Positions 1 through 64,000 of a DNA stretch of 64,000 nt are shown piece by piece. Source of the stretch: Kutzneria kofuensis (GTDB lineage: Bacteria > Actinomycetota > Actinomycetes > Mycobacteriales > Pseudonocardiaceae). The position numbers were made by a program, and so were the translations under genes. Numbering within the stretch: the first letter of the stretch is position 1; each line of letters opens with the position of its first letter. The notes beneath the pieces are model-generated. The model ran no database searches. It was given only the letters and a program-made list of their open reading frames with translations, and had not been told where the DNA came from. Location: NCBI RefSeq assembly GCF_014203355.1, contig NZ_JACHIR010000001.1, forward strand, positions 5,024,038 to 5,088,037, given 5' to 3'.

Positions 1-172
1 CGACCAGGTCGTCCGCCTCCGCGGTGGACCGGGTCAGCTGGCGCGCGAGGTTGTACGCGGCGCCGACGTGCCGCTCGTACAGCGAGCCGTACGCCTCCGT
101 GTTCCCGCCACGGACCGAATCGATCAGCTCCGCGTCGCTGGGACCAGGCACATCCAGAGGAGCTGTCGCCAC
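1..172 (-). CDS. ECF-type RNA polymerase sigma factor (N-terminal part only)
   Basis: The minus strand from 172 down to the window edge encodes 57 residues of a sigma-70 region 2 protein; the C-terminal part lies outside the window. The start of region 2 is recognisable (SDAELIDSVRGGN followed by EAYGSLYERHVGAAYNLA and the region 2.1/2.2 sequence LTRSTAEADDLV). The GTG start at 172 has the strong ribosome site AAAGGGGG about 4 nt upstream, and an ATG further upstream is out of frame. It is divergent from the next gene. The family directs alternative transcription; the regulon and any anti-sigma partner cannot be seen here. Confidence 0.85.
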   Translation of the reverse strand, partial: MATAPLDVPGPSDAELIDSVRGGNTEAYGSLYERHVGAAYNLARQLTRSTAEADDLV

Positions 173-342
173 CGGTCCCCCTTTCCATCCCTGCTGAGGG
201 GACACAGTGTGACGGAATCGCGTGCCCGACGTCACGTCGGCAACCAATTCGGGTGAGGGGATCCGCGTCATGGTCGCGTTCGCGCACCGTCACAACATCG
301 GGTCGATGGTCGACCCGACCGGAGTAGAGAGGAGCGCGACGA

Positions 343-1143
343 GTGGTTGCGCGGAATGCTGCCTCGTCACTGATCGGCCGACACGATCACCGTGACGCGC
401 TGTGCACACTGCGGGCCCGGTGGCGCTCCGCGAGCCTGGCGTCCGGGTGGCCCTTCCCCAGCGACTGGGCGTTGGCCGAGGTCGACGAGGTGTGCGCGGC
501 AGTGGTGACCGGGGCCGACCTGGTCGAGGTGGTGCCGGCGCTGGGCCGGGCCCGCGCGGCCGCGGGCGCCGGACTGGACGAGACGCTGCTGGATCTCGCC
601 GCGCTGCACGCCGTGCTCACGTCCGAGGAGAGCCTGGTCTCCGCCGACCCCGACGCGACCCCGTCCAAGCTGCTGAGGGCCACCGCGCTGGGGTGGGCCG
701 ACGCCGCCGCCGACCAGCTCGGCACGCGCGAGGCGGTGGACGCCATGACCGGCATGACCACCACCTGCTACCTGCGCACCCGGCTCGGCGAGGTGTACCG
801 CGACGCCGCCGCCGACGACCACGTGCTGATCCTGGTCGGCCTCGACCTGTCCGCGGTGGAGGGCTGGACCCGCTCCGTGGCGATGGTGCTGGTGGCGCAG
901 GTGCTGCGCGAGGTGTTCCCCGGCGGCGAGACCGTGTCGCTGATCGGCCCGTCCGTGGCCGGCGTGCTGGCCCGCCGCGACGGCCGGGTGAACTCCAGAC
1001 TGGCCAGAGTCCGCTGGTTACTCGCCCGACGGCTGACCGTGGACCCGCACCTGCACGAGGTCGGCACTCCGAGCGTGTGGCCGGAGATGCTGCCCGAGTG
1101 CCACCTCGAAGCCTGCGAACTGCTCGCCCACCTGGGCGGCTGA
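343..1143 (+). CDS. degenerate GGDEF-domain-like protein
   Basis: A 266-residue soluble protein. Residues about 130-155 (DAMTGMTTTCYLRTRLGEVY) resemble the DxLTGLxNRRxLxxxL segment that opens GGDEF diguanylate cyclase domains. Further on, where a GGDEF signature should be, the sequence reads FPGGETVSLIG, so the signature is not intact. By family knowledge, such proteins are usually inactive as cyclases and act as binders or regulators. No transmembrane segment or signal peptide is apparent. The GTG start has GGAG eight bases upstream. It stands alone between a divergent sigma factor and a GntR operon. The fold assignment is an inference from short motifs. Confidence 0.6.
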   Translation: MVARNAASSLIGRHDHRDALCTLRARWRSASLASGWPFPSDWALAEVDEVCAAVVTGADLVEVVPALGRARAAAGAGLDETLLDLAALHAVLTSEESLVSADPDATPSKLLRATALGWADAAADQLGTREAVDAMTGMTTTCYLRTRLGEVYRDAAADDHVLILVGLDLSAVEGWTRSVAMVLVAQVLREVFPGGETVSLIGPSVAGVLARRDGRVNSRLARVRWLLARRLTVDPHLHEVGTPSVWPEMLPECHLEACELLAHLGG

Positions 1144-1245
1144 GTCCCCCGCGCGGCCGGGCGTCTGCTCCCTGTCACGTCCGGTCGCGTGGCCCTGTCG
1201 TGCGGGCCGCGCCTCTTCGTCACCCCATGCGCGGCCATGCCGCTC

Positions 1246-1290
1246 TGCCACTTCTTGCCCTGCCACTTCCCGCTCTGTCACTTCCCGCCC
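1246..1290. repeat. three tandem 15-nt pyrimidine-rich repeats
   Basis: Three imperfect copies of TGYCACTTCYYGCYC lie at 1246-1260, 1261-1275 and 1276-1290, inside a C/T-rich stretch that runs on to about 1340. The 1144-1400 gap holds no gene that I can support. Confidence 0.6.
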
Positions 1291-1346
1291 TGCCCTGCCC
1301 GCCTTGCCTCTTGCCACCTGCCCTTTCCTCACTCCGCCCGCCCGGC

Positions 1347-1375
1347 TGTGTGCTAGTGTTCTAGTCGAGTGACAC
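1347..1375 (+). promoter_or_regulatory. promoter/operator region of the gntR-ABC operon
   Basis: CTAG-TGTT-CTAG (1353-1364) forms a small dyad containing a possible -10 (TAGTGT, 1354-1359) about 40 nt before the gntR start. YtrA-type GntR repressors usually bind such a site to autoregulate their ABC operon; that it does so here is inference. Confidence 0.4.
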
Positions 1376-1400
1376 AATTTCGGGCACAAGGGGATACGAC

Positions 1401-1781
1401 GTGGTCGAGTTCCGGGTGGACCGGGGCAGTGGCCTGCCGGCGTACCTCCAGATCGCGCAGCAGGTCCGCGAGGCGCTGCGGCTGGGCTGGCTGGCGCCGG
1501 GCGACCGGCTGCCCGCGGTCCGCGAGGTGGTCGCCACCAGCGGCGTGAATCCGAACACGGTCCTCAAGGCGTACCGCGAGCTGGAGTTCGCCGGGCTGGT
1601 CGAGGCCCGGCAGGGCGCCGGCACGTTCGTCAAGGCCGGTCTCGGCACGGGCGATCGCGCGGCACTGGGCCAGCTCTACCGGGAGTTGGCCGAGTGGCTG
1701 CGCCGGGCACGACTGGCCGGACTGGAGGACGAGGACGTGTACGCCCTGCTGCGTACCGCCCTGGACGGGGAGAAGGAATGA
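1401..1781 (+). CDS. GntR-family (YtrA/YhcF-type) transcriptional regulator
   Basis: A 126-residue repressor with an N-terminal winged helix: QIAQQVREALRLGWLAPGD, then LPAVREVVATSGVNPNTV and YRELEFAGLVEARQGAGTFV are the standard GntR recognition-helix and wing motifs. The short C-terminal tail (residues about 75-126) lacks a ligand domain, which is the YtrA/YhcF subfamily architecture. The GTG start follows AAGGGG. Its stop overlaps the ATG of the ABC ATPase (ATGA), so it is coupled to the transporter genes and most likely represses them. Confidence 0.92.
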   Translation: MVEFRVDRGSGLPAYLQIAQQVREALRLGWLAPGDRLPAVREVVATSGVNPNTVLKAYRELEFAGLVEARQGAGTFVKAGLGTGDRAALGQLYRELAEWLRRARLAGLEDEDVYALLRTALDGEKE

Positions 1782-2614
1782 CCGACGGCCTCGCGCTGGC
1801 CGCCCGCGGGCTCGGCAAGCGCTACCGCAGCACCTGGGCGCTGCGGGACTGCTCGTTCGAGCTGCCCGCGGGCCGTGTGGCGGCGCTGGTCGGCACCAAC
1901 GGCGCCGGCAAGACCACGCTGCTCACGATGATCGCCGGCCTGCTGCAGCCGACCGACGGGGAGGTGCGGCTGCCCGCGACCGGCCGGGTCGCGTTCGTGG
2001 CGCAGGACAAGCCGCTGTACCGCAACTTCACCCCGCTTGACATGCTTCGCCTGGGCGCCAAGCTCAATCGCGAGTGGGACCAGGTGCGCGCGCTGGACTG
2101 GCTGGCCCGGTTCGACGTGCCGCCGGGCCGTCCGTGCGGGCGGCTGTCCGGCGGGCAGCAGGCGCAGGTGGCGTTCGCCGTGGCGATCGGGTCGCGGCCT
2201 TCGTTGCTGGTGCTGGACGAGCCACTGTCCGATTTGGACCCACTGGCCCGGCGCGACGTCGTCAACGAGTTGCTGACCGAGGTCGCGGACACGGGCATGA
2301 CAATGCTGATGTCCACGCACGTGGTCGCCGAGCTGAGCGGCGTCGCGGACCACCTGCTGCTGCTCGCCGACGGCGCGCTGCTGATGTCCGGCGACGTCGA
2401 CGACCTGCTCGCCGAGCACCGCGTCTACACGGGGCCGCGGTCGCTGCAGCCGCCGGTGCCGGGTGAGGTCGTGCAGGCCAGCCATGCCGGCGGCCAGTCC
2501 ACGTTCCTGCTCTGCGGTGACGTTGCGGTGGACGAGCCGTGGACGGTTCGGCCGGCCACGCTGGAGGAGCTGGTGCTGGCCAAGCTGTCCGCGGGTTGGA
2601 CGGTGGCGGCGTGA
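1778..2614 (+). CDS. ABC transporter ATP-binding protein
   Basis: A 278-residue nucleotide-binding subunit. Walker A is GTNGAGKT (residues 39-46), the signature LSGGQ is at 123-127, and Walker B LLVLDEP starts at 143, followed by a D-loop and the switch histidine in STHVVAEL. An in-frame extension upstream exists, but the ATG at 1778 overlaps the gntR stop and fits the family length. It should energise the two downstream permeases. Genes of this layout (GntR, ATPase, paired permeases) are commonly involved in responses to envelope stress or antibiotics; the substrate is unknown. Confidence 0.93.
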   Translation: MTDGLALAARGLGKRYRSTWALRDCSFELPAGRVAALVGTNGAGKTTLLTMIAGLLQPTDGEVRLPATGRVAFVAQDKPLYRNFTPLDMLRLGAKLNREWDQVRALDWLARFDVPPGRPCGRLSGGQQAQVAFAVAIGSRPSLLVLDEPLSDLDPLARRDVVNELLTEVADTGMTMLMSTHVVAELSGVADHLLLLADGALLMSGDVDDLLAEHRVYTGPRSLQPPVPGEVVQASHAGGQSTFLLCGDVAVDEPWTVRPATLEELVLAKLSAGWTVAA

Positions 2615-3477
2615 CCTGGCTGACGTGGCGGATCGAGCGCGGCAAGGTGCTCGTCGGCGCGGCGCTGGTACTGGTCGCCGCGGCTGTGTTGCTGACGATG
2701 AGCGTGAACGGCCCGGTCGCCATGACGAGCGCCCGAGTGGCGGTCACCATCGGGCCGCCGGCCTTTGCCGTTGTCGTAGCGGTGTTCTGGGGCGCGCCGC
2801 TGGTCGCCCGCGAATACGAGCAACGCACATATCTGCTGCTGTGGTCGAGGGAACGCCCGGCGACACGGTGGCTCGCGCTGCGCGTGGCCCACCTGTTGCT
2901 TCCGCTGGTGGCGCTCACGTTCGTGGTGACCATGGTGGCGCAGCTGACGCTCCACCGGATGAACGCCACGACCACCGGCTTCCAACCGGCGCCCGACTAT
3001 GACCTGTGGCCGCCGATGCAGCTCGCGACGGTGCTCGCCGGCTTCGCGCTCGGCGTGCTCGTCGGCGTGCTGGTACGCAATGTCGTGGTGTCGATGGGAA
3101 TCACGCTCGTCGGCTACGCCGCGCTGCGACTGTTCGTCGGCGTGATCGCCCGACCGCACCTGTTGCCGCCGCTGCGGCTGATCGACAAGGTACGGCCGGT
3201 CGGTTCGATGTTCGTGTCGGGTGGATACCTCGACCGTGACGGACAGGAGCTGTCGGTGGCCGCGGTTCAGGCGCTGTGCACCGGGCAGCACCCGGTGGTC
3301 GCCGCGCAGGACCAATGCCTTGTCGCCCACGGCATCGCGCACGCGTACGTCGACATTCAGCCGGTGAGTCGGCTCACGGACCTGCGGCTCGTCGAGTTCG
3401 GCGGCTACGCCGTGCTCGCCGTGGTCCTGTTCGCGGCGGCCTGGCTGATGCTGCGACGGCGGGAGGCCAGCCGATGA
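2611..3477 (+). CDS. ABC transporter permease (first of a paralogous pair)
   Basis: A 288-residue integral membrane protein with about six hydrophobic segments, starting at the GTG that overlaps the ATPase stop (GTGA). It shares distinctive blocks with the next gene: VFWGAPLVAREYEQRTYLL, and near the C-terminal end QCLVAHGIAHAYVD followed by PVSRL. The pair therefore looks like a tandem duplication that forms a heterodimeric channel with the upstream ATPase. It ends in a membrane segment and a basic RRRE tail. Substrate unknown. Confidence 0.85.
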   Translation: MTWLTWRIERGKVLVGAALVLVAAAVLLTMSVNGPVAMTSARVAVTIGPPAFAVVVAVFWGAPLVAREYEQRTYLLLWSRERPATRWLALRVAHLLLPLVALTFVVTMVAQLTLHRMNATTTGFQPAPDYDLWPPMQLATVLAGFALGVLVGVLVRNVVVSMGITLVGYAALRLFVGVIARPHLLPPLRLIDKVRPVGSMFVSGGYLDRDGQELSVAAVQALCTGQHPVVAAQDQCLVAHGIAHAYVDIQPVSRLTDLRLVEFGGYAVLAVVLFAAAWLMLRRREASR

Positions 3478-4385
3478 CCTGGCTCGCCTGGCGTCAGCAC
3501 CGGGCCGCGCTGGTCGGCACCGCCGTCTTCGTGGTCCCGCTGGTGCTGTTGCTGGTGCAGTTCTGGTCGTCGGTGCAGGAGCTCAACGCCGCGTGCGGCG
3601 AGCACGACTGCTGGATCGGCGTGGCCGGCGCGCTCGGGGGCCAGTTGGGGCACATCTCCAGCGCGCTCACCTACGGCCCGCCGGTGCTGGCGGGGTTGGT
3701 CGCCGTGTTCTGGGGCGCGCCGATGCTCTCCCGCGAGTACGAGCAGCGCACCTATCTCGTCGCGTGGGGCCAGGACGTGTCCCCGGGGCGGTGGCTCGGC
3801 AGCCGGGCCGCGCTGCTCACCGGGGCGGCCCTGTTGCTGGCCGTGCCGCTCGCGGCGGTCAGCTGGCTGCTGGTCCGGGCAATGCGGGTGAGCGGCGTGT
3901 GGGGCAACGTCGGCCCGTACCAGACGCTGGAGCTGTGGCCGCCGATCCAGGTCATGCACGCGCTGTTCGGGCTGGCCCTGGGCGCCGCGGTCGGCGTGCT
4001 GCTGCGCCGGACGCTGTTGGCCATGGGCACCACGCTGGCCGTGTTCGTCGCGGTCCGGCTGGCCATCGCGACCACGGTGCTGCGCTGGTTGCCGCCGCAG
4101 CGGTTGGTCACCGCGGTCGGCGAGGCGCCTGCGCTGCCGTCGGGCGCGGCCCAGGTGTCCACCGGCTATCTGGACGGCGCCGGCAACCCGATCACGCCGT
4201 CGGTGGTCTGCGGCGACCGGCAGTGCCTCGCCGAGCACGGCGTCCAGCACGGCTACGTCGACTACCAGCCGTTCGACCGGCTGGCCGCGCTCAAGTGGAC
4301 GGAGGTGATCGCCTACGCGCTGCTGACCCTCGGACTGGCCTGGCTGGCCTGGGCACGAGTGCGGCGCACCACACGGGTAGGCTGA
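3474..4385 (+). CDS. ABC transporter permease (second of a paralogous pair)
   Basis: A 303-residue membrane protein. It starts at the ATG that overlaps the stop of the previous permease (ATGA), so four genes in this operon are translationally coupled. VFWGAPMLSREYEQRTYLV and QCLAEHGVQHGYVD mirror the sister permease. The extracellular loop between the first two membrane segments holds two cysteines (AACGEHDCW). A longer in-frame reading to 3276 overlaps the sister gene and is rejected. Confidence 0.85.
   Translation: MTWLAWRQHRAALVGTAVFVVPLVLLLVQFWSSVQELNAACGEHDCWIGVAGALGGQLGHISSALTYGPPVLAGLVAVFWGAPMLSREYEQRTYLVAWGQDVSPGRWLGSRAALLTGAALLLAVPLAAVSWLLVRAMRVSGVWGNVGPYQTLELWPPIQVMHALFGLALGAAVGVLLRRTLLAMGTTLAVFVAVRLAIATTVLRWLPPQRLVTAVGEAPALPSGAAQVSTGYLDGAGNPITPSVVCGDRQCLAEHGVQHGYVDYQPFDRLAALKWTEVIAYALLTLGLAWLAWARVRRTTRVG
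4378..4383 (+). promoter_or_regulatory. -10 box for purK (leaderless-type)
   Basis: TAGGCT lies 9 nt before the purK GTG and overlaps the first base of the stop codon of the upstream permease. There is no ribosome site before purK, which fits a leaderless mRNA. Confidence 0.5.
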
Positions 4386-4392
4386 CCCAACC

Positions 4393-5586
4393 GTGGACTC
4401 TCGCACCGGTCTTCCCGTCGTCGGCATGGTGGGCGGCGGCCAGCTCGCCAGGATGACGCACCAAGCCGCGATCCCGCTCGGCCAGGCACTGCGTGTGCTC
4501 TCGGTCACGGCGAACGAGCCGGCTCCGCTGGTCACCCCCGAGGTCATGCTCGGCCATCACACCGACCTGCAGGCGCTGCGCGAGTTCGCCGCCGGCTGCG
4601 ACGTGCTCACGTTCGACCACGAGCACGTGCCCACCGAGCACCTGCGCACGCTGGTCGCCGAGGGCGTGAAGGTGTTCCCGGGGCCGGACGCGCTGCTGCA
4701 CGCCCAGGACAAGCTGGTGATGCGCCGCAAGCTGGCCGAGCTGGAGCTGCCGATCCCGCCGTTCGCCGAGGTCAACTCGGTCGGCGACGTGCTCGCCTTC
4801 GGCGCCGCGCACGGTTGGCCGTGCGTGCTCAAGGCGGCCCGCGGCGGCTATGACGGCCGGGGCGTGTGGATGCTCAACCAGCCGCAGAGCGCCCACAACG
4901 TGGTGCCCGAGCTGCTCGAGGCCGGCACACCGCTGCTGGTGGAGCAGTGCGTGCCGATGCGCCGGGAGTTCGCCGCGCTGGTCGCCCGCTCCCCGTTCGG
5001 GCAGGGCGCGACCTGGCCGCTGGTGCAGACCGTGCAGTCCGACGGCATCTGCGTCGAGGTGCTGGCGCCCGCGCCGGACGTGCCCGTCGAGGAGTCCGAG
5101 GCCGCCCAGGAGCTGGCGCTGCGCATCGCCGACGCGCTCGGCGTGGTCGGTGTGCTGGCCGTCGAGCTGTTCGACACCCGGGACGGCGTGATCGTCAACG
5201 AGCTGGCGATGCGCCCGCACAACTCCGGGCACTGGACCATCGAAGGCGCCCGGACCTCGCAGTTCGAGCAGCACCTGCGGGCCGTGCTGGACTACCCGCT
5301 GGGCGCGACCGACAACGTCGCCCCGGCGGTGGTGATGGCCAACGTGCTCGGCGCGTCCGCCACCCCGAAGATGGGCGTCGACGAGCGGCTGCACCACCTG
5401 TTCGCGCGGTTCAAGGACGTGCACGTCCACCTGTACGGCAAGGCCGAGCGGCCGGGCCGCAAGGTCGGGCACGTGACCGTGCTCGGCGACGACATGACCG
5501 AGGCCCGGCGGCGGGCGACGCTGGCCGCCGGCTGGCTCGCCGAGGCCGAGTGGGCCGACGGGTACGACATCCACGGAGGTAAGTAG
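4393..5586 (+). CDS. purK: 5-(carboxyamino)imidazole ribonucleotide synthase
   Basis: A 397-residue ATP-grasp enzyme that carboxylates AIR to N5-CAIR with ATP and bicarbonate in purine synthesis. The N-terminus shows [17 protein letters not shown]; the ATP-grasp core shows [15 protein letters not shown], and the metal/ATP-binding end shows [17 protein letters not shown]. Length is typical. The GTG start lacks a Shine-Dalgarno sequence but sits just after a -10 box. It is 2 nt from purE, with which it forms a two-step pathway unit. Confidence 0.97.
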
Positions 5587-5588
5587 CG

Positions 5589-6095
5589 GTGGCGCTGGTT
5601 GGCGTGATCATGGGCAGTGACTCGGACTGGCCCGTCATGGAGGCCGCCGCGCAGGCGCTCGCCGAGTTCGACGTGCCCTACGAGGTCAGCGTGGTGTCCG
5701 CGCACCGGACGCCGCAGCGCATGCTCGACTACGCCCGTGACGCCGCCGGCCGCGGCCTGCAGGTGATCATCGCCGGCGCCGGCGGGGCCGCCCACCTGCC
5801 CGGCATGGTCGCGTCCGCGACCCCGCTGCCGGTGATCGGCGTGCCGGTGCCGCTGAAGTACCTCGACGGGATGGACTCGCTGCTGTCCATCGTGCAGATG
5901 CCCGCCGGGGTGCCGGTGGCCACCGTCTCGGTGGGTGGCGCGCGCAACGCCGGGCTGCTCGCCGTGCGGATCCTGGCCGCCGCCGACCCCGAGCTCCAGG
6001 CCCGGATGACCAGGTTCCAGGCCGACCTGGAGCAGCTCGTGCTGGAGAAGGACGACGCGCTGCGACGCAAGGCACAGGCGCAGCTAGGTGAATGA
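5589..6095 (+). CDS. purE: N5-CAIR mutase
   Basis: A 168-residue class I PurE that converts N5-CAIR to CAIR. Motifs: [10 protein letters not shown] near the N-terminus, SAHRTPQRM, and [16 protein letters not shown], which carry the substrate-binding residues and the catalytic histidine. The GTG start at 5589 lies directly after the purK stop, with GGAGG at the purK 3' end as ribosome site. Normal length; co-transcribed with purK. Confidence 0.97.
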
Positions 6096-6111
6096 CCGCT
6101 AACATGCCTGT

Positions 6112-6123
6112 CAGCAACGTTGC
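6112..6123. promoter_or_regulatory. perfect 12-bp palindrome upstream of the acyl-CoA dehydrogenase
   Basis: AGCAACGTTGCT is fully self-complementary and sits 26 nt before the GTG start, in the 54-nt purE/acyl-CoA dehydrogenase gap. It is a plausible operator for a TetR- or FadR-like regulator; this is inference. Confidence 0.35.
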
Positions 6124-6149
6124 TACTCGTTGGTAACAGGAGGCGTGCG

Positions 6150-7313
6150 GTGAACCCCGACTTCGGCACCTATCAGTTGGCCGAGGAGCACGAGGAGCTG
6201 CGGCAGGCGATCCGTGCCCTGGCGGACAAGGAGATCGCGCCGTTCGCGGCCGAGGTCGACGACCAGGAGCGGTTCCCGCGCGAGGCCCTGGACGCGCTGG
6301 TCAAGTCCGGCTTCGCCGCCGTGCACGTGCCCGAGGAGTACGACGGGCAGGGCGCCGACTCGGTCGCCACCTGCATCGTCATCGAGGAGGTCGCGCGGGT
6401 CTGCGCCTCGTCCTCGCTGATCCCGGCCGTGAACAAGCTCGGCACCATGCCGATCATCCTGGCCGCCTCCGACGAGCTGAAGCGGCAGGTGCTGCCCTCG
6501 ATCGCCAGCGGCGAGGCGATGGCCTCGTACGCGCTGAGCGAGCGGGAGGCTGGCAGTGACACCGCGTCCATGAAGACCCGGGCGCGGCGGGACGGCGACA
6601 GCTGGGTGCTCAACGGCACCAAGTGCTGGATCACCAACGCCGGCGAGTCCACCTGGTACACGGTGATGGCCGTGACCGACCCGAACGCCGCCAAGCCGTC
6701 CAACGGCATCTCGGCGTTTGTCGTGCACAAGGACGACCCCGGCTTCTCCGTCGGGGCCAAGGAGCGCAAGCTCGGCATCAAGGGCTCGCCCACGCGGGAG
6801 ATCTACTTCGAGGACTGCACCATTCCCGCCGACCGGATCATCGGCGAGCCCGGCACCGGCCTCAAGACCGCGCTGCGGACCCTCGACCACACCCGTCCCA
6901 CCATCGGCGCCCAGGCCGTGGGCATCGCGCAGGGGGCGCTCGAGGCTGCCATCGCGTACGTCAAGGAGCGCAAGCAGTTCGGCAAGGCCATCGCCGACTT
7001 CCAGGGCGTGCAGTTCATGCTCGCCGACATGGCCATGAAGATCGAGGCCGCCCGGCACATGGTGTACGTCGCCGCCGCCAAGGCCGAGCGGGGTGAGGCC
7101 AACATCGGCTTCATCACCGCCGCGGCCAAGTGCTACGCGTCCGATGTCGCCATGGAGGTCACCACCGACGCCGTGCAGCTCTTCGGCGGCGCCGGCTACA
7201 CCCGGGACTTCCCCGTCGAGCGCATGATGCGCGACGCCAAGATCACTCAGATCTACGAGGGCACCAACCAGATCCAGCGTGTGGTCATGTCCCGCGCCCT
7301 CCTGCGCGGCTGA
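6150..7313 (+). CDS. acyl-CoA dehydrogenase (FadE25-like)
   Basis: A 387-residue flavoenzyme that introduces the alpha-beta double bond in acyl-CoA. It has the FAD/substrate signature ALSEREAGSDTASM, the WITNAGE loop, and the C-terminal QIYEGTNQIQR that carries the catalytic glutamate and the second family signature. The GTG at 6150 has a perfect AGGAGG 6 nt upstream; a reading from 6120 has no ribosome site. It follows purK-purE, the same order as in mycobacteria, and ends at a strong hairpin. Confidence 0.95.
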   Translation: MNPDFGTYQLAEEHEELRQAIRALADKEIAPFAAEVDDQERFPREALDALVKSGFAAVHVPEEYDGQGADSVATCIVIEEVARVCASSSLIPAVNKLGTMPIILAASDELKRQVLPSIASGEAMASYALSEREAGSDTASMKTRARRDGDSWVLNGTKCWITNAGESTWYTVMAVTDPNAAKPSNGISAFVVHKDDPGFSVGAKERKLGIKGSPTREIYFEDCTIPADRIIGEPGTGLKTALRTLDHTRPTIGAQAVGIAQGALEAAIAYVKERKQFGKAIADFQGVQFMLADMAMKIEAARHMVYVAAAKAERGEANIGFITAAAKCYASDVAMEVTTDAVQLFGGAGYTRDFPVERMMRDAKITQIYEGTNQIQRVVMSRALLRG

Positions 7314-7331
7314 CGCGGCATCCAGTCGTGG

Positions 7332-7363
7332 CGCCTGCCCGGTCCCGGACGACCGGGTAGGCG
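7332..7363. terminator. hairpin terminator between convergent genes
   Basis: Arms 7332-7344 and 7351-7363 form a 13-bp stem (one G-U pair) with a 6-nt loop. It can serve the dehydrogenase and, in reverse, the lipoprotein gene. The rest of the 7314-7457 gap is featureless. Confidence 0.75.
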
Positions 7364-7457
7364 TCGCTTCACCGCCAGGGGCCCATCGCCCGTCGGATGA
7401 GCACCCGGCCGCTAACCGTCAGACCGACCGCCAGCGGCAGTGGCCCCACGAGCACTG

Positions 7458-8078
7458 TCAGAAACTCCACTCCCAGCCGCTGTTGTCGACCAGCATCGGC
7501 GGCCGGTACTCCAGGATTCCGTGGGTGTTCCTGCTGTCCAGGACGACCTTGCCGACGTATACCGAGCCCGCGCCCAATGGTTGACTCGGGAATTGCTCGC
7601 GGTCTGACAGACACCCAAACGCGGCGGTACTTGTCAGGTTGGTCTCCGTGACGCCGTCGGGGCCGACGACGGCGAAGTCGGTCGGTGCAACTATCAGGAA
7701 CAACGTCTTGTCCATGGTGACGCTGGTCTTCACGGTCATCGACAACACCACGAAGTGACCGTTCTGCGGTTTTCTTGCGAACTCGGACGTGCATTTGTCG
7801 TCCACAGCGATCGCGTCCACAGTGAAGCTCAGGTCGGGATTAGTCGCATCGTCACCAATGGCCGCCACCTGTCCGATCGCCTTCGGTATCAGGCCCCGCG
7901 GCGAGAGGCTGGACGTGATCTTCTTGGTCGCGCTCGTGGATGTGACCGTCGGGGGCGGCGCGACCGATGCGTCATGCGGCGTGGCCTGTCCTACGACCGG
8001 GAAACCGCATGCGGCAAGAAAGACCGAGCCAATGGCCAGCAGGGTCAGAGTCCGTGGTGTGCTTGTCTTGATCGACAT
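7458..8078 (-). CDS. DUF4352-type secreted lipoprotein
   Basis: A 206-residue protein with a basic N-terminus, a hydrophobic stretch and the lipobox LAAC (Cys24), so it should be lipidated and anchored outside the membrane. After a Thr/Ser/Pro-rich linker, residues about 85-200 have the layout of DUF4352/immunoglobulin-like domains: DLSFTVDAIAV, GHFVVLSMTVKT and the late VGKVVLD segment. Function unknown. The ATG lies 53 nt after a small possible ORF and may share its transcript. Confidence 0.75.
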   Translation of the reverse strand: MSIKTSTPRTLTLLAIGSVFLAACGFPVVGQATPHDASVAPPPTVTSTSATKKITSSLSPRGLIPKAIGQVAAIGDDATNPDLSFTVDAIAVDDKCTSEFARKPQNGHFVVLSMTVKTSVTMDKTLFLIVAPTDFAVVGPDGVTETNLTSTAAFGCLSDREQFPSQPLGAGSVYVGKVVLDSRNTHGILEYRPPMLVDNSGWEWSF

Positions 8079-8128
8079 GGCAACTCGCAGCCGTCTCGAG
8101 TGATGAAGCTAGTCCGCCCTTCGTGAGT

Positions 8129-8257
8129 TCATGGCTGTCCGTTACGCATCGTGATCACATCTCCACCTTGGACGGTGCTCGTGGGGGCGATGCTGGGCAG
8201 GTCGAACAGATGCGGTAGGCGTTCGGCGAGCTGGCCTGGTTGCTGATGGCCGGCCAT
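8129..8257 (-). CDS. possible 42-residue small protein
   Basis: The frame starting at the ATG at 8257 reads MAGHQQPGQLAERLPHLFDL and continues with a composed, non-repetitive sequence to a TGA at 8129-8131. It lies 39 nt after the end of the frameshifted DUF2550-like gene and 50 nt before the lipoprotein gene, all on the minus strand. No clear ribosome site precedes it. I do not recognise it. It may be real, or a remnant of a longer gene. Confidence 0.3.
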   Translation of the reverse strand: MAGHQQPGQLAERLPHLFDLPSIAPTSTVQGGDVITMRNGQP

Positions 8258-8296
8258 GTTTTCTACCCGTTCGTTCTGCGCCGCGGCCGTCCTGTT

Positions 8297-8709
8297 TCAC
8301 CGGTCGGGGGAAGTCTTCTGCAGCAGGGAAACGTCCTTGTCCAGCACGGCCAGTTCGAGGCGCTGGCCGCCGTGGTTGAACACGACGACGGTCATCGGCA
8401 TCGAGGTGATCAGGCCGTCGTCGGGGTGGCCGGATGTTGGTCGAGGTAGCTGGCGGTGGCGGGCGACACGGTGACCGGCTCGCCACGCTTGAGGCGGGCC
8501 CGCCACACGGCCTGGGTGGACGACAACGTGAGCAGGCCGTGCGACCAGCCGGCGGACTCGGTCGGCCGGCGCAGCGAGCAGTGCATGCGAACGTCGGCGC
8601 CGACAGCGAACTTCACCTGGCGCCGCTCGGCCTTCCGGCGCTCGCGTCGGCGGGCGATCGCGTTGCCGATGAGGCCGCCGATCAGGCCCTCGATGATGGC
8701 GTCCAGCAT
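8297..8709 (-). pseudogene. DUF2550-like small protein, split by a -1 nt frameshift
   Basis: The first frame (ATG at 8709) gives 99 residues: an N-terminal helix MLDAIIEGLIGGLIGNAIAR, an Arg-rich stretch, then GWSHGLLTLSSTQAVWRARL and stops at a TGA (about 8410). The neighbouring frame takes over exactly there and continues PDDGLITSMPMTVVVFNHGG and QRLELAVLDKDVSLLQ to a stop at 8297. The joined order matches DUF2550-like proteins (GW...GVxRY...W, then ...ELAMs...L). One missing G in the CCCCGACGACGG stretch would restore the frame. It could be a sequencing error, a real mutation or programmed frameshifting. Confidence 0.55.
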
Positions 8710-8889
8710 GGCTCGATGACAGGGAGACGCCGGTCACGGATCGGGCGTTTCGGAATATTCGTGCCGCTCGGTGTTGACTCGGCGCGTCCTTGAAGGTTCA
8801 TCAGAGTCATCGGCTGAACGTTGCAAGGGTGCCGACGGCGCTGGTGGCATGGCTGTGAGGGGGCGTCACGAACTCGTAAGGAGTCCACT

Positions 8890-9321
8890 GTGGAACACGG
8901 GCGCAACGTCGCCGGCCTGTTGGCACGCCTTGTGGTCGGCGTTGTCCTGATCATGCACGGCTGGCAGAAGTTCTTCGAGTACGGCATCGGCGGCACGACG
9001 GCGAGCTTCGTCCAGATGGGAGTGCCGCTGCCGGGCGTCTCGGCGGTGTTCGCGGCGACGGTGGAGGTGGTCGGCGGCGCGGCGCTGATCGTCGGCATCG
9101 GCCTGCCGGTCGTGGGCCTGCTGATCGCGATCGACATGGCCGGCGCGTTCGTGTTCGCCAAGATGGGGGCACCGCTGATCGCGCCGGGCGGCGGCCAGCT
9201 GGAGCTGGTGCTGCTGGTGGGCGGCCTGCTGGCCGGTTTCGCGGGCGGCGCCTACAGCCTGGACAAGGTGCTGTTCCGGGCCAGGGAGAAGGGCGCCGCG
9301 CCGCAGCCCGTCACTGCTTGA
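8890..9321 (+). CDS. DoxX-family membrane protein
   Basis: A 143-residue protein with four hydrophobic segments and the family pattern LLARLVVGVVLIMHGWQKFF at the N-terminus, then VFAATVEVVGGAALIVG. DoxX proteins are small membrane proteins linked to redox/thiol homeostasis in actinobacteria. The GTG at 8890 has AAGGAG 6 nt upstream; the longer reading from 8821 lacks support. It is convergent with, and overlaps by 11 nt, the TIGR03089 gene. Confidence 0.88.
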   Translation: MEHGRNVAGLLARLVVGVVLIMHGWQKFFEYGIGGTTASFVQMGVPLPGVSAVFAATVEVVGGAALIVGIGLPVVGLLIAIDMAGAFVFAKMGAPLIAPGGGQLELVLLVGGLLAGFAGGAYSLDKVLFRAREKGAAPQPVTA

Positions 9322-10021
9322 TCAGCTCTACCGTGGTGCGCTCGGACTCGCGACGCTTGGGCAGGGCGGCGACATCGAGGTTGCTGCACTGCACGAGCGA
9401 CGCCCCGGCGGACAACACCGACAGCAACCCGTCGACCAGTCCGTCCGGAGTGGACCAGTCCAGGGTGGACAGCACGCGGTCGTCGGAGCCGATGTTCAGC
9501 GCGCCAGCACGATCGGCGGCACGGGCGACGAGCTCGTCCACAGTGGAGCCGTGGAAGGCTGGGGCGTCGCCGGAAACCTTGTCGTAGGCGATGAAGTCGT
9601 CGCCGAAGATCCGGGACTCGACGAGGTAGTCCAGGCCGCCGGCGGGGGCCTCGCCGGAAAGCCCGCGCCCCAACGGATCCAGCGCGACGACGGCGACGGA
9701 CTCGGCGCCGGGAGCGGAACCGTCGGGACCGATGAACGCGACCGTCGCGCCGTCGGGATCGGCGACGACATGGGCCCCGCACCACCAGGCCCCGAGCAGC
9801 ACGCCGACGGTCTGCCAGTGTGCCGGCAGCGCAACGGAAACGGCGCTGCCGACCTCGACGTCCAACTCGTCCCGCAGCCAGTTCGCGGTCTTGGCGGCCC
9901 AGTTGGCCACGGTCGCCCGTGACAGCTCGATCCGGCTGCCCAGCGCGTCGTCGTAGTGGGTGACCAGCGGCTTGGCCGGGACCGACAGCAGCGGGGCGAA
10001 CAGCCGTTCCGTGAGGCTCAT
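9311..10021 (-). CDS. TIGR03089 family protein
   Basis: A 236-residue protein resembling the N-terminal part of AMP-forming acyl/aryl-CoA ligases (ELSRATVANWAAKTANWLRD and VALPAHWQTVGVLLGAWWCG), but without the catalytic AMP-binding core or C-terminal domain. This is the actinobacterial TIGR03089 family, whose role is unknown. It starts 9 nt after the LCP gene stop, in the order seen in mycobacteria (LCP, TIGR03089), so it is the last gene of the LCP operon. Confidence 0.85.
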   Translation of the reverse strand: MSLTERLFAPLLSVPAKPLVTHYDDALGSRIELSRATVANWAAKTANWLRDELDVEVGSAVSVALPAHWQTVGVLLGAWWCGAHVVADPDGATVAFIGPDGSAPGAESVAVVALDPLGRGLSGEAPAGGLDYLVESRIFGDDFIAYDKVSGDAPAFHGSTVDELVARAADRAGALNIGSDDRVLSTLDWSTPDGLVDGLLSVLSAGASLVQCSNLDVAALPKRRESERTTVELIKQ

Positions 10022-10030
10022 GGCCCGAGC

Positions 10031-11182
10031 CTAGTTCACGCAGCGAGTGCCGTTGACGGTGATCGGCTCGGGGGCGGTGGCGTTCAGCCGCAGCGGCCCG
10101 GGCGCGGTGAAACCGGACGGCGAGCCCGAAGCCAGGCCGGCGACGAACTTCTTCACGGCGTCGCGGTCGACGACCACAACGCTCTGCCCGCGATCGTTCC
10201 GGCCGTTGGCATTGACCACGGGAATGGTGACGAACTCGACGTTGCCGCCGGTCAGGCTCTGCGCCTGCTGCACGAAGCCGAGCACGTCCCAGCCCTGGTC
10301 GATCACCACGGACTTCTGCACGGCGGCGGTCAGCGCGCCGAGCCGGTCGGGGTCGAGCAGCGTTCCGGCGGACAGCACCTTCTTGGCCGCCGACGCCAGA
10401 AACGCCTGCTGGCGCACGATCCGGTCGAGGTCGCCGTGCGGCAGGTTGTCCCGCTGCCGCACGAACGACAGCGCGTTGCCGCCGGACACGTTCTGCACAC
10501 CGGCCCGGAAGTTGGCCCCGGAGTTGGGATCGCTGGTCGCGTGCAGCAGGCACACGGGCACGCCGCCGATGGCCTGGCTGAGCAGGTAGAACCCGTACAG
10601 GCTGACCTCGGCGTAGTGGTCGACGGTCAGCCCGGTCAGCTGCTGCACGCTCGTCACGAGCGCCTGCCGGCCGGCGGCGTCGGAGTCCCGCTCGATCTTG
10701 GCGCTGTCGTGTTCGCCGGCGGCCCGCATCCGTTGCGACGTAAGGTATTTCACCGCCCCGTAGGCAGAGTTGATCTTGTCGGTGCGGTAGCCGGCGATCG
10801 GCACCTCGGTGTCCCGCGGGATCGACACCGCGTAGCTCTTGCTGCCGTCCTTGGGAATCCGCAGCAGGATCAGGGTGTCGGTGCTGAAGCCGTCGTTGGC
10901 CTCGGTGCGCAGCTGCCGCAGGATGTAGGCGGGCAGCGGATTGCCCCGCAGGTCGGTCCGCCGGTCATCGCCCACGAGCAGGACGTCGGTGGCGCCGTCG
11001 TCCTTGGGCGGCGCGTTGGTCGCCGTGGCGACCTCGGACAGCACCGGCGTGGTGGTCATCCCTTGCTGCACCTGGTCGTGCGCGTTGCGGGCGAAGGCCG
11101 TGGCCGCGATCACCAAGGCGGAGGCGAGCGCGACGGACGTGCGACCGCACACAAGTGCGATTGCGCGTCCACGGCTGCCCAT
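10031..11182 (-). CDS. LytR-CpsA-Psr (LCP) family cell-wall glycopolymer ligase
   Basis: A 383-residue membrane-anchored protein with one N-terminal membrane helix. The LCP domain holds DVLLVGDDRRTD, STDTLILLRIP, SIPRDTEVP, KINSAYGAV and FVRQRDNLPHGDLDRIVRQQ, including the conserved aspartates and arginines that bind the polyprenyl diphosphate. LCP enzymes attach wall polymers to peptidoglycan on the outer face of the membrane. It lacks a C-terminal LytR_C domain and ends in GTRCVN, a tail it shares with the neighbouring LCP protein. Nine nucleotides separate the two genes. Confidence 0.93.
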   Translation of the reverse strand: MGSRGRAIALVCGRTSVALASALVIAATAFARNAHDQVQQGMTTTPVLSEVATATNAPPKDDGATDVLLVGDDRRTDLRGNPLPAYILRQLRTEANDGFSTDTLILLRIPKDGSKSYAVSIPRDTEVPIAGYRTDKINSAYGAVKYLTSQRMRAAGEHDSAKIERDSDAAGRQALVTSVQQLTGLTVDHYAEVSLYGFYLLSQAIGGVPVCLLHATSDPNSGANFRAGVQNVSGGNALSFVRQRDNLPHGDLDRIVRQQAFLASAAKKVLSAGTLLDPDRLGALTAAVQKSVVIDQGWDVLGFVQQAQSLTGGNVEFVTIPVVNANGRNDRGQSVVVVDRDAVKKFVAGLASGSPSGFTAPGPLRLNATAPEPITVNGTRCVN

Positions 11183-11191
11183 GCGGCCAGC

Positions 11192-12712
11192 CTAATTCAC
11201 GCAGGGCACGCCTCCGGCCGTTATCGACGGACTCGTCGGGGTGGTGACGGCCGTCGACGGGATCACGTACCTGGTGGCCATGCGGAAACCCTGCGCCCCG
11301 GGGCCGACGTAGTCCTTGCCCAGATACACCCGGACGTGTCCGGCCGGCACCGCGGAATCCGGCTCGGTAAGCACTTTCCCGCCCAGCGCGGCCGCGACCT
11401 TGTCGGCGTCGGCCGACGCGCCCGCGCCGTAGTGCACGGCCGACGTGGGCCGGGTGGCGATGGTGAGGTCCTCGCCGCGGACGAAGCCGTCGCGCATGAG
11501 CTCGTCGAGCACGGAAGCGCCGAGGTTGGGCGCGCCCGAACCGTCCCGAAGATCCACGGTGATCCGGTCGTTGCCGGGGGTGGTGGCGCCGGTCGTGCTG
11601 CTCGTGCTGGTCGTGGCGCCGCCGATCAACCCGGTGATGAAGTCGTGCACCGACGCCGGATCGACGACCGTGACGGACTGCCCCTCCGACGAGATCACGT
11701 TCTGCCCGGTGGGAATCGTCTCGAAGCGCACGCTGCCGCCGGCGATGCCCTGCAGCTGCTGCATGAACGTCAGCAGGTCCCAGCCGGAGCTGATCACCAC
11801 CGACTTCTTGATGGCGTCGATCAGCGCGTTCAGCTTGGACGGGCTGGCCAGCGTGTCCGCGGACAGCACCTTCTGCACCATGCCGGACAGGAACGCCTGC
11901 TGCCGCACGATCCGGTCGAGGTCGCCGCGCGGCAGGTCGTAGCGCTGCCGGACGAAGGCCAGCGCCTGCGCGCCGCTGATCACCTGCTGCCCGGCCGGCA
12001 GGTCGATGCCGGAGTGGAACTCCTTGGCCGGCTGGTTCAGGCACACCGTCACGCCGCCGATGGCCTGGCTGATCTCGTAGAAGCTGGCCAGGTTCACCTC
12101 GGCGTAGCGGTTGATCGTCACGGCCCCGCCGGTCAGGTCCTCGATGGTCTTGATCAGGTTCTTCCGGCCGGCGACGGCGGCCTGTTGCTCCAGGTCCGCG
12201 CCCTTCACGCCCTGCGCGGACAGCTCCGAGTAGGCGTCGTTGCGGGCGTAGGCGTACGCGGAGTTGAGCTTGTGCTTGCCGTAGCCGCCGGCGAGCTGCA
12301 CGTACGAGTCGCGGGGAAAGGAGATCGCCACCGCGCTGCGGCCGTCGGCCGGGATGTGCAGCAGGATCATGGTGTCGGTGTTCAGCTCGCCCTCGTTCGA
12401 GCCGGCGTGCAGCTGGTCGAGCACGGCCTGGGGCAGCGGGTTGCCCTGGGCGTCGGTGCGGCTGTCCAGGCCGACGACGAGGATGTCCTGCGGGCCGTCA
12501 AGGCCGGGCACCGCTGTGGTGGTCGTGGCCCCGGCGCGCGGCTGGTGGGTCTCGATCACGTCGGTGGTGGTGATGCCGTTGCGGACCTTGTTCACCTCGA
12601 CCCAGCCGTAGCCGCTGGCGGTGAGCACCACCGCGGACAGCAGTGCGACGAGGGTCCTGCCGGTGACCGTCCCCGCCAGCGCCGCGCGCGATCTGTCCGC
12701 CGGCTCACCCAT
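11192..12712 (-). CDS. LytR-CpsA-Psr family ligase with C-terminal LytR_C domain
   Basis: A 506-residue protein: membrane helix at about 20-42, LCP domain at about 75-330 (DILVVGLDSRTD, NTDTMILLHIP, SFPRDSYVQL, FVRQRYDLPRGDLDRIVRQQ), a Ser/Thr-rich linker, then a LytR_C-like domain at about 375-465 (VDLRDGSGAPNLGASVLDEL). It ends in GGVPCVN, like its neighbour. The ATG at 12712 has GGGGAGG upstream; the reading frame stays open up to 14200 but that stretch is antisense to rmlB/rmlD. By synteny it corresponds to mycobacterial Rv3267. Confidence 0.93.
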   Translation of the reverse strand: MGEPADRSRAALAGTVTGRTLVALLSAVVLTASGYGWVEVNKVRNGITTTDVIETHQPRAGATTTTAVPGLDGPQDILVVGLDSRTDAQGNPLPQAVLDQLHAGSNEGELNTDTMILLHIPADGRSAVAISFPRDSYVQLAGGYGKHKLNSAYAYARNDAYSELSAQGVKGADLEQQAAVAGRKNLIKTIEDLTGGAVTINRYAEVNLASFYEISQAIGGVTVCLNQPAKEFHSGIDLPAGQQVISGAQALAFVRQRYDLPRGDLDRIVRQQAFLSGMVQKVLSADTLASPSKLNALIDAIKKSVVISSGWDLLTFMQQLQGIAGGSVRFETIPTGQNVISSEGQSVTVVDPASVHDFITGLIGGATTSTSSTTGATTPGNDRITVDLRDGSGAPNLGASVLDELMRDGFVRGEDLTIATRPTSAVHYGAGASADADKVAAALGGKVLTEPDSAVPAGHVRVYLGKDYVGPGAQGFRMATRYVIPSTAVTTPTSPSITAGGVPCVN

Positions 12713-12809
12713 CGTGATCCTCCCCGTGCCGGAGATCGACAGTAGCCGGACCTGCGTCGGCTCGCCGTGAACCGCCCACTGACGGGTGGATGTGTCACAG
12801 ATGCAAAGA

Positions 12810-12815
12810 ATCTTA
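12810..12815 (-). promoter_or_regulatory. possible -10 box for the LCP operon
   Basis: On the minus strand TAAGAT lies about 95 nt before the LCP start, in the divergent gap with rmlB. The leader is long and no matching -35 stands out. Confidence 0.3.
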
Positions 12816-12858
12816 CCGGCTGAGACGTACCTCCTCATGACCCTCGATCGGCCCCTTG

Positions 12859-12864
12859 TACTGT
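12859..12864 (+). promoter_or_regulatory. -10 box for rmlB (leaderless-type)
   Basis: TACTGT lies 7 nt before the ATG at 12872, with ATGACC 16 nt further upstream as a weak -35. No ribosome site precedes the ATG. Confidence 0.5.
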
Positions 12865-12871
12865 GGGCGGC

Positions 12872-13864
12872 ATGCGAATCCTGGTCACAGGCGGGGCCGG
12901 CTTCATCGGGTCCAACTACGTGCGCAAGGTGCTCGGCGGTCACTACCCGGACTACGCCGACGCCGAGGTCGTCGTGCTGGACAAGCTGACCTACGCCGGC
13001 AACGAGGCGAACCTCGCCCCCGTCGCCGACAGCCCGCGACTGCGCTTCGTCCGCGGCGACATCTGCGACGCCGAACTGGTCGGCAAGCTGATGGCCGGCA
13101 CCGACGTCGTGGTGCACTTCGCCGCCGAGTCGCACGTCGACCGGTCCATCCTGGGCTCGGCCGACTTCGTGCTGACCAACGTGCTGGGCACGCAGACGCT
13201 GCTGCAGGGCGCGCTGGAGGCCGGCGTCGGCAAGTTCGTGCACATCTCCACCGACGAGGTGTACGGCACCATCGACGAGGGCTCCTGGCCGGAGACGCAC
13301 CCGCTGGAGCCGAACTCGCCGTACTCCGCGGCCAAGGCCGGCTCCGACCTGATCGCCCGCTCCTACCACCGCACGCACGGCCTGCCGGTGTGCATCACGC
13401 GGTGCTCGAACAACTACGGGCCGTACCACTTCCCGGAGAAGGTCATCCCGCTGTTCGTCACCAACCTGATCGACGGCAAGAAGGTGCCGCTCTACGGCGA
13501 CGGCCTCAACGTGCGGGACTGGCTGCACGTCGACGACCACTGCCGCGGCATCCAGCTGGTGGCCGAGTCCGGCCGGCCGGGTGAGATCTACAACATCGGC
13601 GGCGGCACCGAGCTGACCAACAAGGAGCTCACCGAGAAGCTGCTCGAGGCCACCGGCCGCGACTGGAGCTTCGTGGAGCACGTCGCCGACCGCAAGGGCC
13701 ACGACCGGCGCTACTCGGTGGACATCACCAAGATCTCGACCGAGCTGGGCTACGCCCCGCAGGTGTCGTTCGAGCAGGGCCTGGCCGACGTCGTCGCCTG
13801 GTACCGCGAGAACCGGGCCTGGTGGGAGCCGCTGAAGGCCCGCGCCGCCCTGCCGACGGGCTGA
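12872..13864 (+). CDS. rfbB: dTDP-glucose 4,6-dehydratase
   Basis: A 330-residue extended short-chain dehydrogenase that makes dTDP-4-keto-6-deoxyglucose, step two of dTDP-rhamnose synthesis. It has the NAD fold GGAGFIGSNYVRKVL at the start, STDEVYGTIDEG with the catalytic Asp-Glu, and YSAAKAGSD with the YxxxK pair. The ATG at 12872 is preferred to an in-frame GTG at 12863 because the -10 box is correctly spaced for it. It is 4 nt upstream of rfbD. The partner genes rfbA and rfbC are not in the window. Confidence 0.96.
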   Translation: MRILVTGGAGFIGSNYVRKVLGGHYPDYADAEVVVLDKLTYAGNEANLAPVADSPRLRFVRGDICDAELVGKLMAGTDVVVHFAAESHVDRSILGSADFVLTNVLGTQTLLQGALEAGVGKFVHISTDEVYGTIDEGSWPETHPLEPNSPYSAAKAGSDLIARSYHRTHGLPVCITRCSNNYGPYHFPEKVIPLFVTNLIDGKKVPLYGDGLNVRDWLHVDDHCRGIQLVAESGRPGEIYNIGGGTELTNKELTEKLLEATGRDWSFVEHVADRKGHDRRYSVDITKISTELGYAPQVSFEQGLADVVAWYRENRAWWEPLKARAALPTG

Positions 13865-13868
13865 GCCG

Positions 13869-14777
13869 GTGACCCGCCTCGCCCTGCTGGTGCCCGGCGG
13901 CCATGGCCAGCTGGGCAGTGACCTCGCCGCGCTGGCCGACCGGGTCGGGCTGCTGCACGCCCCCGGCTCGGCCGAGCTCGACGTCACCGACGTCGGCGCG
14001 GTCGACGACGCCGTGTCGTCCTTCGCCGTCGCGGCGCGCGACGCCGGCCTGAAGCCGGTGCTGGTCAACGCCTCCGCGCACACCGCCGTGGACGCCGCCG
14101 AGAGCGAGCCGGACCGGGCGTACGCGATCAACGCCACCGGGGCCGGCCAGCTGGCCAAGGCCGCGGCGCTGAACGGCGTGCCGATGCTGCACGTGTCCAC
14201 CGACTACGTGTTCCCCGGTGACGGCACGCGGCCGTACGAGCCGGAGGACGCCACCGGGCCGAAGTCGGTGTACGGCAAGAGCAAGCTGGCCGGCGAGCAG
14301 GAGGTTCTCGGGGCCGGCGAGCAGACGTGGGTGGTCCGCACGGCGTGGGTGTACGGCGCCACCGGCGGCAACTTCGTCAAGACCATGGCCAAGCTGGAGG
14401 GGCAGCGGGAGACGCTGTCCGTGGTCGACGACCAGCGCGGCTCGCCGACCTGGTCCGCCGACCTCGCGGCCGGGCTGCTGGAGCTGGCCGGAGCCGTCGT
14501 CGGCGACAACCCGCCGGCGCAGCGGGTGCTGCACGGCACCAACGCCGGTGAGACCACGTGGTACGGCTTCACCCGGGCGATCTTCGAGGAGCTCGGCGCG
14601 GACCCGGACCGGGTACGGCCCTGCACCACGGCCGACTTCCCGCGGCCGGCGCCGCGACCGGCGTACTCGGTGCTGTCCGGTGCGGCGTGGGCGGCAGCCG
14701 GCCTGACGCCGCTGCGCCCGTGGCGGGAGGCCCTCGCGGCCGCCTTCGCCACGGTCGGCGACCAGCTCCGCCCCTGA
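13869..14777 (+). CDS. rfbD: dTDP-4-dehydrorhamnose reductase
   Basis: A 302-residue reductase for the last step to dTDP-L-rhamnose. It shows GGHGQLGSDLA, VNASAHTAVDAAE, STDYVFPGDGTRPY and YGKSKLAGE with the YxxxK motif. GTG start 4 nt after rfbB. It ends at a very strong bidirectional terminator. dTDP-rhamnose should feed WbbL and other glycosyltransferases in the window. Confidence 0.96.
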   Translation: MTRLALLVPGGHGQLGSDLAALADRVGLLHAPGSAELDVTDVGAVDDAVSSFAVAARDAGLKPVLVNASAHTAVDAAESEPDRAYAINATGAGQLAKAAALNGVPMLHVSTDYVFPGDGTRPYEPEDATGPKSVYGKSKLAGEQEVLGAGEQTWVVRTAWVYGATGGNFVKTMAKLEGQRETLSVVDDQRGSPTWSADLAAGLLELAGAVVGDNPPAQRVLHGTNAGETTWYGFTRAIFEELGADPDRVRPCTTADFPRPAPRPAYSVLSGAAWAAAGLTPLRPWREALAAAFATVGDQLRP

Positions 14778-14788
14778 TCTGACATTTG

Positions 14789-14831
14789 GAAAGGACCATT
14801 CCTGACGTTGAACGTCAGGAATGGTCCTTTC
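14789..14831. terminator. very long bidirectional terminator
   Basis: A 21-bp perfect inverted repeat, arms 14789-14809 and 14811-14831 around a single central base (effectively a GTTGAAC tip). It sits between convergent rfbD and a glycosyltransferase gene. It shares the core TTCCTGACGTTGAACG with the hairpin at 53071-53121 and, like it, is followed by AACGTTC. Confidence 0.9.
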
Positions 14832-14849
14832 ACAACGTTCTGGAGTTGC

Positions 14850-15932
14850 TCAGGCTTTGGCCTGGTGGTAGGCGGTCAGGGTTCGTTCGGCGCAGTTGCG
14901 CCAGGTGAAGACGGAGGCGTGGGCGCGGCGGGCGGCCAGGAGATCGGCGGTCGGCGGGTCCTCCAGCGCGGAAACCAGCGCCGCCGCCAAGGCCTCGGTG
15001 TCGCCGACCGGCACCAGGTGGGCCTGATCCCCGGCGACCTCGCGCAGCGCCGGCACGTCCGAACAGACCACCGGCACGTTGCACGCCAACGCCTCCAGCA
15101 CGGGCAGCCCGAAGCCCTCGTCCCGGGACGGCAGCACGAGCGCCGCCGCGCCGGCGACGACGCTGCGAAGGTCCACATCGGACAGGTAGCCGGTGGTCCG
15201 AACCCGGTTCCCGTCGGCGCGGTGCCCGGGGCCGACGAGCAGCAGGGGCGGCAGCGACGGCGTGGCGGCGTGTGCCTCCAACAGCGTCGGCAGGCCCTTG
15301 CGGGGGCCGTCGGCGCCGACGAACAGCAGGTACTCGGACGGCAGATTCAGCCGCCCACGTAGGGAATCGCCGGGCGGCCGGGCGGCGAACCAGGCGGGGT
15401 CGACGCCGAGCGGCGTGACGACGATCCGGTCGGCCGGCACACCGAGCCGCTCGGTGACGACGTTGGCGACGGCCTGCGTCGGCGTGCACACCACGTCCGC
15501 CCGCCGCGCGCATTTCCGCACCAGCTCGGGCAGTTCGCGGTCGCTGGGCGGCAGTTCGTCGACGGCGTCGAGGAAGTCCAGGTCGTGCACGGTCATCACG
15601 CCGTCGGCGAACAGGGCGGGCGGCAGCACGAAGTTGGTGCCGTGCACCACGTCCGCCAGCCCGGCGTAGATCTCCACCGGCGGGAACGAGGAGTTGAGCC
15701 AGCACTTGCGCAGCACCCGCGCCGGCACGGGCATGCCCCGGGCCCGGACCCCGTGCGGCAGCACGGAACGCAGCCCGCGCCACCCGCGGAAGGTGTACGC
15801 GACCGCGCGCACGTCGACCTCGTCCGGCATGGAGGCGAGTTCCTCAGCCAGCGCCGCGGTGTAGCGGCCGATTCCCGTGCGCTGCCCGAGCAGCGGCGTG
15901 CCGTCGAGCAGCACCTTGAGCCGGTCAGCCAC
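14850..15932 (-). CDS. GT4-family glycosyltransferase
   Basis: A 360-residue GT-B enzyme. LDGTPLLGQRTGIGRYTAAL at the N-terminus is typical of mannosyl/rhamnosyl GT4 proteins, and the C-terminal nucleotide-sugar site reads PSRDEGFGLPVLEALAC, with the EGFGLP motif and its catalytic glutamate. It likely uses a nucleoside-diphosphate hexose, probably GDP-mannose or dTDP-rhamnose given the neighbours; the acceptor is unknown. Its start overlaps by 8 nt the end of the large glycosyltransferase upstream, so the two are coupled. Confidence 0.9.
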   Translation of the reverse strand: MADRLKVLLDGTPLLGQRTGIGRYTAALAEELASMPDEVDVRAVAYTFRGWRGLRSVLPHGVRARGMPVPARVLRKCWLNSSFPPVEIYAGLADVVHGTNFVLPPALFADGVMTVHDLDFLDAVDELPPSDRELPELVRKCARRADVVCTPTQAVANVVTERLGVPADRIVVTPLGVDPAWFAARPPGDSLRGRLNLPSEYLLFVGADGPRKGLPTLLEAHAATPSLPPLLLVGPGHRADGNRVRTTGYLSDVDLRSVVAGAAALVLPSRDEGFGLPVLEALACNVPVVCSDVPALREVAGDQAHLVPVGDTEALAAALVSALEDPPTADLLAARRAHASVFTWRNCAERTLTAYHQAKA

Positions 15933-18426
15933 GCGGGTGCCCCGTCGTCAGCCGGATGACCCGGCCGGCGGCCCGCTTGGCCAGCTCGGCCGGCCCGCCC
16001 GCGTTCAGGTACTCCCGCACCAGCCCCAGGTCCCTACGCAGCGTGCCGACCGCGCCCAGCGGCTGCTCCCGCACCAGCGGGCCGGCCGCCACGAGCCGGT
16101 CGGCGGCCGGGCGCGGCGCGCGGCAGAACTCCACCAGCGGCGCCAGCACCACGTCCCATGTGTACCGCTCCCGCACCACCGCTATCCGCTCCCGACACCC
16201 GTCCGCGAACTCCTGGTCGTAGAGCACACGTTCCAGCGCGTCGGACAGTTCACCGGGGTCCTCGGGCGACACCACGATCCCGAGCCGCTCCCGGCGGATG
16301 AGGTCGGCGAACGAGTCGCCGTCGGTGGTCACGATCGGCAGCCCGGCCCACAGGTAGTCCAGCACCCGGGTGCGGAACGCGAACGTGGTCTCCACGTGCT
16401 CGAAATGCGTGGTCACGCCGCAGTCGCCGTCGAGCAGCCAGTTCTGCCGGTCGGCGTAGGGGACCCAGCGCTCGTTGAAGAACACGTGCGTGCCGGCCAG
16501 CCCGAGCCGGGCGGCAAGGCTGCGGGTGCGGCCGGCGATACCCATGTCGGGCACCTCCGGGTTGGGGTGGCGCATGCCCATGAAGAACAGGCGCACGTTG
16601 TCGTGCCGGGCCCGCAGCCGGTCGACGGCGTGCACCAGGGTCAGCGGGTCGAACCAGTTGTAGACGCCGCCGCCCCAGACGATCACCTTGTCCTGCGGCG
16701 AGATGCCGTCCACCACACCCTTGATCGCCGGCGCGGTGCGCTGCGCGGGCTTGGCCGGCAGCCCGAACGGGACCTCGGCGATGAGCGAGCGCACGGTCGG
16801 GTCGGCGTCGTAGACCTGCGGGGTGAGCCGGCCGAGCGCGGCGAGGTGGCCGAGCCAGAAGTGCCGCTGCCGGTCGGAGGCGCACAGGAAGAAGTCGCCG
16901 CGCTTGAGCTGGTTGTTCAGCACGGTGGTGACGCCGACGACGTCCTTGGCCCGCTTCTCGTCGTTGCCGCCCTTGGCCTGTTCCAGCAGCTCCAGGTGCA
17001 TCGGGTCGTAGACGTCGCAGACCACGATCTTGGTGGAGCGCGGGTTCTTCAGGCTCTGCACCATCTCCAGCACGTGGCCCTGCAGCACGATCACGTCCGC
17101 CCAGTCGACGTGGTCGAGCAGGCCGCGGACGGTGGACTGCGCCACCGGGAACGGGGCGGCCGGCGGGTCGCAGCGCTTGTTCACGGTGACCAGCCGCACG
17201 TCGTGCTCGCCGGCCAGCGTCTCGGCCATGTGCCAGGCCCGGATGGCGGGGCCGGCCATCTGCTCGGACAGCGCGTCACCGGTGATCACCAGCACCCGCC
17301 GCGGCCGGCCGAACGGCTCGTCCAGGCCGAACGCGTCGACCAGCGCCTCGTGGGCGGCGAGGTAGCGCTCCAGCGGGTAGGCCGGCTCCATTGCCTTGCG
17401 CATCAACGGAACCAGGTCGGCGTCGGTGCGGACCCGGGCCGCCTGCTCGGCCTTGCGGGACTCCGCCAGCGAGGGCAGGAGCTCGACGAACTGGTCGATG
17501 GCGAGCAGCCCGGCCAGCGTTTCCCGTGGCACGGCAACCGGTTCCGCGTCCGTGGCGCGGTCGGCCGGTCGCCTGGTGATCTCCAGCTGGGTGGCGTCGA
17601 TCTCGCCCCTCGCGGTGGCCCGGCGGACCGCCAGCGCCATCGCGGCCGGCATCGCCTTGGCCAGCGTCTCGTCCGAGAGGTTCTTGTACATCGCGGCGAG
17701 TGCGTTGCGCTCCAACAGGAAGTACTCGCGCGACGAGTCCACGTCGGACATCGAGGCGTGGTGGCGGTGGTAGGCGACCGACCGCGGCTCGTAGCGCACC
17801 CGCCAGCCGCGCAGGTTCAGCCGCCAGCCCAGGTCCACGTCCTCGTAGAACATGAAGAAGCGCTCGTCGAAGCCGCCGAGCTCGCGGAACAGCTCGGCCC
17901 GCACGAACAGCGCCGAGCCGGTGCCGAACAGCACGTCCCGGGCCACGTCGTGGCTGCCGTCGTCGGGCTGGCCGGCGAACCGCTTGTAGCCCATGCCGAA
18001 CCAGGTCAGGCCGCCGTCGACGAAGTCGATCAGCTTGCCGTCCCAGTCCAGCACCTTGCTCGCCACCGCGCCGACGGTCGGCTGCGCCCGCAGCGTCTCG
18101 ACGGCGGCGGCGACCCAGTCGGCGTGCGGCCGGGCGTCGTTGTTGAGGAAGGCCAGCACCTCGCCGGTCGCGTGCTGCACGCCGAGGTTGCAGCCGCCGG
18201 CGAAACCGAGGTTGTCGGGGGCCTCGACGAAGGTCACGCCGGGCTCGTCCCGCAGGCGCTCGGCGCTGCCGTCGCCCGAGTTGTTGTCGACGCAGACCAG
18301 CTGCAGTCGGTCGGCCGGGTAGTCCAGCTCCGTGCGCAGCGCGCGCAGGCAGGTCAGGGTGTCCTCGACGCCGCGGTAGTTGACGACGACAACCGACACC
18401 GAAGGCTGGGTTACCCCCTCCGACAC
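15925..18426 (-). CDS. fused GT2-GT4 glycosyltransferase
   Basis: An 833-residue two-domain protein. Residues about 5-270 are a GT2 rhamnosyltransferase-type domain: VSVVVVNYRGVEDTL, CVDNNSGDGS, FLNNDARPHADW and the acceptor-site FYEDVDLGWRLNLRGWRVR. Residues about 390-770 are a GT-B/GT4 domain, with GDALSEQMAGPAIRAWHMAE, VIVWGGGVYNWFDPLTLVH and the YLWAGLPIVTTDGDSFADLI donor site. The GTG at 18426 has GGAGGG upstream. Such fusions add two sugars to a wall polysaccharide or O-antigen-like chain. The gene is divergent from a membrane protein gene. Confidence 0.88.
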   Translation of the reverse strand: MSEGVTQPSVSVVVVNYRGVEDTLTCLRALRTELDYPADRLQLVCVDNNSGDGSAERLRDEPGVTFVEAPDNLGFAGGCNLGVQHATGEVLAFLNNDARPHADWVAAAVETLRAQPTVGAVASKVLDWDGKLIDFVDGGLTWFGMGYKRFAGQPDDGSHDVARDVLFGTGSALFVRAELFRELGGFDERFFMFYEDVDLGWRLNLRGWRVRYEPRSVAYHRHHASMSDVDSSREYFLLERNALAAMYKNLSDETLAKAMPAAMALAVRRATARGEIDATQLEITRRPADRATDAEPVAVPRETLAGLLAIDQFVELLPSLAESRKAEQAARVRTDADLVPLMRKAMEPAYPLERYLAAHEALVDAFGLDEPFGRPRRVLVITGDALSEQMAGPAIRAWHMAETLAGEHDVRLVTVNKRCDPPAAPFPVAQSTVRGLLDHVDWADVIVLQGHVLEMVQSLKNPRSTKIVVCDVYDPMHLELLEQAKGGNDEKRAKDVVGVTTVLNNQLKRGDFFLCASDRQRHFWLGHLAALGRLTPQVYDADPTVRSLIAEVPFGLPAKPAQRTAPAIKGVVDGISPQDKVIVWGGGVYNWFDPLTLVHAVDRLRARHDNVRLFFMGMRHPNPEVPDMGIAGRTRSLAARLGLAGTHVFFNERWVPYADRQNWLLDGDCGVTTHFEHVETTFAFRTRVLDYLWAGLPIVTTDGDSFADLIRRERLGIVVSPEDPGELSDALERVLYDQEFADGCRERIAVVRERYTWDVVLAPLVEFCRAPRPAADRLVAAGPLVREQPLGAVGTLRRDLGLVREYLNAGGPAELAKRAAGRVIRLTTGHPRG

Positions 18427-18503
18427 GCTGGTCTCCCTCCGTACGTGACAGACACAAGCCTGCACTACGGACCTGTGCGCGCGGAGATCAGGGTAAACCC
18501 CGA

Positions 18504-18562
18504 TTGCCCCTCATGCTTGCCCGAGCTATGTTTTGCTCAACCGAGCAAGAAGCGGCTCGGGC
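18504..18562 (+). promoter_or_regulatory. promoter overlapped by a nested palindrome
   Basis: TTGCCC (18504-18509), a 17-nt spacer, and TATGTT (18527-18532) form a good promoter. GCCCGAGC/GCTCGGGC (18519-18526 and 18555-18562) and TTGCTC/GAGCAA (18533-18538 and 18543-18548) are inverted repeats with the same dyad axis at 18540.5, so a dimeric repressor would block this promoter. Confidence 0.6.
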
Positions 18563-18578
18563 GAGCAAAGGAGCGGTC

Positions 18579-18998
18579 ATGACCAGGATGATCAACCTGC
18601 TGTACGCCAACCTCGGACTCGCGCTGCTGCAGGCGGCGCTGACCTTCGTCTTCTACGGGCAGCTGGTCGCCTACCAGGCGCACGGCAGCGCCGAGGCGTA
18701 CAGCGTGTTCGAGAACACAACGTGGATCCGCCCGGTGGCGGTGTCGCTGATCTCGCTCATCTACGTGGGCATCGCCCGCAAGCTGCGCTCCGGCAGCCGC
18801 GCCACCTACATCCGCGTGGTGGTCATCGCCGTCGTCGGCTCGCTCGGCCTGGCCTGGGGCATCAGCACCGGGCAGTTCCCGATCTGGATGGAGATCCTGA
18901 TGGGCGCGCAGGCCGCGGTGCTGGTCGGCCTGTTCGTCGCCGCCATGCAGTCGTCCGTGCGGTCGCAGTTCGCCAAGAAGTCGGCGGTGACGGCATGA
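18579..18998 (+). CDS. small integral membrane protein
   Basis: A 139-residue protein with four predicted membrane segments (residues about 5-30, 50-65, 78-97 and 105-123) and a short basic tail. I do not recognise a named family. The ATG at 18579 is preceded by AAAGGAG and sits downstream of an operator-like nested palindrome. The stop overlaps the start of the hydrolase gene (ATGA), so the two products probably act together and are induced together. Confidence 0.8.
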   Translation: MTRMINLLYANLGLALLQAALTFVFYGQLVAYQAHGSAEAYSVFENTTWIRPVAVSLISLIYVGIARKLRSGSRATYIRVVVIAVVGSLGLAWGISTGQFPIWMEILMGAQAAVLVGLFVAAMQSSVRSQFAKKSAVTA

Positions 18999-19882
18999 AC
19001 CGCCGGCAGCTGCTCGGCCTGGCCGCCGCGGGCGTGACCGCCGCGGCCGGCGCCGGCGTCACGACTCACGGGAAGCCGCCGCTGCTGTTCGTGCACGGCT
19101 CGCACGGCAGCGGCGGCTACCTGCTCCCGCTGACGTTGGAGCTCACACAGCGTGGACGCGTGGCGACGGCGGTCGACCTACCCGGTCACGGTGCGGAGGG
19201 CTACTTCCCACTCTGGTACCAGGCCCCGCAGGATGTGCACGCCATGGCCACGGAGGTGTCGCCGATCGCGGGCATCTCGTTGGAGGACAACGTGAACCGG
19301 GTCGTGTCGGTGTTGCGGCGGATCGGGCCGGCGATCCTGGTCGGGCACAGCCTCGGCGGGGCGACGGTCAGCGCCGTGTGCAACGCCGTTCCGCATCTCG
19401 TGCAGCGCGCCGTGTACCTGTCCGCGTACTGCTGCTCGGTACGCAAGACGGTGGCGGAGCTGTTCGAGAGCAAGGAGAACGCCGGCAGCCTGATGCTGAA
19501 GGTCCCGCCCACCGCGGACGGCTCCGTGGTGCTGGCCAACCGGTTCAACTGGCGCACTAACGACCCAGACGTGCTGGCGCTGCTTCGGGAGACGTACATC
19601 GCGGACGGCACGGACGCGCAGTTGCGGGCGACGATCGGCGGGCTGCAGCCGGACGAGCCGTACGGGGTGAGCTTCGCGGACTGCTCACTGCAGCCGTCCA
19701 CCGGCGGTCGGGTGCCGCGCACGTACGTGCGGTTCACGCAGGACCGGGCGGTGCCGTTGGCGCTGCAGAACCTGATGATCAGCGACGCCGGCCGGTTCGA
19801 CGTGCACGACCTGGCCGCGTCCCACTTCGGCGTGGTCACGAAGGCGCCGGAACTGGCCGGGTTGCTGGACGGCCTGCGCTAA
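18995..19882 (+). CDS. alpha/beta hydrolase with Tat-like signal
   Basis: A 295-residue protein. MNRRQLLGLAAAGVTAA at the N-terminus resembles a twin-arginine signal, although only one RR pair with a short hydrophobic core is present. The mature part is an alpha/beta hydrolase: LFVHGSHGSGG (oxyanion region), VDLPGHGAEGY, nucleophile elbow ILVGHSLGGATV with Ser, and ASHFGV with the catalytic His near the end. It belongs to the EstA/salicylate esterase-like group. Substrate unknown. It is coupled to the membrane protein and is convergent with the next glycosyltransferase, with overlapping stops. Confidence 0.85.
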   Translation: MNRRQLLGLAAAGVTAAAGAGVTTHGKPPLLFVHGSHGSGGYLLPLTLELTQRGRVATAVDLPGHGAEGYFPLWYQAPQDVHAMATEVSPIAGISLEDNVNRVVSVLRRIGPAILVGHSLGGATVSAVCNAVPHLVQRAVYLSAYCCSVRKTVAELFESKENAGSLMLKVPPTADGSVVLANRFNWRTNDPDVLALLRETYIADGTDAQLRATIGGLQPDEPYGVSFADCSLQPSTGGRVPRTYVRFTQDRAVPLALQNLMISDAGRFDVHDLAASHFGVVTKAPELAGLLDGLR

Positions 19883-20784
19883 CGCCCGGCCCAGGCGCGC
19901 CACAGCGCGCGCCGGCGGACCCGGGCCGTGACGGAGATCCGCGCCCGAGCCAGCAGCGCCGCCGGCAGCCGCCATGTCACGTCGGCCAGCACCGCCAACC
20001 GCAACGACACCCGGAAGTTCGCGCCCGGCACCGGCTTGCGGAACGGCAGCGCTGCCGTGATCGCCGTGAACCGCGCGAGTTGTTCCAACGCCACCAGCAG
20101 CGGGGCGCAGCGCACGAGCATCAGCAGTCGGTTGCGCTCGTTCCAGTGGTGGAACTTCGAGGAGCCGAGCCGACTGCTCGCACCGTGCCGGTGCACGACC
20201 CGCGCCGGCACGGAAATCACCCGCCAGCCACGCAGCCGCAGCCGCCACGACGTGTCGGTGTCCTCGTAGTAGCAGAAGAATCCCGCCGGCACGCCGCCGA
20301 CCGAGCGCAGCGCCGCCGTGCGCATCAGCACCGCGCCGCCGCAGAAGCCGAACACCTCGCGCCCCGCCAACGCCGTGTCGGCGCCGTGCCCGTCGGCCGT
20401 CAACCGAACACCGACCGACTGCACGGAGCCGTCCGGCAGCTCCAGCGAGGACGTGACCGCCGCGGCGTCGCCGTGGCGGTCCAACGCGTCTTCCAGAGTG
20501 GCGATCCACGACGGTCCCGGCACGGCGTCGTCGTTGAGCCACGCCACGAACTCCGTGTCGATGCGTGGCAGCGCCGCCGCCAACGCGCCCGCGTAGCCGC
20601 GATTCCGCGGCAGCCGCAGCACGTCGTGTCCGGCGAGCAGTTCGGCCGTGCCGTCGTCGGAGGCGTTGTCCACGACCAGCACCCGTGGCTGCCGGTCCTG
20701 CCCGGCGAGCGCGTCCAGGCACTCCCGGATGTGCGCCCGGCCGCGCCAGGTCACCACCACGACGGTCGAACGGGCTTCAGCCAC
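19879..20784 (-). CDS. GT2-family glycosyltransferase
   Basis: A 301-residue GT-A enzyme. STVVVVTWRGRAHIRECLDA, VLVVDNASDDGTAELL, AWLNDDAVPGPSWI (DXD-like metal site) and CYYEDTDTSWRLRLRGWRV are rhamnosyl-type GT2 motifs. The C-terminal basic region probably sits at the membrane. The GTG start at 20784 is only 15 nt from the divergent glycosyltransferase start, so the two share a promoter region. Donor and acceptor unknown. Confidence 0.9.
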   Translation of the reverse strand: MAEARSTVVVVTWRGRAHIRECLDALAGQDRQPRVLVVDNASDDGTAELLAGHDVLRLPRNRGYAGALAAALPRIDTEFVAWLNDDAVPGPSWIATLEDALDRHGDAAAVTSSLELPDGSVQSVGVRLTADGHGADTALAGREVFGFCGGAVLMRTAALRSVGGVPAGFFCYYEDTDTSWRLRLRGWRVISVPARVVHRHGASSRLGSSKFHHWNERNRLLMLVRCAPLLVALEQLARFTAITAALPFRKPVPGANFRVSLRLAVLADVTWRLPAALLARARISVTARVRRRALWRAWAGR

Positions 20785-20799
20785 GGCCGCAGACGGTAC

Positions 20800-21903
20800 A
20801 TGTCACCCTTGGGCGTGCCCGAACTCGTGGTGCTGACCGATCAGCTGCTCGCGCCCGTGCCCGGCGGCACCGGCCGCTACACCAGGGAACTCACTGCCGC
20901 GCTCGCCGCGACCGCGCCGGCCGACTGGACCGTCACTGGCGTTGTGGCGCGCTGCGCGGACCCGAGCGCGGCACAGATCGAGGGCGTGGAGGGCCCGCGC
21001 ATGCTTCCGGTGCCACGGCGGGTTCTGGCGCGACTGTGGCAACGCGGCGTGCCGCTGTGGCCCGGCGGCGACGCCGTACACGCGCCGACGCCGCTAGCGC
21101 CGAGCGTGGTCAAGCGCGGGCGCACGCTCGTCGCGACGGTGCACGACGCGGTGCCGTGGACGCACCCGGAGACGCTCACGGTGCACGGCGCGCAGTGGCA
21201 CCGCACGATGGTGTCGCGGCTCATGCGCAAGGCCAGCGCCGTGGTCGTGCCGACCGAAGCCGTCGCGAAGGAACTCGCCGAACACGTTTCCGGTTCGGCG
21301 AACGTGCACGTGATCCACCACGGCGTTCCGGACGCGCTCGCCGTCGAGCCGACCGATGCCGCCGCCGTGGCGCAGCGGCTCGCGTTGCCGCCGCGGTACG
21401 TGCTCGCGGTCGGCACTCTGGAGCCGCGCAAGGGCATCGACGTGCTGATCGCCGCGATGGGGTTGCCCGAGGCGCCGGATCTGCCTGTCCTACTGGTCGG
21501 CGCGACCGGCTGGGGACAAGTCGACATTTCCTCCGAACGGGTGAGATCTCTCGGCCCGTTGACCGATGCCGAGCTCGCCGTCGTGCTCCGTCGGGCCACC
21601 GTGCTGGCCGTGCCGAGCCTCGCCGAGGGCTTCGGCCTGCCCCTGCTGGAGGCCATGGCGGTGGGCGTTCCGGTCGTCCACTCGGATGCGCCGGCGCTGG
21701 TCGAAGTGGCCGACGGCGCCGGCTTCGTCGCCCGCCGGGGCGACCCGAAATCGCTGGTAGCGGCGTTGCGCACGGTAATCGACGATCCGGCGGCCGCGCG
21801 TGCCGCCGTCGACCGGGGACGGGCGCGAGCGGCCGGATTCACCTGGCGCCGGGCCGCCGAGGCGGTCTGGGCCGTGCACCTGGGGCTGGGCACGCACAGT
21901 TAG
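20800..21903 (+). CDS. GT4-family glycosyltransferase
   Basis: A 367-residue GT-B enzyme. VVLTDQLLAPVPGGTGRYTR at the N-terminus, VGTLEPRKGIDVLIAAM in the hinge and PSLAEGFGLPLLEAMAVGVP in the donor site are standard GT4 features. The start is uncertain: ATG at 20800, or GTG at 20815 in the same frame. The frame stays open upstream to 20080 but is antisense to the divergent glycosyltransferase. It probably works in the same polysaccharide pathway as the next gene, its closest relative here. Confidence 0.88.
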   Translation: MSPLGVPELVVLTDQLLAPVPGGTGRYTRELTAALAATAPADWTVTGVVARCADPSAAQIEGVEGPRMLPVPRRVLARLWQRGVPLWPGGDAVHAPTPLAPSVVKRGRTLVATVHDAVPWTHPETLTVHGAQWHRTMVSRLMRKASAVVVPTEAVAKELAEHVSGSANVHVIHHGVPDALAVEPTDAAAVAQRLALPPRYVLAVGTLEPRKGIDVLIAAMGLPEAPDLPVLLVGATGWGQVDISSERVRSLGPLTDAELAVVLRRATVLAVPSLAEGFGLPLLEAMAVGVPVVHSDAPALVEVADGAGFVARRGDPKSLVAALRTVIDDPAAARAAVDRGRARAAGFTWRRAAEAVWAVHLGLGTHS

Positions 21904-21936
21904 TCCATTCGTCGGTAATGATCATCGGGGTCGCCG

Positions 21937-21942
21937 TACCCT
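21937..21942 (+). promoter_or_regulatory. -10 box (leaderless-type)
   Basis: TACCCT lies 6 nt before the GTG start at 21949. No ribosome site is visible. Confidence 0.45.
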
Positions 21943-21948
21943 GCTCCG

Positions 21949-23103
21949 GTGCACCATCTCGACCCCAGCGTGTTGATCGACGCCACTGCCGTGCCGGCCG
22001 ACCGTGGTGGCGTCGGACGGTACGTCGACTCGCTGGCGGCCGCGCTGGATGCCGACGGGGCCAGGCTCAGCGTGGTTTGCCAGCCGCGTGACGCGGCGCT
22101 GTACGGGCAACTCGCGCCGCACGCGCGGATCGTGCCCGCGCCGGAGGCCGTCGCCGCCCGCACCGCGCGGCTGATGTGGGAGCAGAGCGCGCTGCCGCGG
22201 CTCGCGCGGGCGCTCGGCGTCGACGTCGTGCACTCGCCGCACTACACGATGCCGATGGCCACTCCGGTCGGCTCCGTCGTCACGTTGCACGACGCCACCT
22301 TCTTCACCGACCCCGCGCTGCACTCCTCGGTGAAGGCCCGCTTCTTCCGCGCGTGGACGCGTGCGTCGCTGGCCCGCGCCACCGTGTGCATCGTGCCGAG
22401 CCGCGCCACCGCCAACGAGCTCACGCGCGTGGCCAACGCCGACCGCCGCCTGCTGCAGGTCGCGCACCACGGCGTCGAGGGCGAGCGCTTCCACCCGCCG
22501 TCGCCGGAGGAGGTGGTGGCCGTGCGCAAGGCCCTCGACCTCCAGGACACGCCGTACGTGGCGTTCCTCGGCGCGTTGGAGCCGCGCAAGAACGTGCCCG
22601 CGCTCATCCGTGGTTTCGCACGCGCCTGCCAAGGGCGCACGGATCCGCCCGCGCTCGTGCTCGCCGGACAGCCCGGCTGGGACACGCAGGTGGAGAGCGC
22701 CCTGGACGCCGTGCCGCACCGCATCCGCGTGATCCGCGCCGGCTACCTGCCGTTCGAGCAGCTGTCCGGTTTCCTCGGCGGCGCCGTCGTCGTGGCGTAC
22801 CCCAGCCTCGGGGAGGGCTTCGGATTGCCCGTGCTGGAGGCCATGGCCAGCGGCGCGTGCGTGCTCACCACGCGGCGGCTCAGCCTGCCCGAGGTCGGTG
22901 GCGACACCGTCGCGTACTGCGGCGTCGGCGCGGGCGACATCGCCGCCGGGCTGACCGAGCTGCTCGACGACCCGGCCCGCCGCTCGTCGCTGGCCGCCGC
23001 CGCGCAGCTGCGGGCCAAGGAGTTCTCGTGGGCGGCATCAGCCACCCTGCACCGGGAGGCCTACGGGCGGGCGGCTGTGCTCGCCCGCCGCGCCCGCCAC
23101 TAG
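21949..23103 (+). CDS. GT4-family glycosyltransferase
   Basis: A 384-residue GT-B enzyme with LIDATAVPADRGGVGRYVDS at the N-terminus, HSPHYTMPMATPVGSVVTLH, FLGALEPRKNVPALIRGFA and the donor site YPSLGEGFGLPVLEAMASG. These are typical of mannosyltransferase-like GT4 enzymes in actinobacterial wall clusters. The GTG start follows a -10 box directly. The stop codon TAG forms part of the -10 of wbbL. Confidence 0.9.
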   Translation: MHHLDPSVLIDATAVPADRGGVGRYVDSLAAALDADGARLSVVCQPRDAALYGQLAPHARIVPAPEAVAARTARLMWEQSALPRLARALGVDVVHSPHYTMPMATPVGSVVTLHDATFFTDPALHSSVKARFFRAWTRASLARATVCIVPSRATANELTRVANADRRLLQVAHHGVEGERFHPPSPEEVVAVRKALDLQDTPYVAFLGALEPRKNVPALIRGFARACQGRTDPPALVLAGQPGWDTQVESALDAVPHRIRVIRAGYLPFEQLSGFLGGAVVVAYPSLGEGFGLPVLEAMASGACVLTTRRLSLPEVGGDTVAYCGVGAGDIAAGLTELLDDPARRSSLAAAAQLRAKEFSWAASATLHREAYGRAAVLARRARH

Positions 23104-23106
23104 TCT
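23101..23106 (+). promoter_or_regulatory. -10 box for wbbL overlapping a stop codon
   Basis: TAGTCT lies 8 nt before the wbbL GTG; its TAG is the stop codon of the upstream glycosyltransferase. Confidence 0.5.
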
Positions 23107-23114
23107 CATCCGGC

Positions 23115-24008
23115 GTGACGCAGCCCGAGCCGAAGACCTACGGCGACGACCTAGCCGTCGTGACGATCACCTACTCCCCGGGTGAGGTGCTCGACCGGTT
23201 CCTCGACACGCTGGCCAAGGCCACCACGCGCACCGTCACCGTGATCCTCGCGGACAACGGCTCCACCGACGGCGCGCCGGAGAGGGCCGCCGCCGAGCGG
23301 GACGAGGTCCGTCTCGTGCGCACCGGCGGCAACCTCGGCTACGGCGGCGCCGCCAACCGAGGTGTCGCCGAGCTGCCCGACGACGTCGGCTGGGTCGCCA
23401 TCGTCAACCCGGACATCGAGTGGGGCGCCGGCTCGCTCGACACGCTCATCGAGGCCGCCGGTCGGTGGCCGCGCGGCGGCTCGTTCGGGCCGCTGATCCG
23501 CGAGCCCGACGGCAGCGTCTACCCGTCCGCGCGGCTGCTGCCGTCGCTGGGCAAGGGGCTCGGGCACGCCGTGTTCGGGAAGCTGTGGCCCAACAACCCG
23601 TGGACCCGCGAGTACCGGCAGCAGGACACCTCCGTCACCGAGCGCCCCGCCGGCTGGCTGTCCGGCTCGTGCCTGCTGATGCGCCGCGCCGCGTTCGACT
23701 CCGTCGACGGCTTCGACTCCAGCTACTTCATGTACTTCGAGGACGTCGACCTCGGCGACCGGCTCGGCCGCGCCGGCTGGCTCAACGTGTACGTGCCGTC
23801 GGCGGAGGTCGTGCACCTCGGCGGGCACGCCACCGCGCGGGCGTCCGAGCGGATGCTGGCCGCGCACCACGCCAGCGCGTACAAGTACCTCTCCGAGCGC
23901 AACCGTGGCCCGTGGCACGCGCCGCTGCGGCTGGCCATCAGGGCCGGGCTGGCGCTGCGGCTGAAGATGGAGCTCAGGGCTGGTCGGACTCCGGCAGCGC
24001 CCCGCTGA
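23115..24008 (+). CDS. wbbL: dTDP-Rha:GlcNAc-PP-decaprenol rhamnosyltransferase
   Basis: A 297-residue GT2 enzyme that by family knowledge transfers rhamnose to decaprenyl-PP-GlcNAc, the linker between peptidoglycan and arabinogalactan. Motifs: VVTITYSPGEVLDRFLDTL, ILADNGSTDG, VNPDIEWGAGSLDTLI, LSGSCLLMRRAAFDSVDGFD and YFEDVDLGDRLGRAGW. The identity rests on these plus position: it precedes the mannose-1-P guanylyltransferase and is close to rmlD, as in mycobacteria. The GTG start is likely leaderless. Its last 35 nt overlap the end of the convergent small gene. Confidence 0.88.
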   Translation: MTQPEPKTYGDDLAVVTITYSPGEVLDRFLDTLAKATTRTVTVILADNGSTDGAPERAAAERDEVRLVRTGGNLGYGGAANRGVAELPDDVGWVAIVNPDIEWGAGSLDTLIEAAGRWPRGGSFGPLIREPDGSVYPSARLLPSLGKGLGHAVFGKLWPNNPWTREYRQQDTSVTERPAGWLSGSCLLMRRAAFDSVDGFDSSYFMYFEDVDLGDRLGRAGWLNVYVPSAEVVHLGGHATARASERMLAAHHASAYKYLSERNRGPWHAPLRLAIRAGLALRLKMELRAGRTPAAPR

Positions 24009-24390
24009 GGCGGTCCGTCAGCGAGATGCGGCGGCCCGGCGTCTGCTGGGTGGTCGGGATGATGCCCGGCAGCTGCTTGGTGTCCTGCTCCGGCTGCTGA
24101 CCCTGGTGCTGCTGACCCTGGTGCTGCTGGGCCGGTTGCTGGGGCCGCTGCTGTTGCTGCGTCTGCTGCTGGGGCGGCACCGGCACCTGGCCGGCCGCCA
24201 CCGAGCCGGGAAGCACGACCGTGGTGTCCGGGTCCTGTTCGCGCGGGTCCGCCGCGTCCACCACCACGCGCGGAATCTGCACCGTGGGCTTGGCGTCCAT
24301 CGGCGACGTCGCGTTGTTCGGCGTCACCGCCCACCGGTTGCGGGCGCTGGCGCGGGCGAGTGCTGCGTCGGCCCGGTCGCGGGGGTCCAT
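23974..24390 (-). CDS. conserved hypothetical protein, Gln/Pro-rich C-terminus
   Basis: A 138-residue protein without membrane segments. The N-terminal half (MDPRDRADAALARASARNRW, then VTPNNATSPMDA and TVQIPRVVVDAAD) looks structured and is of a type I recall from other Pseudonocardiaceae next to this guanylyltransferase; the function is unknown. Residues about 70-115 are dominated by Gln, Pro and His (QQQTQQQQRPQQPAQQ). The ATG at 24390 has GGGAG upstream and TACTCT further up as a possible -10. It overlaps wbbL tail to tail by 35 nt. Confidence 0.7.
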   Translation of the reverse strand: MDPRDRADAALARASARNRWAVTPNNATSPMDAKPTVQIPRVVVDAADPREQDPDTTVVLPGSVAAGQVPVPPQQQTQQQQRPQQPAQQHQGQQHQGQQPEQDTKQLPGIIPTTQQTPGRRISLTDRLSGALPESDQP

Positions 24391-24506
24391 CTCCCGACCT
24401 CTTCCTAGTCCGGCGTGCCGGCCACCGGGTCCGATGCCCGGTCGATCCGCCACGTGCAAGAGTATTCCCTCGGTCGCGCCCGCGTCAGTGGAGGAGGAAA
24501 CCCGGC

Positions 24507-25601
24507 ATGTCGTCCAGCGTCGGACAGCAGGTCAGTGGGGTCGACGCCGTTGTGCTCGTGGGCGGGAAGGGCACCAGACTCCGCCCGCTCACGCTCTCGG
24601 CGCCCAAGCCCATGCTGCCCACCGCGGGGGTGCCGTTCCTGACGCACCTGCTGTCCCGGATCCGGGCCGTCGGCATCACGCACGTGGTGCTCGGCACCTC
24701 GTACAAGGCCGAGGTGTTCGCCGAGTACTTCGGTGACGGCTCCCGGCTCGGGCTGGAGTTGGAGTACGTCGTCGAGGAGGAGCCCCTCGACACCGGCGGC
24801 GGCATCCGCAACGTCGGCGACCGGCTGCGCGAGGACGACGTCATGGTCTTCAACGGCGACATCCTGTCCGGGGTGGACCTGGCCGGCGTCGTCGGCACGC
24901 ACCGTGACAACAACGCCGACGTCACCCTGCACCTCGTGAAGGTCCCCGATCCCCGGGCCTTCGGCTGCGTGCCCACCGACGCCGAGGGGCGCGTCACGGC
25001 GTTCCTGGAGAAGACCGACAATCCGCCGACCGACCAGATCAACGCCGGGTGCTACGTGTTCCGGCGCGAGACCCTGATGACCATCCCCACCGGTCGTCGG
25101 GTGTCCGTCGAACGCGAGACCTTCCCCGGGCTTCTGGCCTCCGGGCACCGGCTGCAGGGCCACGTCGACTCGTCCTACTGGCTCGACCTCGGCACCCCCG
25201 GCGCCTTCGTCCAGGGCTCCGCCGACCTCGTCCGCGGCATCGCCCCCTCGGCGGCCCTGCCCGGCGCCCCCGGCGAGTCCATCGTGCTCGACGGCGCCAC
25301 CGTCGACCCGTCCGCGACGATCACCGGCGGCTCCACCATCGGGGCCGGCTGCGTCGTCGAAGCCGGCGCGGTCGTCGACGGCTCCGTCCTCTTCGACGGC
25401 GCCGTCATCCGCTCCGGCGCCGTTGTCGAACGCACCCTCGTCGGCGCTCGCGCCGTCGTCGGCACCGGCACCGTCCTGCGCGATGTCGTCGTCGGCGACG
25501 ATGCCGTCATCGGCGCCCACTGCGAGCTCCTCCACGGCGCCCGCGTCTGGCCCGGCATCCACCTCCCCGGCACCTCCATCCGCTTCTCCACGGACGCGTA
25601 G
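24507..25601 (+). CDS. manC: mannose-1-phosphate guanylyltransferase (NDP-sugar pyrophosphorylase)
   Basis: A 364-residue enzyme with an N-terminal nucleotidyltransferase domain (AVVLVGGKGTRLRPLTLSAP; KPMLPTAGVPFL; VFNGDILSGVDL) and a C-terminal left-handed beta-helix of hexapeptide repeats (residues about 265-360). It makes GDP-mannose from mannose-1-P, and links to manA/manB further on. By position it matches mycobacterial Rv3264c, which has been annotated both as RmlA2 and ManC/ManB; the sugar specificity is inferred. The ATG at 24507 has GAGGAGG upstream. Confidence 0.85.
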   Translation: MSSSVGQQVSGVDAVVLVGGKGTRLRPLTLSAPKPMLPTAGVPFLTHLLSRIRAVGITHVVLGTSYKAEVFAEYFGDGSRLGLELEYVVEEEPLDTGGGIRNVGDRLREDDVMVFNGDILSGVDLAGVVGTHRDNNADVTLHLVKVPDPRAFGCVPTDAEGRVTAFLEKTDNPPTDQINAGCYVFRRETLMTIPTGRRVSVERETFPGLLASGHRLQGHVDSSYWLDLGTPGAFVQGSADLVRGIAPSAALPGAPGESIVLDGATVDPSATITGGSTIGAGCVVEAGAVVDGSVLFDGAVIRSGAVVERTLVGARAVVGTGTVLRDVVVGDDAVIGAHCELLHGARVWPGIHLPGTSIRFSTDA

Positions 25602-25603
25602 CC

Positions 25604-26686
25604 ATGGCCCCGAGGTTCGACATCACGCGGGTCCGCCTGCGCAACTACAAGAGCATCGAGTCGTGTGATGTCGAACTCGGCCCGCTCACCCTGCTCGTGG
25701 GCCCCAACGGCTCCGGCAAGAGCAACTTCCTCGACGCCTTGCAGTTCGTCGCCGACGCACTGAACACCAACCTGGAGAATGCCCTCCGGGAGCGAGGCGG
25801 ATTCCGCTCGGTGAGCCGCTTCGGCGAGAGCGAAGTCGAAATCGAGATCACTCTTGGTTCTGGCGTGCAAACGCGAGGCTACCGTGTTGTGCTCGCACCG
25901 GTCGATGGCGTTTCGTATCGGGTCGTCAGCGAGGCGTGGAAGTACTCCGATAGTTCGGAATGGTCGGTCGATGTATTTGATGGGCCCGAACATATCGGGC
26001 TGCCACGAGGTCGGATTGGTGAGCGGCATCTTCCCGTTCTGAAGGTGCTGTCAGGATTTCGGTCCTTCAGTCCGATTCCGGAGCAGATGAGGGACATCAG
26101 CCGCCCGGACCTAGGGGACAGGCTGCTCAGGGACGGCTCCAACGCGCCGAACGTGATCGCCAGGCTGGAGTCCCACGATCCCCCCGCGAAACAGTTGGTC
26201 GAGGAATACCTGCGGCTGGTCGTCGATGGGCTGACCGGCGTCGAGTCTCGCCAGATCAGTTCCTGGCGGGCGCTGTTCTTCAAGCAGGAAATCGAAGGGG
26301 TGAGCCAGCCCAGGGAATTCGATGCGCTGTCGATGTCCGACGGCACGTTGCATGCCTTGGGAGTGCTCATCGCGTTGTTCGAGGGCGCTGAGACCGTTGG
26401 GATCGAAGAACCGGAAAGTGGGCTGCATCCTGCTGCCGCGGCCGTGTTGATGGACGCGCTGCGGGACAGCGCCCACCGCCGTCAGGTGATCGTGACGACG
26501 CACAGCCCCGATCTGCTCGATGTGCCGGGCCTCCAGCCGTCCGAAGTGCTTGCCGTGCGCTCTGTTCGCGGCAAGACGGTCATCGGTCGGCTCAACGACG
26601 CCGGAACCTATGCGTTGAAGGAGTCCCTCTACAGCCCAGGTGCGTTGCTGCGAACCAACTACCTGCAACCGGAGACCGACGAATGA
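25604..26686 (+). CDS. ABC/OLD-type AAA ATPase (AAA_21-like)
   Basis: A 360-residue ATPase of the RecF/OLD group. Walker A is GPNGSGKS (residues 33-40), the signature-like MSDGTLHALGVLIAL precedes Walker B VGIEEPESGLHP, and TTHSPDLLD carries the switch histidine. The insert between them has no TOPRIM domain, so the nuclease function would come from the next gene, whose start overlaps this stop (ATGA). Base composition is visibly less GC-rich than the neighbours (53% by hand count in 25921-25980 against about 72% in 25381-25440), suggesting acquisition by transfer. Such ATPases power defence or repair nucleases. Confidence 0.85.
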   Translation: MAPRFDITRVRLRNYKSIESCDVELGPLTLLVGPNGSGKSNFLDALQFVADALNTNLENALRERGGFRSVSRFGESEVEIEITLGSGVQTRGYRVVLAPVDGVSYRVVSEAWKYSDSSEWSVDVFDGPEHIGLPRGRIGERHLPVLKVLSGFRSFSPIPEQMRDISRPDLGDRLLRDGSNAPNVIARLESHDPPAKQLVEEYLRLVVDGLTGVESRQISSWRALFFKQEIEGVSQPREFDALSMSDGTLHALGVLIALFEGAETVGIEEPESGLHPAAAAVLMDALRDSAHRRQVIVTTHSPDLLDVPGLQPSEVLAVRSVRGKTVIGRLNDAGTYALKESLYSPGALLRTNYLQPETDE

Positions 26687-27279
26687 GCCTTCCGGTTGTC
26701 GTGCCCGTCGTCGAAGGTCACGGTGAGAGCACAGCGGTTCCGGTGCTGCTGCGTCGGATGACATGGGAGCTTGGTTGGGAACACCAAGTGGCGCAACCGT
26801 TCCGAGTGCCACGGAGCGAGCTGGCCGACCCGACCAAGCTGAATCGCGCGGTGGCGGTCGCCTCTCGCAACGTTCGAGGACCAGGCGGTGTCCTGGTCCT
26901 GTTCGATGCCGACGACGACTGCCCGGTGGAACTGAACGCGAAGCTTCAGGGCACGGTCTGCGATTCGCGATGCAGGGTGGAGATCGTCGTCGCCAACCGT
27001 GAGTTCGAGGCCTGGTTCCTGGCGTCGATCTCGGCGCTGCGCCAGCACGACGCCGTACAGCCCGACGCGGCCTACGCCGGCGACCCGGAGCAGCGGCGTG
27101 GGGCGAAGGAGCAGCTCACCAAGTTGATGGTGAGTCCGTACCGCGAGGTCAGGCACCAGCCCGCCTTCTGCAGCCTGATCGACCTCGAGACGACGTGGCG
27201 GAACAGCCGGTCGTTCCGGCGGTTGGTGAGTGCGCTGCAACGGTTGCTGGAGGTGGAGCCGCCGCCATGGACGCTGTGA
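26683..27279 (+). CDS. DUF4276 family protein (TOPRIM-like), partner of the ATPase
   Basis: A 198-residue protein. PVVEGHGESTAVPVLLRR (Glu11, Glu15) and LVLFDADDDCP (Asp75, Asp77-79) resemble the Glu and DxD metal-binding motifs of TOPRIM nucleases, and NREFEAWFLAS is a DUF4276 hallmark. By family knowledge, DUF4276 genes sit next to ABC ATPases, as here, with a 4-nt overlap. The likely role is a metal-dependent nuclease or effector controlled by the ATPase; the biochemical activity is inferred. The 3' end overlaps the glycosylase gene by 13 nt. Confidence 0.8.
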   Translation: MSLPVVVPVVEGHGESTAVPVLLRRMTWELGWEHQVAQPFRVPRSELADPTKLNRAVAVASRNVRGPGGVLVLFDADDDCPVELNAKLQGTVCDSRCRVEIVVANREFEAWFLASISALRQHDAVQPDAAYAGDPEQRRGAKEQLTKLMVSPYREVRHQPAFCSLIDLETTWRNSRSFRRLVSALQRLLEVEPPPWTL

Positions 27280-28148
27280 CCCGTCGCTGGACGCCCGACT
27301 ACCCGCTGGACATCGGCGGGGTGGTCGGGCCGTTGCGGCGTGGGGCCGGGGATCCGGCGTTTCAGGTGGCGGCGGACGGGGCGTTGTGGCTGACGGGGAA
27401 CGCCGCGTCGGGGCCGGCGTCGCTGGAGCTGCGCCGGCAGGACGGCGAGGTGGTGGCGCGGGCGTGGGGTGACGGCGCGGAGGAGCTGCTGGACGGAGTG
27501 CCGCAGCTGCTCGGGGCCGACGACGAGCCGGAGGCGTTCGAGGCGCACCACGAGCTGATCCGCGAGACGAGGCGGCGAATGCCGGGGCTGAGGCTGGGAA
27601 GGACGAACCGGGTGTGGGACAGCCTGGTGCCGGCGATCCTGGAGCAGAAGGTCACGGGGTACGAGGCGCGCAGGTCGTGGCGGGACCTGTGTCGGAGATA
27701 CGGCCGACCAGCCCCGGGCCCGGCGCCGGTGGGCATGAGGGTGCCGCCGACGCCGAAGGCGATCCTGGGCATCACGGACTGGGAGTGGCACAAGGCGGGT
27801 GTTGACGGCCAACGGCGAAGGACGCTGCTGAACGCGGCGGCGGCCGCGCATGCGTTGACGAGCAAGGAGAAGCTGCGGTTGATCCCGGGCATCGGGGTGT
27901 GGACGACGGCCGAGGTGGCGCAACGCGCCTGGGGCGACCCGGACGAGGTGAGCGTGGGCGACTTCCACATCCCGAGCGTGGTGGGCTGGGCGCTGGTGGG
28001 CCGCGCGCTGGACGACGACGGCATGCTCGAGGTGCTCGAGCCGTACCGGCCGCAGCGCCAGCGCGCGGTCCGCTACATCGAGGCGTCGGGGTTCCGCAAA
28101 CCCCGCTTCGCCCCACGCTACGCAGCCAGGGACTACCGGGCGATCTAG
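27267..28148 (+). CDS. AlkA-like DNA-3-methyladenine glycosylase
   Basis: A 293-residue HhH-GPD protein. LVPAILEQKVTGYEARRSWR starts the glycosylase core and LRLIPGIGVWTTAEVAQRAW is the helix-hairpin-helix; SVGDFHIPSVVGW carries the catalytic aspartate. The enzyme would remove alkylated bases. The ATG at 27267, preceded by GGAGGTGGAG, lies inside the DUF4276 gene, so it may be translated with the ATPase pair although its GC content is that of the host genome. Its TAG stop and the stop of the convergent NUDIX gene overlap in one CTAG. Confidence 0.87.
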   Translation: MDAVTRRWTPDYPLDIGGVVGPLRRGAGDPAFQVAADGALWLTGNAASGPASLELRRQDGEVVARAWGDGAEELLDGVPQLLGADDEPEAFEAHHELIRETRRRMPGLRLGRTNRVWDSLVPAILEQKVTGYEARRSWRDLCRRYGRPAPGPAPVGMRVPPTPKAILGITDWEWHKAGVDGQRRRTLLNAAAAAHALTSKEKLRLIPGIGVWTTAEVAQRAWGDPDEVSVGDFHIPSVVGWALVGRALDDDGMLEVLEPYRPQRQRAVRYIEASGFRKPRFAPRYAARDYRAI

Positions 28149-28684
28149 CGGTAACGCGACAAAGCCAGGTCCACGAGTTCGGGCACGGTGTCGACGTTGG
28201 ACGGCAGCGCATCGACGGGCCACCACTGCAGGTCCACGGACTCGGCGCTGCGCACGGGCTTGGCGCCGACGGGGGCCCGCACCAGGAACCGCACGTCGAA
28301 GTGCCGCGTGGGCTTGCCGAGCGAGCAGGTGATGCCGTGCACGTCCACGTGCAGCGGCGTCGGCTCGATCCGCAGCCCCCGGATCCCGGACTCCTCGGTG
28401 GCCTCCCGCAGGGCCGCGTCCACCACGGTCGCGTCGGACGGCTCGCAGTGCCCGCCGAGTTGCAGCCACCGCCCGACCCGGGGGTGCAGCGTCAGCAGCA
28501 CGTGCTCGGCGGTGGCGTCGAGCACCAGGGCGGAGGCGGTGATGTGCCCGGGCTCGCACGAACGCAGGCAGGCGTCCGCCCGCGCGGCGAGGAAGCCGAG
28601 AAACGCCTGCCGCAGCGCCTCCTGCGGCTCGCTGCCGGGCTGCCACCCGGTCAACGTCGACACGGCGTCGGCATGCAGGCTCAC
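28145..28684 (-). CDS. NUDIX hydrolase
   Basis: A 179-residue protein with a NUDIX box (GGHCEPSD ... LREATEESGI) that is one residue longer than the classic spacing between Gly and Arg-Glu, as in a common NUDIX subgroup. The flanking ITASALVLDATAEHVLL and LQWWPVDALP are typical strands. It would hydrolyse a nucleoside diphosphate-linked compound; the substrate is unknown. GTG start at 28684. It follows fbiB by 73 nt on the same strand and may be co-transcribed. Confidence 0.88.
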   Translation of the reverse strand: MSLHADAVSTLTGWQPGSEPQEALRQAFLGFLAARADACLRSCEPGHITASALVLDATAEHVLLTLHPRVGRWLQLGGHCEPSDATVVDAALREATEESGIRGLRIEPTPLHVDVHGITCSLGKPTRHFDVRFLVRAPVGAKPVRSAESVDLQWWPVDALPSNVDTVPELVDLALSRYR

Positions 28685-28757
28685 AGGCCCACCTCGCTGG
28701 CGCTCGGCGGGTCTGCGACCCAGCTCCCTGTGTTGAATGGTGCCCTCGCAAGCTCGG

Positions 28758-30098
28758 TCACAGCTCCACCAATCCCAGTTCGGTCGGCGCGGGCGGCCGG
28801 GGCCCGGCGACTCCGTCGGCCGGATGCCCGACGGCGACGGCGCCGAGCGGCGACCAGTCGGCCGGCAGGTCCAGCACGGCCCGCACGATGTCGGGGCAGA
28901 AGATGGTCGACGACACCCAGCACGACGCGAGGTCCTCGGCCGCCAGCGCGACCAGCAGCCCCTGCACGGCGGCCCCGCCGGCGACGGTGAACATCGTGCG
29001 CTCGGCGGCCTGCCGCAACGGGTCGGGGTAGTCGTGCGCGCCGTCCATCACCATGAACGGCAGCACCAGCTCGGTCGCTCCCCACAGCAGGTCGCCGCGG
29101 GCGATGCGGCGCTCGATCCGCGCCTCGTCCCACCCGTCGTTACGGAGGTCGGCACGCCACTGGTCGCGCATGGCCTCCAGCAGCTTGGTCCGCCGCGCCC
29201 GGTCCCGCACCCACACGAACCGCACGGGATGCGTGTGGTGCGGCGCCGGCGCCGTCAAACCGACGCCGATCGCCCGGCGCAGCACGTCCTCGTCCACGGG
29301 CTCGCCGGAGAAGCTGCGCACGGAGCGCCGCAGCAGCACCGCCTCCCGCCGGCCCTGGGCGATGGACTCGTTGGTGCCCAACCGGAACAGGTCCTCCTCG
29401 ACCGGCCGGTTCAGGTCCCGTGCGGTCGATCCGTTGTCCGTCAGGGACAATCCCCGCACGACGGCGACCGGCACCGCGCCGAGCTTGCCCTTCACGAGGT
29501 CTCCCGCGGCGGCGATCTCGTCGGCGATCGCGACTTCGGTCACCACGAGCTCGTTGCCCTGGCCGTCGACCTCGCCGGCGTAGCTGCGCACGACGGGCAG
29601 TCCCGAAGCGCCGATCGCGGCGTCGGTCTGCCCGACCCGCCACGCCCGGCCCATCGTGTCGGTGATCACCACGGCGACGTCGACACCGAGCCGCTCGCGC
29701 AGCTCGGTGCGCAGCTTCAGCGCCGAGGCGTCCGGGTCCAGCGGCAGCAGCGCGATCTCGGCCTGCGACACGTTGGAGTTGTCCACTCCCGACGCGGCCT
29801 GCACGATGCCGAGCCGGTTCTGCGTGATCAGCGTGTTCTTCACGCGGGCCAGCACCCGCACCGACTCGGAGACGACCAGCTCCCGCCGCCGGGCCTCGCG
29901 CTCGGCCGGGTCGTCCGGCGCGGGCACCAGCTGACCCTCCACTTTGGACACGATCTTGCTGGTGACCACGAGCACGTCGCCGTCGCGCAGCCACGGCGCG
30001 GCCTCGGCGATGGCGGCGGTCAGGTCGTCGCCGGGACGGAACTCGGGCAGCCCGGGCACCGGCAGCAGCTCGACGGCGCCCTCGGCGTGATCGGTCAC
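28758..30098 (-). CDS. fbiB: coenzyme F420 gamma-glutamyl ligase / dehydro-F420-0 reductase
   Basis: A 446-residue bifunctional enzyme. The N-terminal CofE-like domain (residues about 1-240: [46 protein letters not shown]) adds glutamates to F420-0. The C-terminal nitroreductase-like FMN domain (about 250-430: [33 protein letters not shown]) reduces the dehydro form. The fusion is the actinobacterial arrangement. Its ATG overlaps the fbiA stop by 4 nt. Confidence 0.95.
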
Positions 30099-31057
30099 AG
30101 TGCGACTCCAGCCAGGTCGAGTGCGGCGCGGACCATGTCCGCGGTGGCGTCCACATCGGACATCAGCAGCGGCACGTTGCGCACCGCGACGCCGTCGACG
30201 GACGCGTTGTCCTCCGGAGCCACCAGCCAGCCGTCGAGCACGCCGTCGGCCTTACGCGAGCCGTAGTGGCGGCCGACCGCCTCGGCACTGGTCTCCACGC
30301 CGATCGCGGTCAGGCACGCGTCGGCCATGCCCCGGACCGGCGCGTTGCCGATGATCGGCGAGACGCCGACGACGCCGGCCGAGGTCGCGCGCACGGCGTC
30401 GCGCACGCCGGGGATCGACAGCACGGTGCCGACGCTGACCACGGGATTGGACGGCGCGAACAACACGGCGTCCGCGCCGGCGATCGCGTCCAGCACACCC
30501 GGCGCCGGCTTGGCTTCGTCCGCGCCGATCGGCACGATCGAGTGCGCCGGCAGCTCGGCGTGGTACCGGATCCACCACTCCTGGAAGTGGATCGCGCGCC
30601 GCTCGTCCTCCGAGCCGGGCACGTCCACGACGACGTGCGTCTCCACCTGGTCGTCGGTCATCGGCAGCAGCCGCACGCCGGGCTGCCAGCGCGCGCACAG
30701 CGCCTCGGTGACCGCCGACAGCGGATAACCCGCGCGCAGCATGCGGGTCCGCACCAGGTGCGTGGCGATGTCCCGGTCGCCCAGCCCGAACCACGGGGCC
30801 TCGGCGCCGTACGCGGCGAGCTCCTCCTTGACCCGCCAGGTCTCCCCGGACAGTCCCCAGCCGCGCTCGGTGTCGATGCCGCCGCCCAGGGTGTACATGC
30901 ACGTGTCCAGGTCCGGGCAGATGCGCAGCCCGTGCAGCCACACGTCGTCGCCCGTGTTCACCAATGCGGTGATCTCTGCCCCTTCGGGCAGCGCCGCCTT
31001 CACGCCGAGCAGGAACCGCGCCCCGCCGACACCGCCGACCAATACCACGACCTTCAC
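30095..31057 (-). CDS. fbiA: phosphoenolpyruvate/2-phospholactate transferase for F420 synthesis
   Basis: A 320-residue CofD-family enzyme that joins the activated three-carbon unit to the deazaflavin Fo. Motifs: [80 protein letters not shown] and [15 protein letters not shown]. The GTG at 31057 is chosen because the family begins at [15 protein letters not shown] lies about 10 nt upstream. The open frame continues to 31177 but overlaps the previous gene. It is part of a run site-2 protease, fbiA, fbiB, NUDIX. Confidence 0.96.
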
Positions 31058-31091
31058 AGGGCGCAATCCTTTCACGCTTGCGGGTGAAATC

Positions 31092-31871
31092 TCAGCGGGT
31101 CCAGAAGCGGAAGAAGGCGTCGCCGAGTCCCGCGAGGGAGATGTCGCCACCGACCAGGCCGAACAGGCCGCGGCCAATGGTGAAGAACACAGTGCTCACC
31201 TGGCTCACGCCGATCAGCAAGGCGAACAGCACCAGCGGCGCCCACGGCCGCACCCGCACCGCGATCGCCTGCGCCTCACGCGACAGCCACGGCGCGATCA
31301 CGCCGAAGCCGTCGAAGCCCGGCACCGGCAGGATGTTGAACAGGAACGTGAACACCTGCAGGAAGGCCAGGTAGGCGAAGGCCAGCTGCAGTCCCAGGGG
31401 CAGCGGGACCACCAACACAACAGCGTTGAGCACCAGGCCGATCAGCAGGTTGAACAGCGGCCCGGCGAAGGACACCAGAGATTCGACAGGTTTGGACCGC
31501 AGCGCCCAGTGATTGATGAGTACGGCGCCGCCCGGCAGCGGGATACCTCCGATGATCAGGTACACCAGCGGCAGCACGATGCTCATCACTGGATCGGTGT
31601 AGCGGCGCGGGTCGAGCGTCAGGTAACCGCGCACCCGCACCTCGTGGTCGCCCCCGCGGTACGCCACGAAAGCGTGGCCGAACTCGTGCAGGCACAGGGA
31701 AACGACCCAGCCGCCGACGACGAAGAGCACGACACCGGCGGTGAGCAGCCAGCGGTTGCCGTAGAACGGATCGGCCGTCGGCAGCGCGCACAGCACCGCA
31801 CCGATGACTGTCACGCCCAGCAGGCCGAGGAACAGGGGACTCGGTCGCACCGATGATCGGTTCACAACCAC
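31092..31871 (-). CDS. site-2 protease family (M50) membrane protein
   Basis: A 259-residue polytopic protein with about six membrane segments. SLCLHEFGHAFVAYR holds the zinc motif HExxH inside a membrane helix, and NILPVPGFDGFGV holds the third zinc ligand (NxxPxxxxDG), so the active site looks complete. It cleaves transmembrane proteins within the bilayer, for example anti-sigma factors; the target is unknown. The start may be GTG 31871 or GTG 31865; a weak -10-like CACACT lies 7 nt before the latter. Divergent from whiB. Confidence 0.9.
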   Translation of the reverse strand: MVVNRSSVRPSPLFLGLLGVTVIGAVLCALPTADPFYGNRWLLTAGVVLFVVGGWVVSLCLHEFGHAFVAYRGGDHEVRVRGYLTLDPRRYTDPVMSIVLPLVYLIIGGIPLPGGAVLINHWALRSKPVESLVSFAGPLFNLLIGLVLNAVVLVVPLPLGLQLAFAYLAFLQVFTFLFNILPVPGFDGFGVIAPWLSREAQAIAVRVRPWAPLVLFALLIGVSQVSTVFFTIGRGLFGLVGGDISLAGLGDAFFRFWTR

Positions 31872-31990
31872 CAGTGTGCCCGGTGGCGGTGGGTGACCGG
31901 CGGCGGTATGACCAGGTGGCAGCGCCTGTTCGCCCTCTGTGACGGTGTCCCCCGACGTAAGTACTTCGCTTGACCCCTTGCAACGACACG

Positions 31991-32016
31991 GGTGTAATCA
32001 CATTGGTGTCATTCAC
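31991..32016 (+). promoter_or_regulatory. direct repeat in the whiB promoter region
   Basis: GGTGTAATCAC (31991-32001) and GGTGTCATTCAC (32005-32016) are near-identical half-sites 14 nt apart, in the 210-nt gap between the site-2 protease and whiB. They may bind a regulator on one face of the helix, or be part of the promoter. Nothing else stands out in the gap. Confidence 0.35.
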
Positions 32017-32081
32017 CGTCGAGGGGGCGGTGGGTGGTGTCCGCCAACCGGGGAGTGCGGAAGGCGAGGAGGCGGACGGAC

Positions 32082-32438
32082 ATGGAAATAGAAGGAGGCC
32101 GCGTCGTGGAAGCGGCCGAGATCGTCGGCATCGGCGCGCCCGTGCGCGAGTTCAGCCTGTTGGAATCCGGTGAGAGGGATTTCACGGTGCTGGACGGGGT
32201 GTTCGACGGTGACGACGAAGAGCAGGAGTGGCAGGAGCGCGCCCTGTGCGCGCAGACCGACCCCGAGGCGTTCTTCCCCGAGAAGGGCGGATCCACCCGG
32301 GAGGCCAAGCGGATCTGTCAGGGCTGCGAGGTGCGTTCGGAGTGCCTCGAGTACGCGCTGGCCCATGACGAGCGCTTCGGCATCTGGGGCGGGCTGTCCG
32401 AACGGGAACGCCGGAAGTTGAAGAAGCGGCCCGCGTAG
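32082..32438 (+). CDS. whiB: WhiB-family iron-sulphur transcription regulator (WhiB2 type)
   Basis: A 118-residue regulator from ATG 32082. Four conserved cysteines bind the 4Fe-4S cluster: ERALCAQTDPEAFF, then ICQGCEVRSECLEYALAHD, followed by the turn FGIWGGLSERERRKLKK and a basic tail that contacts DNA and sigma factor. It controls septation and differentiation in this family. Two start sites are equally good: ATG 32082 after GAGGAGG, and GTG 32106 after AAGGAGG (110 residues). By synteny it is WhiB2/WhmD. Confidence 0.95.
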   Translation: MEIEGGRVVEAAEIVGIGAPVREFSLLESGERDFTVLDGVFDGDDEEQEWQERALCAQTDPEAFFPEKGGSTREAKRICQGCEVRSECLEYALAHDERFGIWGGLSERERRKLKKRPA

Positions 32439-32452
32439 AAGGCTCAACCCGC

Positions 32453-32524
32453 CGGGCAACTGGCCCGATGATCAGTCGTACGGTGTGCTCGACGCGCCGA
32501 CGATGGGAGTGGCCAGTTGCCCGG
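32453..32524. repeat. 14-bp inverted repeat bracketing the start of the giant glycosyltransferase
   Basis: CCGGGCAACTGGCC (32453-32466) and its exact complement GGCCAGTTGCCCGG (32511-32524) are 44 nt apart. The second arm contains the TTG start codon, and the ribosome site GGGAG lies just before it. Confidence 0.7.
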
Positions 32525-35500
32525 TAAGGCCCAGCCGGTCCTGCGCACCGCGCCGGTGCTCGCGGTGCTCGTGTGCCACGACGGCGAGCCGTGGCTGCGG
32601 CTGGCGCTGTCCGCGCTGCGGCGCTCGATGCCGCGCCCTCGGCACGTGATCGCGGTGGACACCGGATCATGGGATCGGACGCCGAAGTTGTTGGCGGAGG
32701 CCGCATCCGGGGACAAGCCGGTGCTGGACGGCGTGCTCACCCTGCCGCGTGGAGCCGGTTTCGGAGACGCGGTCCGGGCGGCCGTGACCCACGCCATCGA
32801 GCGCTGGGGCGATCCCGGTCGTTGGCTGTGGCTGCTGCACGACGACAGCGCGCCGGAGCCGGGCTGCCTGGCCGCGCTGCTCGCGGCGGCCGAGATGTCG
32901 CCGGCCGCGGGTGTGCTCGGCCCGCTCTGCCTGGACTGGAACGACCCCAACATCGTGGTGTCCGCCGGGGTGTCCACGGATTCGTCCGGTCATCGGCAGA
33001 CCGGCATCTCCGCGCTGGAGAGCGCACAGGCCCGGTTTTTCGAGCAGAGCACCGAATCCCTCGCGGTGAGCTCGGCGGGCGCTTTGATCAGCCGGGAGCT
33101 GTGGAGCCGGCTCGGCGGCTACGACCCCGTGCTGCCGATGCTCGGCGACGACCTTGATTTTGGTTGGCGGGCAAACAAAGCGGGTAGCCTGGTGCTGTCG
33201 GTGCCGACGGCCCGGCTGCGACACGTGCGCGCCGCCAGCGTCGGCGAGCGTCGGCTGGACGCGCTCGCCGCGCCGCCGGGGCCGTTCCTGCGCGGCGTCG
33301 AACGGGCCCATGGCCTGCGCACCTTCCTGGTCAACTGTGCACTTTTCTCGTTCCTCATCGGCCTGCCCCGGCTGATACTGCTGTGTCTGTTGCGTGCCTT
33401 GGGATTTCTGGTGCTGCGCCGGGTTCCGGACGCGCGGGCGGAGATCGGCGCGATCCGCTACCTGGTGAGCGGCCGGGGACGTCTGCTGTCCGCTCGGGCA
33501 GATCGCCGGCGCATTTCGGTCGCCGGGCAGAAGAGTGTGCGCGGATTGTTCACGAGCCGGCTCACGCGGTTGCGCAACGCGTTCCGCAGCGGCCTGGCCG
33601 TGCTGGTTCGCCGACGCGTGCAGGCCGACGCGGTGCTCGGCCGGCTGCCCGCGCCGGAGACGGCACGGACCGCGTGGCTGGACCCGGACGACAGTCGCAA
33701 CGCCAAGCTTCCCGTCGGACCGCAGGCGCTGCCGGCCGGTGCGCTGCGGGGCGCGCGCCGCGGTCCCGCCGGGCTGCGACGGCCGGCGGCGGTGGTCGTG
33801 CCGGTCGCGGCGCAGGCGCCGCCGGGGCTGCGACCGAGCCCGCGGCCACGGCCGTCGCCGCGGCGACGCGACGAGGAGGCGCCCAACCCGCTGGCCGATC
33901 TCATGATCGTCGAGGTCGATCGTGGCGAGGTGATCCGGCAGCTGCTGGTGTCGCCGGCGCTGTGGATGTTCGTCACGCTGTCGGTGCTCGGTGTGATCGT
34001 CAACGCCGGGCGGCTGGGCACGGATCTCGTCGGCGGCCGGCTGCTGCCGGTGCGTGACCTCGCGGCGACCTGGTCGGCGTACCTGGCGACGTGGCATCCG
34101 GTCTCCGGCGGAACGGCCGCTCCCGCGCCAGCGGCGTTGGCAGTGCTGGGAAGTCTCGGCGCGGTGCTCGGCGGCCCGAAGGCCGCGGTGGCCGTGCTGC
34201 TGTTCGGCGACCTGCCGCTGGCGGGTGTATCGGCGTATCTGGCGACGCGGCGGATGCGTGTCGCCCGGCCGATTCGCGCTGTGATCGCCGCCGCGTACGC
34301 CTTGCTGCCGGCCGCCGCGACCGGTGTGTCGCAGGGCCGGTTGGACGTCGTGGTCGTGCACCTGCTGCTGCCGCTCGTGCTTGCCGGTGCGGCAACTTTG
34401 TTGCGGGGCAACGCCCCCGGGACCTGGGTGGCCACCGTCGCCAGCACGTCCATCGGCCTCGCGGTGATCGGCGCCTTCTCACCGTTGACACATCTGCTGG
34501 TGCTGGTCGGGGTGCTGATCGGGTTCGTCGCCGTGCCGGGACACCGCCGCGTGCTGGCGTTGTTCGGAATTGTGTTGCTGCCCTTGGCTTTGCTGCTGCC
34601 ATGGCCCGCGGTTGTGTTGCAGCACCCCGATGTCCTGCTGCACGGCGTCGGCGCGCGGCTGCCCGACACGCCGGAGGCGCTGACCCGACTCGTCACCCTT
34701 GACCCCGGCGGCCCAGGGGCCCTGCCGGTGGTCGGAGTGTTCGTCGTCGTGGCCGCCGTGAGCGCTGCCGTGCTGCGGGCCAACCGGAACGTGCTGCCCG
34801 GCCTCGCGGTCGCCATCGGCGGCGTCGTCGTGGTCGGGTTCCTGTGGAGCCACCAGGTGTGGACCGGCGCGCCGATGCTCGTGCTCGGCGCCGGGCTGCT
34901 GCTGATCGTGCTCGGCGCGTGCGTGCCGGCCCCGGTCGTGTGGGAGATCCCGCACCTGCGCTTCGCCTCCATCAGCGCGGCCCTGGTCGTGGTCGGGCTG
35001 CTCGCCGCCAGCGTGCTGATCGCCGGCCGGCAGGGGCCGCTGCACGCCGGCGGCGACCCGCGCTTCGTGCCGGCGATCGCCAACGAACTGGCGACGACCG
35101 GCGAGACGGTGCTGGAGTTGGCCCACGACGGCCGGCCGACCCGGCTGACCGCCGGCGGCCTCGCCGGCTTCGGCGACGACGACCTGGTGCCGGTGCCGGG
35201 CGCCGCCGAGCGGTTGACCAAGCTCGGCGCCGACCTGATCGGCGCCGACCGTGACGCCGCCGAGGCCGCCGTCGCGCAGCTGGCCGTGGACGGCGTGAGC
35301 TACGTCGTGCTGCCCGACACCGGGGCCGCCGAGCGGCTGCACGACGCCGTCGGCGACCTCGCCACCTCCTCGCCGCCGATGTCCGACGGCCGGCCGGTGG
35401 TGCGCGTGCAGCTGGCCAACAGCCACGTGGTGCTGCTGGCCCCTCAGCAGGCCCAGAAGGCCGTCACGGGCGGCGCCCCGCCCACCGAGCTCGGCGCGCC

Positions 35501-35816
35501 CGGCATCGCGCCGGTGGACGCCTCACCGCCCGACATCGCCGTCCGCGTGTCCGACGGGCCGAGCGGCCGGCTGCTGGTGCTCGCCGCCGAGGACGAGCCC
35601 GGCTGGCGGGCCACCGTCGACGGTCGTCAGGTGGCGACCGTGCGGGCCTGGGGGCACCTGATCGCCGTCCCCGTGCCCACGGCCGCCGCCGACGTCACGG
35701 TCGACCAGCCCGGCACCCTGCGCAGCTTCCTGCTCCTGGTCCAGGCGGCCTTCCTTCTGTTCACGGTTCTCACGGCCATTCCCAGTCGCAAATCAACCCC
35801 CGCGAGTCCCGCCTAG
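32517..35816 (+). CDS. large GT2 glycosyltransferase / polytopic membrane protein
   Basis: A 1099-residue protein. Residues about 10-250 are a GT2 domain: VLAVLVCHDGEPWLRLALSA, VDTGSWDRTP, WLLHDDSAPEPGCL and DDLDFGWRANKAG. A Pro/Arg-rich linker follows (about 390-465), then roughly ten membrane helices (from about 480 to 850), an extracytoplasmic domain with GWRATVDGRQVATVRAWGH, and a final membrane helix. Architecture and position next to whiB match a conserved actinobacterial glycosyltransferase of the cell envelope; the sugar is unknown. The start is TTG at 32517 after GGGAG; no better start is in frame. Confidence 0.85.
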   Translation: MPGKAQPVLRTAPVLAVLVCHDGEPWLRLALSALRRSMPRPRHVIAVDTGSWDRTPKLLAEAASGDKPVLDGVLTLPRGAGFGDAVRAAVTHAIERWGDPGRWLWLLHDDSAPEPGCLAALLAAAEMSPAAGVLGPLCLDWNDPNIVVSAGVSTDSSGHRQTGISALESAQARFFEQSTESLAVSSAGALISRELWSRLGGYDPVLPMLGDDLDFGWRANKAGSLVLSVPTARLRHVRAASVGERRLDALAAPPGPFLRGVERAHGLRTFLVNCALFSFLIGLPRLILLCLLRALGFLVLRRVPDARAEIGAIRYLVSGRGRLLSARADRRRISVAGQKSVRGLFTSRLTRLRNAFRSGLAVLVRRRVQADAVLGRLPAPETARTAWLDPDDSRNAKLPVGPQALPAGALRGARRGPAGLRRPAAVVVPVAAQAPPGLRPSPRPRPSPRRRDEEAPNPLADLMIVEVDRGEVIRQLLVSPALWMFVTLSVLGVIVNAGRLGTDLVGGRLLPVRDLAATWSAYLATWHPVSGGTAAPAPAALAVLGSLGAVLGGPKAAVAVLLFGDLPLAGVSAYLATRRMRVARPIRAVIAAAYALLPAAATGVSQGRLDVVVVHLLLPLVLAGAATLLRGNAPGTWVATVASTSIGLAVIGAFSPLTHLLVLVGVLIGFVAVPGHRRVLALFGIVLLPLALLLPWPAVVLQHPDVLLHGVGARLPDTPEALTRLVTLDPGGPGALPVVGVFVVVAAVSAAVLRANRNVLPGLAVAIGGVVVVGFLWSHQVWTGAPMLVLGAGLLLIVLGACVPAPVVWEIPHLRFASISAALVVVGLLAASVLIAGRQGPLHAGGDPRFVPAIANELATTGETVLELAHDGRPTRLTAGGLAGFGDDDLVPVPGAAERLTKLGADLIGADRDAAEAAVAQLAVDGVSYVVLPDTGAAERLHDAVGDLATSSPPMSDGRPVVRVQLANSHVVLLAPQQAQKAVTGGAPPTELGAPGIAPVDASPPDIAVRVSDGPSGRLLVLAAEDEPGWRATVDGRQVATVRAWGHLIAVPVPTAAADVTVDQPGTLRSFLLLVQAAFLLFTVLTAIPSRKSTPASPA

Positions 35817-35829
35817 GAGCACAGCGAGT

Positions 35830-35869
35830 CCCGCTCTCGGGCACACCGAAACCCGCTCTCAGGCACACC
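35830..35869. repeat. short tandem repeat, two 18-nt units
   Basis: CCCGCTCTCRGGCACACC occurs at 35830-35847 and 35852-35869 with one mismatch and a 22-nt period, between the giant glycosyltransferase stop and the convergent metallopeptidase-like gene. Function unknown. Confidence 0.55.
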
Positions 35870-35891
35870 AGACCGTGAATTCAGGAAGTTC

Positions 35892-36365
35892 TCAGTCCCC
35901 GTCGATCACGTCCGGATCGAGGCCGAGGTAGCTGGCGATCTGCTCGACCAGCACATCGTGCACAAGATCCGCGAGATCGGCCCCGTCCTTGGCCCGCGCC
36001 TCCAACGGCCGCCGGTACAGCACGATGCGTGCCCGGGTGGGCACGCCGCGTCGGTCGACGCCCGCCGGAACCAGCCTCGCCAGCGGCACGTTGCCGTCGT
36101 CGACGACGCCGTCCTCCCAGCTCAGCTCGTCGTCCGGGCCGACGTGCACCTCCGGCACGTCGTCCACGGCCACGTCCAACTGGGTCAGCTCGGTCCGCCA
36201 GCGTGCCTCGATCGGCTCGAGCGCCTCGATCACGAGCGCGTCGAACCGCTCGGCCCGGCTGCGCGCCGCGGGCAGCGTCGCCGGATAGAGCGGTCCGCGC
36301 AGGCCACGGCCGTGCCGGTCGCGGCTGCGGCGTCCCCGACGCCTGGATCCTCTGGCCATCACCAC
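35892..36365 (-). CDS. Rv3259-type metallopeptidase-family protein with degenerate active site
   Basis: A 157-residue protein: an Arg-rich N-terminus, then FDALVIEALEPIEARW, VPTRARIVLYRRPLEARAK and LADLVHDVLVEQIASYLGLD. In zincin-type relatives the last segment carries HExxH; here it reads HDVLV, so zinc catalysis is doubtful. The start is the GTG at 36365, 8 nt after the -10-like TACGCT on the minus strand, in a 79-nt gap shared with the DUF3499 gene. Synteny agrees with mycobacterial Rv3259. Confidence 0.75.
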   Translation of the reverse strand: MVMARGSRRRGRRSRDRHGRGLRGPLYPATLPAARSRAERFDALVIEALEPIEARWRTELTQLDVAVDDVPEVHVGPDDELSWEDGVVDDGNVPLARLVPAGVDRRGVPTRARIVLYRRPLEARAKDGADLADLVHDVLVEQIASYLGLDPDVIDGD

Positions 36366-36373
36366 GGCCAGTC

Positions 36374-36379
36374 AGCGTA
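36374..36379 (-). promoter_or_regulatory. -10 box (leaderless-type), minus strand
   Basis: On the minus strand TACGCT lies 8 nt before the GTG at 36365. It faces away from the DUF3499 -10 at 36431, so two compact divergent promoters share this gap. Confidence 0.45.
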
Positions 36380-36430
36380 CGCGGAGGCGTGTCACCCGCG
36401 TGCCTGCACGCCGCCAAGAGTGGGAAGCGC

Positions 36431-36436
36431 TATCGT
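36431..36436 (+). promoter_or_regulatory. -10 box for the DUF3499 gene (leaderless-type)
   Basis: TATCGT lies 8 nt before the GTG at 36445; no ribosome site precedes the start. Confidence 0.45.
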
Positions 36437-36444
36437 CAGCGATC

Positions 36445-36819
36445 GTGCGGAGCGTGAGGCGGTGCTCGCGAACCGGGTGTACGAACCCGGCAGTCGCCAC
36501 GCTCACCTACGCCTATGCGGACTCCACCGCGGTCGTCGGACCCCTGGCCACCTACTCCGAACCGCACAGTTACGACCTGTGCGAGGAGCACGCCATGCGG
36601 CTCACGGTGCCCCGCGGCTGGGAGGTCGTCAGGCATGAGGGTGAGTTCGCCGCTCCCGAGCCGTCGGTCGACGACCTGACGGCGCTCGCGGAGGCGGTGC
36701 GGGAGGCCGGCCGGGCCGACCGACCGGTGGACCGGGTCGACCCGACCCGGATGGACCCGTCGATGGGGGCCCAGCGACGGGGCCACCTGCGGGTGTTGCC
36801 CGACCCGATCGAGGACTGA
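36445..36819 (+). CDS. DUF3499 family protein (Rv3258c type)
   Basis: A 124-residue soluble protein. The N-terminal RRCSRTGCTNPAVATLTYAY and the later YDLCEEHAMRLTVPRGWEVV place four zinc-ribbon-like cysteines/histidine in the DUF3499 pattern. The C-terminal part is acidic and variable. The function is unknown; by synteny it is Rv3258c, just upstream of phosphomannomutase. The GTG at 36445 is chosen over 36400 because the conserved domain begins there and a -10 box is well placed. Confidence 0.9.
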   Translation: MRSVRRCSRTGCTNPAVATLTYAYADSTAVVGPLATYSEPHSYDLCEEHAMRLTVPRGWEVVRHEGEFAAPEPSVDDLTALAEAVREAGRADRPVDRVDPTRMDPSMGAQRRGHLRVLPDPIED

Positions 36820-36828
36820 ACGCGCCGG

Positions 36829-36834
36829 TAGGCT
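36829..36834 (+). promoter_or_regulatory. -10 box for manB
   Basis: TAGGCT lies 34 nt before the manB GTG. A short leader with GGGAGAAGG as ribosome site would result. Confidence 0.45.
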
Positions 36835-36868
36835 GGCATCGACCCATCCGAGCTACCCGGGAGAAGGC

Positions 36869-38218
36869 GTGCCCGACCTGTCTGCGATCGTCAAGGCCTA
36901 CGACATCCGTGGGGTGGTCGGCGAGCAGTTGGACGCCGCCGTCACACGCGCCCTGGGGGCCGCGTTCGCCAAGCTCGTCGGCGGCCCGTCCGTCGTCATC
37001 GGGCACGACATGCGCGACTCCTCGCCCGAGCTGTCCGCCGCGTTCGCCGAGGGCGTGACCAGCCAGGGCGTCGACGTCGTGTCCATCGGCCTGGCCAGCA
37101 CGGACATGCTCTACTTCGCCTCCGGCAAGCTCCAGCTGCCCGGCGCGATGTTCACCGCCAGCCACAACCCGGCCAAGTACAACGGCATCAAGCTGTGCCG
37201 GGCCGGCGCGGCTCCGGTCGGGCAGGACAGCGGCCTGGCCGAGATCCGGGACTGGGCCCAGCAGGGCGTGCCGCCGGTGGACGGCCGCCATGGCAGCGTG
37301 AGCGAGCAGAACATGCTCGCCGACTACGCCGCCTACCTGCGGGAACTGGTCGACCTGAGCGGCATCCGGCCGCTGAAGGTCGCGGTGGACGCCGGCAACG
37401 GCATGGGCGGCTACACGGTGCCCGAGGTGTTCGCCGGGCTGCCGATCGAGGTCGTCCCGATGTACTTCGAGCTGGACGGCAACTTCCCCAACCACGAGGC
37501 CAACCCGCTGGACCCGGCCAACCTGGTCGACCTGCAGCGCAGGGTCGTCGAGGTGGGCGCGGACGCCGGCCTGGCCTTCGACGGCGACGCCGACCGCTGC
37601 TTCGTGGTGGACGCCGACGGCAACCCGGTCTCGCCGAGCGCGGTGACCGCCCTGGTCGCCACCCGTGAGCTGGCCAAGGACCCGGGCGGCACGATCATCC
37701 ACAACCTGATCACCTCCCGCTGCGTGCCGGAGATCGTGGAGGAGCACGGCGGCAAGCCAGTGCGGACCCGCGTCGGACACTCGTTCATCAAGCAGCGGAT
37801 GGCCGAGACCGGCGCCATCTTCGGCGGCGAGCACTCGGCCCACTACTACTTCCGGGACTTCTGGCGCGCCGACACCGGCATGCTCGCCGCCATGCACGTG
37901 CTGGCCGCCCTCGGCGAGCAGGACAAGCCGCTGGCCGAGCTGACCGCGGAGTTCTGCCGCTACGAGGCGTCCGGCGAGATCAACTCGACCGTCGCCGACC
38001 AGGCCGCGTCGACCGAGGCGGTCCGCGCCGCCTACGCCGGCCGCGACGGCGTGACCTTCGACGAGTTGGACGGCCTGACCGTCGACCTCGGCGACGGCCG
38101 CTGGTTCAACCTGCGCGCCTCCAACACGGAGCCGCTGCTGCGGTTGAACGTGGAGGCACCCGACGCGGGCGCGGTCGCCGCGCTGCGCGACGAGGTGCTG
38201 GCCATCGTGCGGCGCTGA
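36869..38218 (+). CDS. manB: phosphomannomutase
   Basis: A 449-residue alpha-D-phosphohexomutase that interconverts mannose-6-P and mannose-1-P. The catalytic phosphoserine loop is FTASHNPAKYNGIK, the metal loop is LAFDGDADRCFVV, the sugar loop is GGEHSAHYYFRDF and the phosphate loop is LRASNTEPLLRLNVE. All four are intact. GTG start with a good ribosome site. It supplies mannose-1-P to the guanylyltransferase at 24507, and is followed by a Trm112-like gene, a SIS protein and manA. Confidence 0.96.
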   Translation: MPDLSAIVKAYDIRGVVGEQLDAAVTRALGAAFAKLVGGPSVVIGHDMRDSSPELSAAFAEGVTSQGVDVVSIGLASTDMLYFASGKLQLPGAMFTASHNPAKYNGIKLCRAGAAPVGQDSGLAEIRDWAQQGVPPVDGRHGSVSEQNMLADYAAYLRELVDLSGIRPLKVAVDAGNGMGGYTVPEVFAGLPIEVVPMYFELDGNFPNHEANPLDPANLVDLQRRVVEVGADAGLAFDGDADRCFVVDADGNPVSPSAVTALVATRELAKDPGGTIIHNLITSRCVPEIVEEHGGKPVRTRVGHSFIKQRMAETGAIFGGEHSAHYYFRDFWRADTGMLAAMHVLAALGEQDKPLAELTAEFCRYEASGEINSTVADQAASTEAVRAAYAGRDGVTFDELDGLTVDLGDGRWFNLRASNTEPLLRLNVEAPDAGAVAALRDEVLAIVRR

Positions 38219-38242
38219 GAATCTTCGCTAGGGAGGAACCCG

Positions 38243-38449
38243 ATGGCCGTCCAGCTCGACCCGCAGCTGCTGGAGATCCTGCGCTGCCCGTCGCCCGACC
38301 ACGCGCCGCTACGTCCCGGCACCCCGGACGACGCCGACGCGGACATGCTGACCTGCACCGAGTGCGGCCGCGGCTACCCCGTCCAGGACGGCATTCCGGT
38401 GCTGCTGCTGGACGAGGCGGTGCCGCCGCAGGGCGGCGTGGCCGGGTGA
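38243..38449 (+). CDS. Trm112-like zinc-ribbon protein
   Basis: A 68-residue Trm112/YcaR-family protein: LDPQLLEILRCPSPDHAPL and LTCTECGRGYPVQDGIPVLL, with three of the usual cysteines in view (RCP, CTEC). Relatives activate methyltransferases; the partner is unknown. It is 24 nt after manB with GGGAGG upstream of the ATG, and 6 nt before the SIS gene, so it is inside the mannose operon. Confidence 0.88.
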   Translation: MAVQLDPQLLEILRCPSPDHAPLRPGTPDDADADMLTCTECGRGYPVQDGIPVLLLDEAVPPQGGVAG

Positions 38450-38455
38450 GCTGAC

Positions 38456-39532
38456 GTGCTCGACGACACCCTGCTCGACGACCCGTCGCGGCTGGCGGAC
38501 ACCGACACCGGCGGGCTGCTGCGCGCGGCGGCGATGGCCGGCGCGCAGGTGCGCGCCGTCGCCGAGGCCGCCGAGGAGGCGGGCGTCGGGCGGCTGGCCG
38601 AGGAGCGGCCGCGGGCCCTGGTGCTGGTCACCCGTCCCGGCATCGGCGTGGCCGCCTCCCAGCTGCTGGCCGCGCTGCTGACGACGGCGTGCCCGGTGCC
38701 GGTCGTGCTGGCCGAGGCGGTGCCGAGCTGGATCGGCGCCCTGGACCTGGTCGTCGCGCACACCGACGACCCCGGCGACGTCGTGCTGGCCGAGTCCCTC
38801 GACCGGGCGACCCGCCGCGGCGCCCGCGTGATCGTCACGGCCCCGCCGGACGGCCCGGTCGCCGCCGCGGCCGCCGGTCGCGGCGTGCTGCTGCCGCCGC
38901 GGGTGCCGGTGCCGACGGGCTTCGGGTTCGCCCGGGCCCTGGCCGCCGGCCTTGTCGTCGTCGGCGCTCTGGGATTGTTGCGTACGGACATCGCCGAGCT
39001 GGCCGATGAGCTGGACCGCGAGTCCGAGCGCGACCACCCGATGCACGAGTCGTTCGTCAACCCGGCCAAGAGCCTCGCGCTGCGTGTCGCCGACCGCACG
39101 CCGCTGCTGTGGGGCCTCGACCCGGCGGCGACCGCCGTCGCCTGGCACGCCGCGTTCGTGCTGGCCAGCCACGCCGGCGTGGTCAGCGACGTGGCCGGCT
39201 ACCAGCAGGCCATCGGCCGCGCGGCCCTGCACCGCGCCGCCGTGCAGTCCAGCTCCGGCGGCGACCTGTTCGCCGACCCGGACGACGAGCAGCCCACCCA
39301 GCCCCGGGTCCTGCTGCTGGCCGTCGGCCGCGGCGACGCCGCCGAGGCGACCCGCCGCGCGGCCGAGGCGACCCTGGCCGGCGCGGACGTGATCCGGCTG
39401 GACGAGGTCTCCGGCGGCGACGCCACCTGCGCCGCGGTGCTTGCCCTGCGTTTCGAGCTGGCCGCCCTCTACCTGGGGCTCGCGGCCGGCACCATCGGCG
39501 GCCCCGGGTACTACACCCCGGCCGCCGTATGA
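38456..39532 (+). CDS. SIS-domain protein (PGI/PMI-like, Rv3256c type)
   Basis: A 358-residue protein. The N-terminal part shows LLDDPSRLADTDTGGLLRAA and LVLVTRPGIGVAASQLLAAL, and the middle shows NPAKSLALRVADRTPLLWGL, consistent with the bifunctional phosphoglucose/phosphomannose isomerase-like SIS family. The usual catalytic serine-rich pattern is not obvious. Its place between manB and manA suggests a role in sugar-phosphate handling; activity not certain. GTG start. Confidence 0.82.
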   Translation: MLDDTLLDDPSRLADTDTGGLLRAAAMAGAQVRAVAEAAEEAGVGRLAEERPRALVLVTRPGIGVAASQLLAALLTTACPVPVVLAEAVPSWIGALDLVVAHTDDPGDVVLAESLDRATRRGARVIVTAPPDGPVAAAAAGRGVLLPPRVPVPTGFGFARALAAGLVVVGALGLLRTDIAELADELDRESERDHPMHESFVNPAKSLALRVADRTPLLWGLDPAATAVAWHAAFVLASHAGVVSDVAGYQQAIGRAALHRAAVQSSSGGDLFADPDDEQPTQPRVLLLAVGRGDAAEATRRAAEATLAGADVIRLDEVSGGDATCAAVLALRFELAALYLGLAAGTIGGPGYYTPAAV

Positions 39533-39546
39533 GGGAGTGACGACGA

Positions 39547-40779
39547 GTGGAGTTGCTGCACAACGCGGTGCGTCCCTACGCATGGGGCTCACGCACCGCG
39601 ATCGCCGAGCTGCTCGGAAAGCCCGTGCCGGCGCCGCACCCCGAGGCCGAACTGTGGATGGGCGCACACCCCGGGGGGCCGTCCCGGCTGGTCGACGCCG
39701 ACGGTGACGAGCGGTCCCTGCTCGACGAGCTCGCCGCCGACCCCGACGGGCAGCTCGGACCGGCGCTGGCCGCGCGTTGGGGCGGGCGGCTGCCGTTCCT
39801 GCTCAAGGTGCTGGCCGCCGACGAGCCGCTGAGCCTGCAGGCCCACCCGTCCGCCGAGCAGGCCGCCGAGGGTTACGCCCGCGAGGAGGCCGCCGGCATC
39901 CCGCGGGACGCCAAGAACCGCAACTACCCGGACCCCACCGCCAAGCCCGAACTGATCTGCGCGCTGACCGAGTTCCACGCGCTGGCCGGCTTCGCCGACC
40001 CCGAGCGCACCATCCGGCTGCTGCGCGGCCTGGACGCGCCGGGGCTGGCCCACTACACCGAGCTGCTGGCCGGGCAGCCCGACTCCGACGGCCTGCGCGC
40101 TCTGTTCACCACCTGGATCACGTTGCCGCAGCAGGCCCTCGACCAGCTGCTGCCGCAGCTGCTCGACTCGTGCGTGCGGCAGGTCAAGGAACGCGGCGAG
40201 TTCGACCTGGAGTGCCGGACCGTGCTGGAGCTCGGCGAGGCCTACCCGGGCGACGCCGGCGTGCTGGCCGCCGTGCTGCTCAACCGGATCGTGCTGCACC
40301 CCGGCGAGGCGATCTACCTGCCCGCCGGCAACCCGCACGCGTACCTGCGCGGCACCGGCATCGAGATCCTCGCCAACTCCGACAACGTGCTGCGCTGCGG
40401 GCTCACCCCCAAGCACGTGGACGTGCCCGAGCTGCTGCGGGTGCTGGACTTCTCGTACGGGCGGATGCCGGTGCAGCGCGGGGACGAGGTCACCCCGCAC
40501 CACTTCGTCTACCCGACGCCGGCGGCCGAGTTCGAGCTGTCCCGGCTGGAATGGGCTTCGGATGACGCTCCTGTTCGGATCGATCACCCGGGGCCGCAGG
40601 TGCTGATCTGCATCGACGGCGCTGTCACGCTGCGCCGCGCGGACGGCGTCGAGCTGCCGCTGCGGCGCGGCGAGTCCGCCTGGCTCGCCGCCGCCGACCC
40701 GGCCGTCGACGTCGTGCCGACCAGCCTGCCGGCCTCGGTGTTCCGGGCCACTGCCGGAGTCGATTCGTCCAGCAACTAG
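39547..40779 (+). CDS. manA: mannose-6-phosphate isomerase, class I
   Basis: A 410-residue cupin enzyme converting fructose-6-P to mannose-6-P. Zinc-site motifs: LSLQAHPSAEQAAEGY, KPELICALTEFHALAGF and IYLPAGNPHAYLRGTGIEIL, the last with the catalytic arginine/zinc ligands; SDNVLRCGLTPKHVDVPELL is the C-terminal signature. GTG start after AGGGAG. It completes a mannose-6-P to GDP-mannose route with manB and the guanylyltransferase. Confidence 0.96.
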   Translation: MELLHNAVRPYAWGSRTAIAELLGKPVPAPHPEAELWMGAHPGGPSRLVDADGDERSLLDELAADPDGQLGPALAARWGGRLPFLLKVLAADEPLSLQAHPSAEQAAEGYAREEAAGIPRDAKNRNYPDPTAKPELICALTEFHALAGFADPERTIRLLRGLDAPGLAHYTELLAGQPDSDGLRALFTTWITLPQQALDQLLPQLLDSCVRQVKERGEFDLECRTVLELGEAYPGDAGVLAAVLLNRIVLHPGEAIYLPAGNPHAYLRGTGIEILANSDNVLRCGLTPKHVDVPELLRVLDFSYGRMPVQRGDEVTPHHFVYPTPAAEFELSRLEWASDDAPVRIDHPGPQVLICIDGAVTLRRADGVELPLRRGESAWLAAADPAVDVVPTSLPASVFRATAGVDSSSN

Positions 40780-40782
40780 GGT
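40777..40782 (+). promoter_or_regulatory. -10 box for the CDF gene overlapping the manA stop
   Basis: TAGGGT lies 8 nt before the ATG at 40791; its TAG is the manA stop codon. Confidence 0.5.
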
Positions 40783-40790
40783 TTTGTCCC

Positions 40791-41705
40791 ATGTCAGCAG
40801 GGGGCGGTACCAAAGCCATTGTCGCCGCGCTGAGCGCCAACGCCGGCATCGCGGTCGCCAAGTTCGTCGGATTCGCCGTCACGGGGTCGTCGTCGATGCT
40901 CGCCGAGGGCGTGCACTCGATCGCCGACACCGCCAACCAGGGGCTGCTGCTGCTCGGCAAGCGCACCTCGCAGCGCAAGGCCGACGCCGAGCACCCGTTC
41001 GGCTACGGCCGGGACCGGTACTTCTACTCGTTCGTGGTGGCGCTGCTGCTGTTCACCCTCGGCGCGCTGTTCGCGATCTACGAGGGCATCCACAAGGTGG
41101 AGGCGCCCGAGCCGCTGGACGCTCCGTTCGTCGCCGTGATCATTCTCGGCCTGGCCGTGCTGCTGGAGGGCTACAGCTTCCGCACCGCCATGGCCGAGTC
41201 GCGGGAACTGCGGGGGAACGCCAGCTGGTGGCAGTTCATCCGGCAGGCCAAGGTGCCCGAACTGCCCATCGTGCTGCTGGAGGACACCGGGGCCCTGTTC
41301 GGTCTGGTGTTCGCGCTGCTCGGCGTCACGCTGTCGCTGGTGACCGGGAACCCCGTGTGGGACGGCGTGGCCACCATCGCCATCGGCGTGCTGCTCGGGC
41401 TGATCGCCATCGTGCTGATCATCGAGATGAAGAGCCTGCTGATCGGCGAGGGCGCCGCCCCCGAACTGCTGAAGACCATCGTGCGGCAGCTGGAGGGCGG
41501 CAACGTGGAGCGGGTGATCCACATCCGCACCCAGTACCTCGGGCCGGAGGAGATCCTGGTCGCCGCCAAGATCGCGTTCAACGGCACCGCGTCGGTCGCC
41601 GAGGTCGCCCGGTCCATCGACGAGGCCGAGGTTCGGGTGCGATCCGCGGTCCCCGCGGCCCGACTCATCTACCTGGAGCCCGATCTGGACCGGACACCCC
41701 GGTAG
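40791..41705 (+). CDS. cation diffusion facilitator (CDF) transporter
   Basis: A 304-residue membrane protein: VAALSANAGIAVAKFVGFAV opens the first helix, and SSSMLAEGVHSIADTANQGL carries the HxxxD metal site, with LLEDTGALFGLVFALLGVTL (ExxxD-type) as the second half. A cytoplasmic C-terminal domain follows. It would export Zn, Fe, Mn or similar ions; specificity is unclear. The ATG is likely leaderless, 8 nt after a -10 that overlaps the manA stop. Confidence 0.9.
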   Translation: MSAGGGTKAIVAALSANAGIAVAKFVGFAVTGSSSMLAEGVHSIADTANQGLLLLGKRTSQRKADAEHPFGYGRDRYFYSFVVALLLFTLGALFAIYEGIHKVEAPEPLDAPFVAVIILGLAVLLEGYSFRTAMAESRELRGNASWWQFIRQAKVPELPIVLLEDTGALFGLVFALLGVTLSLVTGNPVWDGVATIAIGVLLGLIAIVLIIEMKSLLIGEGAAPELLKTIVRQLEGGNVERVIHIRTQYLGPEEILVAAKIAFNGTASVAEVARSIDEAEVRVRSAVPAARLIYLEPDLDRTPR

Positions 41706-41708
41706 GGT
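41703..41708 (+). promoter_or_regulatory. -10 box for the permease, overlapping the CDF stop
   Basis: TAGGGT begins with the TAG stop codon of the CDF gene. The resulting leader of about 35 nt carries GGGAGGG just before the permease ATG. Confidence 0.45.
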
Positions 41709-41750
41709 TTGTCTGATTTCGACAACGGCGTCGACGCACTGGGAGGGCGT

Positions 41751-43232
41751 ATGCCGGGCAGCGGCCTGTGGCGGACCAAGTCGATCGAGCAGTCGATCGC
41801 CGACACCGACGAGCCGGACACCAAGCTCCGCAAGGATCTCACCGCTTGGGACCTGACCGTGTTCGGCGTGGCCGTGGTGATCGGCGCCGGCATCTTCACC
41901 GTGACGGCCAGCACCGCCGGCAACGTCGCCGGGCCGTCCGTGGTGATCTCCTTTGTCATCGCCGCCATCGCGTGCGGCCTGGCCGCCCTCTGCTACGCCG
42001 AGTTCGCCTCGACCGTGCCGGTGGCCGGTTCCGCGTACACGTTCTCGTACGCCACCTTCGGCGAGTTCGTGGCGTGGATCATCGGCTGGGACCTCGTGCT
42101 GGAGTTCGCCCTCGCCGCCGCCGTCGTGGCCAAGGGCTGGTCGGCCTACCTGTCCCAGGTCCTCGGACTTTTCGGCTTGGACGTGCCGACCGTCGTGTCG
42201 CTCGGTCCCGTCGACTTCGACTGGGGGACCGTGCTGATCGTGCTCGTGCTCGGCACCCTGCTGGCCGTCGGCACCAAGCTGTCGTCCCGCTTCAGCCAGG
42301 TGATCACCGCCATCAAGGTCGCCGTGGTGCTGCTGGTGATCGTCGTCGGCATCGGCTACATCAAGGCCGCCAACTACACCCCGTTCGTGCCGCCCGCCCA
42401 GCCGGCGTCGTCGGGATCCCTGAACCAGTCCCTGTTCTCGTTGATCGCCGGCGGCCAGTCCAGCTCCTTCGGCATCTTCGGCCTGCTCGCGGCGGCGTCC
42501 GTCCTCTTCTTCGCCTTCATCGGCTTCGACATCGTCGCCACCACGGCCGAGGAGACCCGGAACCCTCAGCGCAACGTTCCCCGAGGAATCCTCGGTTCCC
42601 TCGGCATCGTCACCGTTCTCTACGTCGCCGTTTCCCTGGTCGTGACCGGCATGGAGCCGTACACCAAGCTCGCCACCGGGGCCGGCGGCACCAAGAAGAC
42701 CCTTGCCACCGCCTTCGCCGACAACGGCGTGCACTGGGCCGCCACCGTCATCGCCATCGGCGCCCTTGCCGGCCTGACCACCGTCGTCATGGTGCTTCTC
42801 CTCGGACAGACCCGGGTTCTCTTCGCCATGTCCCGTGACGGCCTCATTCCCCGTGGGCTGGCCAAGACCGGCCGCCATGGCACCCCCGTGCGTTCCACCG
42901 TGCTGGTCGTGATCGCCGTTGTCATCGCCGGCGGCTTCTTCCCCTCCGGCGATCTCGAGGAGATGGTCAACGTAGGCACCCTGTTCGCCTTCGTCCTCGT
43001 CTCCCTCGGCGTCATCGTCCTGCGCCGTACGCGCCCCGACCTCCCCCGTGGCTTCCGCACTCCTCTCGTCCCCCTCGTGCCCGTCCTCTCCGTCCTCGCC
43101 TGCCTCTGGCTCATGCTCAACCTCGCCGTCTTCACCTGGGTCCGCTTCGTCATCTGGATGGCCATCGGCGTCGCCGTCTACTTCGCCTACGGCATCAGGA
43201 AATCCACCCTCGCCACCGCCGCAAAGGTGTGA
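41751..43232 (+). CDS. APC-family amino acid permease (cationic amino acid type)
   Basis: A 493-residue polytopic protein with about 12 membrane helices. RKDLTAWDLTVFGVAVVIGA and GIFTVTASTAGNVAGPSVVI form the unwound substrate-binding helix I, and FFAFIGFDIVATTAEETRNP is the helix VI consensus. The N-terminal KSIEQSIADTDEPDTKLRKD is typical of CAT/YfnA-type transporters. The ATG at 41751 has GGGAGGG 3 nt upstream. By synteny it matches Rv3253c. It ends at a strong terminator. Confidence 0.93.
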   Translation: MPGSGLWRTKSIEQSIADTDEPDTKLRKDLTAWDLTVFGVAVVIGAGIFTVTASTAGNVAGPSVVISFVIAAIACGLAALCYAEFASTVPVAGSAYTFSYATFGEFVAWIIGWDLVLEFALAAAVVAKGWSAYLSQVLGLFGLDVPTVVSLGPVDFDWGTVLIVLVLGTLLAVGTKLSSRFSQVITAIKVAVVLLVIVVGIGYIKAANYTPFVPPAQPASSGSLNQSLFSLIAGGQSSSFGIFGLLAAASVLFFAFIGFDIVATTAEETRNPQRNVPRGILGSLGIVTVLYVAVSLVVTGMEPYTKLATGAGGTKKTLATAFADNGVHWAATVIAIGALAGLTTVVMVLLLGQTRVLFAMSRDGLIPRGLAKTGRHGTPVRSTVLVVIAVVIAGGFFPSGDLEEMVNVGTLFAFVLVSLGVIVLRRTRPDLPRGFRTPLVPLVPVLSVLACLWLMLNLAVFTWVRFVIWMAIGVAVYFAYGIRKSTLATAAKV

Positions 43233-43237
43233 TTCCC

Positions 43238-43274
43238 CGGCGTGTGGCCGTCCTCACCCGACGGCCACACGCCG
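43238..43274. terminator. hairpin terminator of the permease
   Basis: A perfect 15-bp stem, arms 43238-43252 and 43260-43274, with a 7-nt loop, 6 nt after the permease stop. Confidence 0.85.
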
Positions 43275-43348
43275 TTGCCGTATCTGGCCCGTCTGCGGCT
43301 GGTACTTGTTGCTCGCGTTGTCATCTCGTTTCTCTTCTGGGAGAAGAT

Positions 43349-43888
43349 GTGGGCTCACCGATGCTAGGAAAATTCGGGCTGCTCGGGTGCGGTGTTGTCA
43401 TCGCCGGCTGTCTGACCGCGTGCGGTTCCTCGTCGATTGCCGGCGAGCCGGGTCCCAATACCTCCCTCGCCTTGTCGGGTGACGCGAAGTGGGCCGGTGT
43501 CGACCCGTGTTCGCTCCTCACCGTCGATGAGTTGCGCCAGAACGGCGTCAAGACGCTCGGGAAGCCGCTGAACGTGGCGGGCGAGACCGGCTGTGACTTC
43601 CTCAGCGATTCCGATGTCATCGGCCGCGCGATCAACGTCACCAAGTCATCCAACTCCCCGGATTCCTACTTGAGCCGCCCCGGCGACTTTGTCTACATAG
43701 AGTCGAATTCGGTCAACGGGCGACCGGGTTTCCAGACCCGGATCTCGAAGAGCAACGACGAGTGCTCCCAGTACATCGCCGTCGGCTCCGGTGTCGTGTC
43801 CGTCGCCACCACCCGCGACCGATCCGGCGACCCCTGCGGTGCCGCCCTCACGCTCGCGCAGCTGATCGAGCCCCGTCTGCCGAAGTAG
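43349..43888 (+). CDS. DUF3558 family lipoprotein (copy 1)
   Basis: A 179-residue secreted lipoprotein: signal with lipobox LTAC (Cys25), then a DUF3558 domain with paired cysteines (VDPCSLLTVDELRQNGV, ETGCDFLSD, NDECSQYIAVGSG, GDPCGAAL) and the ending EPRLPK. The GTG at 43349 is 5 nt after GGAG; an ATG at 43361 is an alternative. Function of DUF3558 is unknown; these lipoproteins are expanded in Pseudonocardiaceae. It is a paralogue of the protein at 44472. Confidence 0.85.
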   Translation: MGSPMLGKFGLLGCGVVIAGCLTACGSSSIAGEPGPNTSLALSGDAKWAGVDPCSLLTVDELRQNGVKTLGKPLNVAGETGCDFLSDSDVIGRAINVTKSSNSPDSYLSRPGDFVYIESNSVNGRPGFQTRISKSNDECSQYIAVGSGVVSVATTRDRSGDPCGAALTLAQLIEPRLPK

Positions 43889-44046
43889 CTCGAGTACCAC
43901 CCGCCGGCACCCGGCCCGGCTGTGGTAGCCGACCTGCCGCTCGAGCCACTCGAAATAAGCCCCACGGACTGATTGGAACCGGTCGCTCGGTCCTACCGTC
44001 TCAGGTACCGTGCTGGGTTGAAGTCTGACTAGCGGGAGGGTGGGTC

Positions 44047-44475
44047 ATGCTGGCGCCGGACGGTGGAGGGGCCGAGGGCTTCGCGGGTGCGGCACTCGGG
44101 GTCGCCGCGTTGGAGCAGAATTACGTCAACTTGAAGGGCGCCGTCGACTCCGGCCAGGTCTCGATCACGCCGGACGCCGCGGCCAACGCGGCGAAGGCCT
44201 GCCGCGACCAGAAGGACGACTTCGTCCGCTTTCGAGACCAGGCCCAGCAGCTTGCCCGCCACGCTCAGACCCTCCGCATGGGCGATTGCGGCGAGGGCAT
44301 ATCAATGCGCGGCGCTTTCCAGAAAAAAGCGGAAGGCGGGCAGAATTCGGCGTACGATCTCTTCACGCAGGCGGCGGAGATCATGGAGAACATGGCCAAA
44401 GCGTACGAGGCTGCCGGCAAGATGTATCATGAGACCGATCAGGCTAATGCGCAGGCTTTCAAGGGGAAGATGTGA
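44047..44475 (+). CDS. small helical ESX-substrate-like protein
   Basis: A 142-residue protein without a signal peptide. Residues about 20-75 and 95-140 are strongly helical (AALEQNYVNLKGAVDSGQ, AYDLFTQAAEIMENMAKAY) like the two-helix WXG100 fold, but there is no WxG turn; the middle carries GDCGEGISMRGAFQ. It is predicted, not shown, to be exported by an ESX/type VII system, given the EspG and PPE-like neighbours. The stop overlaps the next lipoprotein's GTG (GTGA). The preceding 158-nt gap (43889-44046) shows nothing I can name. Confidence 0.65.
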   Translation: MLAPDGGGAEGFAGAALGVAALEQNYVNLKGAVDSGQVSITPDAAANAAKACRDQKDDFVRFRDQAQQLARHAQTLRMGDCGEGISMRGAFQKKAEGGQNSAYDLFTQAAEIMENMAKAYEAAGKMYHETDQANAQAFKGKM

Positions 44476-45017
44476 CCAAGTCTTTTCGTGTCGTGGTCGG
44501 GATCGGTTTGATCACGGTCTCCGGCGTTTTTCTTGCCGCCTGCAACAATGGCGTTTCCGGGGATCCGGGTCCGGCGACCGGTGCGAGTACGTCGGCGAAT
44601 TCCGGTGGCGACGCCGCGCTGAACAAGCTGGACCCGTGCACCCTGCTCACCACCCAGGAGTTGCAGCAGTACCAGGTGCGGACCAAGGGTGAGCCAATGA
44701 ACTCGTCGGACGAGCAGGGCTGTGACTTCCTCGGTTCGCCGGACAGTCTCTCCCGGGGGATCAACCTCACGAAGTCGAAGGACTCCGTCGCGGACTATGT
44801 GCGCCGGAAGGACTCCTACGTCAAGTTTGCGACGAACAGCGTGAACGGCCGCGACGCCGCCCAGGTGCAGATTTCCGCATCGAACACGGAATGCTCGCAG
44901 ATCATCGCAGTCGGGTCTGGCACCGTGAGTGTCGCCGTGACCGGTGACAAATCGGGCGATCCGTGTGGGGACGCGCTGCAGATCGCGAAAGTCGTCGAGC
45001 CGCGGCTGCCGAAGTAA
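44472..45017 (+). CDS. DUF3558 family lipoprotein (copy 2)
   Basis: A 181-residue lipoprotein with signal and lipobox LAAC (Cys24), a Ser/Thr-rich linker and the DUF3558 domain (LDPCTLLTTQELQQYQV, EQGCDFLGS, NTECSQIIAVGSGTVSV, GDPCGDALQ). It ends EPRLPK exactly like the 43349 protein, so the two are paralogues flanking the small helical gene. The GTG start overlaps that gene's stop. Confidence 0.88.
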   Translation: MTKSFRVVVGIGLITVSGVFLAACNNGVSGDPGPATGASTSANSGGDAALNKLDPCTLLTTQELQQYQVRTKGEPMNSSDEQGCDFLGSPDSLSRGINLTKSKDSVADYVRRKDSYVKFATNSVNGRDAAQVQISASNTECSQIIAVGSGTVSVAVTGDKSGDPCGDALQIAKVVEPRLPK

Positions 45018-45032
45018 GTAGGGGGAGGGGAC

Positions 45033-46514
45033 ATGAGTTGGCTCGGGGATGCCGTTGACAAGGTCGCCGACGCTGGTGCCTCGGTGCTGGGGATCGATGG
45101 CCCGTCGCAGAGCAACACCAACCAGCAGCAGTACAACCAGGCGAACCAACGGGGGAACCAGCAGCGGGGCCAGTACAACAACCAGGCCAAGCAGTACGAG
45201 CAGCAGGGCGGCGGCGGATACGACCCGGCCGGGATCACCAAGCAAACCAACTGGGCATCGATGGATCACGGCCAGATCAAGCAGATCTCGGACGGCCTTG
45301 ATCCGGGACCGATCGGCGAACACGGCAAGCAGTGGGCCGATCTCGGCACGGCCCTGACGTCGAGCACCACCAAGTTCAACAGCGCCATCAACAGCGCCCT
45401 GAACGGGAACTGGACGGGCGCGGCTGGCGATGCGGCATTGCAGGCGCCGCAAGGGATCGTGAGCTGGGGCGAGGACTTCAGTGCCCAGATGCAGGCGGCC
45501 GGGGCGCAGGCCCAGTCGGTGTCTGCGACCGCCGAGCAGGTGAAGGCGACGGTGCCGCCGCCCAAGGACTTCAGCTGGGGCAAGACGATGCTGAGCGGGA
45601 TCGCGTTCGGGCCGTTCGGGGCGGGGGCCAGTGCGTACGCCCAGCACCAGGAGCAGCAGGAGGCCAAGGAGCAGGCCGTCCGGGTGATGAGCACCGTGTA
45701 CTCGCCGAACTACATGAACGCGGCGAACACGATGCCGGCGTTCACGGGGCCGACGGACCCGACGCAGCCGCCGGAGAAGCCGAACCCGCCGATCATCGGG
45801 CCGCCCCCGATCATCGGGCCGCCGCCGGGCGGCCACCCGCCGGTCGGGCACAACCAGCAGTACAACCCGAACCAGGTGGGCAACCCGAACGGGTCGAACA
45901 ACCAGCAGCAGAACCCGCCGCAGCTGCCGCCGGACCGGCCGCCGGTGTACGACCCGACGCAGGACCCGAACAACCCGCTGTACCACAACCGGCCGCCGAC
46001 GAGCACGACGACGCAGAACTCGAACTGGCCGCCGATCGGCCAGGACATGAACGGGAACTGGAACTCGCCGAACTACCCGGGTACGGGCGGCGGAGGCCGG
46101 GGCGGCGGCGGTGGTGGAGGTGGCGGGGGCTTCGTGCCGCCGATGGGCACCTCCGGCTTCGGTGGCGGCGGAGGCGGCGGCTACGGGGGAGGCGGCGCGG
46201 GCGGCTTCGGCGCGGGCGGGGCCAAGGGCTTCGGGGCGGGAGCGACGGCAGGGGCGAACGCCCGGCCGGGCGCTGGCGCCGCGGCGGGCCTCGGTGCGGA
46301 GGAAGAGGGCGCGATGCGCGGCGGCGGCGGCATGGCCGGCCGGCCGGGCGCGGCCGGCGCGGCGGGAGCGGGCGGTATGGGCGCCGGCGGCCGCGGCGGC
46401 AAGAAGGAGGAGGACAAGGAGCACAAGTCCGCCGCCTACCTGGTCAACGACGACAACGCGAACGACATCGTGGGCGACCTGCCGCCGACGGTTCCGCCGG
46501 TGATCGGCGGCTGA
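45033..46514 (+). CDS. PPE-like protein with Pro/Asn- and Gly-rich C-terminus
   Basis: A 493-residue protein. MSWLGDAVDKVADAGASVLG begins a helical region; residues about 70-200 (WASMDHGQIKQISDGLDPG; LNGNWTGAAGDAALQAPQGI) match the Pseudonocardiaceae PPE-like/WXG-type domain, with a W-x-G turn in GNWTGAAG. Residues about 235-345 are Pro/Asn-rich, and 345-465 are Gly-rich with runs of glycine. A conserved-looking tail (YLVNDDNANDIVGDL) closes the protein. No signal peptide, which fits ESX export with EspG. The ribosome site GGGGAGGGG precedes the ATG. Confidence 0.75.
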   Translation: MSWLGDAVDKVADAGASVLGIDGPSQSNTNQQQYNQANQRGNQQRGQYNNQAKQYEQQGGGGYDPAGITKQTNWASMDHGQIKQISDGLDPGPIGEHGKQWADLGTALTSSTTKFNSAINSALNGNWTGAAGDAALQAPQGIVSWGEDFSAQMQAAGAQAQSVSATAEQVKATVPPPKDFSWGKTMLSGIAFGPFGAGASAYAQHQEQQEAKEQAVRVMSTVYSPNYMNAANTMPAFTGPTDPTQPPEKPNPPIIGPPPIIGPPPGGHPPVGHNQQYNPNQVGNPNGSNNQQQNPPQLPPDRPPVYDPTQDPNNPLYHNRPPTSTTTQNSNWPPIGQDMNGNWNSPNYPGTGGGGRGGGGGGGGGGFVPPMGTSGFGGGGGGGYGGGGAGGFGAGGAKGFGAGATAGANARPGAGAAAGLGAEEEGAMRGGGGMAGRPGAAGAAGAGGMGAGGRGGKKEEDKEHKSAAYLVNDDNANDIVGDLPPTVPPVIGG

Positions 46515-46521
46515 CGACCCG

Positions 46522-47313
46522 ATGCAGAGTGTGCGTTGGCGGCTCACGCCGCTGCAGTTCGACTTCGTGTGGGAGGGCCTGGGGGTGGGCGAACTGCCCT
46601 TCCCGTTCCAGGTCCGCTCGCACGGCCAGGACGACGTGGAGCGCTCGCACCTGCGCCGCCGGGCGGCGCTGGAGCTGCGCTCGATGGGCCTGACCCGGGG
46701 CGACGACCTTGATCCGGAGCTCACGGACGCGCTGACGGCGTTGGTGCGCAACGACTACCTGCTGGACTCGGTCTGGCTGCCGCTGGAACCGGCCGCGGTG
46801 TCGCCGGTACGCACGATCGCGGCCCGCACGGGCCATCGAGCGACGCTGGCAGTGCAGCTGCCGGGCGACACCGAGCACACGGGCGGCGACGTGCTGCTGA
46901 CGGACATCCCGTCGGAGGCGATGGTGCCGGCGGTGGTGGCGGAGCTTCCGCCGGCGCCGCCGGGCCGCCACCCGGCGCTGTCGGTGCCGGTGGCGCAGCG
47001 CAACCAGCCTCGCCAGGACGACTACGACGGCGGCGTGATGGTGGCGTCCTCGCAGGGCTACGACCGCGCCAGCCGGGAGCGCCAGGCGGTGGAGCAGCTG
47101 ACCACGGCCCGGCACCTGCGCGCGGGCGAGCTCGGCGCGACGTTCCGCGACCAGCAGGGCCGCAAGGTCCGCTCCGGCGTGCTGCGCTGGTTCGACAACG
47201 TGGACGACGGCCGCTACCTGATGGTCCACGAGCAGGACTACGGCGGCGAGCGCGTGATCGTGCAGCCGGCCGACGCGAACGCGATCGGCCAGCGGCTGCA
47301 CAACCTGCGTTAG
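46522..47313 (+). CDS. EspG family ESX secretion-associated chaperone
   Basis: A 263-residue cytosolic protein. WRLTPLQFDFVWEGLGVGEL, PFPFQVRSHG and ARHLRAGELGATFRDQQGRK fit the EspG fold, which binds PE/PPE-type substrates and keeps them soluble before type VII export. It starts 7 nt after the PPE-like gene and so probably serves that protein. No ESX secretion core genes are in the window. It ends convergently with the next gene, sharing stop-codon bases. Confidence 0.85.
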   Translation: MQSVRWRLTPLQFDFVWEGLGVGELPFPFQVRSHGQDDVERSHLRRRAALELRSMGLTRGDDLDPELTDALTALVRNDYLLDSVWLPLEPAAVSPVRTIAARTGHRATLAVQLPGDTEHTGGDVLLTDIPSEAMVPAVVAELPPAPPGRHPALSVPVAQRNQPRQDDYDGGVMVASSQGYDRASRERQAVEQLTTARHLRAGELGATFRDQQGRKVRSGVLRWFDNVDDGRYLMVHEQDYGGERVIVQPADANAIGQRLHNLR

Positions 47314-47876
47314 GCGATCTCCCGCAGCACGGGCCGCAGCGCCCAGCTGAACGCGGCGGTGTTGTCGATGAGCGCGGGGGAGGCCAGCACCTGGTTGAAC
47401 CCGCGTCGCATCCAGAACTGGCCGCGCACCGGCAGCTCGGTGATCATCAGGTGGAACGGCCGGACGGCGCGCGCCAGCTCGACGCCGACGTCGGCGACCA
47501 GGTCGGTGATCCACATCCGGGAGCTGTCCCGGTGCCGCCCGTGCCGCAGCTCGTGCCGGGTCAGCTGGGCGTCCCACTGCCGGATCGGCTCGATGAGCGC
47601 CCCGAGCGCCCGGCACACGGCCGGCCACCGGGCCATCCACTGCTCGTCGCCGAGCGACATGCCGTCCAGGATGCCGTCGAACCAGTGCAGCCACTCGGCC
47701 GACACGGCCGTGCGGTCCACGCCGGGCGCGGGCAGCACCGGCACCCACGGGTCGGTCGGCGGGTACGGGTCGTCGGGCACGCTCAGCGCGAGCACGTCCC
47801 GGAGGAAGAGGGCGGTGCGGACGTCCGGTCGGACCCCGATCTGCAACGTCCAGGTGGGTTGGCGTTCGGCGAGCAT
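47310..47876 (-). CDS. conserved hypothetical protein
   Basis: A 188-residue soluble protein that I do not recognise. It shows a strand-rich N-terminus (PTWTLQIGVRPDVRTALFLR), a Pro-rich linker (DDPYPPTDPWVPVLPAPG), and helices (VSAEWLHWFDGILDGMSLGD; RMWITDLVADVGVELARAVR). No cysteines or obvious catalytic motif. The ATG at 47876 has GGGAGG 6 nt upstream. It abuts the EspG gene tail to tail. Confidence 0.75.
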   Translation of the reverse strand: MLAERQPTWTLQIGVRPDVRTALFLRDVLALSVPDDPYPPTDPWVPVLPAPGVDRTAVSAEWLHWFDGILDGMSLGDEQWMARWPAVCRALGALIEPIRQWDAQLTRHELRHGRHRDSSRMWITDLVADVGVELARAVRPFHLMITELPVRGQFWMRRGFNQVLASPALIDNTAAFSWALRPVLREIA

Positions 47877-47962
47877 GGCTGACCTCCCTCGGGCGGGGAA
47901 GGTGATCTTCCACACACAGAATGAGGCAGCGCCCGCTTTCACGCCAGTGCGCGGGCACAACG

Positions 47963-47968
47963 TAGCTT
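47963..47968 (+). promoter_or_regulatory. -10 box (leaderless-type)
   Basis: TAGCTT lies 7 nt before the ATG at 47976; no ribosome site is visible. Confidence 0.45.
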
Positions 47969-47975
47969 GTCTGTT

Positions 47976-49277
47976 ATGAGCACGCTGCTGTGCCTGGACA
48001 TCGGTTCCACCTGGACCAAGGGTGCCCTGGTCACCGAGAACGGGACTTTGGTGGGGACGGCGCAACATCCCACCACTCCGCCGGAAGTGTTGGATGGGAT
48101 TGCATCCGTCACCACCCGTTTGGACGCTCAAGGTCTGCCGGTGTTGGCCTGTTCGAGTGCGGGCGGTGGTCTCCGGCTGGCGGTGGTGGGCCAGGAACGG
48201 TTGGTGAGCGCGGAAGCCGGCTACCGGGTGGCGCTGTCCGCGGGCGCCAAGATCGTTCATGTTGTTGCGGGGCAACTGGATGGCGCCGCGATTCGTGAAC
48301 TTCGTGCCACGCGGCCGGATCTGGTGCTGCTCGCCGGCGGCACCGACGGCGGCGACCGTAGCGTGCTGCTGCACAACGCGAAGCGCATCGCGGCCAACCG
48401 GCTGCGGCCGCCGATCGTGTTGGCGGGCAACGCGGATGCCCGCGCGGAGGCGAAGGCGCTGCTGCAGGAGACCGGCCGCACGGTGGTGGCGACGGACAAC
48501 GTCCTGCCGGACGTGGGCGAGCTGGCGCCGGGACCCGCCCGCGCGGCGATCCGCGAACTGTTTCTACGGCACGTTATCGGCGGCAAGGGACTGTCCAAAG
48601 GCAACACGTTCCGCAACCTGGTCAAGGCCGTGACCCCGGACGCGGTGCTCGGCGGCGTCTCGCGCCTGGCGGCGATCCTGGCCGCACGCGAGGCGGGCGC
48701 CGTTCTGGTGGTCGACGTCGGCGGTGCGACGACGGACGTCTACTCGGCTGTATCCACTGTGGACGAGAACGCGATGGAACGCACGGTGGCGTTGCCGGCG
48801 GACCGCCGCACGGTCGAAGGTGACCTCGGCATGCGCTGGTCGGCTCCGGGCATCGTGGCCGAGGCGAAGGCGGAACGCCTTGAATCTAACCAAGATCTAG
48901 CCGACGAAGCGCAATACCGATCGGCCAATGTGGACTGGATTCCCGAGGACGATCACGGCCGCGACGTGGACGCGACGCTGGCCGGACTCGCCGCGGTGCT
49001 GGCGGTTCGCCGGCACCTGCGGCTCGTCGACGGGCAGCTCGGTCCCAAGGGTGCGGGCCTGCTTGTGTTGTCCGGCGGCGTCTTCCGGCACGCCACACCG
49101 GAACGCCTGCAAGCGATCGAGGACCGGCTGCGCGCGGATCCGGTGCTACGCCCGGTATTGCGCAACGCTGACGTCACCGTCGACCGCCGTTACGTGCTGG
49201 CACCGGCGGGCCTGCTCGCCGACGCCGGTCGTACCAAGACAGCGGATGCCTTGCTCGCCAACCACTTCAGTGCTTGA
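47976..49277 (+). CDS. glutamate mutase L (GlmL/MutL) family protein
   Basis: A 433-residue ASKHA-fold protein: LLCLDIGSTWTKGALVTENG is the phosphate-1 motif, LVVDVGGATTDVYSAVSTVD the phosphate-2 motif, and LVLSGGVFRHATPERLQAIE the adenosine motif. GlmL proteins are the putative reactivating chaperone of adenosylcobalamin-dependent glutamate mutase (GlmS/GlmE), but no mutase subunit is present nearby, so it is an orphan here. The ATG is likely leaderless. Its stop overlaps the convergent hydrolase gene by 11 nt. Confidence 0.88.
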   Translation: MSTLLCLDIGSTWTKGALVTENGTLVGTAQHPTTPPEVLDGIASVTTRLDAQGLPVLACSSAGGGLRLAVVGQERLVSAEAGYRVALSAGAKIVHVVAGQLDGAAIRELRATRPDLVLLAGGTDGGDRSVLLHNAKRIAANRLRPPIVLAGNADARAEAKALLQETGRTVVATDNVLPDVGELAPGPARAAIRELFLRHVIGGKGLSKGNTFRNLVKAVTPDAVLGGVSRLAAILAAREAGAVLVVDVGGATTDVYSAVSTVDENAMERTVALPADRRTVEGDLGMRWSAPGIVAEAKAERLESNQDLADEAQYRSANVDWIPEDDHGRDVDATLAGLAAVLAVRRHLRLVDGQLGPKGAGLLVLSGGVFRHATPERLQAIEDRLRADPVLRPVLRNADVTVDRRYVLAPAGLLADAGRTKTADALLANHFSA

Positions 49278-51492
49278 AGTTCCACAGCGTCAGCGGTGCC
49301 TCGGCGACATCGAGCCCGGCGGCGGCCGCGATGGCGTGGTCCCACTCCGGATCGGACGTGTAGTCGCGGTGCCGGAGAACGCCTGGGCGCCAACGACGTC
49401 CGGCGATCGGACCGCGCTGCGGATCGGGCAGCCAGTGGTCGCCGCCGAGCACCAGTGCCCCGTTGGGACTGCGCTCGGCGGCCGGCAGGGCGCCCTCGAA
49501 ACCGACGCCGAGTAGCTGGCCGTCGAACGCCAGCCGCTCCCACGTCGTCACGCCGCCGCCGATGGCGTCCGTGCCACGGCACACCGCACGCCACCGGCCG
49601 TTCATCGCCTTGGCCAGCTCCGCCAACGAATCGTGCGACACAACGGCCGGAAAGGCCCGCGGATAGGCCCATTGCAGCGGCGATCCCGCGGTCACCAGGC
49701 CGACGCGCTCACGCTCGTGTGCCGGCAACGAATCCAGCAGCCGAGCCGCAGCAATGGTCGCCAGCAGGCTGCCCTGGCTGTAGCCGGCCAGAACCACCCG
49801 CGTGCCCGGATCGGCCAGGTGTTCCTGGGCCCGAGCGACGAGTTCGGGAATCGCCTTCAACGCGTAGCAGGGCGGCACGAGCGGATGTGCCTCGCGCGGC
49901 CAGAAGCCGGCGATGTCGTTGAGCAGACCCAGCTGCCGCGCGGTATCCGGGGACTTCGTCGCCACGTACACCAGCCGCAGCAGGCCGATCGCGAACGCCC
50001 CGAGCGCCGTGATCCCGATGCCCGGCAACGGTTGCCCCCACCACGGCAGTTCGACGCCGCGAATCTGCATCAGCACCGACGCCACCGTGCCGGCCGAGAG
50101 CACCGCCGCGGCAACGAGAAACACGTGATGGGCGTGCTTGCGCTCCAACCGGGCCAGCCGCCACGCCTGCGCCGCGTGTTTGGCGTCCTCGGGCTTTCCG
50201 GGGTGCAGGAGGTCGATCTCGATCGGCTTGGTCCCACGCGGCAACACCAACACGAGCGCGCCGACCAACCCGACGACAACGGCCAGCACGGCGGCTACGC
50301 CCCACAGCGTTGTCACGTACCGATATCCGGGCGGCAGCTGCAACGAGTCGTCGCCGAGCGCTTTCTGCACGGTGATTCCCACACCGGCGCCGAATCCACC
50401 GCCCAGCAGCGAAGCGATGACCAGCATCGGGGCGGCCATCCAACCGCCGGCCCACGGCCGCAGCGACGGCGGCAGCTGCGACCAACCGCCGCGCGCCAGC
50501 ACCGCCGCCGGGATCAAGACCAGCGCAAATGCGACGACTGTCACCCCCAGCACGCCGGCGATGGACTGCACGGTCGGGTCCGTGCCGGGCAGGTGCTGGC
50601 CGTGGCTGGGCATCGGCGCCAGCGCCCCGGCGGCGACGAACTCCAGCAGCGTCGCCACGACCAACAACCGCCGGGCCCACGGCTTGAACCACCGGCCCTC
50701 GGTCGGCGCGTCCAACGCCAACGTGATCAACACACTGAGCAAGATCAACGCCCACGCGGCGATCCACACCACGAAGACCCGATCCGACGACGCCCCGAAC
50801 GGACCGCCGGCCGCGAGCAGCGCCGCGCACGCGAGCCCGGCTGTGGCGTGCAACACATGCAGCGCGGGCGCGTCCGGATCGGCGGCGATCCTTGCCCCCG
50901 GAAGCAGGTCACGCTGCGGTGCCGGTGAGGGGGTGTGCACCTTCCAGTCGATGGCCGACAGCTTGTGCAACAACGCCACCACGATCAGCACCGGCGCCAG
51001 CCCGATGGGCGCACGCCACGGCCTGAGCTGCGAGAACTGGTCCAGCCACTGTCCGGCGACGAGATCCAGGCTCACCACCGTCAACTGCGTCACCAGCAGC
51101 ATCGTCAGCACCAACGCCGCCAGGCGCACCAGCGATCGCAGCGTGCCGCCGAGCACCCGGCCCGTCGGCGGCAGCATCCAGTGAGCCATGTTGGCCAGCG
51201 AGAACGGCAGCAGCAGGGCCCAGGCGGCCTTGGCGAAGCCCCCGGACGTCATGGCGCTCCACAGGTAGCCCTCGACGGTCCGCGGCACCGGGCGGCCGCC
51301 CGCGTGCAGCACCGGACCCGGCGCGGGTCTGCGCAGCCGGTCGGCCGGGCGCACGATGCGGCCGACGCCGTCGCCCGCGACGTCCACGGCGACAACCGCG
51401 TCGACCAGTGACTCAGGTGTGGTCCCCATAACACCGTGCACCCGCAATTCGATGACACGGGTGTCGGGTCCTGCTATCAGCACGGAGGCCAT
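49267..51492 (-). CDS. large membrane protein with alpha/beta hydrolase-like ends
   Basis: A 741-residue protein. The N-terminal [20 protein letters not shown] looks like the first strand and HG oxyanion part of a lipase fold; about eight or nine membrane helices follow (residues about 85-510); the C-terminal domain has [20 protein letters not shown] with the nucleophile elbow GYSQG. The hydrolase fold thus appears split by the membrane region. Substrate unknown. No close functional name is justified. ATG at 51492. Confidence 0.65.
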
Positions 51493-51549
51493 CCTGGGCC
51501 ATTGAGCGGGCGTTGACCCGTGTCCGAGTCTCCGGCGTGGCGGACCGAC

Positions 51550-51555
51550 TAGTGT
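51550..51555 (+). promoter_or_regulatory. -10 box for ahcY
   Basis: TAGTGT lies 38 nt before the ahcY ATG. The roughly 30-nt leader carries GGAGG and is too short for an SAH riboswitch. Confidence 0.45.
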
Positions 51556-51593
51556 GCATGGCCGACGACCTACTGGTTCTGGAGGACTCCACG

Positions 51594-53066
51594 ATGACGG
51601 CGATCGCCCCGCCGAAGCTGCAAACCCGCAATGGTGTCGACTTCGCCGTCGCGGACCTGTCGCTGGCCGAGTTCGGCCGCAAGGAGATCCGGCTGGCCGA
51701 GCACGAGATGCCCGGCCTGATGGCGCTGCGCCGGGAGTACTCGGAGGTCTACCCGCTCAAGGGCGCGCGCGTCTCCGGGTCGCTGCACATGACCGTGCAG
51801 ACCGCGGTCCTGATCGAGACGCTGGTCGCGCTCGGCGCCGAGGTGCGCTGGGCCTCGTGCAACATCTTCTCCACGCAGGACCACGCGGCGGCCGCGATCG
51901 TGGTCGGCCCGCACGGGACCGAGGAGGAGCCCAAGGGTGTGCCGGTCTTCGCCTGGAAGGGCGAGACGCTGCCGGAGTACTGGTGGTGCACCGAGCAGAT
52001 GCTGACCTGGCCGGACGGCCAGGGCCCGAACATGCTGCTCGACGACGGTGGCGACGCCACGCTGCTGGTGCACAAGGGCACCCAGTACGAGGCCGCCGGC
52101 GTGGTGCCGCAGGCCGAGGAGGACGACGCCGAGGAGTGGAAGGTCATCCTCGAGGTCCTGCGCAACAGCCTCGCGGCCGACAACCAGAAGTGGACCAAGA
52201 TCGGTCAGGGCATCCGCGGCGTGACCGAGGAGACCACCACCGGCGTGCTGCGGCTGACGCAGATGGCCGCCGCGGGTGAGCTGCTGTTCCCGGCGATCAA
52301 CGTCAACGACTCGGTCACCAAGTCGAAGTTCGACAACAAGTACGGCATCCGGCACTCGCTGATCGACGGCATCAACCGCGGCACCGACGTGCTCATCGGC
52401 GGCAAGGTCGCGGTCGTCTGCGGCTACGGCGACGTGGGCAAGGGCGCCGCGGAGTCGCTGGCCGGCCAGGGCGCTCGGGTCATCGTGACCGAGATCGACC
52501 CGATCTGCGGCCTGCAGGCGGCGATGGACGGCTACCAGGTGGCCAAGCTGGAGTCGGTGCTGCCGATCGCGGACATCGTGATCACCACCACCGGCAACAA
52601 GGACGTGGTGATGGCCCACCACATGGCCGAGATGAAGCACCTGGCGATCCTGGGCAACATCGGCCACTTCGACAACGAGCTGGACATGGCCGGCCTGGCC
52701 AAGGTGCCCGGCATCCGCCGGATCAACATCAAGCCGCAGGTCGACGAGTGGGTCTTCCCCAGCGGCAAGTCGATCATCGTGCTGTCCGAGGGCCGGCTGC
52801 TCAACCTGGGCAACGCCACCGGCCACCCGAGCTTCGTGATGTCGAACTCCTTCTCCAACCAGACGATCGCGCAGATCGAGCTGTTCACCAAGCACAAGGA
52901 GTACGACAACGAGGTCTACGTGCTGCCCAAGCACCTGGACGAGAAGGTGGCCAAGATCCACCTGGAGGCGCTCGGCGGTGAGCTGACCAAGCTCACCAAG
53001 GAGCAGGCCGAGTACATCGGCGTGGACGTCGAGGGCCCGTTCAAGCCCAACGCCTACCGCTACTGA
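51594..53066 (+). CDS. ahcY: S-adenosylhomocysteine hydrolase
   Basis: A 490-residue NAD-dependent enzyme that splits S-adenosylhomocysteine into adenosine and homocysteine in the methyl cycle. [20 protein letters not shown] opens the substrate domain, [20 protein letters not shown] holds the active site, [20 protein letters not shown] is the NAD-binding motif, and it ends KPNAYRY, as expected for the family (C-terminal Lys and Tyr complete the NAD site). The ATG at 51594 has GGAGG 8 nt upstream; an in-frame ATG at 51558 is less likely. Confidence 0.98.
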
Positions 53067-53070
53067 GGTC

Positions 53071-53121
53071 TTCGGAAGGGGGCGTTCCTGGCGTTGAACG
53101 CCAGGAACGCCCCCTTCCGAA
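53071..53121. terminator. very long bidirectional terminator
   Basis: A 25-bp perfect inverted repeat (53071-53095 and 53097-53121) between convergent ahcY and an HTH gene. Its core TTCCTGGCGTTGAACG and the trailing AACGTTC match the 14789-14831 hairpin. Confidence 0.9.
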
Positions 53122-53124
53122 CGT

Positions 53125-54111
53125 TCAGGCGCCGCCGGCGCCGGAGCCCCAGTGCACGGTGATGCCGGCGCGGTCGCAGTCGACGGGCTCGAAGTAGGCG
53201 CTCACCACGCCGTCGAGGCCGTAGCTGAGCTCGTCGTGCACGATGTCGTCGCCGTGCTGCTCACGGAAGCAGCGGGCCGGCAGCACGCCACGGTGGAAGC
53301 GCAGCTGCAGCAGGTAGTTGCCGGCGGCGGACGGGAAGCGGCGTAAGTGCCCGCCGGTCTGCCCGGTGGCGGTGTCGATCACCGTGTAGCTGAAGACGTG
53401 GATCTCGCCGGGCGTCAGCCGCCGGTCGAACAGCAGCTCGAACGCGACGGAGCCGTCGGGCCCGCGCTTGCGCATCCGCCCGGCCCGACAGCCCTCGCCG
53501 GTGTGCACGGCGGAGTGCTCGACGTGCCCCTGCTCGTCGGCGGGGTGCAGTGCGAGGTAGCGGTCGGCGCCGTCGGTGCGGCCGCGCACGACGAGCCGGC
53601 TCAGCACCGACCGTCGGGTGCGCGCGGCGTTGACGGTGACCACCTCGTGCAGCGCGAGCACGTCGAGGCAGGCGTTGCGCAGGTCGGCCTCGAACTCCTC
53701 GGCGGCCAGGCTGGTGGACCGCCCGGAGTGCTCGCCCATCGGCTCGATCAGCCCGAGCAGGGAGTTGGACGGCAGGTCCAGCACCTGTTCCAGGGCCAGC
53801 ACGGCTTCGGTGGCGCGCGGCATCTCGGGCCGGCGCAGCCCACGCTGCCAGTAGCTGAGAGTGGACTGTCCGATGTGGGTGCCGGCCTCGTCGAGGGCCG
53901 CTCGGAGTCGGGCCAGCGGCAGCCCGCGGTGGGTGATCGCCTGGTGTAGCGCCTGGTGGAACGGCCCGTCACGCAGCGCAGTGGCTAGCGTGGGCGGCAG
54001 TCCACCGGTCGGGTGCACTTTTTCACTCGGTGCGTCCAGGCTCTCGCCGGCCAACGCGGCACCACCCATCTCCCGGCCTGCCGTGTCTGAAGTGGACGCT
54101 AGACTAGTCAC
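53125..54111 (-). CDS. helix-turn-helix regulator with C-terminal sensing-type domain
   Basis: A 328-residue protein. LRAALDEAGTHIGQSTLSYW and QRGLRRPEMPRATEAVLALE (residues about 70-110) resemble an XRE-type helix-turn-helix. The rest is a beta-rich domain (DRRLTPGEIHVFSYTVIDTA; GNYLLQLRFHRGVLPARCF) of unknown role, of a type seen in actinobacterial regulators. Start uncertain: GTG 54111, or ATG 54069 in the same frame, neither with an ideal ribosome site. It is divergent from the GH92 mannosidase gene and could regulate it. Confidence 0.75.
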   Translation of the reverse strand: MTSLASTSDTAGREMGGAALAGESLDAPSEKVHPTGGLPPTLATALRDGPFHQALHQAITHRGLPLARLRAALDEAGTHIGQSTLSYWQRGLRRPEMPRATEAVLALEQVLDLPSNSLLGLIEPMGEHSGRSTSLAAEEFEADLRNACLDVLALHEVVTVNAARTRRSVLSRLVVRGRTDGADRYLALHPADEQGHVEHSAVHTGEGCRAGRMRKRGPDGSVAFELLFDRRLTPGEIHVFSYTVIDTATGQTGGHLRRFPSAAGNYLLQLRFHRGVLPARCFREQHGDDIVHDELSYGLDGVVSAYFEPVDCDRAGITVHWGSGAGGA

Positions 54112-54185
54112 TCGTTTTGGTGATTGATAGTTGCCCCTCCGGGTGACGTGTCCGGTGCGCCTCTTGCGCGCCGCCGTGCCGGTTT

Positions 54186-54214
54186 TTGACGATCACTTGT
54201 CGGGCTCGCGACAA
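54186..54214 (+). promoter_or_regulatory. candidate promoter/operator upstream of the GH92 gene
   Basis: A -35-like TTGACG (54186-54191) is followed by an inverted repeat TTGTCG-N6-CGACAA (54197-54202 and 54209-54214), 55 nt before the mannosidase ATG. A regulator encoded next door might bind it; inference. Confidence 0.35.
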
Positions 54215-54269
54215 CGGTCCGACACTGTCGTCACGACGCTGTCATCGTTGTCACCGTCTTGGGGGTCCG

Positions 54270-57200
54270 ATGCGCCCGGTGGTCCTCGCCCTGCTCGCGC
54301 TGGCGTTGCTCGCGCCGCCCGCCATCGCCGGCCAGCCGCCCCTCGCCGATCCGGTCGCGCTCACGGACCCGATGATCGGAACCGGTTCCGCCGGTGCGGC
54401 GGTCGGGGAGATCAACAACTTTCCCGGTCCCAGCACGCCTTTCGGGATGCTGCAGTGGAGTCCGGACACCGCCGACCACTACGCGGGCTACTCGTACGAG
54501 GACAAGACGATCAAGGGCTTCAGCCTCACCCACGCCTCCGTCGGCTGCCGCCAGTTCGGTGACGTGCCGATCCTGCCGGTCAGCGGCGACGTCGGCGCGA
54601 CGCCGTGGTCGCTGCAGGAGCCGTTCACGCACACAGGTGAGCAAGCCTCGCCCGGCTACTACGCGGTGACCGCCGGCGGCGTGAGGACCGAGCTGACCAC
54701 CGCGCTGCGGGCCGGCCAGGGCCGGTTCACCTTCCCGCCGAACGCCCCCGCACACGTGCTGGTCAAGGCCGGCGGCAGCCTCAACGGCAACACCGACGCC
54801 GACGTCGCCTTCCCCGACGACCGCACCGTCACCGGCTCGGCGACCTCCGGCGGATTCTGCGGCCAGGGCAACAAGTACACCGTCCACTACGTGATCACCT
54901 TCGACCGGCCGTTCACCGCGAAGTCGTCCTGGAGCGGCCGCGCGGCGGCGGTGCCGAACGTCGTCACGCCGGGCGAGAAGGCCCGCGGCCTCGCCGGCCC
55001 GCAGATCGCCGGCCCGCAGGTCGGAGCGACCCTCGACTTCGACACGAGCAAGGACGCGACCATCAAGGCGAAGGTGGCGATCTCCTTCGTCTCCGTGGAA
55101 GGCGCCGTGAAGAACCTCGCCGCCGACGCGCCCGCGTGGGACTTCGACGGCATGCAGGCGGCGACGAAGGCGCGCTGGGCGTCCTACCTCGGCCGCGTCG
55201 CCATCGGCGGCGGCCAGCCGGCGCAGCTGAAAACGTTCTACGCGGCGCTGTACCACTCGCTGCAGTACCCGGTGACGTTCAACGACGTCGACGGAAGCTA
55301 CCCGGGCTTCGACGGCAAGGTGCACAACACCGGCGGGCGTACCCAGTACGCCAACTTCTCCGGCTGGGACATCTACCGCTGCGAGATCCCGCTGCTGGCC
55401 ATGCTCGCCCCGGACGAGACGTCCGACATGATGCAGTCCCTGGTCAACGACGCCGACCAGTACGGCTGGCTGCCGAAGTGGCCGGTCTACAACGACGAGT
55501 CCGGCGTGATGAACGGCGACTCCGTCGCGCCGATCATCGCCGGCGCCTACGCGTTCGTTGCGCGGGACTTCGACACCGGCAGGGCGTTGGCCCAGCTCGT
55601 CAAGGGCGCGACCAAGGACGGCAAGGTCGGCTGGGGCTACGAGGAGCGGCCCAACGTCGTGGCGTACCAGCAGCTCGGCTACGTGCCGATGGGCGCGGAC
55701 GAGAACGTGTCGATGACCGAGGAGTACGCCATCGACGACTTCGCCATCGGCCGGTTCGCCGACGCCCTCGGCGACGACGACACCGCGGCGATCTTCGCCA
55801 AGCGGGGCCAGAACTGGCAGCACGTGTTCGATCCGACCACCGGCTACGTCCGCCAGCACGCCGCCGACGGCGCGTTCCCGGCCGAGCCCGTGCTCGTTCC
55901 GCCGCCGCCCGGCCAGTTCGCGCCGACCGGCTACTCCGAGGGCAACGCCGCCCAGTACACGTGGATGGTGCCGCAGAACCTGGCCGGACTGATCGGCGCG
56001 GTCGGCGGCCGCGACGCCGCGACCAAGCGCCTGGACGACCTGTTCACCAAGCTCAACGTGGGCCCGGTGCAGCCGTACTACTGGGCCGGCAACGAGCCGA
56101 TGTTCAGCGTGCCGTGGACGTACAACTACCTGGGCCAGCCGTGGAAGACGCAGGACGTGGTGCGCCGCGTGCAGAGCGAGCTGTTCGCGGCGACCCCCGA
56201 CGGCGAGCCCGGCAACGACGACCTCGGCGCGCAGTCCGCCTGGTACGTGTGGTCCGCGCTCGGGCTGTACCCCGTCACGCCCGGCACGACCGACCTGGCC
56301 GTGAACACGCCGCTGTTCCCGCACGTGGAGATCAGGACCGGCACCGGACGGCGGATTGTGATCGACACTCAGGGCACCGGCCCGCACATCCAGGGCATGA
56401 CGGTCAACGGCGTCACCTGGAACCGGTCCTGGCTGCCGTCCGACCTGCTGGCCTGGGGCGGGCGCGTCCAGTACCGGCTGGGCGAGGGCACCGACTGGAC
56501 GGCCGCGCCGCCCAAGTCCTATCGCGACGGTGAGGCGCCGGCGCTCGGCTATGTGACGCCGCTCGGGACGTCCACGCAGAACACGTTCCAGGTCGGCGCC
56601 CGGAACGTGACGGACCGCCCGGTGCAGGTGCAGTGGACGCTGACCGTGCCGCCGGACGTCACGGCGTCGATGACACGAGGGCAGCTCCTGGTGCCGGCGA
56701 ACGGGACCGCGACCGCTCCCGTGACGGTGACCGCCAGGGCGAACGGGATCTACCCGGTGAGCGTCGACTTCGGCGACAAGCAGCGCGCCACGTCGTACTT
56801 CGCGGTGGCCGGGACGGACCACACGGCGACCGGGTGCAGCGCGCTCGGCGCGACCAACACCGACTGCGGGCTCACCCAGATCGAGTACGCCAACGACGGT
56901 GCGACCGCGCCGGTGGAGGTCGGCGGCGTGTCGGCCCGGAAGATGGTGCACGCCCACGACTGGGGCGACTACCGGTACCTGTACTTCCAGGCCGACCAGC
57001 GGGTCATCCCCGGCACCGGCCCGTACGAGGCGACCATCACCGTGCGGTACCTCGACAGCGGCACGGACACGTTCGTCGTCCAGTACGACTCCGTGAACGC
57101 GTCGTATGCGGACGCCAAGCGCATCACCAAGACCGGCACCGGCACGTGGAAGGACGTGACGATCACGGTCAAGGACGCCAAGTTCGCGCACCGGGAGAAC

Positions 57201-57332
57201 GGCCAGTCGGACTTCCGGATCTCCTCCGACGGCTCCGGCGACGCCAGCGCCGAAACCATCGCGTCCGCGAGCGTCACGGTGGTCGGCCCGGACGTGCTGG
57301 CGGTCCGTCAGTGCCCCGCGAGCACGCCATAG
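54270..57332 (+). CDS. secreted GH92 alpha-mannosidase
   Basis: A 1020-residue protein. The signal peptide (residues 1-21, MRPVVLALLALALLAPPAIA) directs export. The GH92 core (about 30-750) shows TDPMIGTGSAG, SLTHASVGC, GWLPKWPVYNDESGVMNGDS, EPMFSVPWTYNYLGQPWKTQ and GNDDLGAQSAWYVWSALGLY, with catalytic acidic residues and a calcium site. C-terminal residues about 755-1020 form two beta-rich modules (NPCBM-like plus a carbohydrate-binding-like domain) that may bind glycan. The family are calcium-dependent exo-mannosidases; the target may be mannan or N-glycans. Confidence 0.92.
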   Translation: MRPVVLALLALALLAPPAIAGQPPLADPVALTDPMIGTGSAGAAVGEINNFPGPSTPFGMLQWSPDTADHYAGYSYEDKTIKGFSLTHASVGCRQFGDVPILPVSGDVGATPWSLQEPFTHTGEQASPGYYAVTAGGVRTELTTALRAGQGRFTFPPNAPAHVLVKAGGSLNGNTDADVAFPDDRTVTGSATSGGFCGQGNKYTVHYVITFDRPFTAKSSWSGRAAAVPNVVTPGEKARGLAGPQIAGPQVGATLDFDTSKDATIKAKVAISFVSVEGAVKNLAADAPAWDFDGMQAATKARWASYLGRVAIGGGQPAQLKTFYAALYHSLQYPVTFNDVDGSYPGFDGKVHNTGGRTQYANFSGWDIYRCEIPLLAMLAPDETSDMMQSLVNDADQYGWLPKWPVYNDESGVMNGDSVAPIIAGAYAFVARDFDTGRALAQLVKGATKDGKVGWGYEERPNVVAYQQLGYVPMGADENVSMTEEYAIDDFAIGRFADALGDDDTAAIFAKRGQNWQHVFDPTTGYVRQHAADGAFPAEPVLVPPPPGQFAPTGYSEGNAAQYTWMVPQNLAGLIGAVGGRDAATKRLDDLFTKLNVGPVQPYYWAGNEPMFSVPWTYNYLGQPWKTQDVVRRVQSELFAATPDGEPGNDDLGAQSAWYVWSALGLYPVTPGTTDLAVNTPLFPHVEIRTGTGRRIVIDTQGTGPHIQGMTVNGVTWNRSWLPSDLLAWGGRVQYRLGEGTDWTAAPPKSYRDGEAPALGYVTPLGTSTQNTFQVGARNVTDRPVQVQWTLTVPPDVTASMTRGQLLVPANGTATAPVTVTARANGIYPVSVDFGDKQRATSYFAVAGTDHTATGCSALGATNTDCGLTQIEYANDGATAPVEVGGVSARKMVHAHDWGDYRYLYFQADQRVIPGTGPYEATITVRYLDSGTDTFVVQYDSVNASYADAKRITKTGTGTWKDVTITVKDAKFAHRENGQSDFRISSDGSGDASAETIASASVTVVGPDVLAVRQCPASTP

Positions 57333-57378
57333 CGGCTGCCCGGCCGGCATCACATGTTCGCGAGGCCCCGCCGAAGCT

Positions 57379-57395
57379 CCGCGCGGAACGCGCGG
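57379..57395. terminator. small hairpin between convergent genes
   Basis: CCGCGCG-GAA-CGCGCGG, a 7-bp perfect stem, lies in the 67-nt gap between the mannosidase and the J-domain gene. It may terminate either transcript; weak. Confidence 0.45.
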
Positions 57396-57399
57396 CATG

Positions 57400-58737
57400 T
57401 TACTGCTTGACCTGGTCCAACAGGGTCAGGAACACGTCGCGCTCCACCACGGCCGGCTCGTTCGCGAGCCGGCCGCCGATGTGGCAGACGAAGGTCTCCG
57501 GGCTGACGACCTCCAGCGGCATGCCGTCCGGCAGCCGGCAGGTCACCAGGCCCGGCTCGTCCGGGTGCACCAGCACGATGCCCTCGACCTGGACCTTCGG
57601 CAGCAGCATCTGGTACGCCGCGACGGTCCGGGCCAGCCGCAGCTTCGCTCCCTCGAAGCTCTCGCCGTCGCGCAGCAGGCCGCCGTTGCCGTCGCTGGTG
57701 TAGTGCCCGGCCGGCCACATCTTGGACTCGATCAGCAGCAGCTTCCGCCCGCACAGCACGGCGTGGTCGACCTCGGCGCGGGACGAGCCCGGCCAGGCCA
57801 GACCGTGGAAGATGCGCGCGGCCGGGATCTGGCCGAGGTAGCCGGACAGCAGGTCCAGCGTCATCCACTCGCTCTTGGTGCAGTCCTTGACCGGCTCCTC
57901 CTCGGACGGCAGCAGCCGCGTGCCCGGAGCGCCGAACAGGTTGAACGTGCGGAACTCGTGCGTGAAGATCCGCTCGGTCACCCGGGACGACAGGTACCAG
58001 CGGCCCAGCGGCGGCAACGCGAACACGCCCGCGGCCAACAGCACCACGGCGACGCCGGACAGCGCGCCGGTGGTGATCGCGTAGAAACCCAGCGCGGCCA
58101 TGCCGGCGGCCCAGATGTAGGTGATCACGGCCAGGAACTTCGGCGTCGCCTTGCCGGCGATCGTCACGGCCACGTACGCGATGGGCACGATCACGATCAC
58201 CGCGACGAAGGAGAAGCCGCTGGCCAGCATCGGCACGACGGTGCCGACGAGCAGCGCCGTCCACACCGCCGCGACGGTGAAGAACCAGCGCTGCGCCCAG
58301 CCGAAGCCGGGCCGCCAGTGCACCTTGGCGTCCGGGTTGACCCGCTGCCACCACGGGATCGAGTCGGTCGGGATCGCCCGCAGGCCGGACGGGAAGCCCG
58401 CCGGCTTCGGCGGCGGTTCCGGCGGCCGCTCCTCGCGCTCGGCGTAGGCCGCCTCCTCCTGGTACTCCTCCCAGGACTCCCACTCCGGCGCCGGCCGCGG
58501 CCGGCGCTGCTCGGGCACGCCGCGGGCGCGCCGCTGGTCGTAGGCGGCGCGTCGGGCCGGGTCGGACAGCGTCTCGTACGCCTCCTGGACCAGCCGGAAC
58601 ATGATCTGGCTGCCGCCCGCGTCCGGATGCAGCACCTTCACCAGCGAGCGGTGGGCAGACTTGATCTCCGCCTGGGAGGCGCCAGGCTTGATCTCCAGCA
58701 ACTCGTAGTAGTCGACTCCGCCCACGGCCCTTCCCAT
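57400..58737 (-). CDS. J-domain / membrane / NERD nuclease-like fusion protein
   Basis: A 445-residue protein. Residues 8-70 are a DnaJ J-domain with HPD at 37-39 (VDYYELLEIKPGASQAEIKS). A Glu/Pro-rich linker follows, then four membrane helices (about 150-245). Residues about 290-420 form a NERD domain; AEVDHAVLCGRKLLLIESK gives the D...ExK pattern (Asp324, Glu337, Lys339) of PD-(D/E)XK nucleases. The J-domain suggests recruitment of DnaK to a membrane-bound nuclease-like domain. Function unknown; divergent from tmk. Confidence 0.8.
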   Translation of the reverse strand: MGRAVGGVDYYELLEIKPGASQAEIKSAHRSLVKVLHPDAGGSQIMFRLVQEAYETLSDPARRAAYDQRRARGVPEQRRPRPAPEWESWEEYQEEAAYAEREERPPEPPPKPAGFPSGLRAIPTDSIPWWQRVNPDAKVHWRPGFGWAQRWFFTVAAVWTALLVGTVVPMLASGFSFVAVIVIVPIAYVAVTIAGKATPKFLAVITYIWAAGMAALGFYAITTGALSGVAVVLLAAGVFALPPLGRWYLSSRVTERIFTHEFRTFNLFGAPGTRLLPSEEEPVKDCTKSEWMTLDLLSGYLGQIPAARIFHGLAWPGSSRAEVDHAVLCGRKLLLIESKMWPAGHYTSDGNGGLLRDGESFEGAKLRLARTVAAYQMLLPKVQVEGIVLVHPDEPGLVTCRLPDGMPLEVVSPETFVCHIGGRLANEPAVVERDVFLTLLDQVKQ

Positions 58738-58836
58738 CTGCGGCTACGTCTGGCGCGGGTACGAACACGATAGGTTGCCCAGCCGCTGGAGTCCCGTCCA
58801 ACCAGGGCCGTTTCGTCACCCGATCGGTTAAGTCCG

Positions 58837-58842
58837 TAGGGT
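58837..58842 (+). promoter_or_regulatory. -10 box for tmk (leaderless-type)
   Basis: TAGGGT lies 8 nt before the GTG at 58851; no ribosome site precedes the start. Confidence 0.5.
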
Positions 58843-58850
58843 GGGCGCCC

Positions 58851-59486
58851 GTGGCGAGGCTGGTCGTGATCGAGGGACTTGACGGCGCCGGCAAGCGGAC
58901 GCTGTCCGACGCGCTGACGGCGGAGCTGGACAAGCGGGGTGCGACGGCGACCCGGATCGCCTTCCCCCGCTACGGCGAGGACGTGCACGCCGACCTGGTT
59001 CGGGACGCCATGTACCTGCGGCTCGGCGACCTCGTGAAGTCCGTGCACGGCATGGCCGTGCTGTTCGCCCTCGACCGCCAGGCCGCCCTTCCCGTGATCA
59101 GCGAGGCCCTCGCCGCCCACGACGTCGTGCTGCTGGATCGCTACATCGCGTCCAACGCGGCATACGGGGCGGCGCGGCTGCATGAGGATGTAAACGGCGA
59201 TTTCGTGCGCTGGGTTCACGACCTTGAAGTCGATCGCTTCGGGCTGCCGCTTCCCGACCGTCAGCTGCTGCTCCGGGTCCCCGTCGAGGTGGCGGCCGCC
59301 CGCGCCGCCGGCCGCGAGCAGACCGAGCGCGAGCGGGACAGCTACGAGACCGACGACGGCCTGCAGGCCCGCTGCGCCGTGGTCTACGACCAGTTCGTCG
59401 AGACGGGCTGGCTCGCGCCCTGGACGGTCGTGGACGGCGTTGCCGGCGCCGACTTCGGGGCCCTCGCCGAGCAGTTGCTCGGCTAG
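58851..59486 (+). CDS. tmk: thymidylate kinase
   Basis: A 211-residue P-loop kinase that phosphorylates dTMP. The P-loop is VIEGLDGAGKRTLSDALTAE, and the LID region is ARAAGREQTERERDSYETDD. VLLDRYIASNAAYGAARLHE is the DRY-type motif that binds the substrate. Length is typical. It lies between ahcY and mtrA, as in mycobacteria (sahH, tmk, mtrA). Confidence 0.95.
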   Translation: MARLVVIEGLDGAGKRTLSDALTAELDKRGATATRIAFPRYGEDVHADLVRDAMYLRLGDLVKSVHGMAVLFALDRQAALPVISEALAAHDVVLLDRYIASNAAYGAARLHEDVNGDFVRWVHDLEVDRFGLPLPDRQLLLRVPVEVAAARAAGREQTERERDSYETDDGLQARCAVVYDQFVETGWLAPWTVVDGVAGADFGALAEQLLG

Positions 59487-59528
59487 CGGGCCCCGCTTTC
59501 CCGGCTCCGGCCGCCGGCCTGCTCTGCC

Positions 59529-60017
59529 CTAGAGAGCCCCCACCAGGTCTGCGCCCCAGCGCTCGATCTCCGCGTCGATGTCGAGCGGGCCGGTGCCGGA
59601 GGACTGGCGCATCGCGTCGGTGACCCGGTCCAGCGGCACCAGCCAGGACACCTCGAACTCGATGCCGTCGGGGTCCTTGGCGTAGAGGGCCTTGGTCGTC
59701 ACGTGGTCGGACGCGCCGACCAGCGCGCCGACTTCCCGCAGCCGGTCGGCGTGGGCGGCGAGGTCGGAGAGCGTCGTCACCGACCAGGCCAGGTGGTAGA
59801 GCCCGACGGTCTCCTTGCCGGCGCCGGAGGGCTTGGCGTCCGGGCCGACCTGGAACAGGCCCAGGTCGTGGTCGTTGTCGGAGTCCGGCGCCTGCAGGAA
59901 CGCGGCGCCGGGGAACTGGTGCACCACCCGGAAGCCGAGCACCTCGGTGTAGAAGGCGACGCTGCGGTCGGTGTCGCGCACGTACAGCACCGCGTGGTTG
60001 AGCCGGCGGATCGCCAT
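59529..60017 (-). CDS. VOC/glyoxalase-family protein (ring-cleavage dioxygenase-like)
   Basis: A 162-residue protein with vicinal-oxygen-chelate repeats: RLNHAVLYVRDTDRSVAFYT and VGLYHLAWSVTTLSDLAAHA, and DPDGIEFEVSWLVPLD at the end. Metal-binding His/Glu residues are present in these motifs. It may be a glyoxalase or dioxygenase-like enzyme; the substrate is unknown. The ATG at 60017 is preceded by GGGAGGT. The AT-rich upstream GTTTAAGATTCAAC could be an operator. Confidence 0.85.
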   Translation of the reverse strand: MAIRRLNHAVLYVRDTDRSVAFYTEVLGFRVVHQFPGAAFLQAPDSDNDHDLGLFQVGPDAKPSGAGKETVGLYHLAWSVTTLSDLAAHADRLREVGALVGASDHVTTKALYAKDPDGIEFEVSWLVPLDRVTDAMRQSSGTGPLDIDAEIERWGADLVGAL

Positions 60018-60061
60018 CGTTACCTCCCGAACCCCTTGTTTAAGATTCAACTATAACGTCG

Positions 60062-60082
60062 GTAACGAACCGTGAGCGTTAC
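60062..60082. promoter_or_regulatory. inverted repeat in the VOC/mtrA intergenic region
   Basis: GTAACG (60062-60067) and CGTTAC (60077-60082) face each other across 9 nt in the 232-nt gap between the divergent VOC and mtrA genes. Possible operator. I see nothing else firm in this gap. Confidence 0.35.
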
Positions 60083-60249
60083 ACGCTGTAGCTCGTGAAC
60101 CCGACGGGGACGAGGGTGGGTGATTGCTCATGACCGACCGCTGGAGCAGCACGGCGGAGCGCAACGGACCGATCGCTGCCGGTGGCGACCGGAGTGTTGA
60201 TCGCTGGGGTGCGCGCGGCCGTCCGGCCAGCAGTGCGACGATGGTAGGC

Positions 60250-60927
60250 ATGAAGGCACGCGTCCTGGTGGTCGATGACGACCCTGCCCTGGCGGAGATG
60301 CTCACCATCGTGCTGCGCGGTGAGGGGTTCGACACCGCGGTGGTCGCCGACGGCGCGCGGGCGCTGCCGGCGCTGCGGGAGCTCAAACCCGACCTGGTGC
60401 TGCTCGACCTGATGCTGCCCGGGATGAACGGCATCGACGTGTGCAAGGCGATCAGGGCCGAGTCCGGCGTGCCGATCGTGATGCTCACCGCCAAGAGCGA
60501 CACCGTGGACATCGTGCTCGGCCTCGAGTCCGGCGCCGACGACTACGTGGTGAAGCCGTTCAAGCCCAAGGAGCTGGTCGCCCGCATCCGCACGCGGCTG
60601 CGGCGCACCGAGTCCGAGCCGGCCGAGGTGCTGGCCATCGGCGACCTGGCCATCGACGTGCCGGGCCACGAGGTCACCCGGGACGGGCAGGCCATCCAGC
60701 TCACCCCGCTGGAGTTCGACCTGCTGGTGGCCCTGGCCCGCAAGCCGCGCCAGGTGTTCACCCGCGAGGTGCTGCTCGAGCAGGTGTGGGGCTACCGGCA
60801 CGCGGCCGACACCCGGCTGGTGAACGTGCACGTCCAGCGGCTGCGGTCCAAGGTCGAGAAGGATCCCGAGCACCCCGAGGTGGTGCTCACCGTCCGTGGC
60901 GTCGGGTACAAGGCCGGTCCTCCGTGA
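60250..60927 (+). CDS. mtrA: response regulator MtrA
   Basis: A 225-residue OmpR-family regulator. The receiver has the acidic pair Asp10/Asp11, phosphoacceptor Asp53 (LVLLDLMLPGMNG) and Lys102 (DYVVKPFKPKELVARI). The C-terminal winged-helix domain shows LTPLEFDLLVALARKPRQVF and VWGYRHAADTRLVNVHVQRL. It controls cell division and envelope genes in this family. Start at ATG 60250; an in-frame ATG at 60241 is possible. mtrB follows after 14 nt. Confidence 0.97.
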   Translation: MKARVLVVDDDPALAEMLTIVLRGEGFDTAVVADGARALPALRELKPDLVLLDLMLPGMNGIDVCKAIRAESGVPIVMLTAKSDTVDIVLGLESGADDYVVKPFKPKELVARIRTRLRRTESEPAEVLAIGDLAIDVPGHEVTRDGQAIQLTPLEFDLLVALARKPRQVFTREVLLEQVWGYRHAADTRLVNVHVQRLRSKVEKDPEHPEVVLTVRGVGYKAGPP

Positions 60928-60941
60928 TCGGGGTCTGACGG

Positions 60942-62999
60942 ATGCGGGTCGACACCAGGCCGGTGACTCGGTGGGTGCAGGAGGCGCCGACCCTGGTGCG
61001 GGAGCGCTGGCAGCGGGCCAGTGAGCTGTGGCGGCGGTCGTTGCAGCTGCGGGTGGTGGTGAGCACGCTCGCGTTGTCCTCGGCCGTCGTCTTCGTGCTG
61101 GGCATGGTGCTGCAGTCGCAGATCACCGACCAGATGCTGAGCAGCAAGACGCAGGCCGCGACCACGCAGATCAGGGCCAGCGTCAAGGCGGTGCAGCACC
61201 AGCTGGTCGGCGTCAGCCCCGGCCCGGACAGCCTGATCACCCGGTTCAACGCCGCGCTCAACTCGCTGACCAGCAGCGGCTCCGCGAACGTCGACGGCTC
61301 GTCGGCGGGCGCGTTCGAGCCGATCCTGGCCGACGCCCGGACCTTCGACGGGGCCGGCAACGTCACCGCGACGGCCCACTACCAGGACATTCCCGACGAT
61401 CTCAAGCGGTTCGTGCTCAACGACGAGATCGCCAGCCGGATCCACACCGTCATGCGCGACAACGTGCCGACCACGATGCTCATGGTCGGCGCGCAGGTGC
61501 CCAGCGCCAACCACCCGGTGCAGCTGTACCTGCTGTTCCCGCTGACCGCCGAGCAGCACACCACCGAGGTCGTGCAGAACACGCTGATCGTCGGCGGCAT
61601 CGTGCTGCTGCTGTTGCTGGCCGGCATCACCAACCTGGTCACCCGGCAGGTGGTCCGCCCGGTGCGGCAGGCCGCCGAGGTGGCCGAGCGGTTCGCCGAC
61701 GGCAAGCTCGACGACCGGATGCAGGTCATCGGCGAGGACGACGTCGCGCGGCTGGCCGAGTCGTACAACGAGATGGCCGAGAGCATCCAGGCCCAGATCC
61801 GGCAGCTGGAGGAGTTCGGCCTGCTGCAGCGCCGGTTCACCTCCGACGTGTCGCACGAGCTGCGCACCCCGCTGACCACCGTGCGGATGGCCGCCGACGT
61901 GCTGCACGCCTCCCGCGAGCAGTTCCCCGCCGGCCTCGCCCGCTCCACCGAGCTGCTCGTCGACGAGCTCGACCGGTTCGAGGCGCTGCTCGGCGACCTG
62001 CTGGAGATCAGCCGGCTCGACGCCGGCGTCGACGAGCTCACCGCCGACCTCGTCGACGTGCGCGGCATCGTCGAGCGCGCCGTCGCCGCCGTCGGTCCCG
62101 TCGCCGCCAGCTCCGGCAGTGCCGTCGAGATGTACCTGCCCGACGTCGAGGTGCCCGCCGAGGTCGACGCCCGGCGGGTCGAACGGGTTCTGCGCAACCT
62201 GCTCAACAACGCCGTCGACCACGGCGAGGGCCTGCCCGTGCGGGTCCGCGTCGCCGCCGACGAGAACGCCGTCGCCATCGTCGTCCGGGACTTCGGCGTC
62301 GGCCTTCGCGAGGGGGAGGCCGAGCTGGTGTTCAACCGGTTCTGGCGGGCCGACCCGTCCCGCAACCGCCGCACCGGCGGCACCGGCCTCGGGCTGGCGA
62401 TCAGCGTCGAGGACGCCCGGCTGCACGGCGGTTGGCTCGAGGCGTGGGGCGAGCCCGGCCAGGGCGCCTGCTTCCGGCTGACGCTGCCGCGTCGGCAGGG
62501 CTGGGAGCTCACGGACAGCCCCCTGGCCCTGCCGCCCGAGGAGGAGCGGCCGGTCCGCGAGGACGAGGAGGCCGAGGTCAGCCCCCTGGTCGTCGCCGAG
62601 GTCGACGCCGACGCGGAGGTCGAGGAGATCATCACCTGGCAGCCCGCCGAGTCGGTGGAGCTGGACGAGTCCGGCGCCGAGCCGTCGATCGCCTGGCACC
62701 CGGCCGACGACGACACCGCGCCCGCGGTGGAACGCGGCACGATCGGCCCCGACCCAGAGCTGGACGGCGTGCCCGGGCAGGCCGAGCCGGCAGCCTCGAA
62801 CGACCGCGATCCCGAACTCGACGACGTGCCGGGCCGGGTCGATCCCGAGTTCGACCACCTGCCTGGCCGGGCCGAATCGGCGTCCGCCGGCTCCGATCGG
62901 GAACGCGACGGCGTGTCGGACCGGCCCGGTGGCCGGCCACGCGAGTCCGGGGCCGCCGAATCCGAGTTCGCCTCGAAGTCCGCGGGGGAGGCCCGGTGA
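60942..62999 (+). CDS. mtrB: sensor histidine kinase MtrB with an acidic C-terminal extension
   Basis: A 685-residue kinase: membrane helices at about 35-60 and 210-230 enclosing an extracytoplasmic sensor, a HAMP domain, the H-box FTSDVSHELRTPLTTV with phosphorylated His305, and N/G boxes (NLLNNAVDHGEG, TGGTGLGLAISVEDARLHGG). After about residue 520 the catalytic domain ends and a roughly 165-residue acidic region follows, with repeats of the type DPELDxVPGxxEP. Mycobacterial MtrB (567 residues, from memory) is shorter. The GTG of lpqB overlaps its stop. Confidence 0.96.
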   Translation: MRVDTRPVTRWVQEAPTLVRERWQRASELWRRSLQLRVVVSTLALSSAVVFVLGMVLQSQITDQMLSSKTQAATTQIRASVKAVQHQLVGVSPGPDSLITRFNAALNSLTSSGSANVDGSSAGAFEPILADARTFDGAGNVTATAHYQDIPDDLKRFVLNDEIASRIHTVMRDNVPTTMLMVGAQVPSANHPVQLYLLFPLTAEQHTTEVVQNTLIVGGIVLLLLLAGITNLVTRQVVRPVRQAAEVAERFADGKLDDRMQVIGEDDVARLAESYNEMAESIQAQIRQLEEFGLLQRRFTSDVSHELRTPLTTVRMAADVLHASREQFPAGLARSTELLVDELDRFEALLGDLLEISRLDAGVDELTADLVDVRGIVERAVAAVGPVAASSGSAVEMYLPDVEVPAEVDARRVERVLRNLLNNAVDHGEGLPVRVRVAADENAVAIVVRDFGVGLREGEAELVFNRFWRADPSRNRRTGGTGLGLAISVEDARLHGGWLEAWGEPGQGACFRLTLPRRQGWELTDSPLALPPEEERPVREDEEAEVSPLVVAEVDADAEVEEIITWQPAESVELDESGAEPSIAWHPADDDTAPAVERGTIGPDPELDGVPGQAEPAASNDRDPELDDVPGRVDPEFDHLPGRAESASAGSDRERDGVSDRPGGRPRESGAAESEFASKSAGEAR

Positions 63000-64000
63000 T
63001 CCGGCGGTCCCGGCCGATGCTGCTGTTGATCGCGCTGCTCACGGCGCTCGCGACGGTCACGGGGTGCGCGGCCATTCCGGACGAGACGCCGGCGCAGGGC
63101 ATCGCCGCCGGCGACGCCGGCGGCAAGGCGGCGCCGGTGCCCGACCCGGCGCCCGGCCTGCAACCGGCCGACCTGGTGCGGGCGTTCCTGGAGGCCAACG
63201 CCGACCCGACCAGCAGCTACGCCGCCGGCCGGCCGTACCTGACCAAGGCGGCGCAGGCCAAGTGGCAGCCGGCCTCCTCGATCACGATCATCCAGAACAC
63301 CTACAACACGCTGCCGGACCAGACCAAGCCCGACCACGCGAAGGTCCTGCTGACCACGCAGATCATCGGCCGCCTCGGCGCCGACTACGCGTTCGTGCCG
63401 GCGTCCGCGCCCAACGCGCTGACCATCGAGCTGGACAAGCAGGACGGCCAGTGGCGGATCAGCTCGCCGCCGCCGGGCGTGTACATGACGCTCGACCGGT
63501 TCAACGAGGTGTACCGGCAGACCCGGGTGTACTTCCTGGACCCGCAGAAGCGCGTGCTCGTGCCCGACCTGCGCTACATCGTGGCGCAGCCGGCCAGCAC
63601 CCTGCCGGGCCGGGTGATCGACCTCCTGCTCGCCGGGCCGTCCGACGCCATGCAGGGCGCGGTCACCAGTGCGCTCGGCCGTGACGCCGCGCTGGAGACC
63701 GGCGGCAACGAGACCGGCGACGGCGCGGTGCTGGTCAACCTCAGCCGCCCCGGCGACACGGGCTCACCGGGCAACGTGAAGTTGATGATCGCCCAGATCG
63801 TGCAGTCGTTGGCGGTGGTCACCAACAACCGCATCCGCGTCGAGGTGGAGGGCACCGCCCTGTCGCCGGAGCGCCTGGACTGGCGGGTCGGCGACCTGCC
63901 GGCCTACGACATCGGCACCAGCCCCGGCCCCGACCTGACCGGCCTGCTCGTGCAGGACGGCCGGATCAAGCAGCTCGCCGACGGCAAGCCGCTGAACGGG
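62996..64000 (+). CDS. lpqB: lipoprotein LpqB (5' part; continues past the window)
   Basis: 335 codons of an open frame run to the window edge; the C-terminal part is outside. It starts at GTG 62996, overlapping the mtrB stop (GTGA). The signal ends in a lipobox VTGC (Cys24). GLQPADLVRAFLEANADPTS matches the LpqB N-terminal domain, and VYFLDPQKRVLVPDLRYI begins the GerMN-like domain, with DLLLAGPSDAMQGAVTSALG. LpqB acts with MtrB, modulating the sensor from outside the membrane. Confidence 0.95.
   Translation, partial: MIRRSRPMLLLIALLTALATVTGCAAIPDETPAQGIAAGDAGGKAAPVPDPAPGLQPADLVRAFLEANADPTSSYAAGRPYLTKAAQAKWQPASSITIIQNTYNTLPDQTKPDHAKVLLTTQIIGRLGADYAFVPASAPNALTIELDKQDGQWRISSPPPGVYMTLDRFNEVYRQTRVYFLDPQKRVLVPDLRYIVAQPASTLPGRVIDLLLAGPSDAMQGAVTSALGRDAALETGGNETGDGAVLVNLSRPGDTGSPGNVKLMIAQIVQSLAVVTNNRIRVEVEGTALSPERLDWRVGDLPAYDIGTSPGPDLTGLLVQDGRIKQLADGKPLNG

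Follow-up and report, generated by a model that had tools for sequence, protein, structure and literature searches.

An ATPase–DUF4276 gene pair of the candidate defence system HEC-01 in a variable manC–alkA slot of Kutzneria, with a mosaic ATPase gene

Two overlapping genes in the window (the whole stretch of 64,000 nucleotides that was analysed) encode an ABC-type ATPase and a DUF4276 protein, and the pair is already catalogued in PADLOC-DB as the candidate defence system HEC-01. The earlier note had put it forward as a candidate for an undescribed system, a claim that fails because PADLOC-DB lists its two genes as HEC-01A and HEC-01B. We read the pair, with a probability of roughly 0.7, as a HEC-01-type split OLD/PARIS-like sensor-effector module that is a candidate for defence. 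What is new is local, namely the states of the manC-alkA slot in the genus and the mosaic ATPase gene. The pair and its neighbours are arranged as follows.

24507..25601, + strand: manC-like mannose-1-phosphate guanylyltransferase, left flank (NF052502, 1.4e-184)
25604..26686, + strand: ATPase gene (HEC-01A, ABC-type, AAA_21/OLD-like), 360 aa, proposed sensor
26683..27279, + strand: DUF4276 gene (HEC-01B), 198 aa, proposed TOPRIM nuclease effector
27267..28148, + strand: alkA-like DNA glycosylase, right flank (HhH-GPD 0.0052, PRK10308 4.6e-05, both below cut-off)

The ATPase reading frame runs from an ATG at 25604 to a TGA at 26684-26686 and shares with the DUF4276 frame the 4-nt overlap ATGA (26683-26686) that had been described before. 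The ATPase matches Pfam AAA_21 (E 6.6e-31) and, over residues 3-359, the PADLOC HEC-01A model PDLC04178 (1.7e-118). Its partner matches PF14103 (DUF4276) above the curated cut-off (E 6.5e-13) and the HEC-01B model PDLC04200 (8e-73); it gave no match in NCBIfam or PHROGs and is the single DUF4276 match in the source genome. A pseudogene reading was dropped, the frames being open in both genomes with the pair and in both genomes with an ATPase alone.

Two nucleotides separate the manC stop from the ATPase start, and the alkA-like gene begins in the final 13 nt of the DUF4276 gene, whose stop lies inside the first alkA codons. The pair thus sits between manC and the alkA-like gene, in agreement with its earlier placing in a cell-wall gene block, and transcription probably continues into it from manC. 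A scan of 24300-28300 for sigma-70-type promoters, ill suited to such GC, found none, and an Rfam search of 23000-30000 gave no match. At 64.1%, the GC content of the pair lies below the mean of 71.0% (sd 2.55) for 312 segments of equal length in the window, two of which are as low; low GC is not unique to the pair, as segments at or below 66% begin at 6601-7601 and at 42801-44401 too. Composition is therefore not uniform, and the value of 53% given in the earlier note for 25921-25980 was measured as 53.3%. The ATPase gene is low in GC from its beginning, with 64.2% over the first 240 nt. Elsewhere in the window, a second low-GC stretch (42801-46511) holds DUF3558 ORFs at 43229-43885 and 44472-45014 and a PPE-family ORF at 45033-46511, and a minus-strand ORF in another (7461-8078) has no Pfam match at 1e-4.

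The motifs of the two proteins were compared with those of relatives found in a contig scan for DUF4276 proteins, which yielded 93 relatives, of which 80 were kept. An ATPase lies directly upstream, as a P-loop ORF ending at the DUF4276 start, in 76 of the 80 loci, and 64 of these 76 have the 4-nt overlap.

25700..25723, + strand: Walker A, GPNGSGKS, ATPase residues 33-40
26405..26431, + strand: Walker B and D-loop, EEPESGLHP, ATPase residues 268-276
26713..26727, + strand: TOPRIM motif 1 of the DUF4276 protein, EGHGE, with E11 (76/76) and E15 (E in 74 and D in 2 of 76), counts partly seeded by the relative scan
26905..26919, + strand: TOPRIM DxD, DADDD, residues 75-79, with D75 (76/76) and D77 (75/76), counts likewise partly seeded by the scan
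26995..27009, + strand: NREFE, residues 105-109, proposed second metal ligands, with E107 (76/76) and E109 (75/76)
27106..27108, + strand: K142, proposed counterpart of the OLD catalytic Lys (74/76)

The ATPase contains Walker A, IEEPESGLHP and TTHS, and the NREFEAWF segment named in the earlier note lies at residues 105-112 of its partner. K39 and S40 of Walker A are kept in 75 of 75 readable relatives, as are E268, E269 and H275; E268 and H275 provide the motifs described for OLD-type ATPases, a Walker B Glu and a D-loop His (PMC7049728). The predicted ATPase model has a pLDDT of 90.5, lowest in the blocks at residues 121-140. Its best Foldseek matches are PtuA chains (E 1.9e-14), followed by OLD 6p74 (4.2e-13), with SMC/Rad50 heads also found. 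Together with the PADLOC matches, these back the suggested OLD/RecF-type ATPase as one of OLD/PARIS/Septu type.

The DUF4276 protein carries the conserved Glu and the DxD of TOPRIM proteins and, in its predicted model (pLDDT 93.7), their fold. The first four Foldseek matches of this model are OLD C-terminal regions, and the earlier reading of a TOPRIM-like partner is to that extent borne out. The earlier note had named a lack of TOPRIM similarity in profile searches as grounds for giving this reading up; the DUF4276 alignment, searched as a profile against PDB sequences, did return 0 matches at E<=1, but the fold search shows the TOPRIM likeness.

Four of the 80 loci fall outside the count of 76. 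At L066 and L113 the sequence ends 270 and 260 bp upstream, and at L124, with 702 bp of upstream sequence, tblastn finds an ATPase fragment. At L125 the 2.2 kb upstream contain no ATPase motif, though 10 kb of sequence are available. By record title, the hosts belong to the Actinomycetota, Proteobacteria, Chloroflexi, Planctomycetota, Acidobacteria and others. Within the family of the source organism, a DUF4276 match occurs in 73 of 390 genomes and passes the cut-off in 66. In a further 33 loci, including that of G002, P-loop and (E/D)EPE...HP motifs were seen by eye upstream on the same strand in all 33. At E<0.001 the DUF4276 protein of the window matches only two of these, L142 (G002, 80%) and L141 (30%), and most of the 33 belong to another DUF4276 branch. 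Matches of 40-46% to the window protein sit in distant phyla, a patchy distribution that fits horizontal spread. Among viral contigs, 83 stretches had the search pattern and none was a relative of the DUF4276 protein; among phage records the one match, of 36%, came from an unannotated faecal record.

To look for defence islands, we compared the 117 ORFs nearest to the pairs with 97 ORFs at distances above 5.5 kb, using PADLOC at 1e-15. The near ORFs matched 116 families and the far ones 74; among the 25 commonest families listed, mad2 accounted for 6, type I methyltransferase for 3, and HmaB and HEC-03B for 2 each of the 117, and mad3 and PD-T4-6 for 3 each of the 97. A Pfam search of the 117 near ORFs revealed no common partner, the commonest family occurring in 5.

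The site itself is variable. Among 120 relatives, manC and the alkA-like gene are adjacent on one contig and strand in 61, and 11 more have both genes, non-adjacent. In 53 of the 61 the adjacent genes are separated by -2 to 164 bp, and in G076, whose contig is short and whose alkA match is incomplete, by 415 bp. The gap exceeds 900 bp in seven: G000 and G002 carry the pair, G003 and G004 the ATPase alone, and G016, G034 and G039 other cargo. The other-cargo loci hold, by eye, two minus-strand SUKH-like ORFs in G034 (L047, 2237-5557) and a minus-strand phospholipase D-like ORF in G039 (L048, 2102-3217), and in G016 (L046, 2210-3426) 1.26 kb of sequence with no clear ORF.

In the seven genomes of the genus, the slot contains the pair in two, a solo ATPase in two and neither in three. 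The pair is therefore accessory rather than universally conserved at this locus, and the insertion of accessory genes that the earlier note had proposed is borne out. No PF14103 match occurs anywhere in the genomes of G003, G004 and G005; outside the slot there is one in G006 and, below cut-off, one in G001. Just after the manC stop in the empty slot of G006 (L009) there is, by eye, a long near-perfect inverted repeat. Mobile-element ends at the slot junctions were inspected by eye only. A short repeat guiding insertion was considered and dropped: the window has CCATGG at each of the two junctions, and none of G002, G003 and G004 has it at both.

The solo ATPases are open reading frames of 309 aa (G003) and 328 aa (G004), both with HEC-01A as their best match (1.1e-93 and 1.5e-90). 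They lack about 22 residues near position 210-235 and have ENPE in place of the EEPE found in all readable paired relatives, so that the Walker B Glu269 is Asn; this change could make for poor hydrolysis. At the signature Asp246 they have N or T, against D in 61, E in 13 and a gap in 2 of the 76 relatives.

An alignment of the four ATPase genes in the slot reveals a mosaic.

25604..25783, + strand: 5' block, codons 1-60 with Walker A, 93-96% nucleotide identity among G000, G002, G003 and G004
25844..26053, + strand: divergent central part, alignment columns 80-150, 39-52% nucleotide identity in five of six pairs and 75% between G003 and G004

Over codons 1-60, DNA identity is 93.3-96.1% in all six pairs. 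After column 150 it is 83% between G000 and G002, 68% between G003 and G004, and 57-61% between the pair and solo types. In each of the six pairs, a maximum chi-square scan located the break within codon columns 58-80 (permutation p 0.0005-0.001), and four-fold sites fall from 76-91% identity in codons 1-60 to 34-56% later (Fisher p 0.0085 to 8.9e-07, six pairs); these statistics rest on four sequences, whose six pairs are non-independent. Across the five genomes compared, identity of manC and alkA is 70-78%. Because the later four-fold sites are below this level, the distal part of the ATPase gene is older than the species split, and the front part is not.

Recombinational exchange is the simplest reading of these alignments. 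It is possible, if doubtful, that the mosaic instead reflects a functionally frozen N-terminus and fast drift of the rest with no recombination, an alternative that concerns the evolution of the ATPase and not its function. The first 60 residues, which contain Walker A, are indeed 98-100% identical among the four genomes, although that is a comparison of four sequences only. Selection on the P-loop end alone is insufficient, since synonymous sites also differ, the four-fold sites shifting with the rest while manC and alkA stay at 70-78%. The mosaic and the slot states together fit a fixed site at which parts of sensor and effector are exchanged. More speculatively, and in our view somewhat improbably, the slot may be a cassette-exchange site in the genus, with the nearly invariant codons ~1-60 and manC forming the left homology arm and alkA the right one, at which sensor parts and effector are swapped en bloc. 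One product, the effector-less ATPase with Glu269 changed to Asn and Asp246 altered, may then act as a hydrolysis-poor regulator, a decoy or a different defence ATPase rather than being a relic.

Comparison with described systems places the pair among ATPase-effector modules. HEC stands for Hma-embedded candidate, from which a discovery inside Hma systems is taken, and HEC-01 presumably goes back to a 2024 preprint by Payne et al. Both window proteins match the HEC-01 models nearly full length and their genes overlap; particular to the window copy are its place in a cell-wall operon and its solo-ATPase relatives in the same slot. As to activity, excerpts of PMC12988326 describe several HECs as antiviral, HEC-06 among them, and do not name HEC-01, and those of PMC12724379 give HEC-01 as an experimentally unexamined prediction by DefenseFinder and Bakta in Desulfovibrio piger. 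PARIS encodes its ATPase and Toprim in two genes and, according to an excerpt of PMC10568477, has been proposed as a fourth OLD class. HEC-01 has the same separate-gene layout as AriA (ATPase) and AriB (TOPRIM), but the AriB model is absent among the 14 PADLOC families that match the DUF4276 protein at E<=1. With OLD and Gabija GajA the pair shares the OLD-type Walker B Glu, the D-loop His, the TOPRIM-like predicted fold and the catalytic set; there ATPase and TOPRIM form one chain, whereas here they are two ORFs, and the gene that follows is a helicase in Gabija and alkA-like here. Septu and retron PtuA supply the best Foldseek matches of the ATPase, but the partner is the HNH protein PtuB in Septu and a TOPRIM-like DUF4276 protein (PF14103) here. 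The AbiLi model matches the window ATPase (1.4e-24). AbiLii is RloB-like, and RloB falls below the cut-off against the DUF4276 protein (E 0.24, 12 bits vs 31.5). DUF4276 was not named in the literature searched, neither it nor HEC-01 is mentioned in the excerpts of PMC12839542, PMC12255303, PMC13092281 and PMC10568477, and no report of hypervariable ATPase-TOPRIM sensors was found in the literature searched.

In the mechanism that we propose, the ABC ATPase would be the sensor, ATP binding allowing it to oligomerise and to hold or guard the DUF4276 protein in a complex. A phage trigger would release or activate the DUF4276 protein, which as a small TOPRIM two-metal nuclease would nick a vital nucleic acid. 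The target could be tRNA, as for AriB, which cuts tRNAs once released from AriA, or DNA, as for OLD and GajA, which cut DNA in vitro (both from an excerpt of PMC12409363). Nicking would arrest or kill the cell before phage maturation. In the genus the pair sits in the fixed manC-alkA slot.

The same architecture would serve a toxin-antitoxin-like or plasmid-maintenance module, in which the ATPase would be the neutralising partner of a TOPRIM RNase and the module would pay off by stabilising the cargo and not by phage defence. Three plasmid records carry the pair, all of them linear Streptomyces plasmids (L137, L138, L139), two of which have transposase genes within 6 kb and one a fic-type toxin gene at a distance of about 0.8 kb. 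The slot copies in the genus, however, are chromosomal and missing without trace in close relatives, and solo ATPases persist without an effector, so we regard such a module as quite unlikely. A pair for DNA repair or maintenance, in which a RecF/Rad50-like head and a TOPRIM act with the alkA-like glycosylase, seems to us very improbable: an alkA-like gene occurs in 108 of 120 relatives and a relative of the window DUF4276 protein in 3, and on plasmids the pair has other neighbours. A split sensor-effector defence module is the reading that we prefer.

As such a module, the pair would link HEC-01 to the logic of OLD and PARIS, in which an ATPase sensor is joined to a TOPRIM effector. DUF4276 gains a predicted fold and a predicted catalytic set. 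The paired, effector-less and empty states in seven sister genomes form a natural series for the role of the ATPase alone and for the diversification of the sensor.
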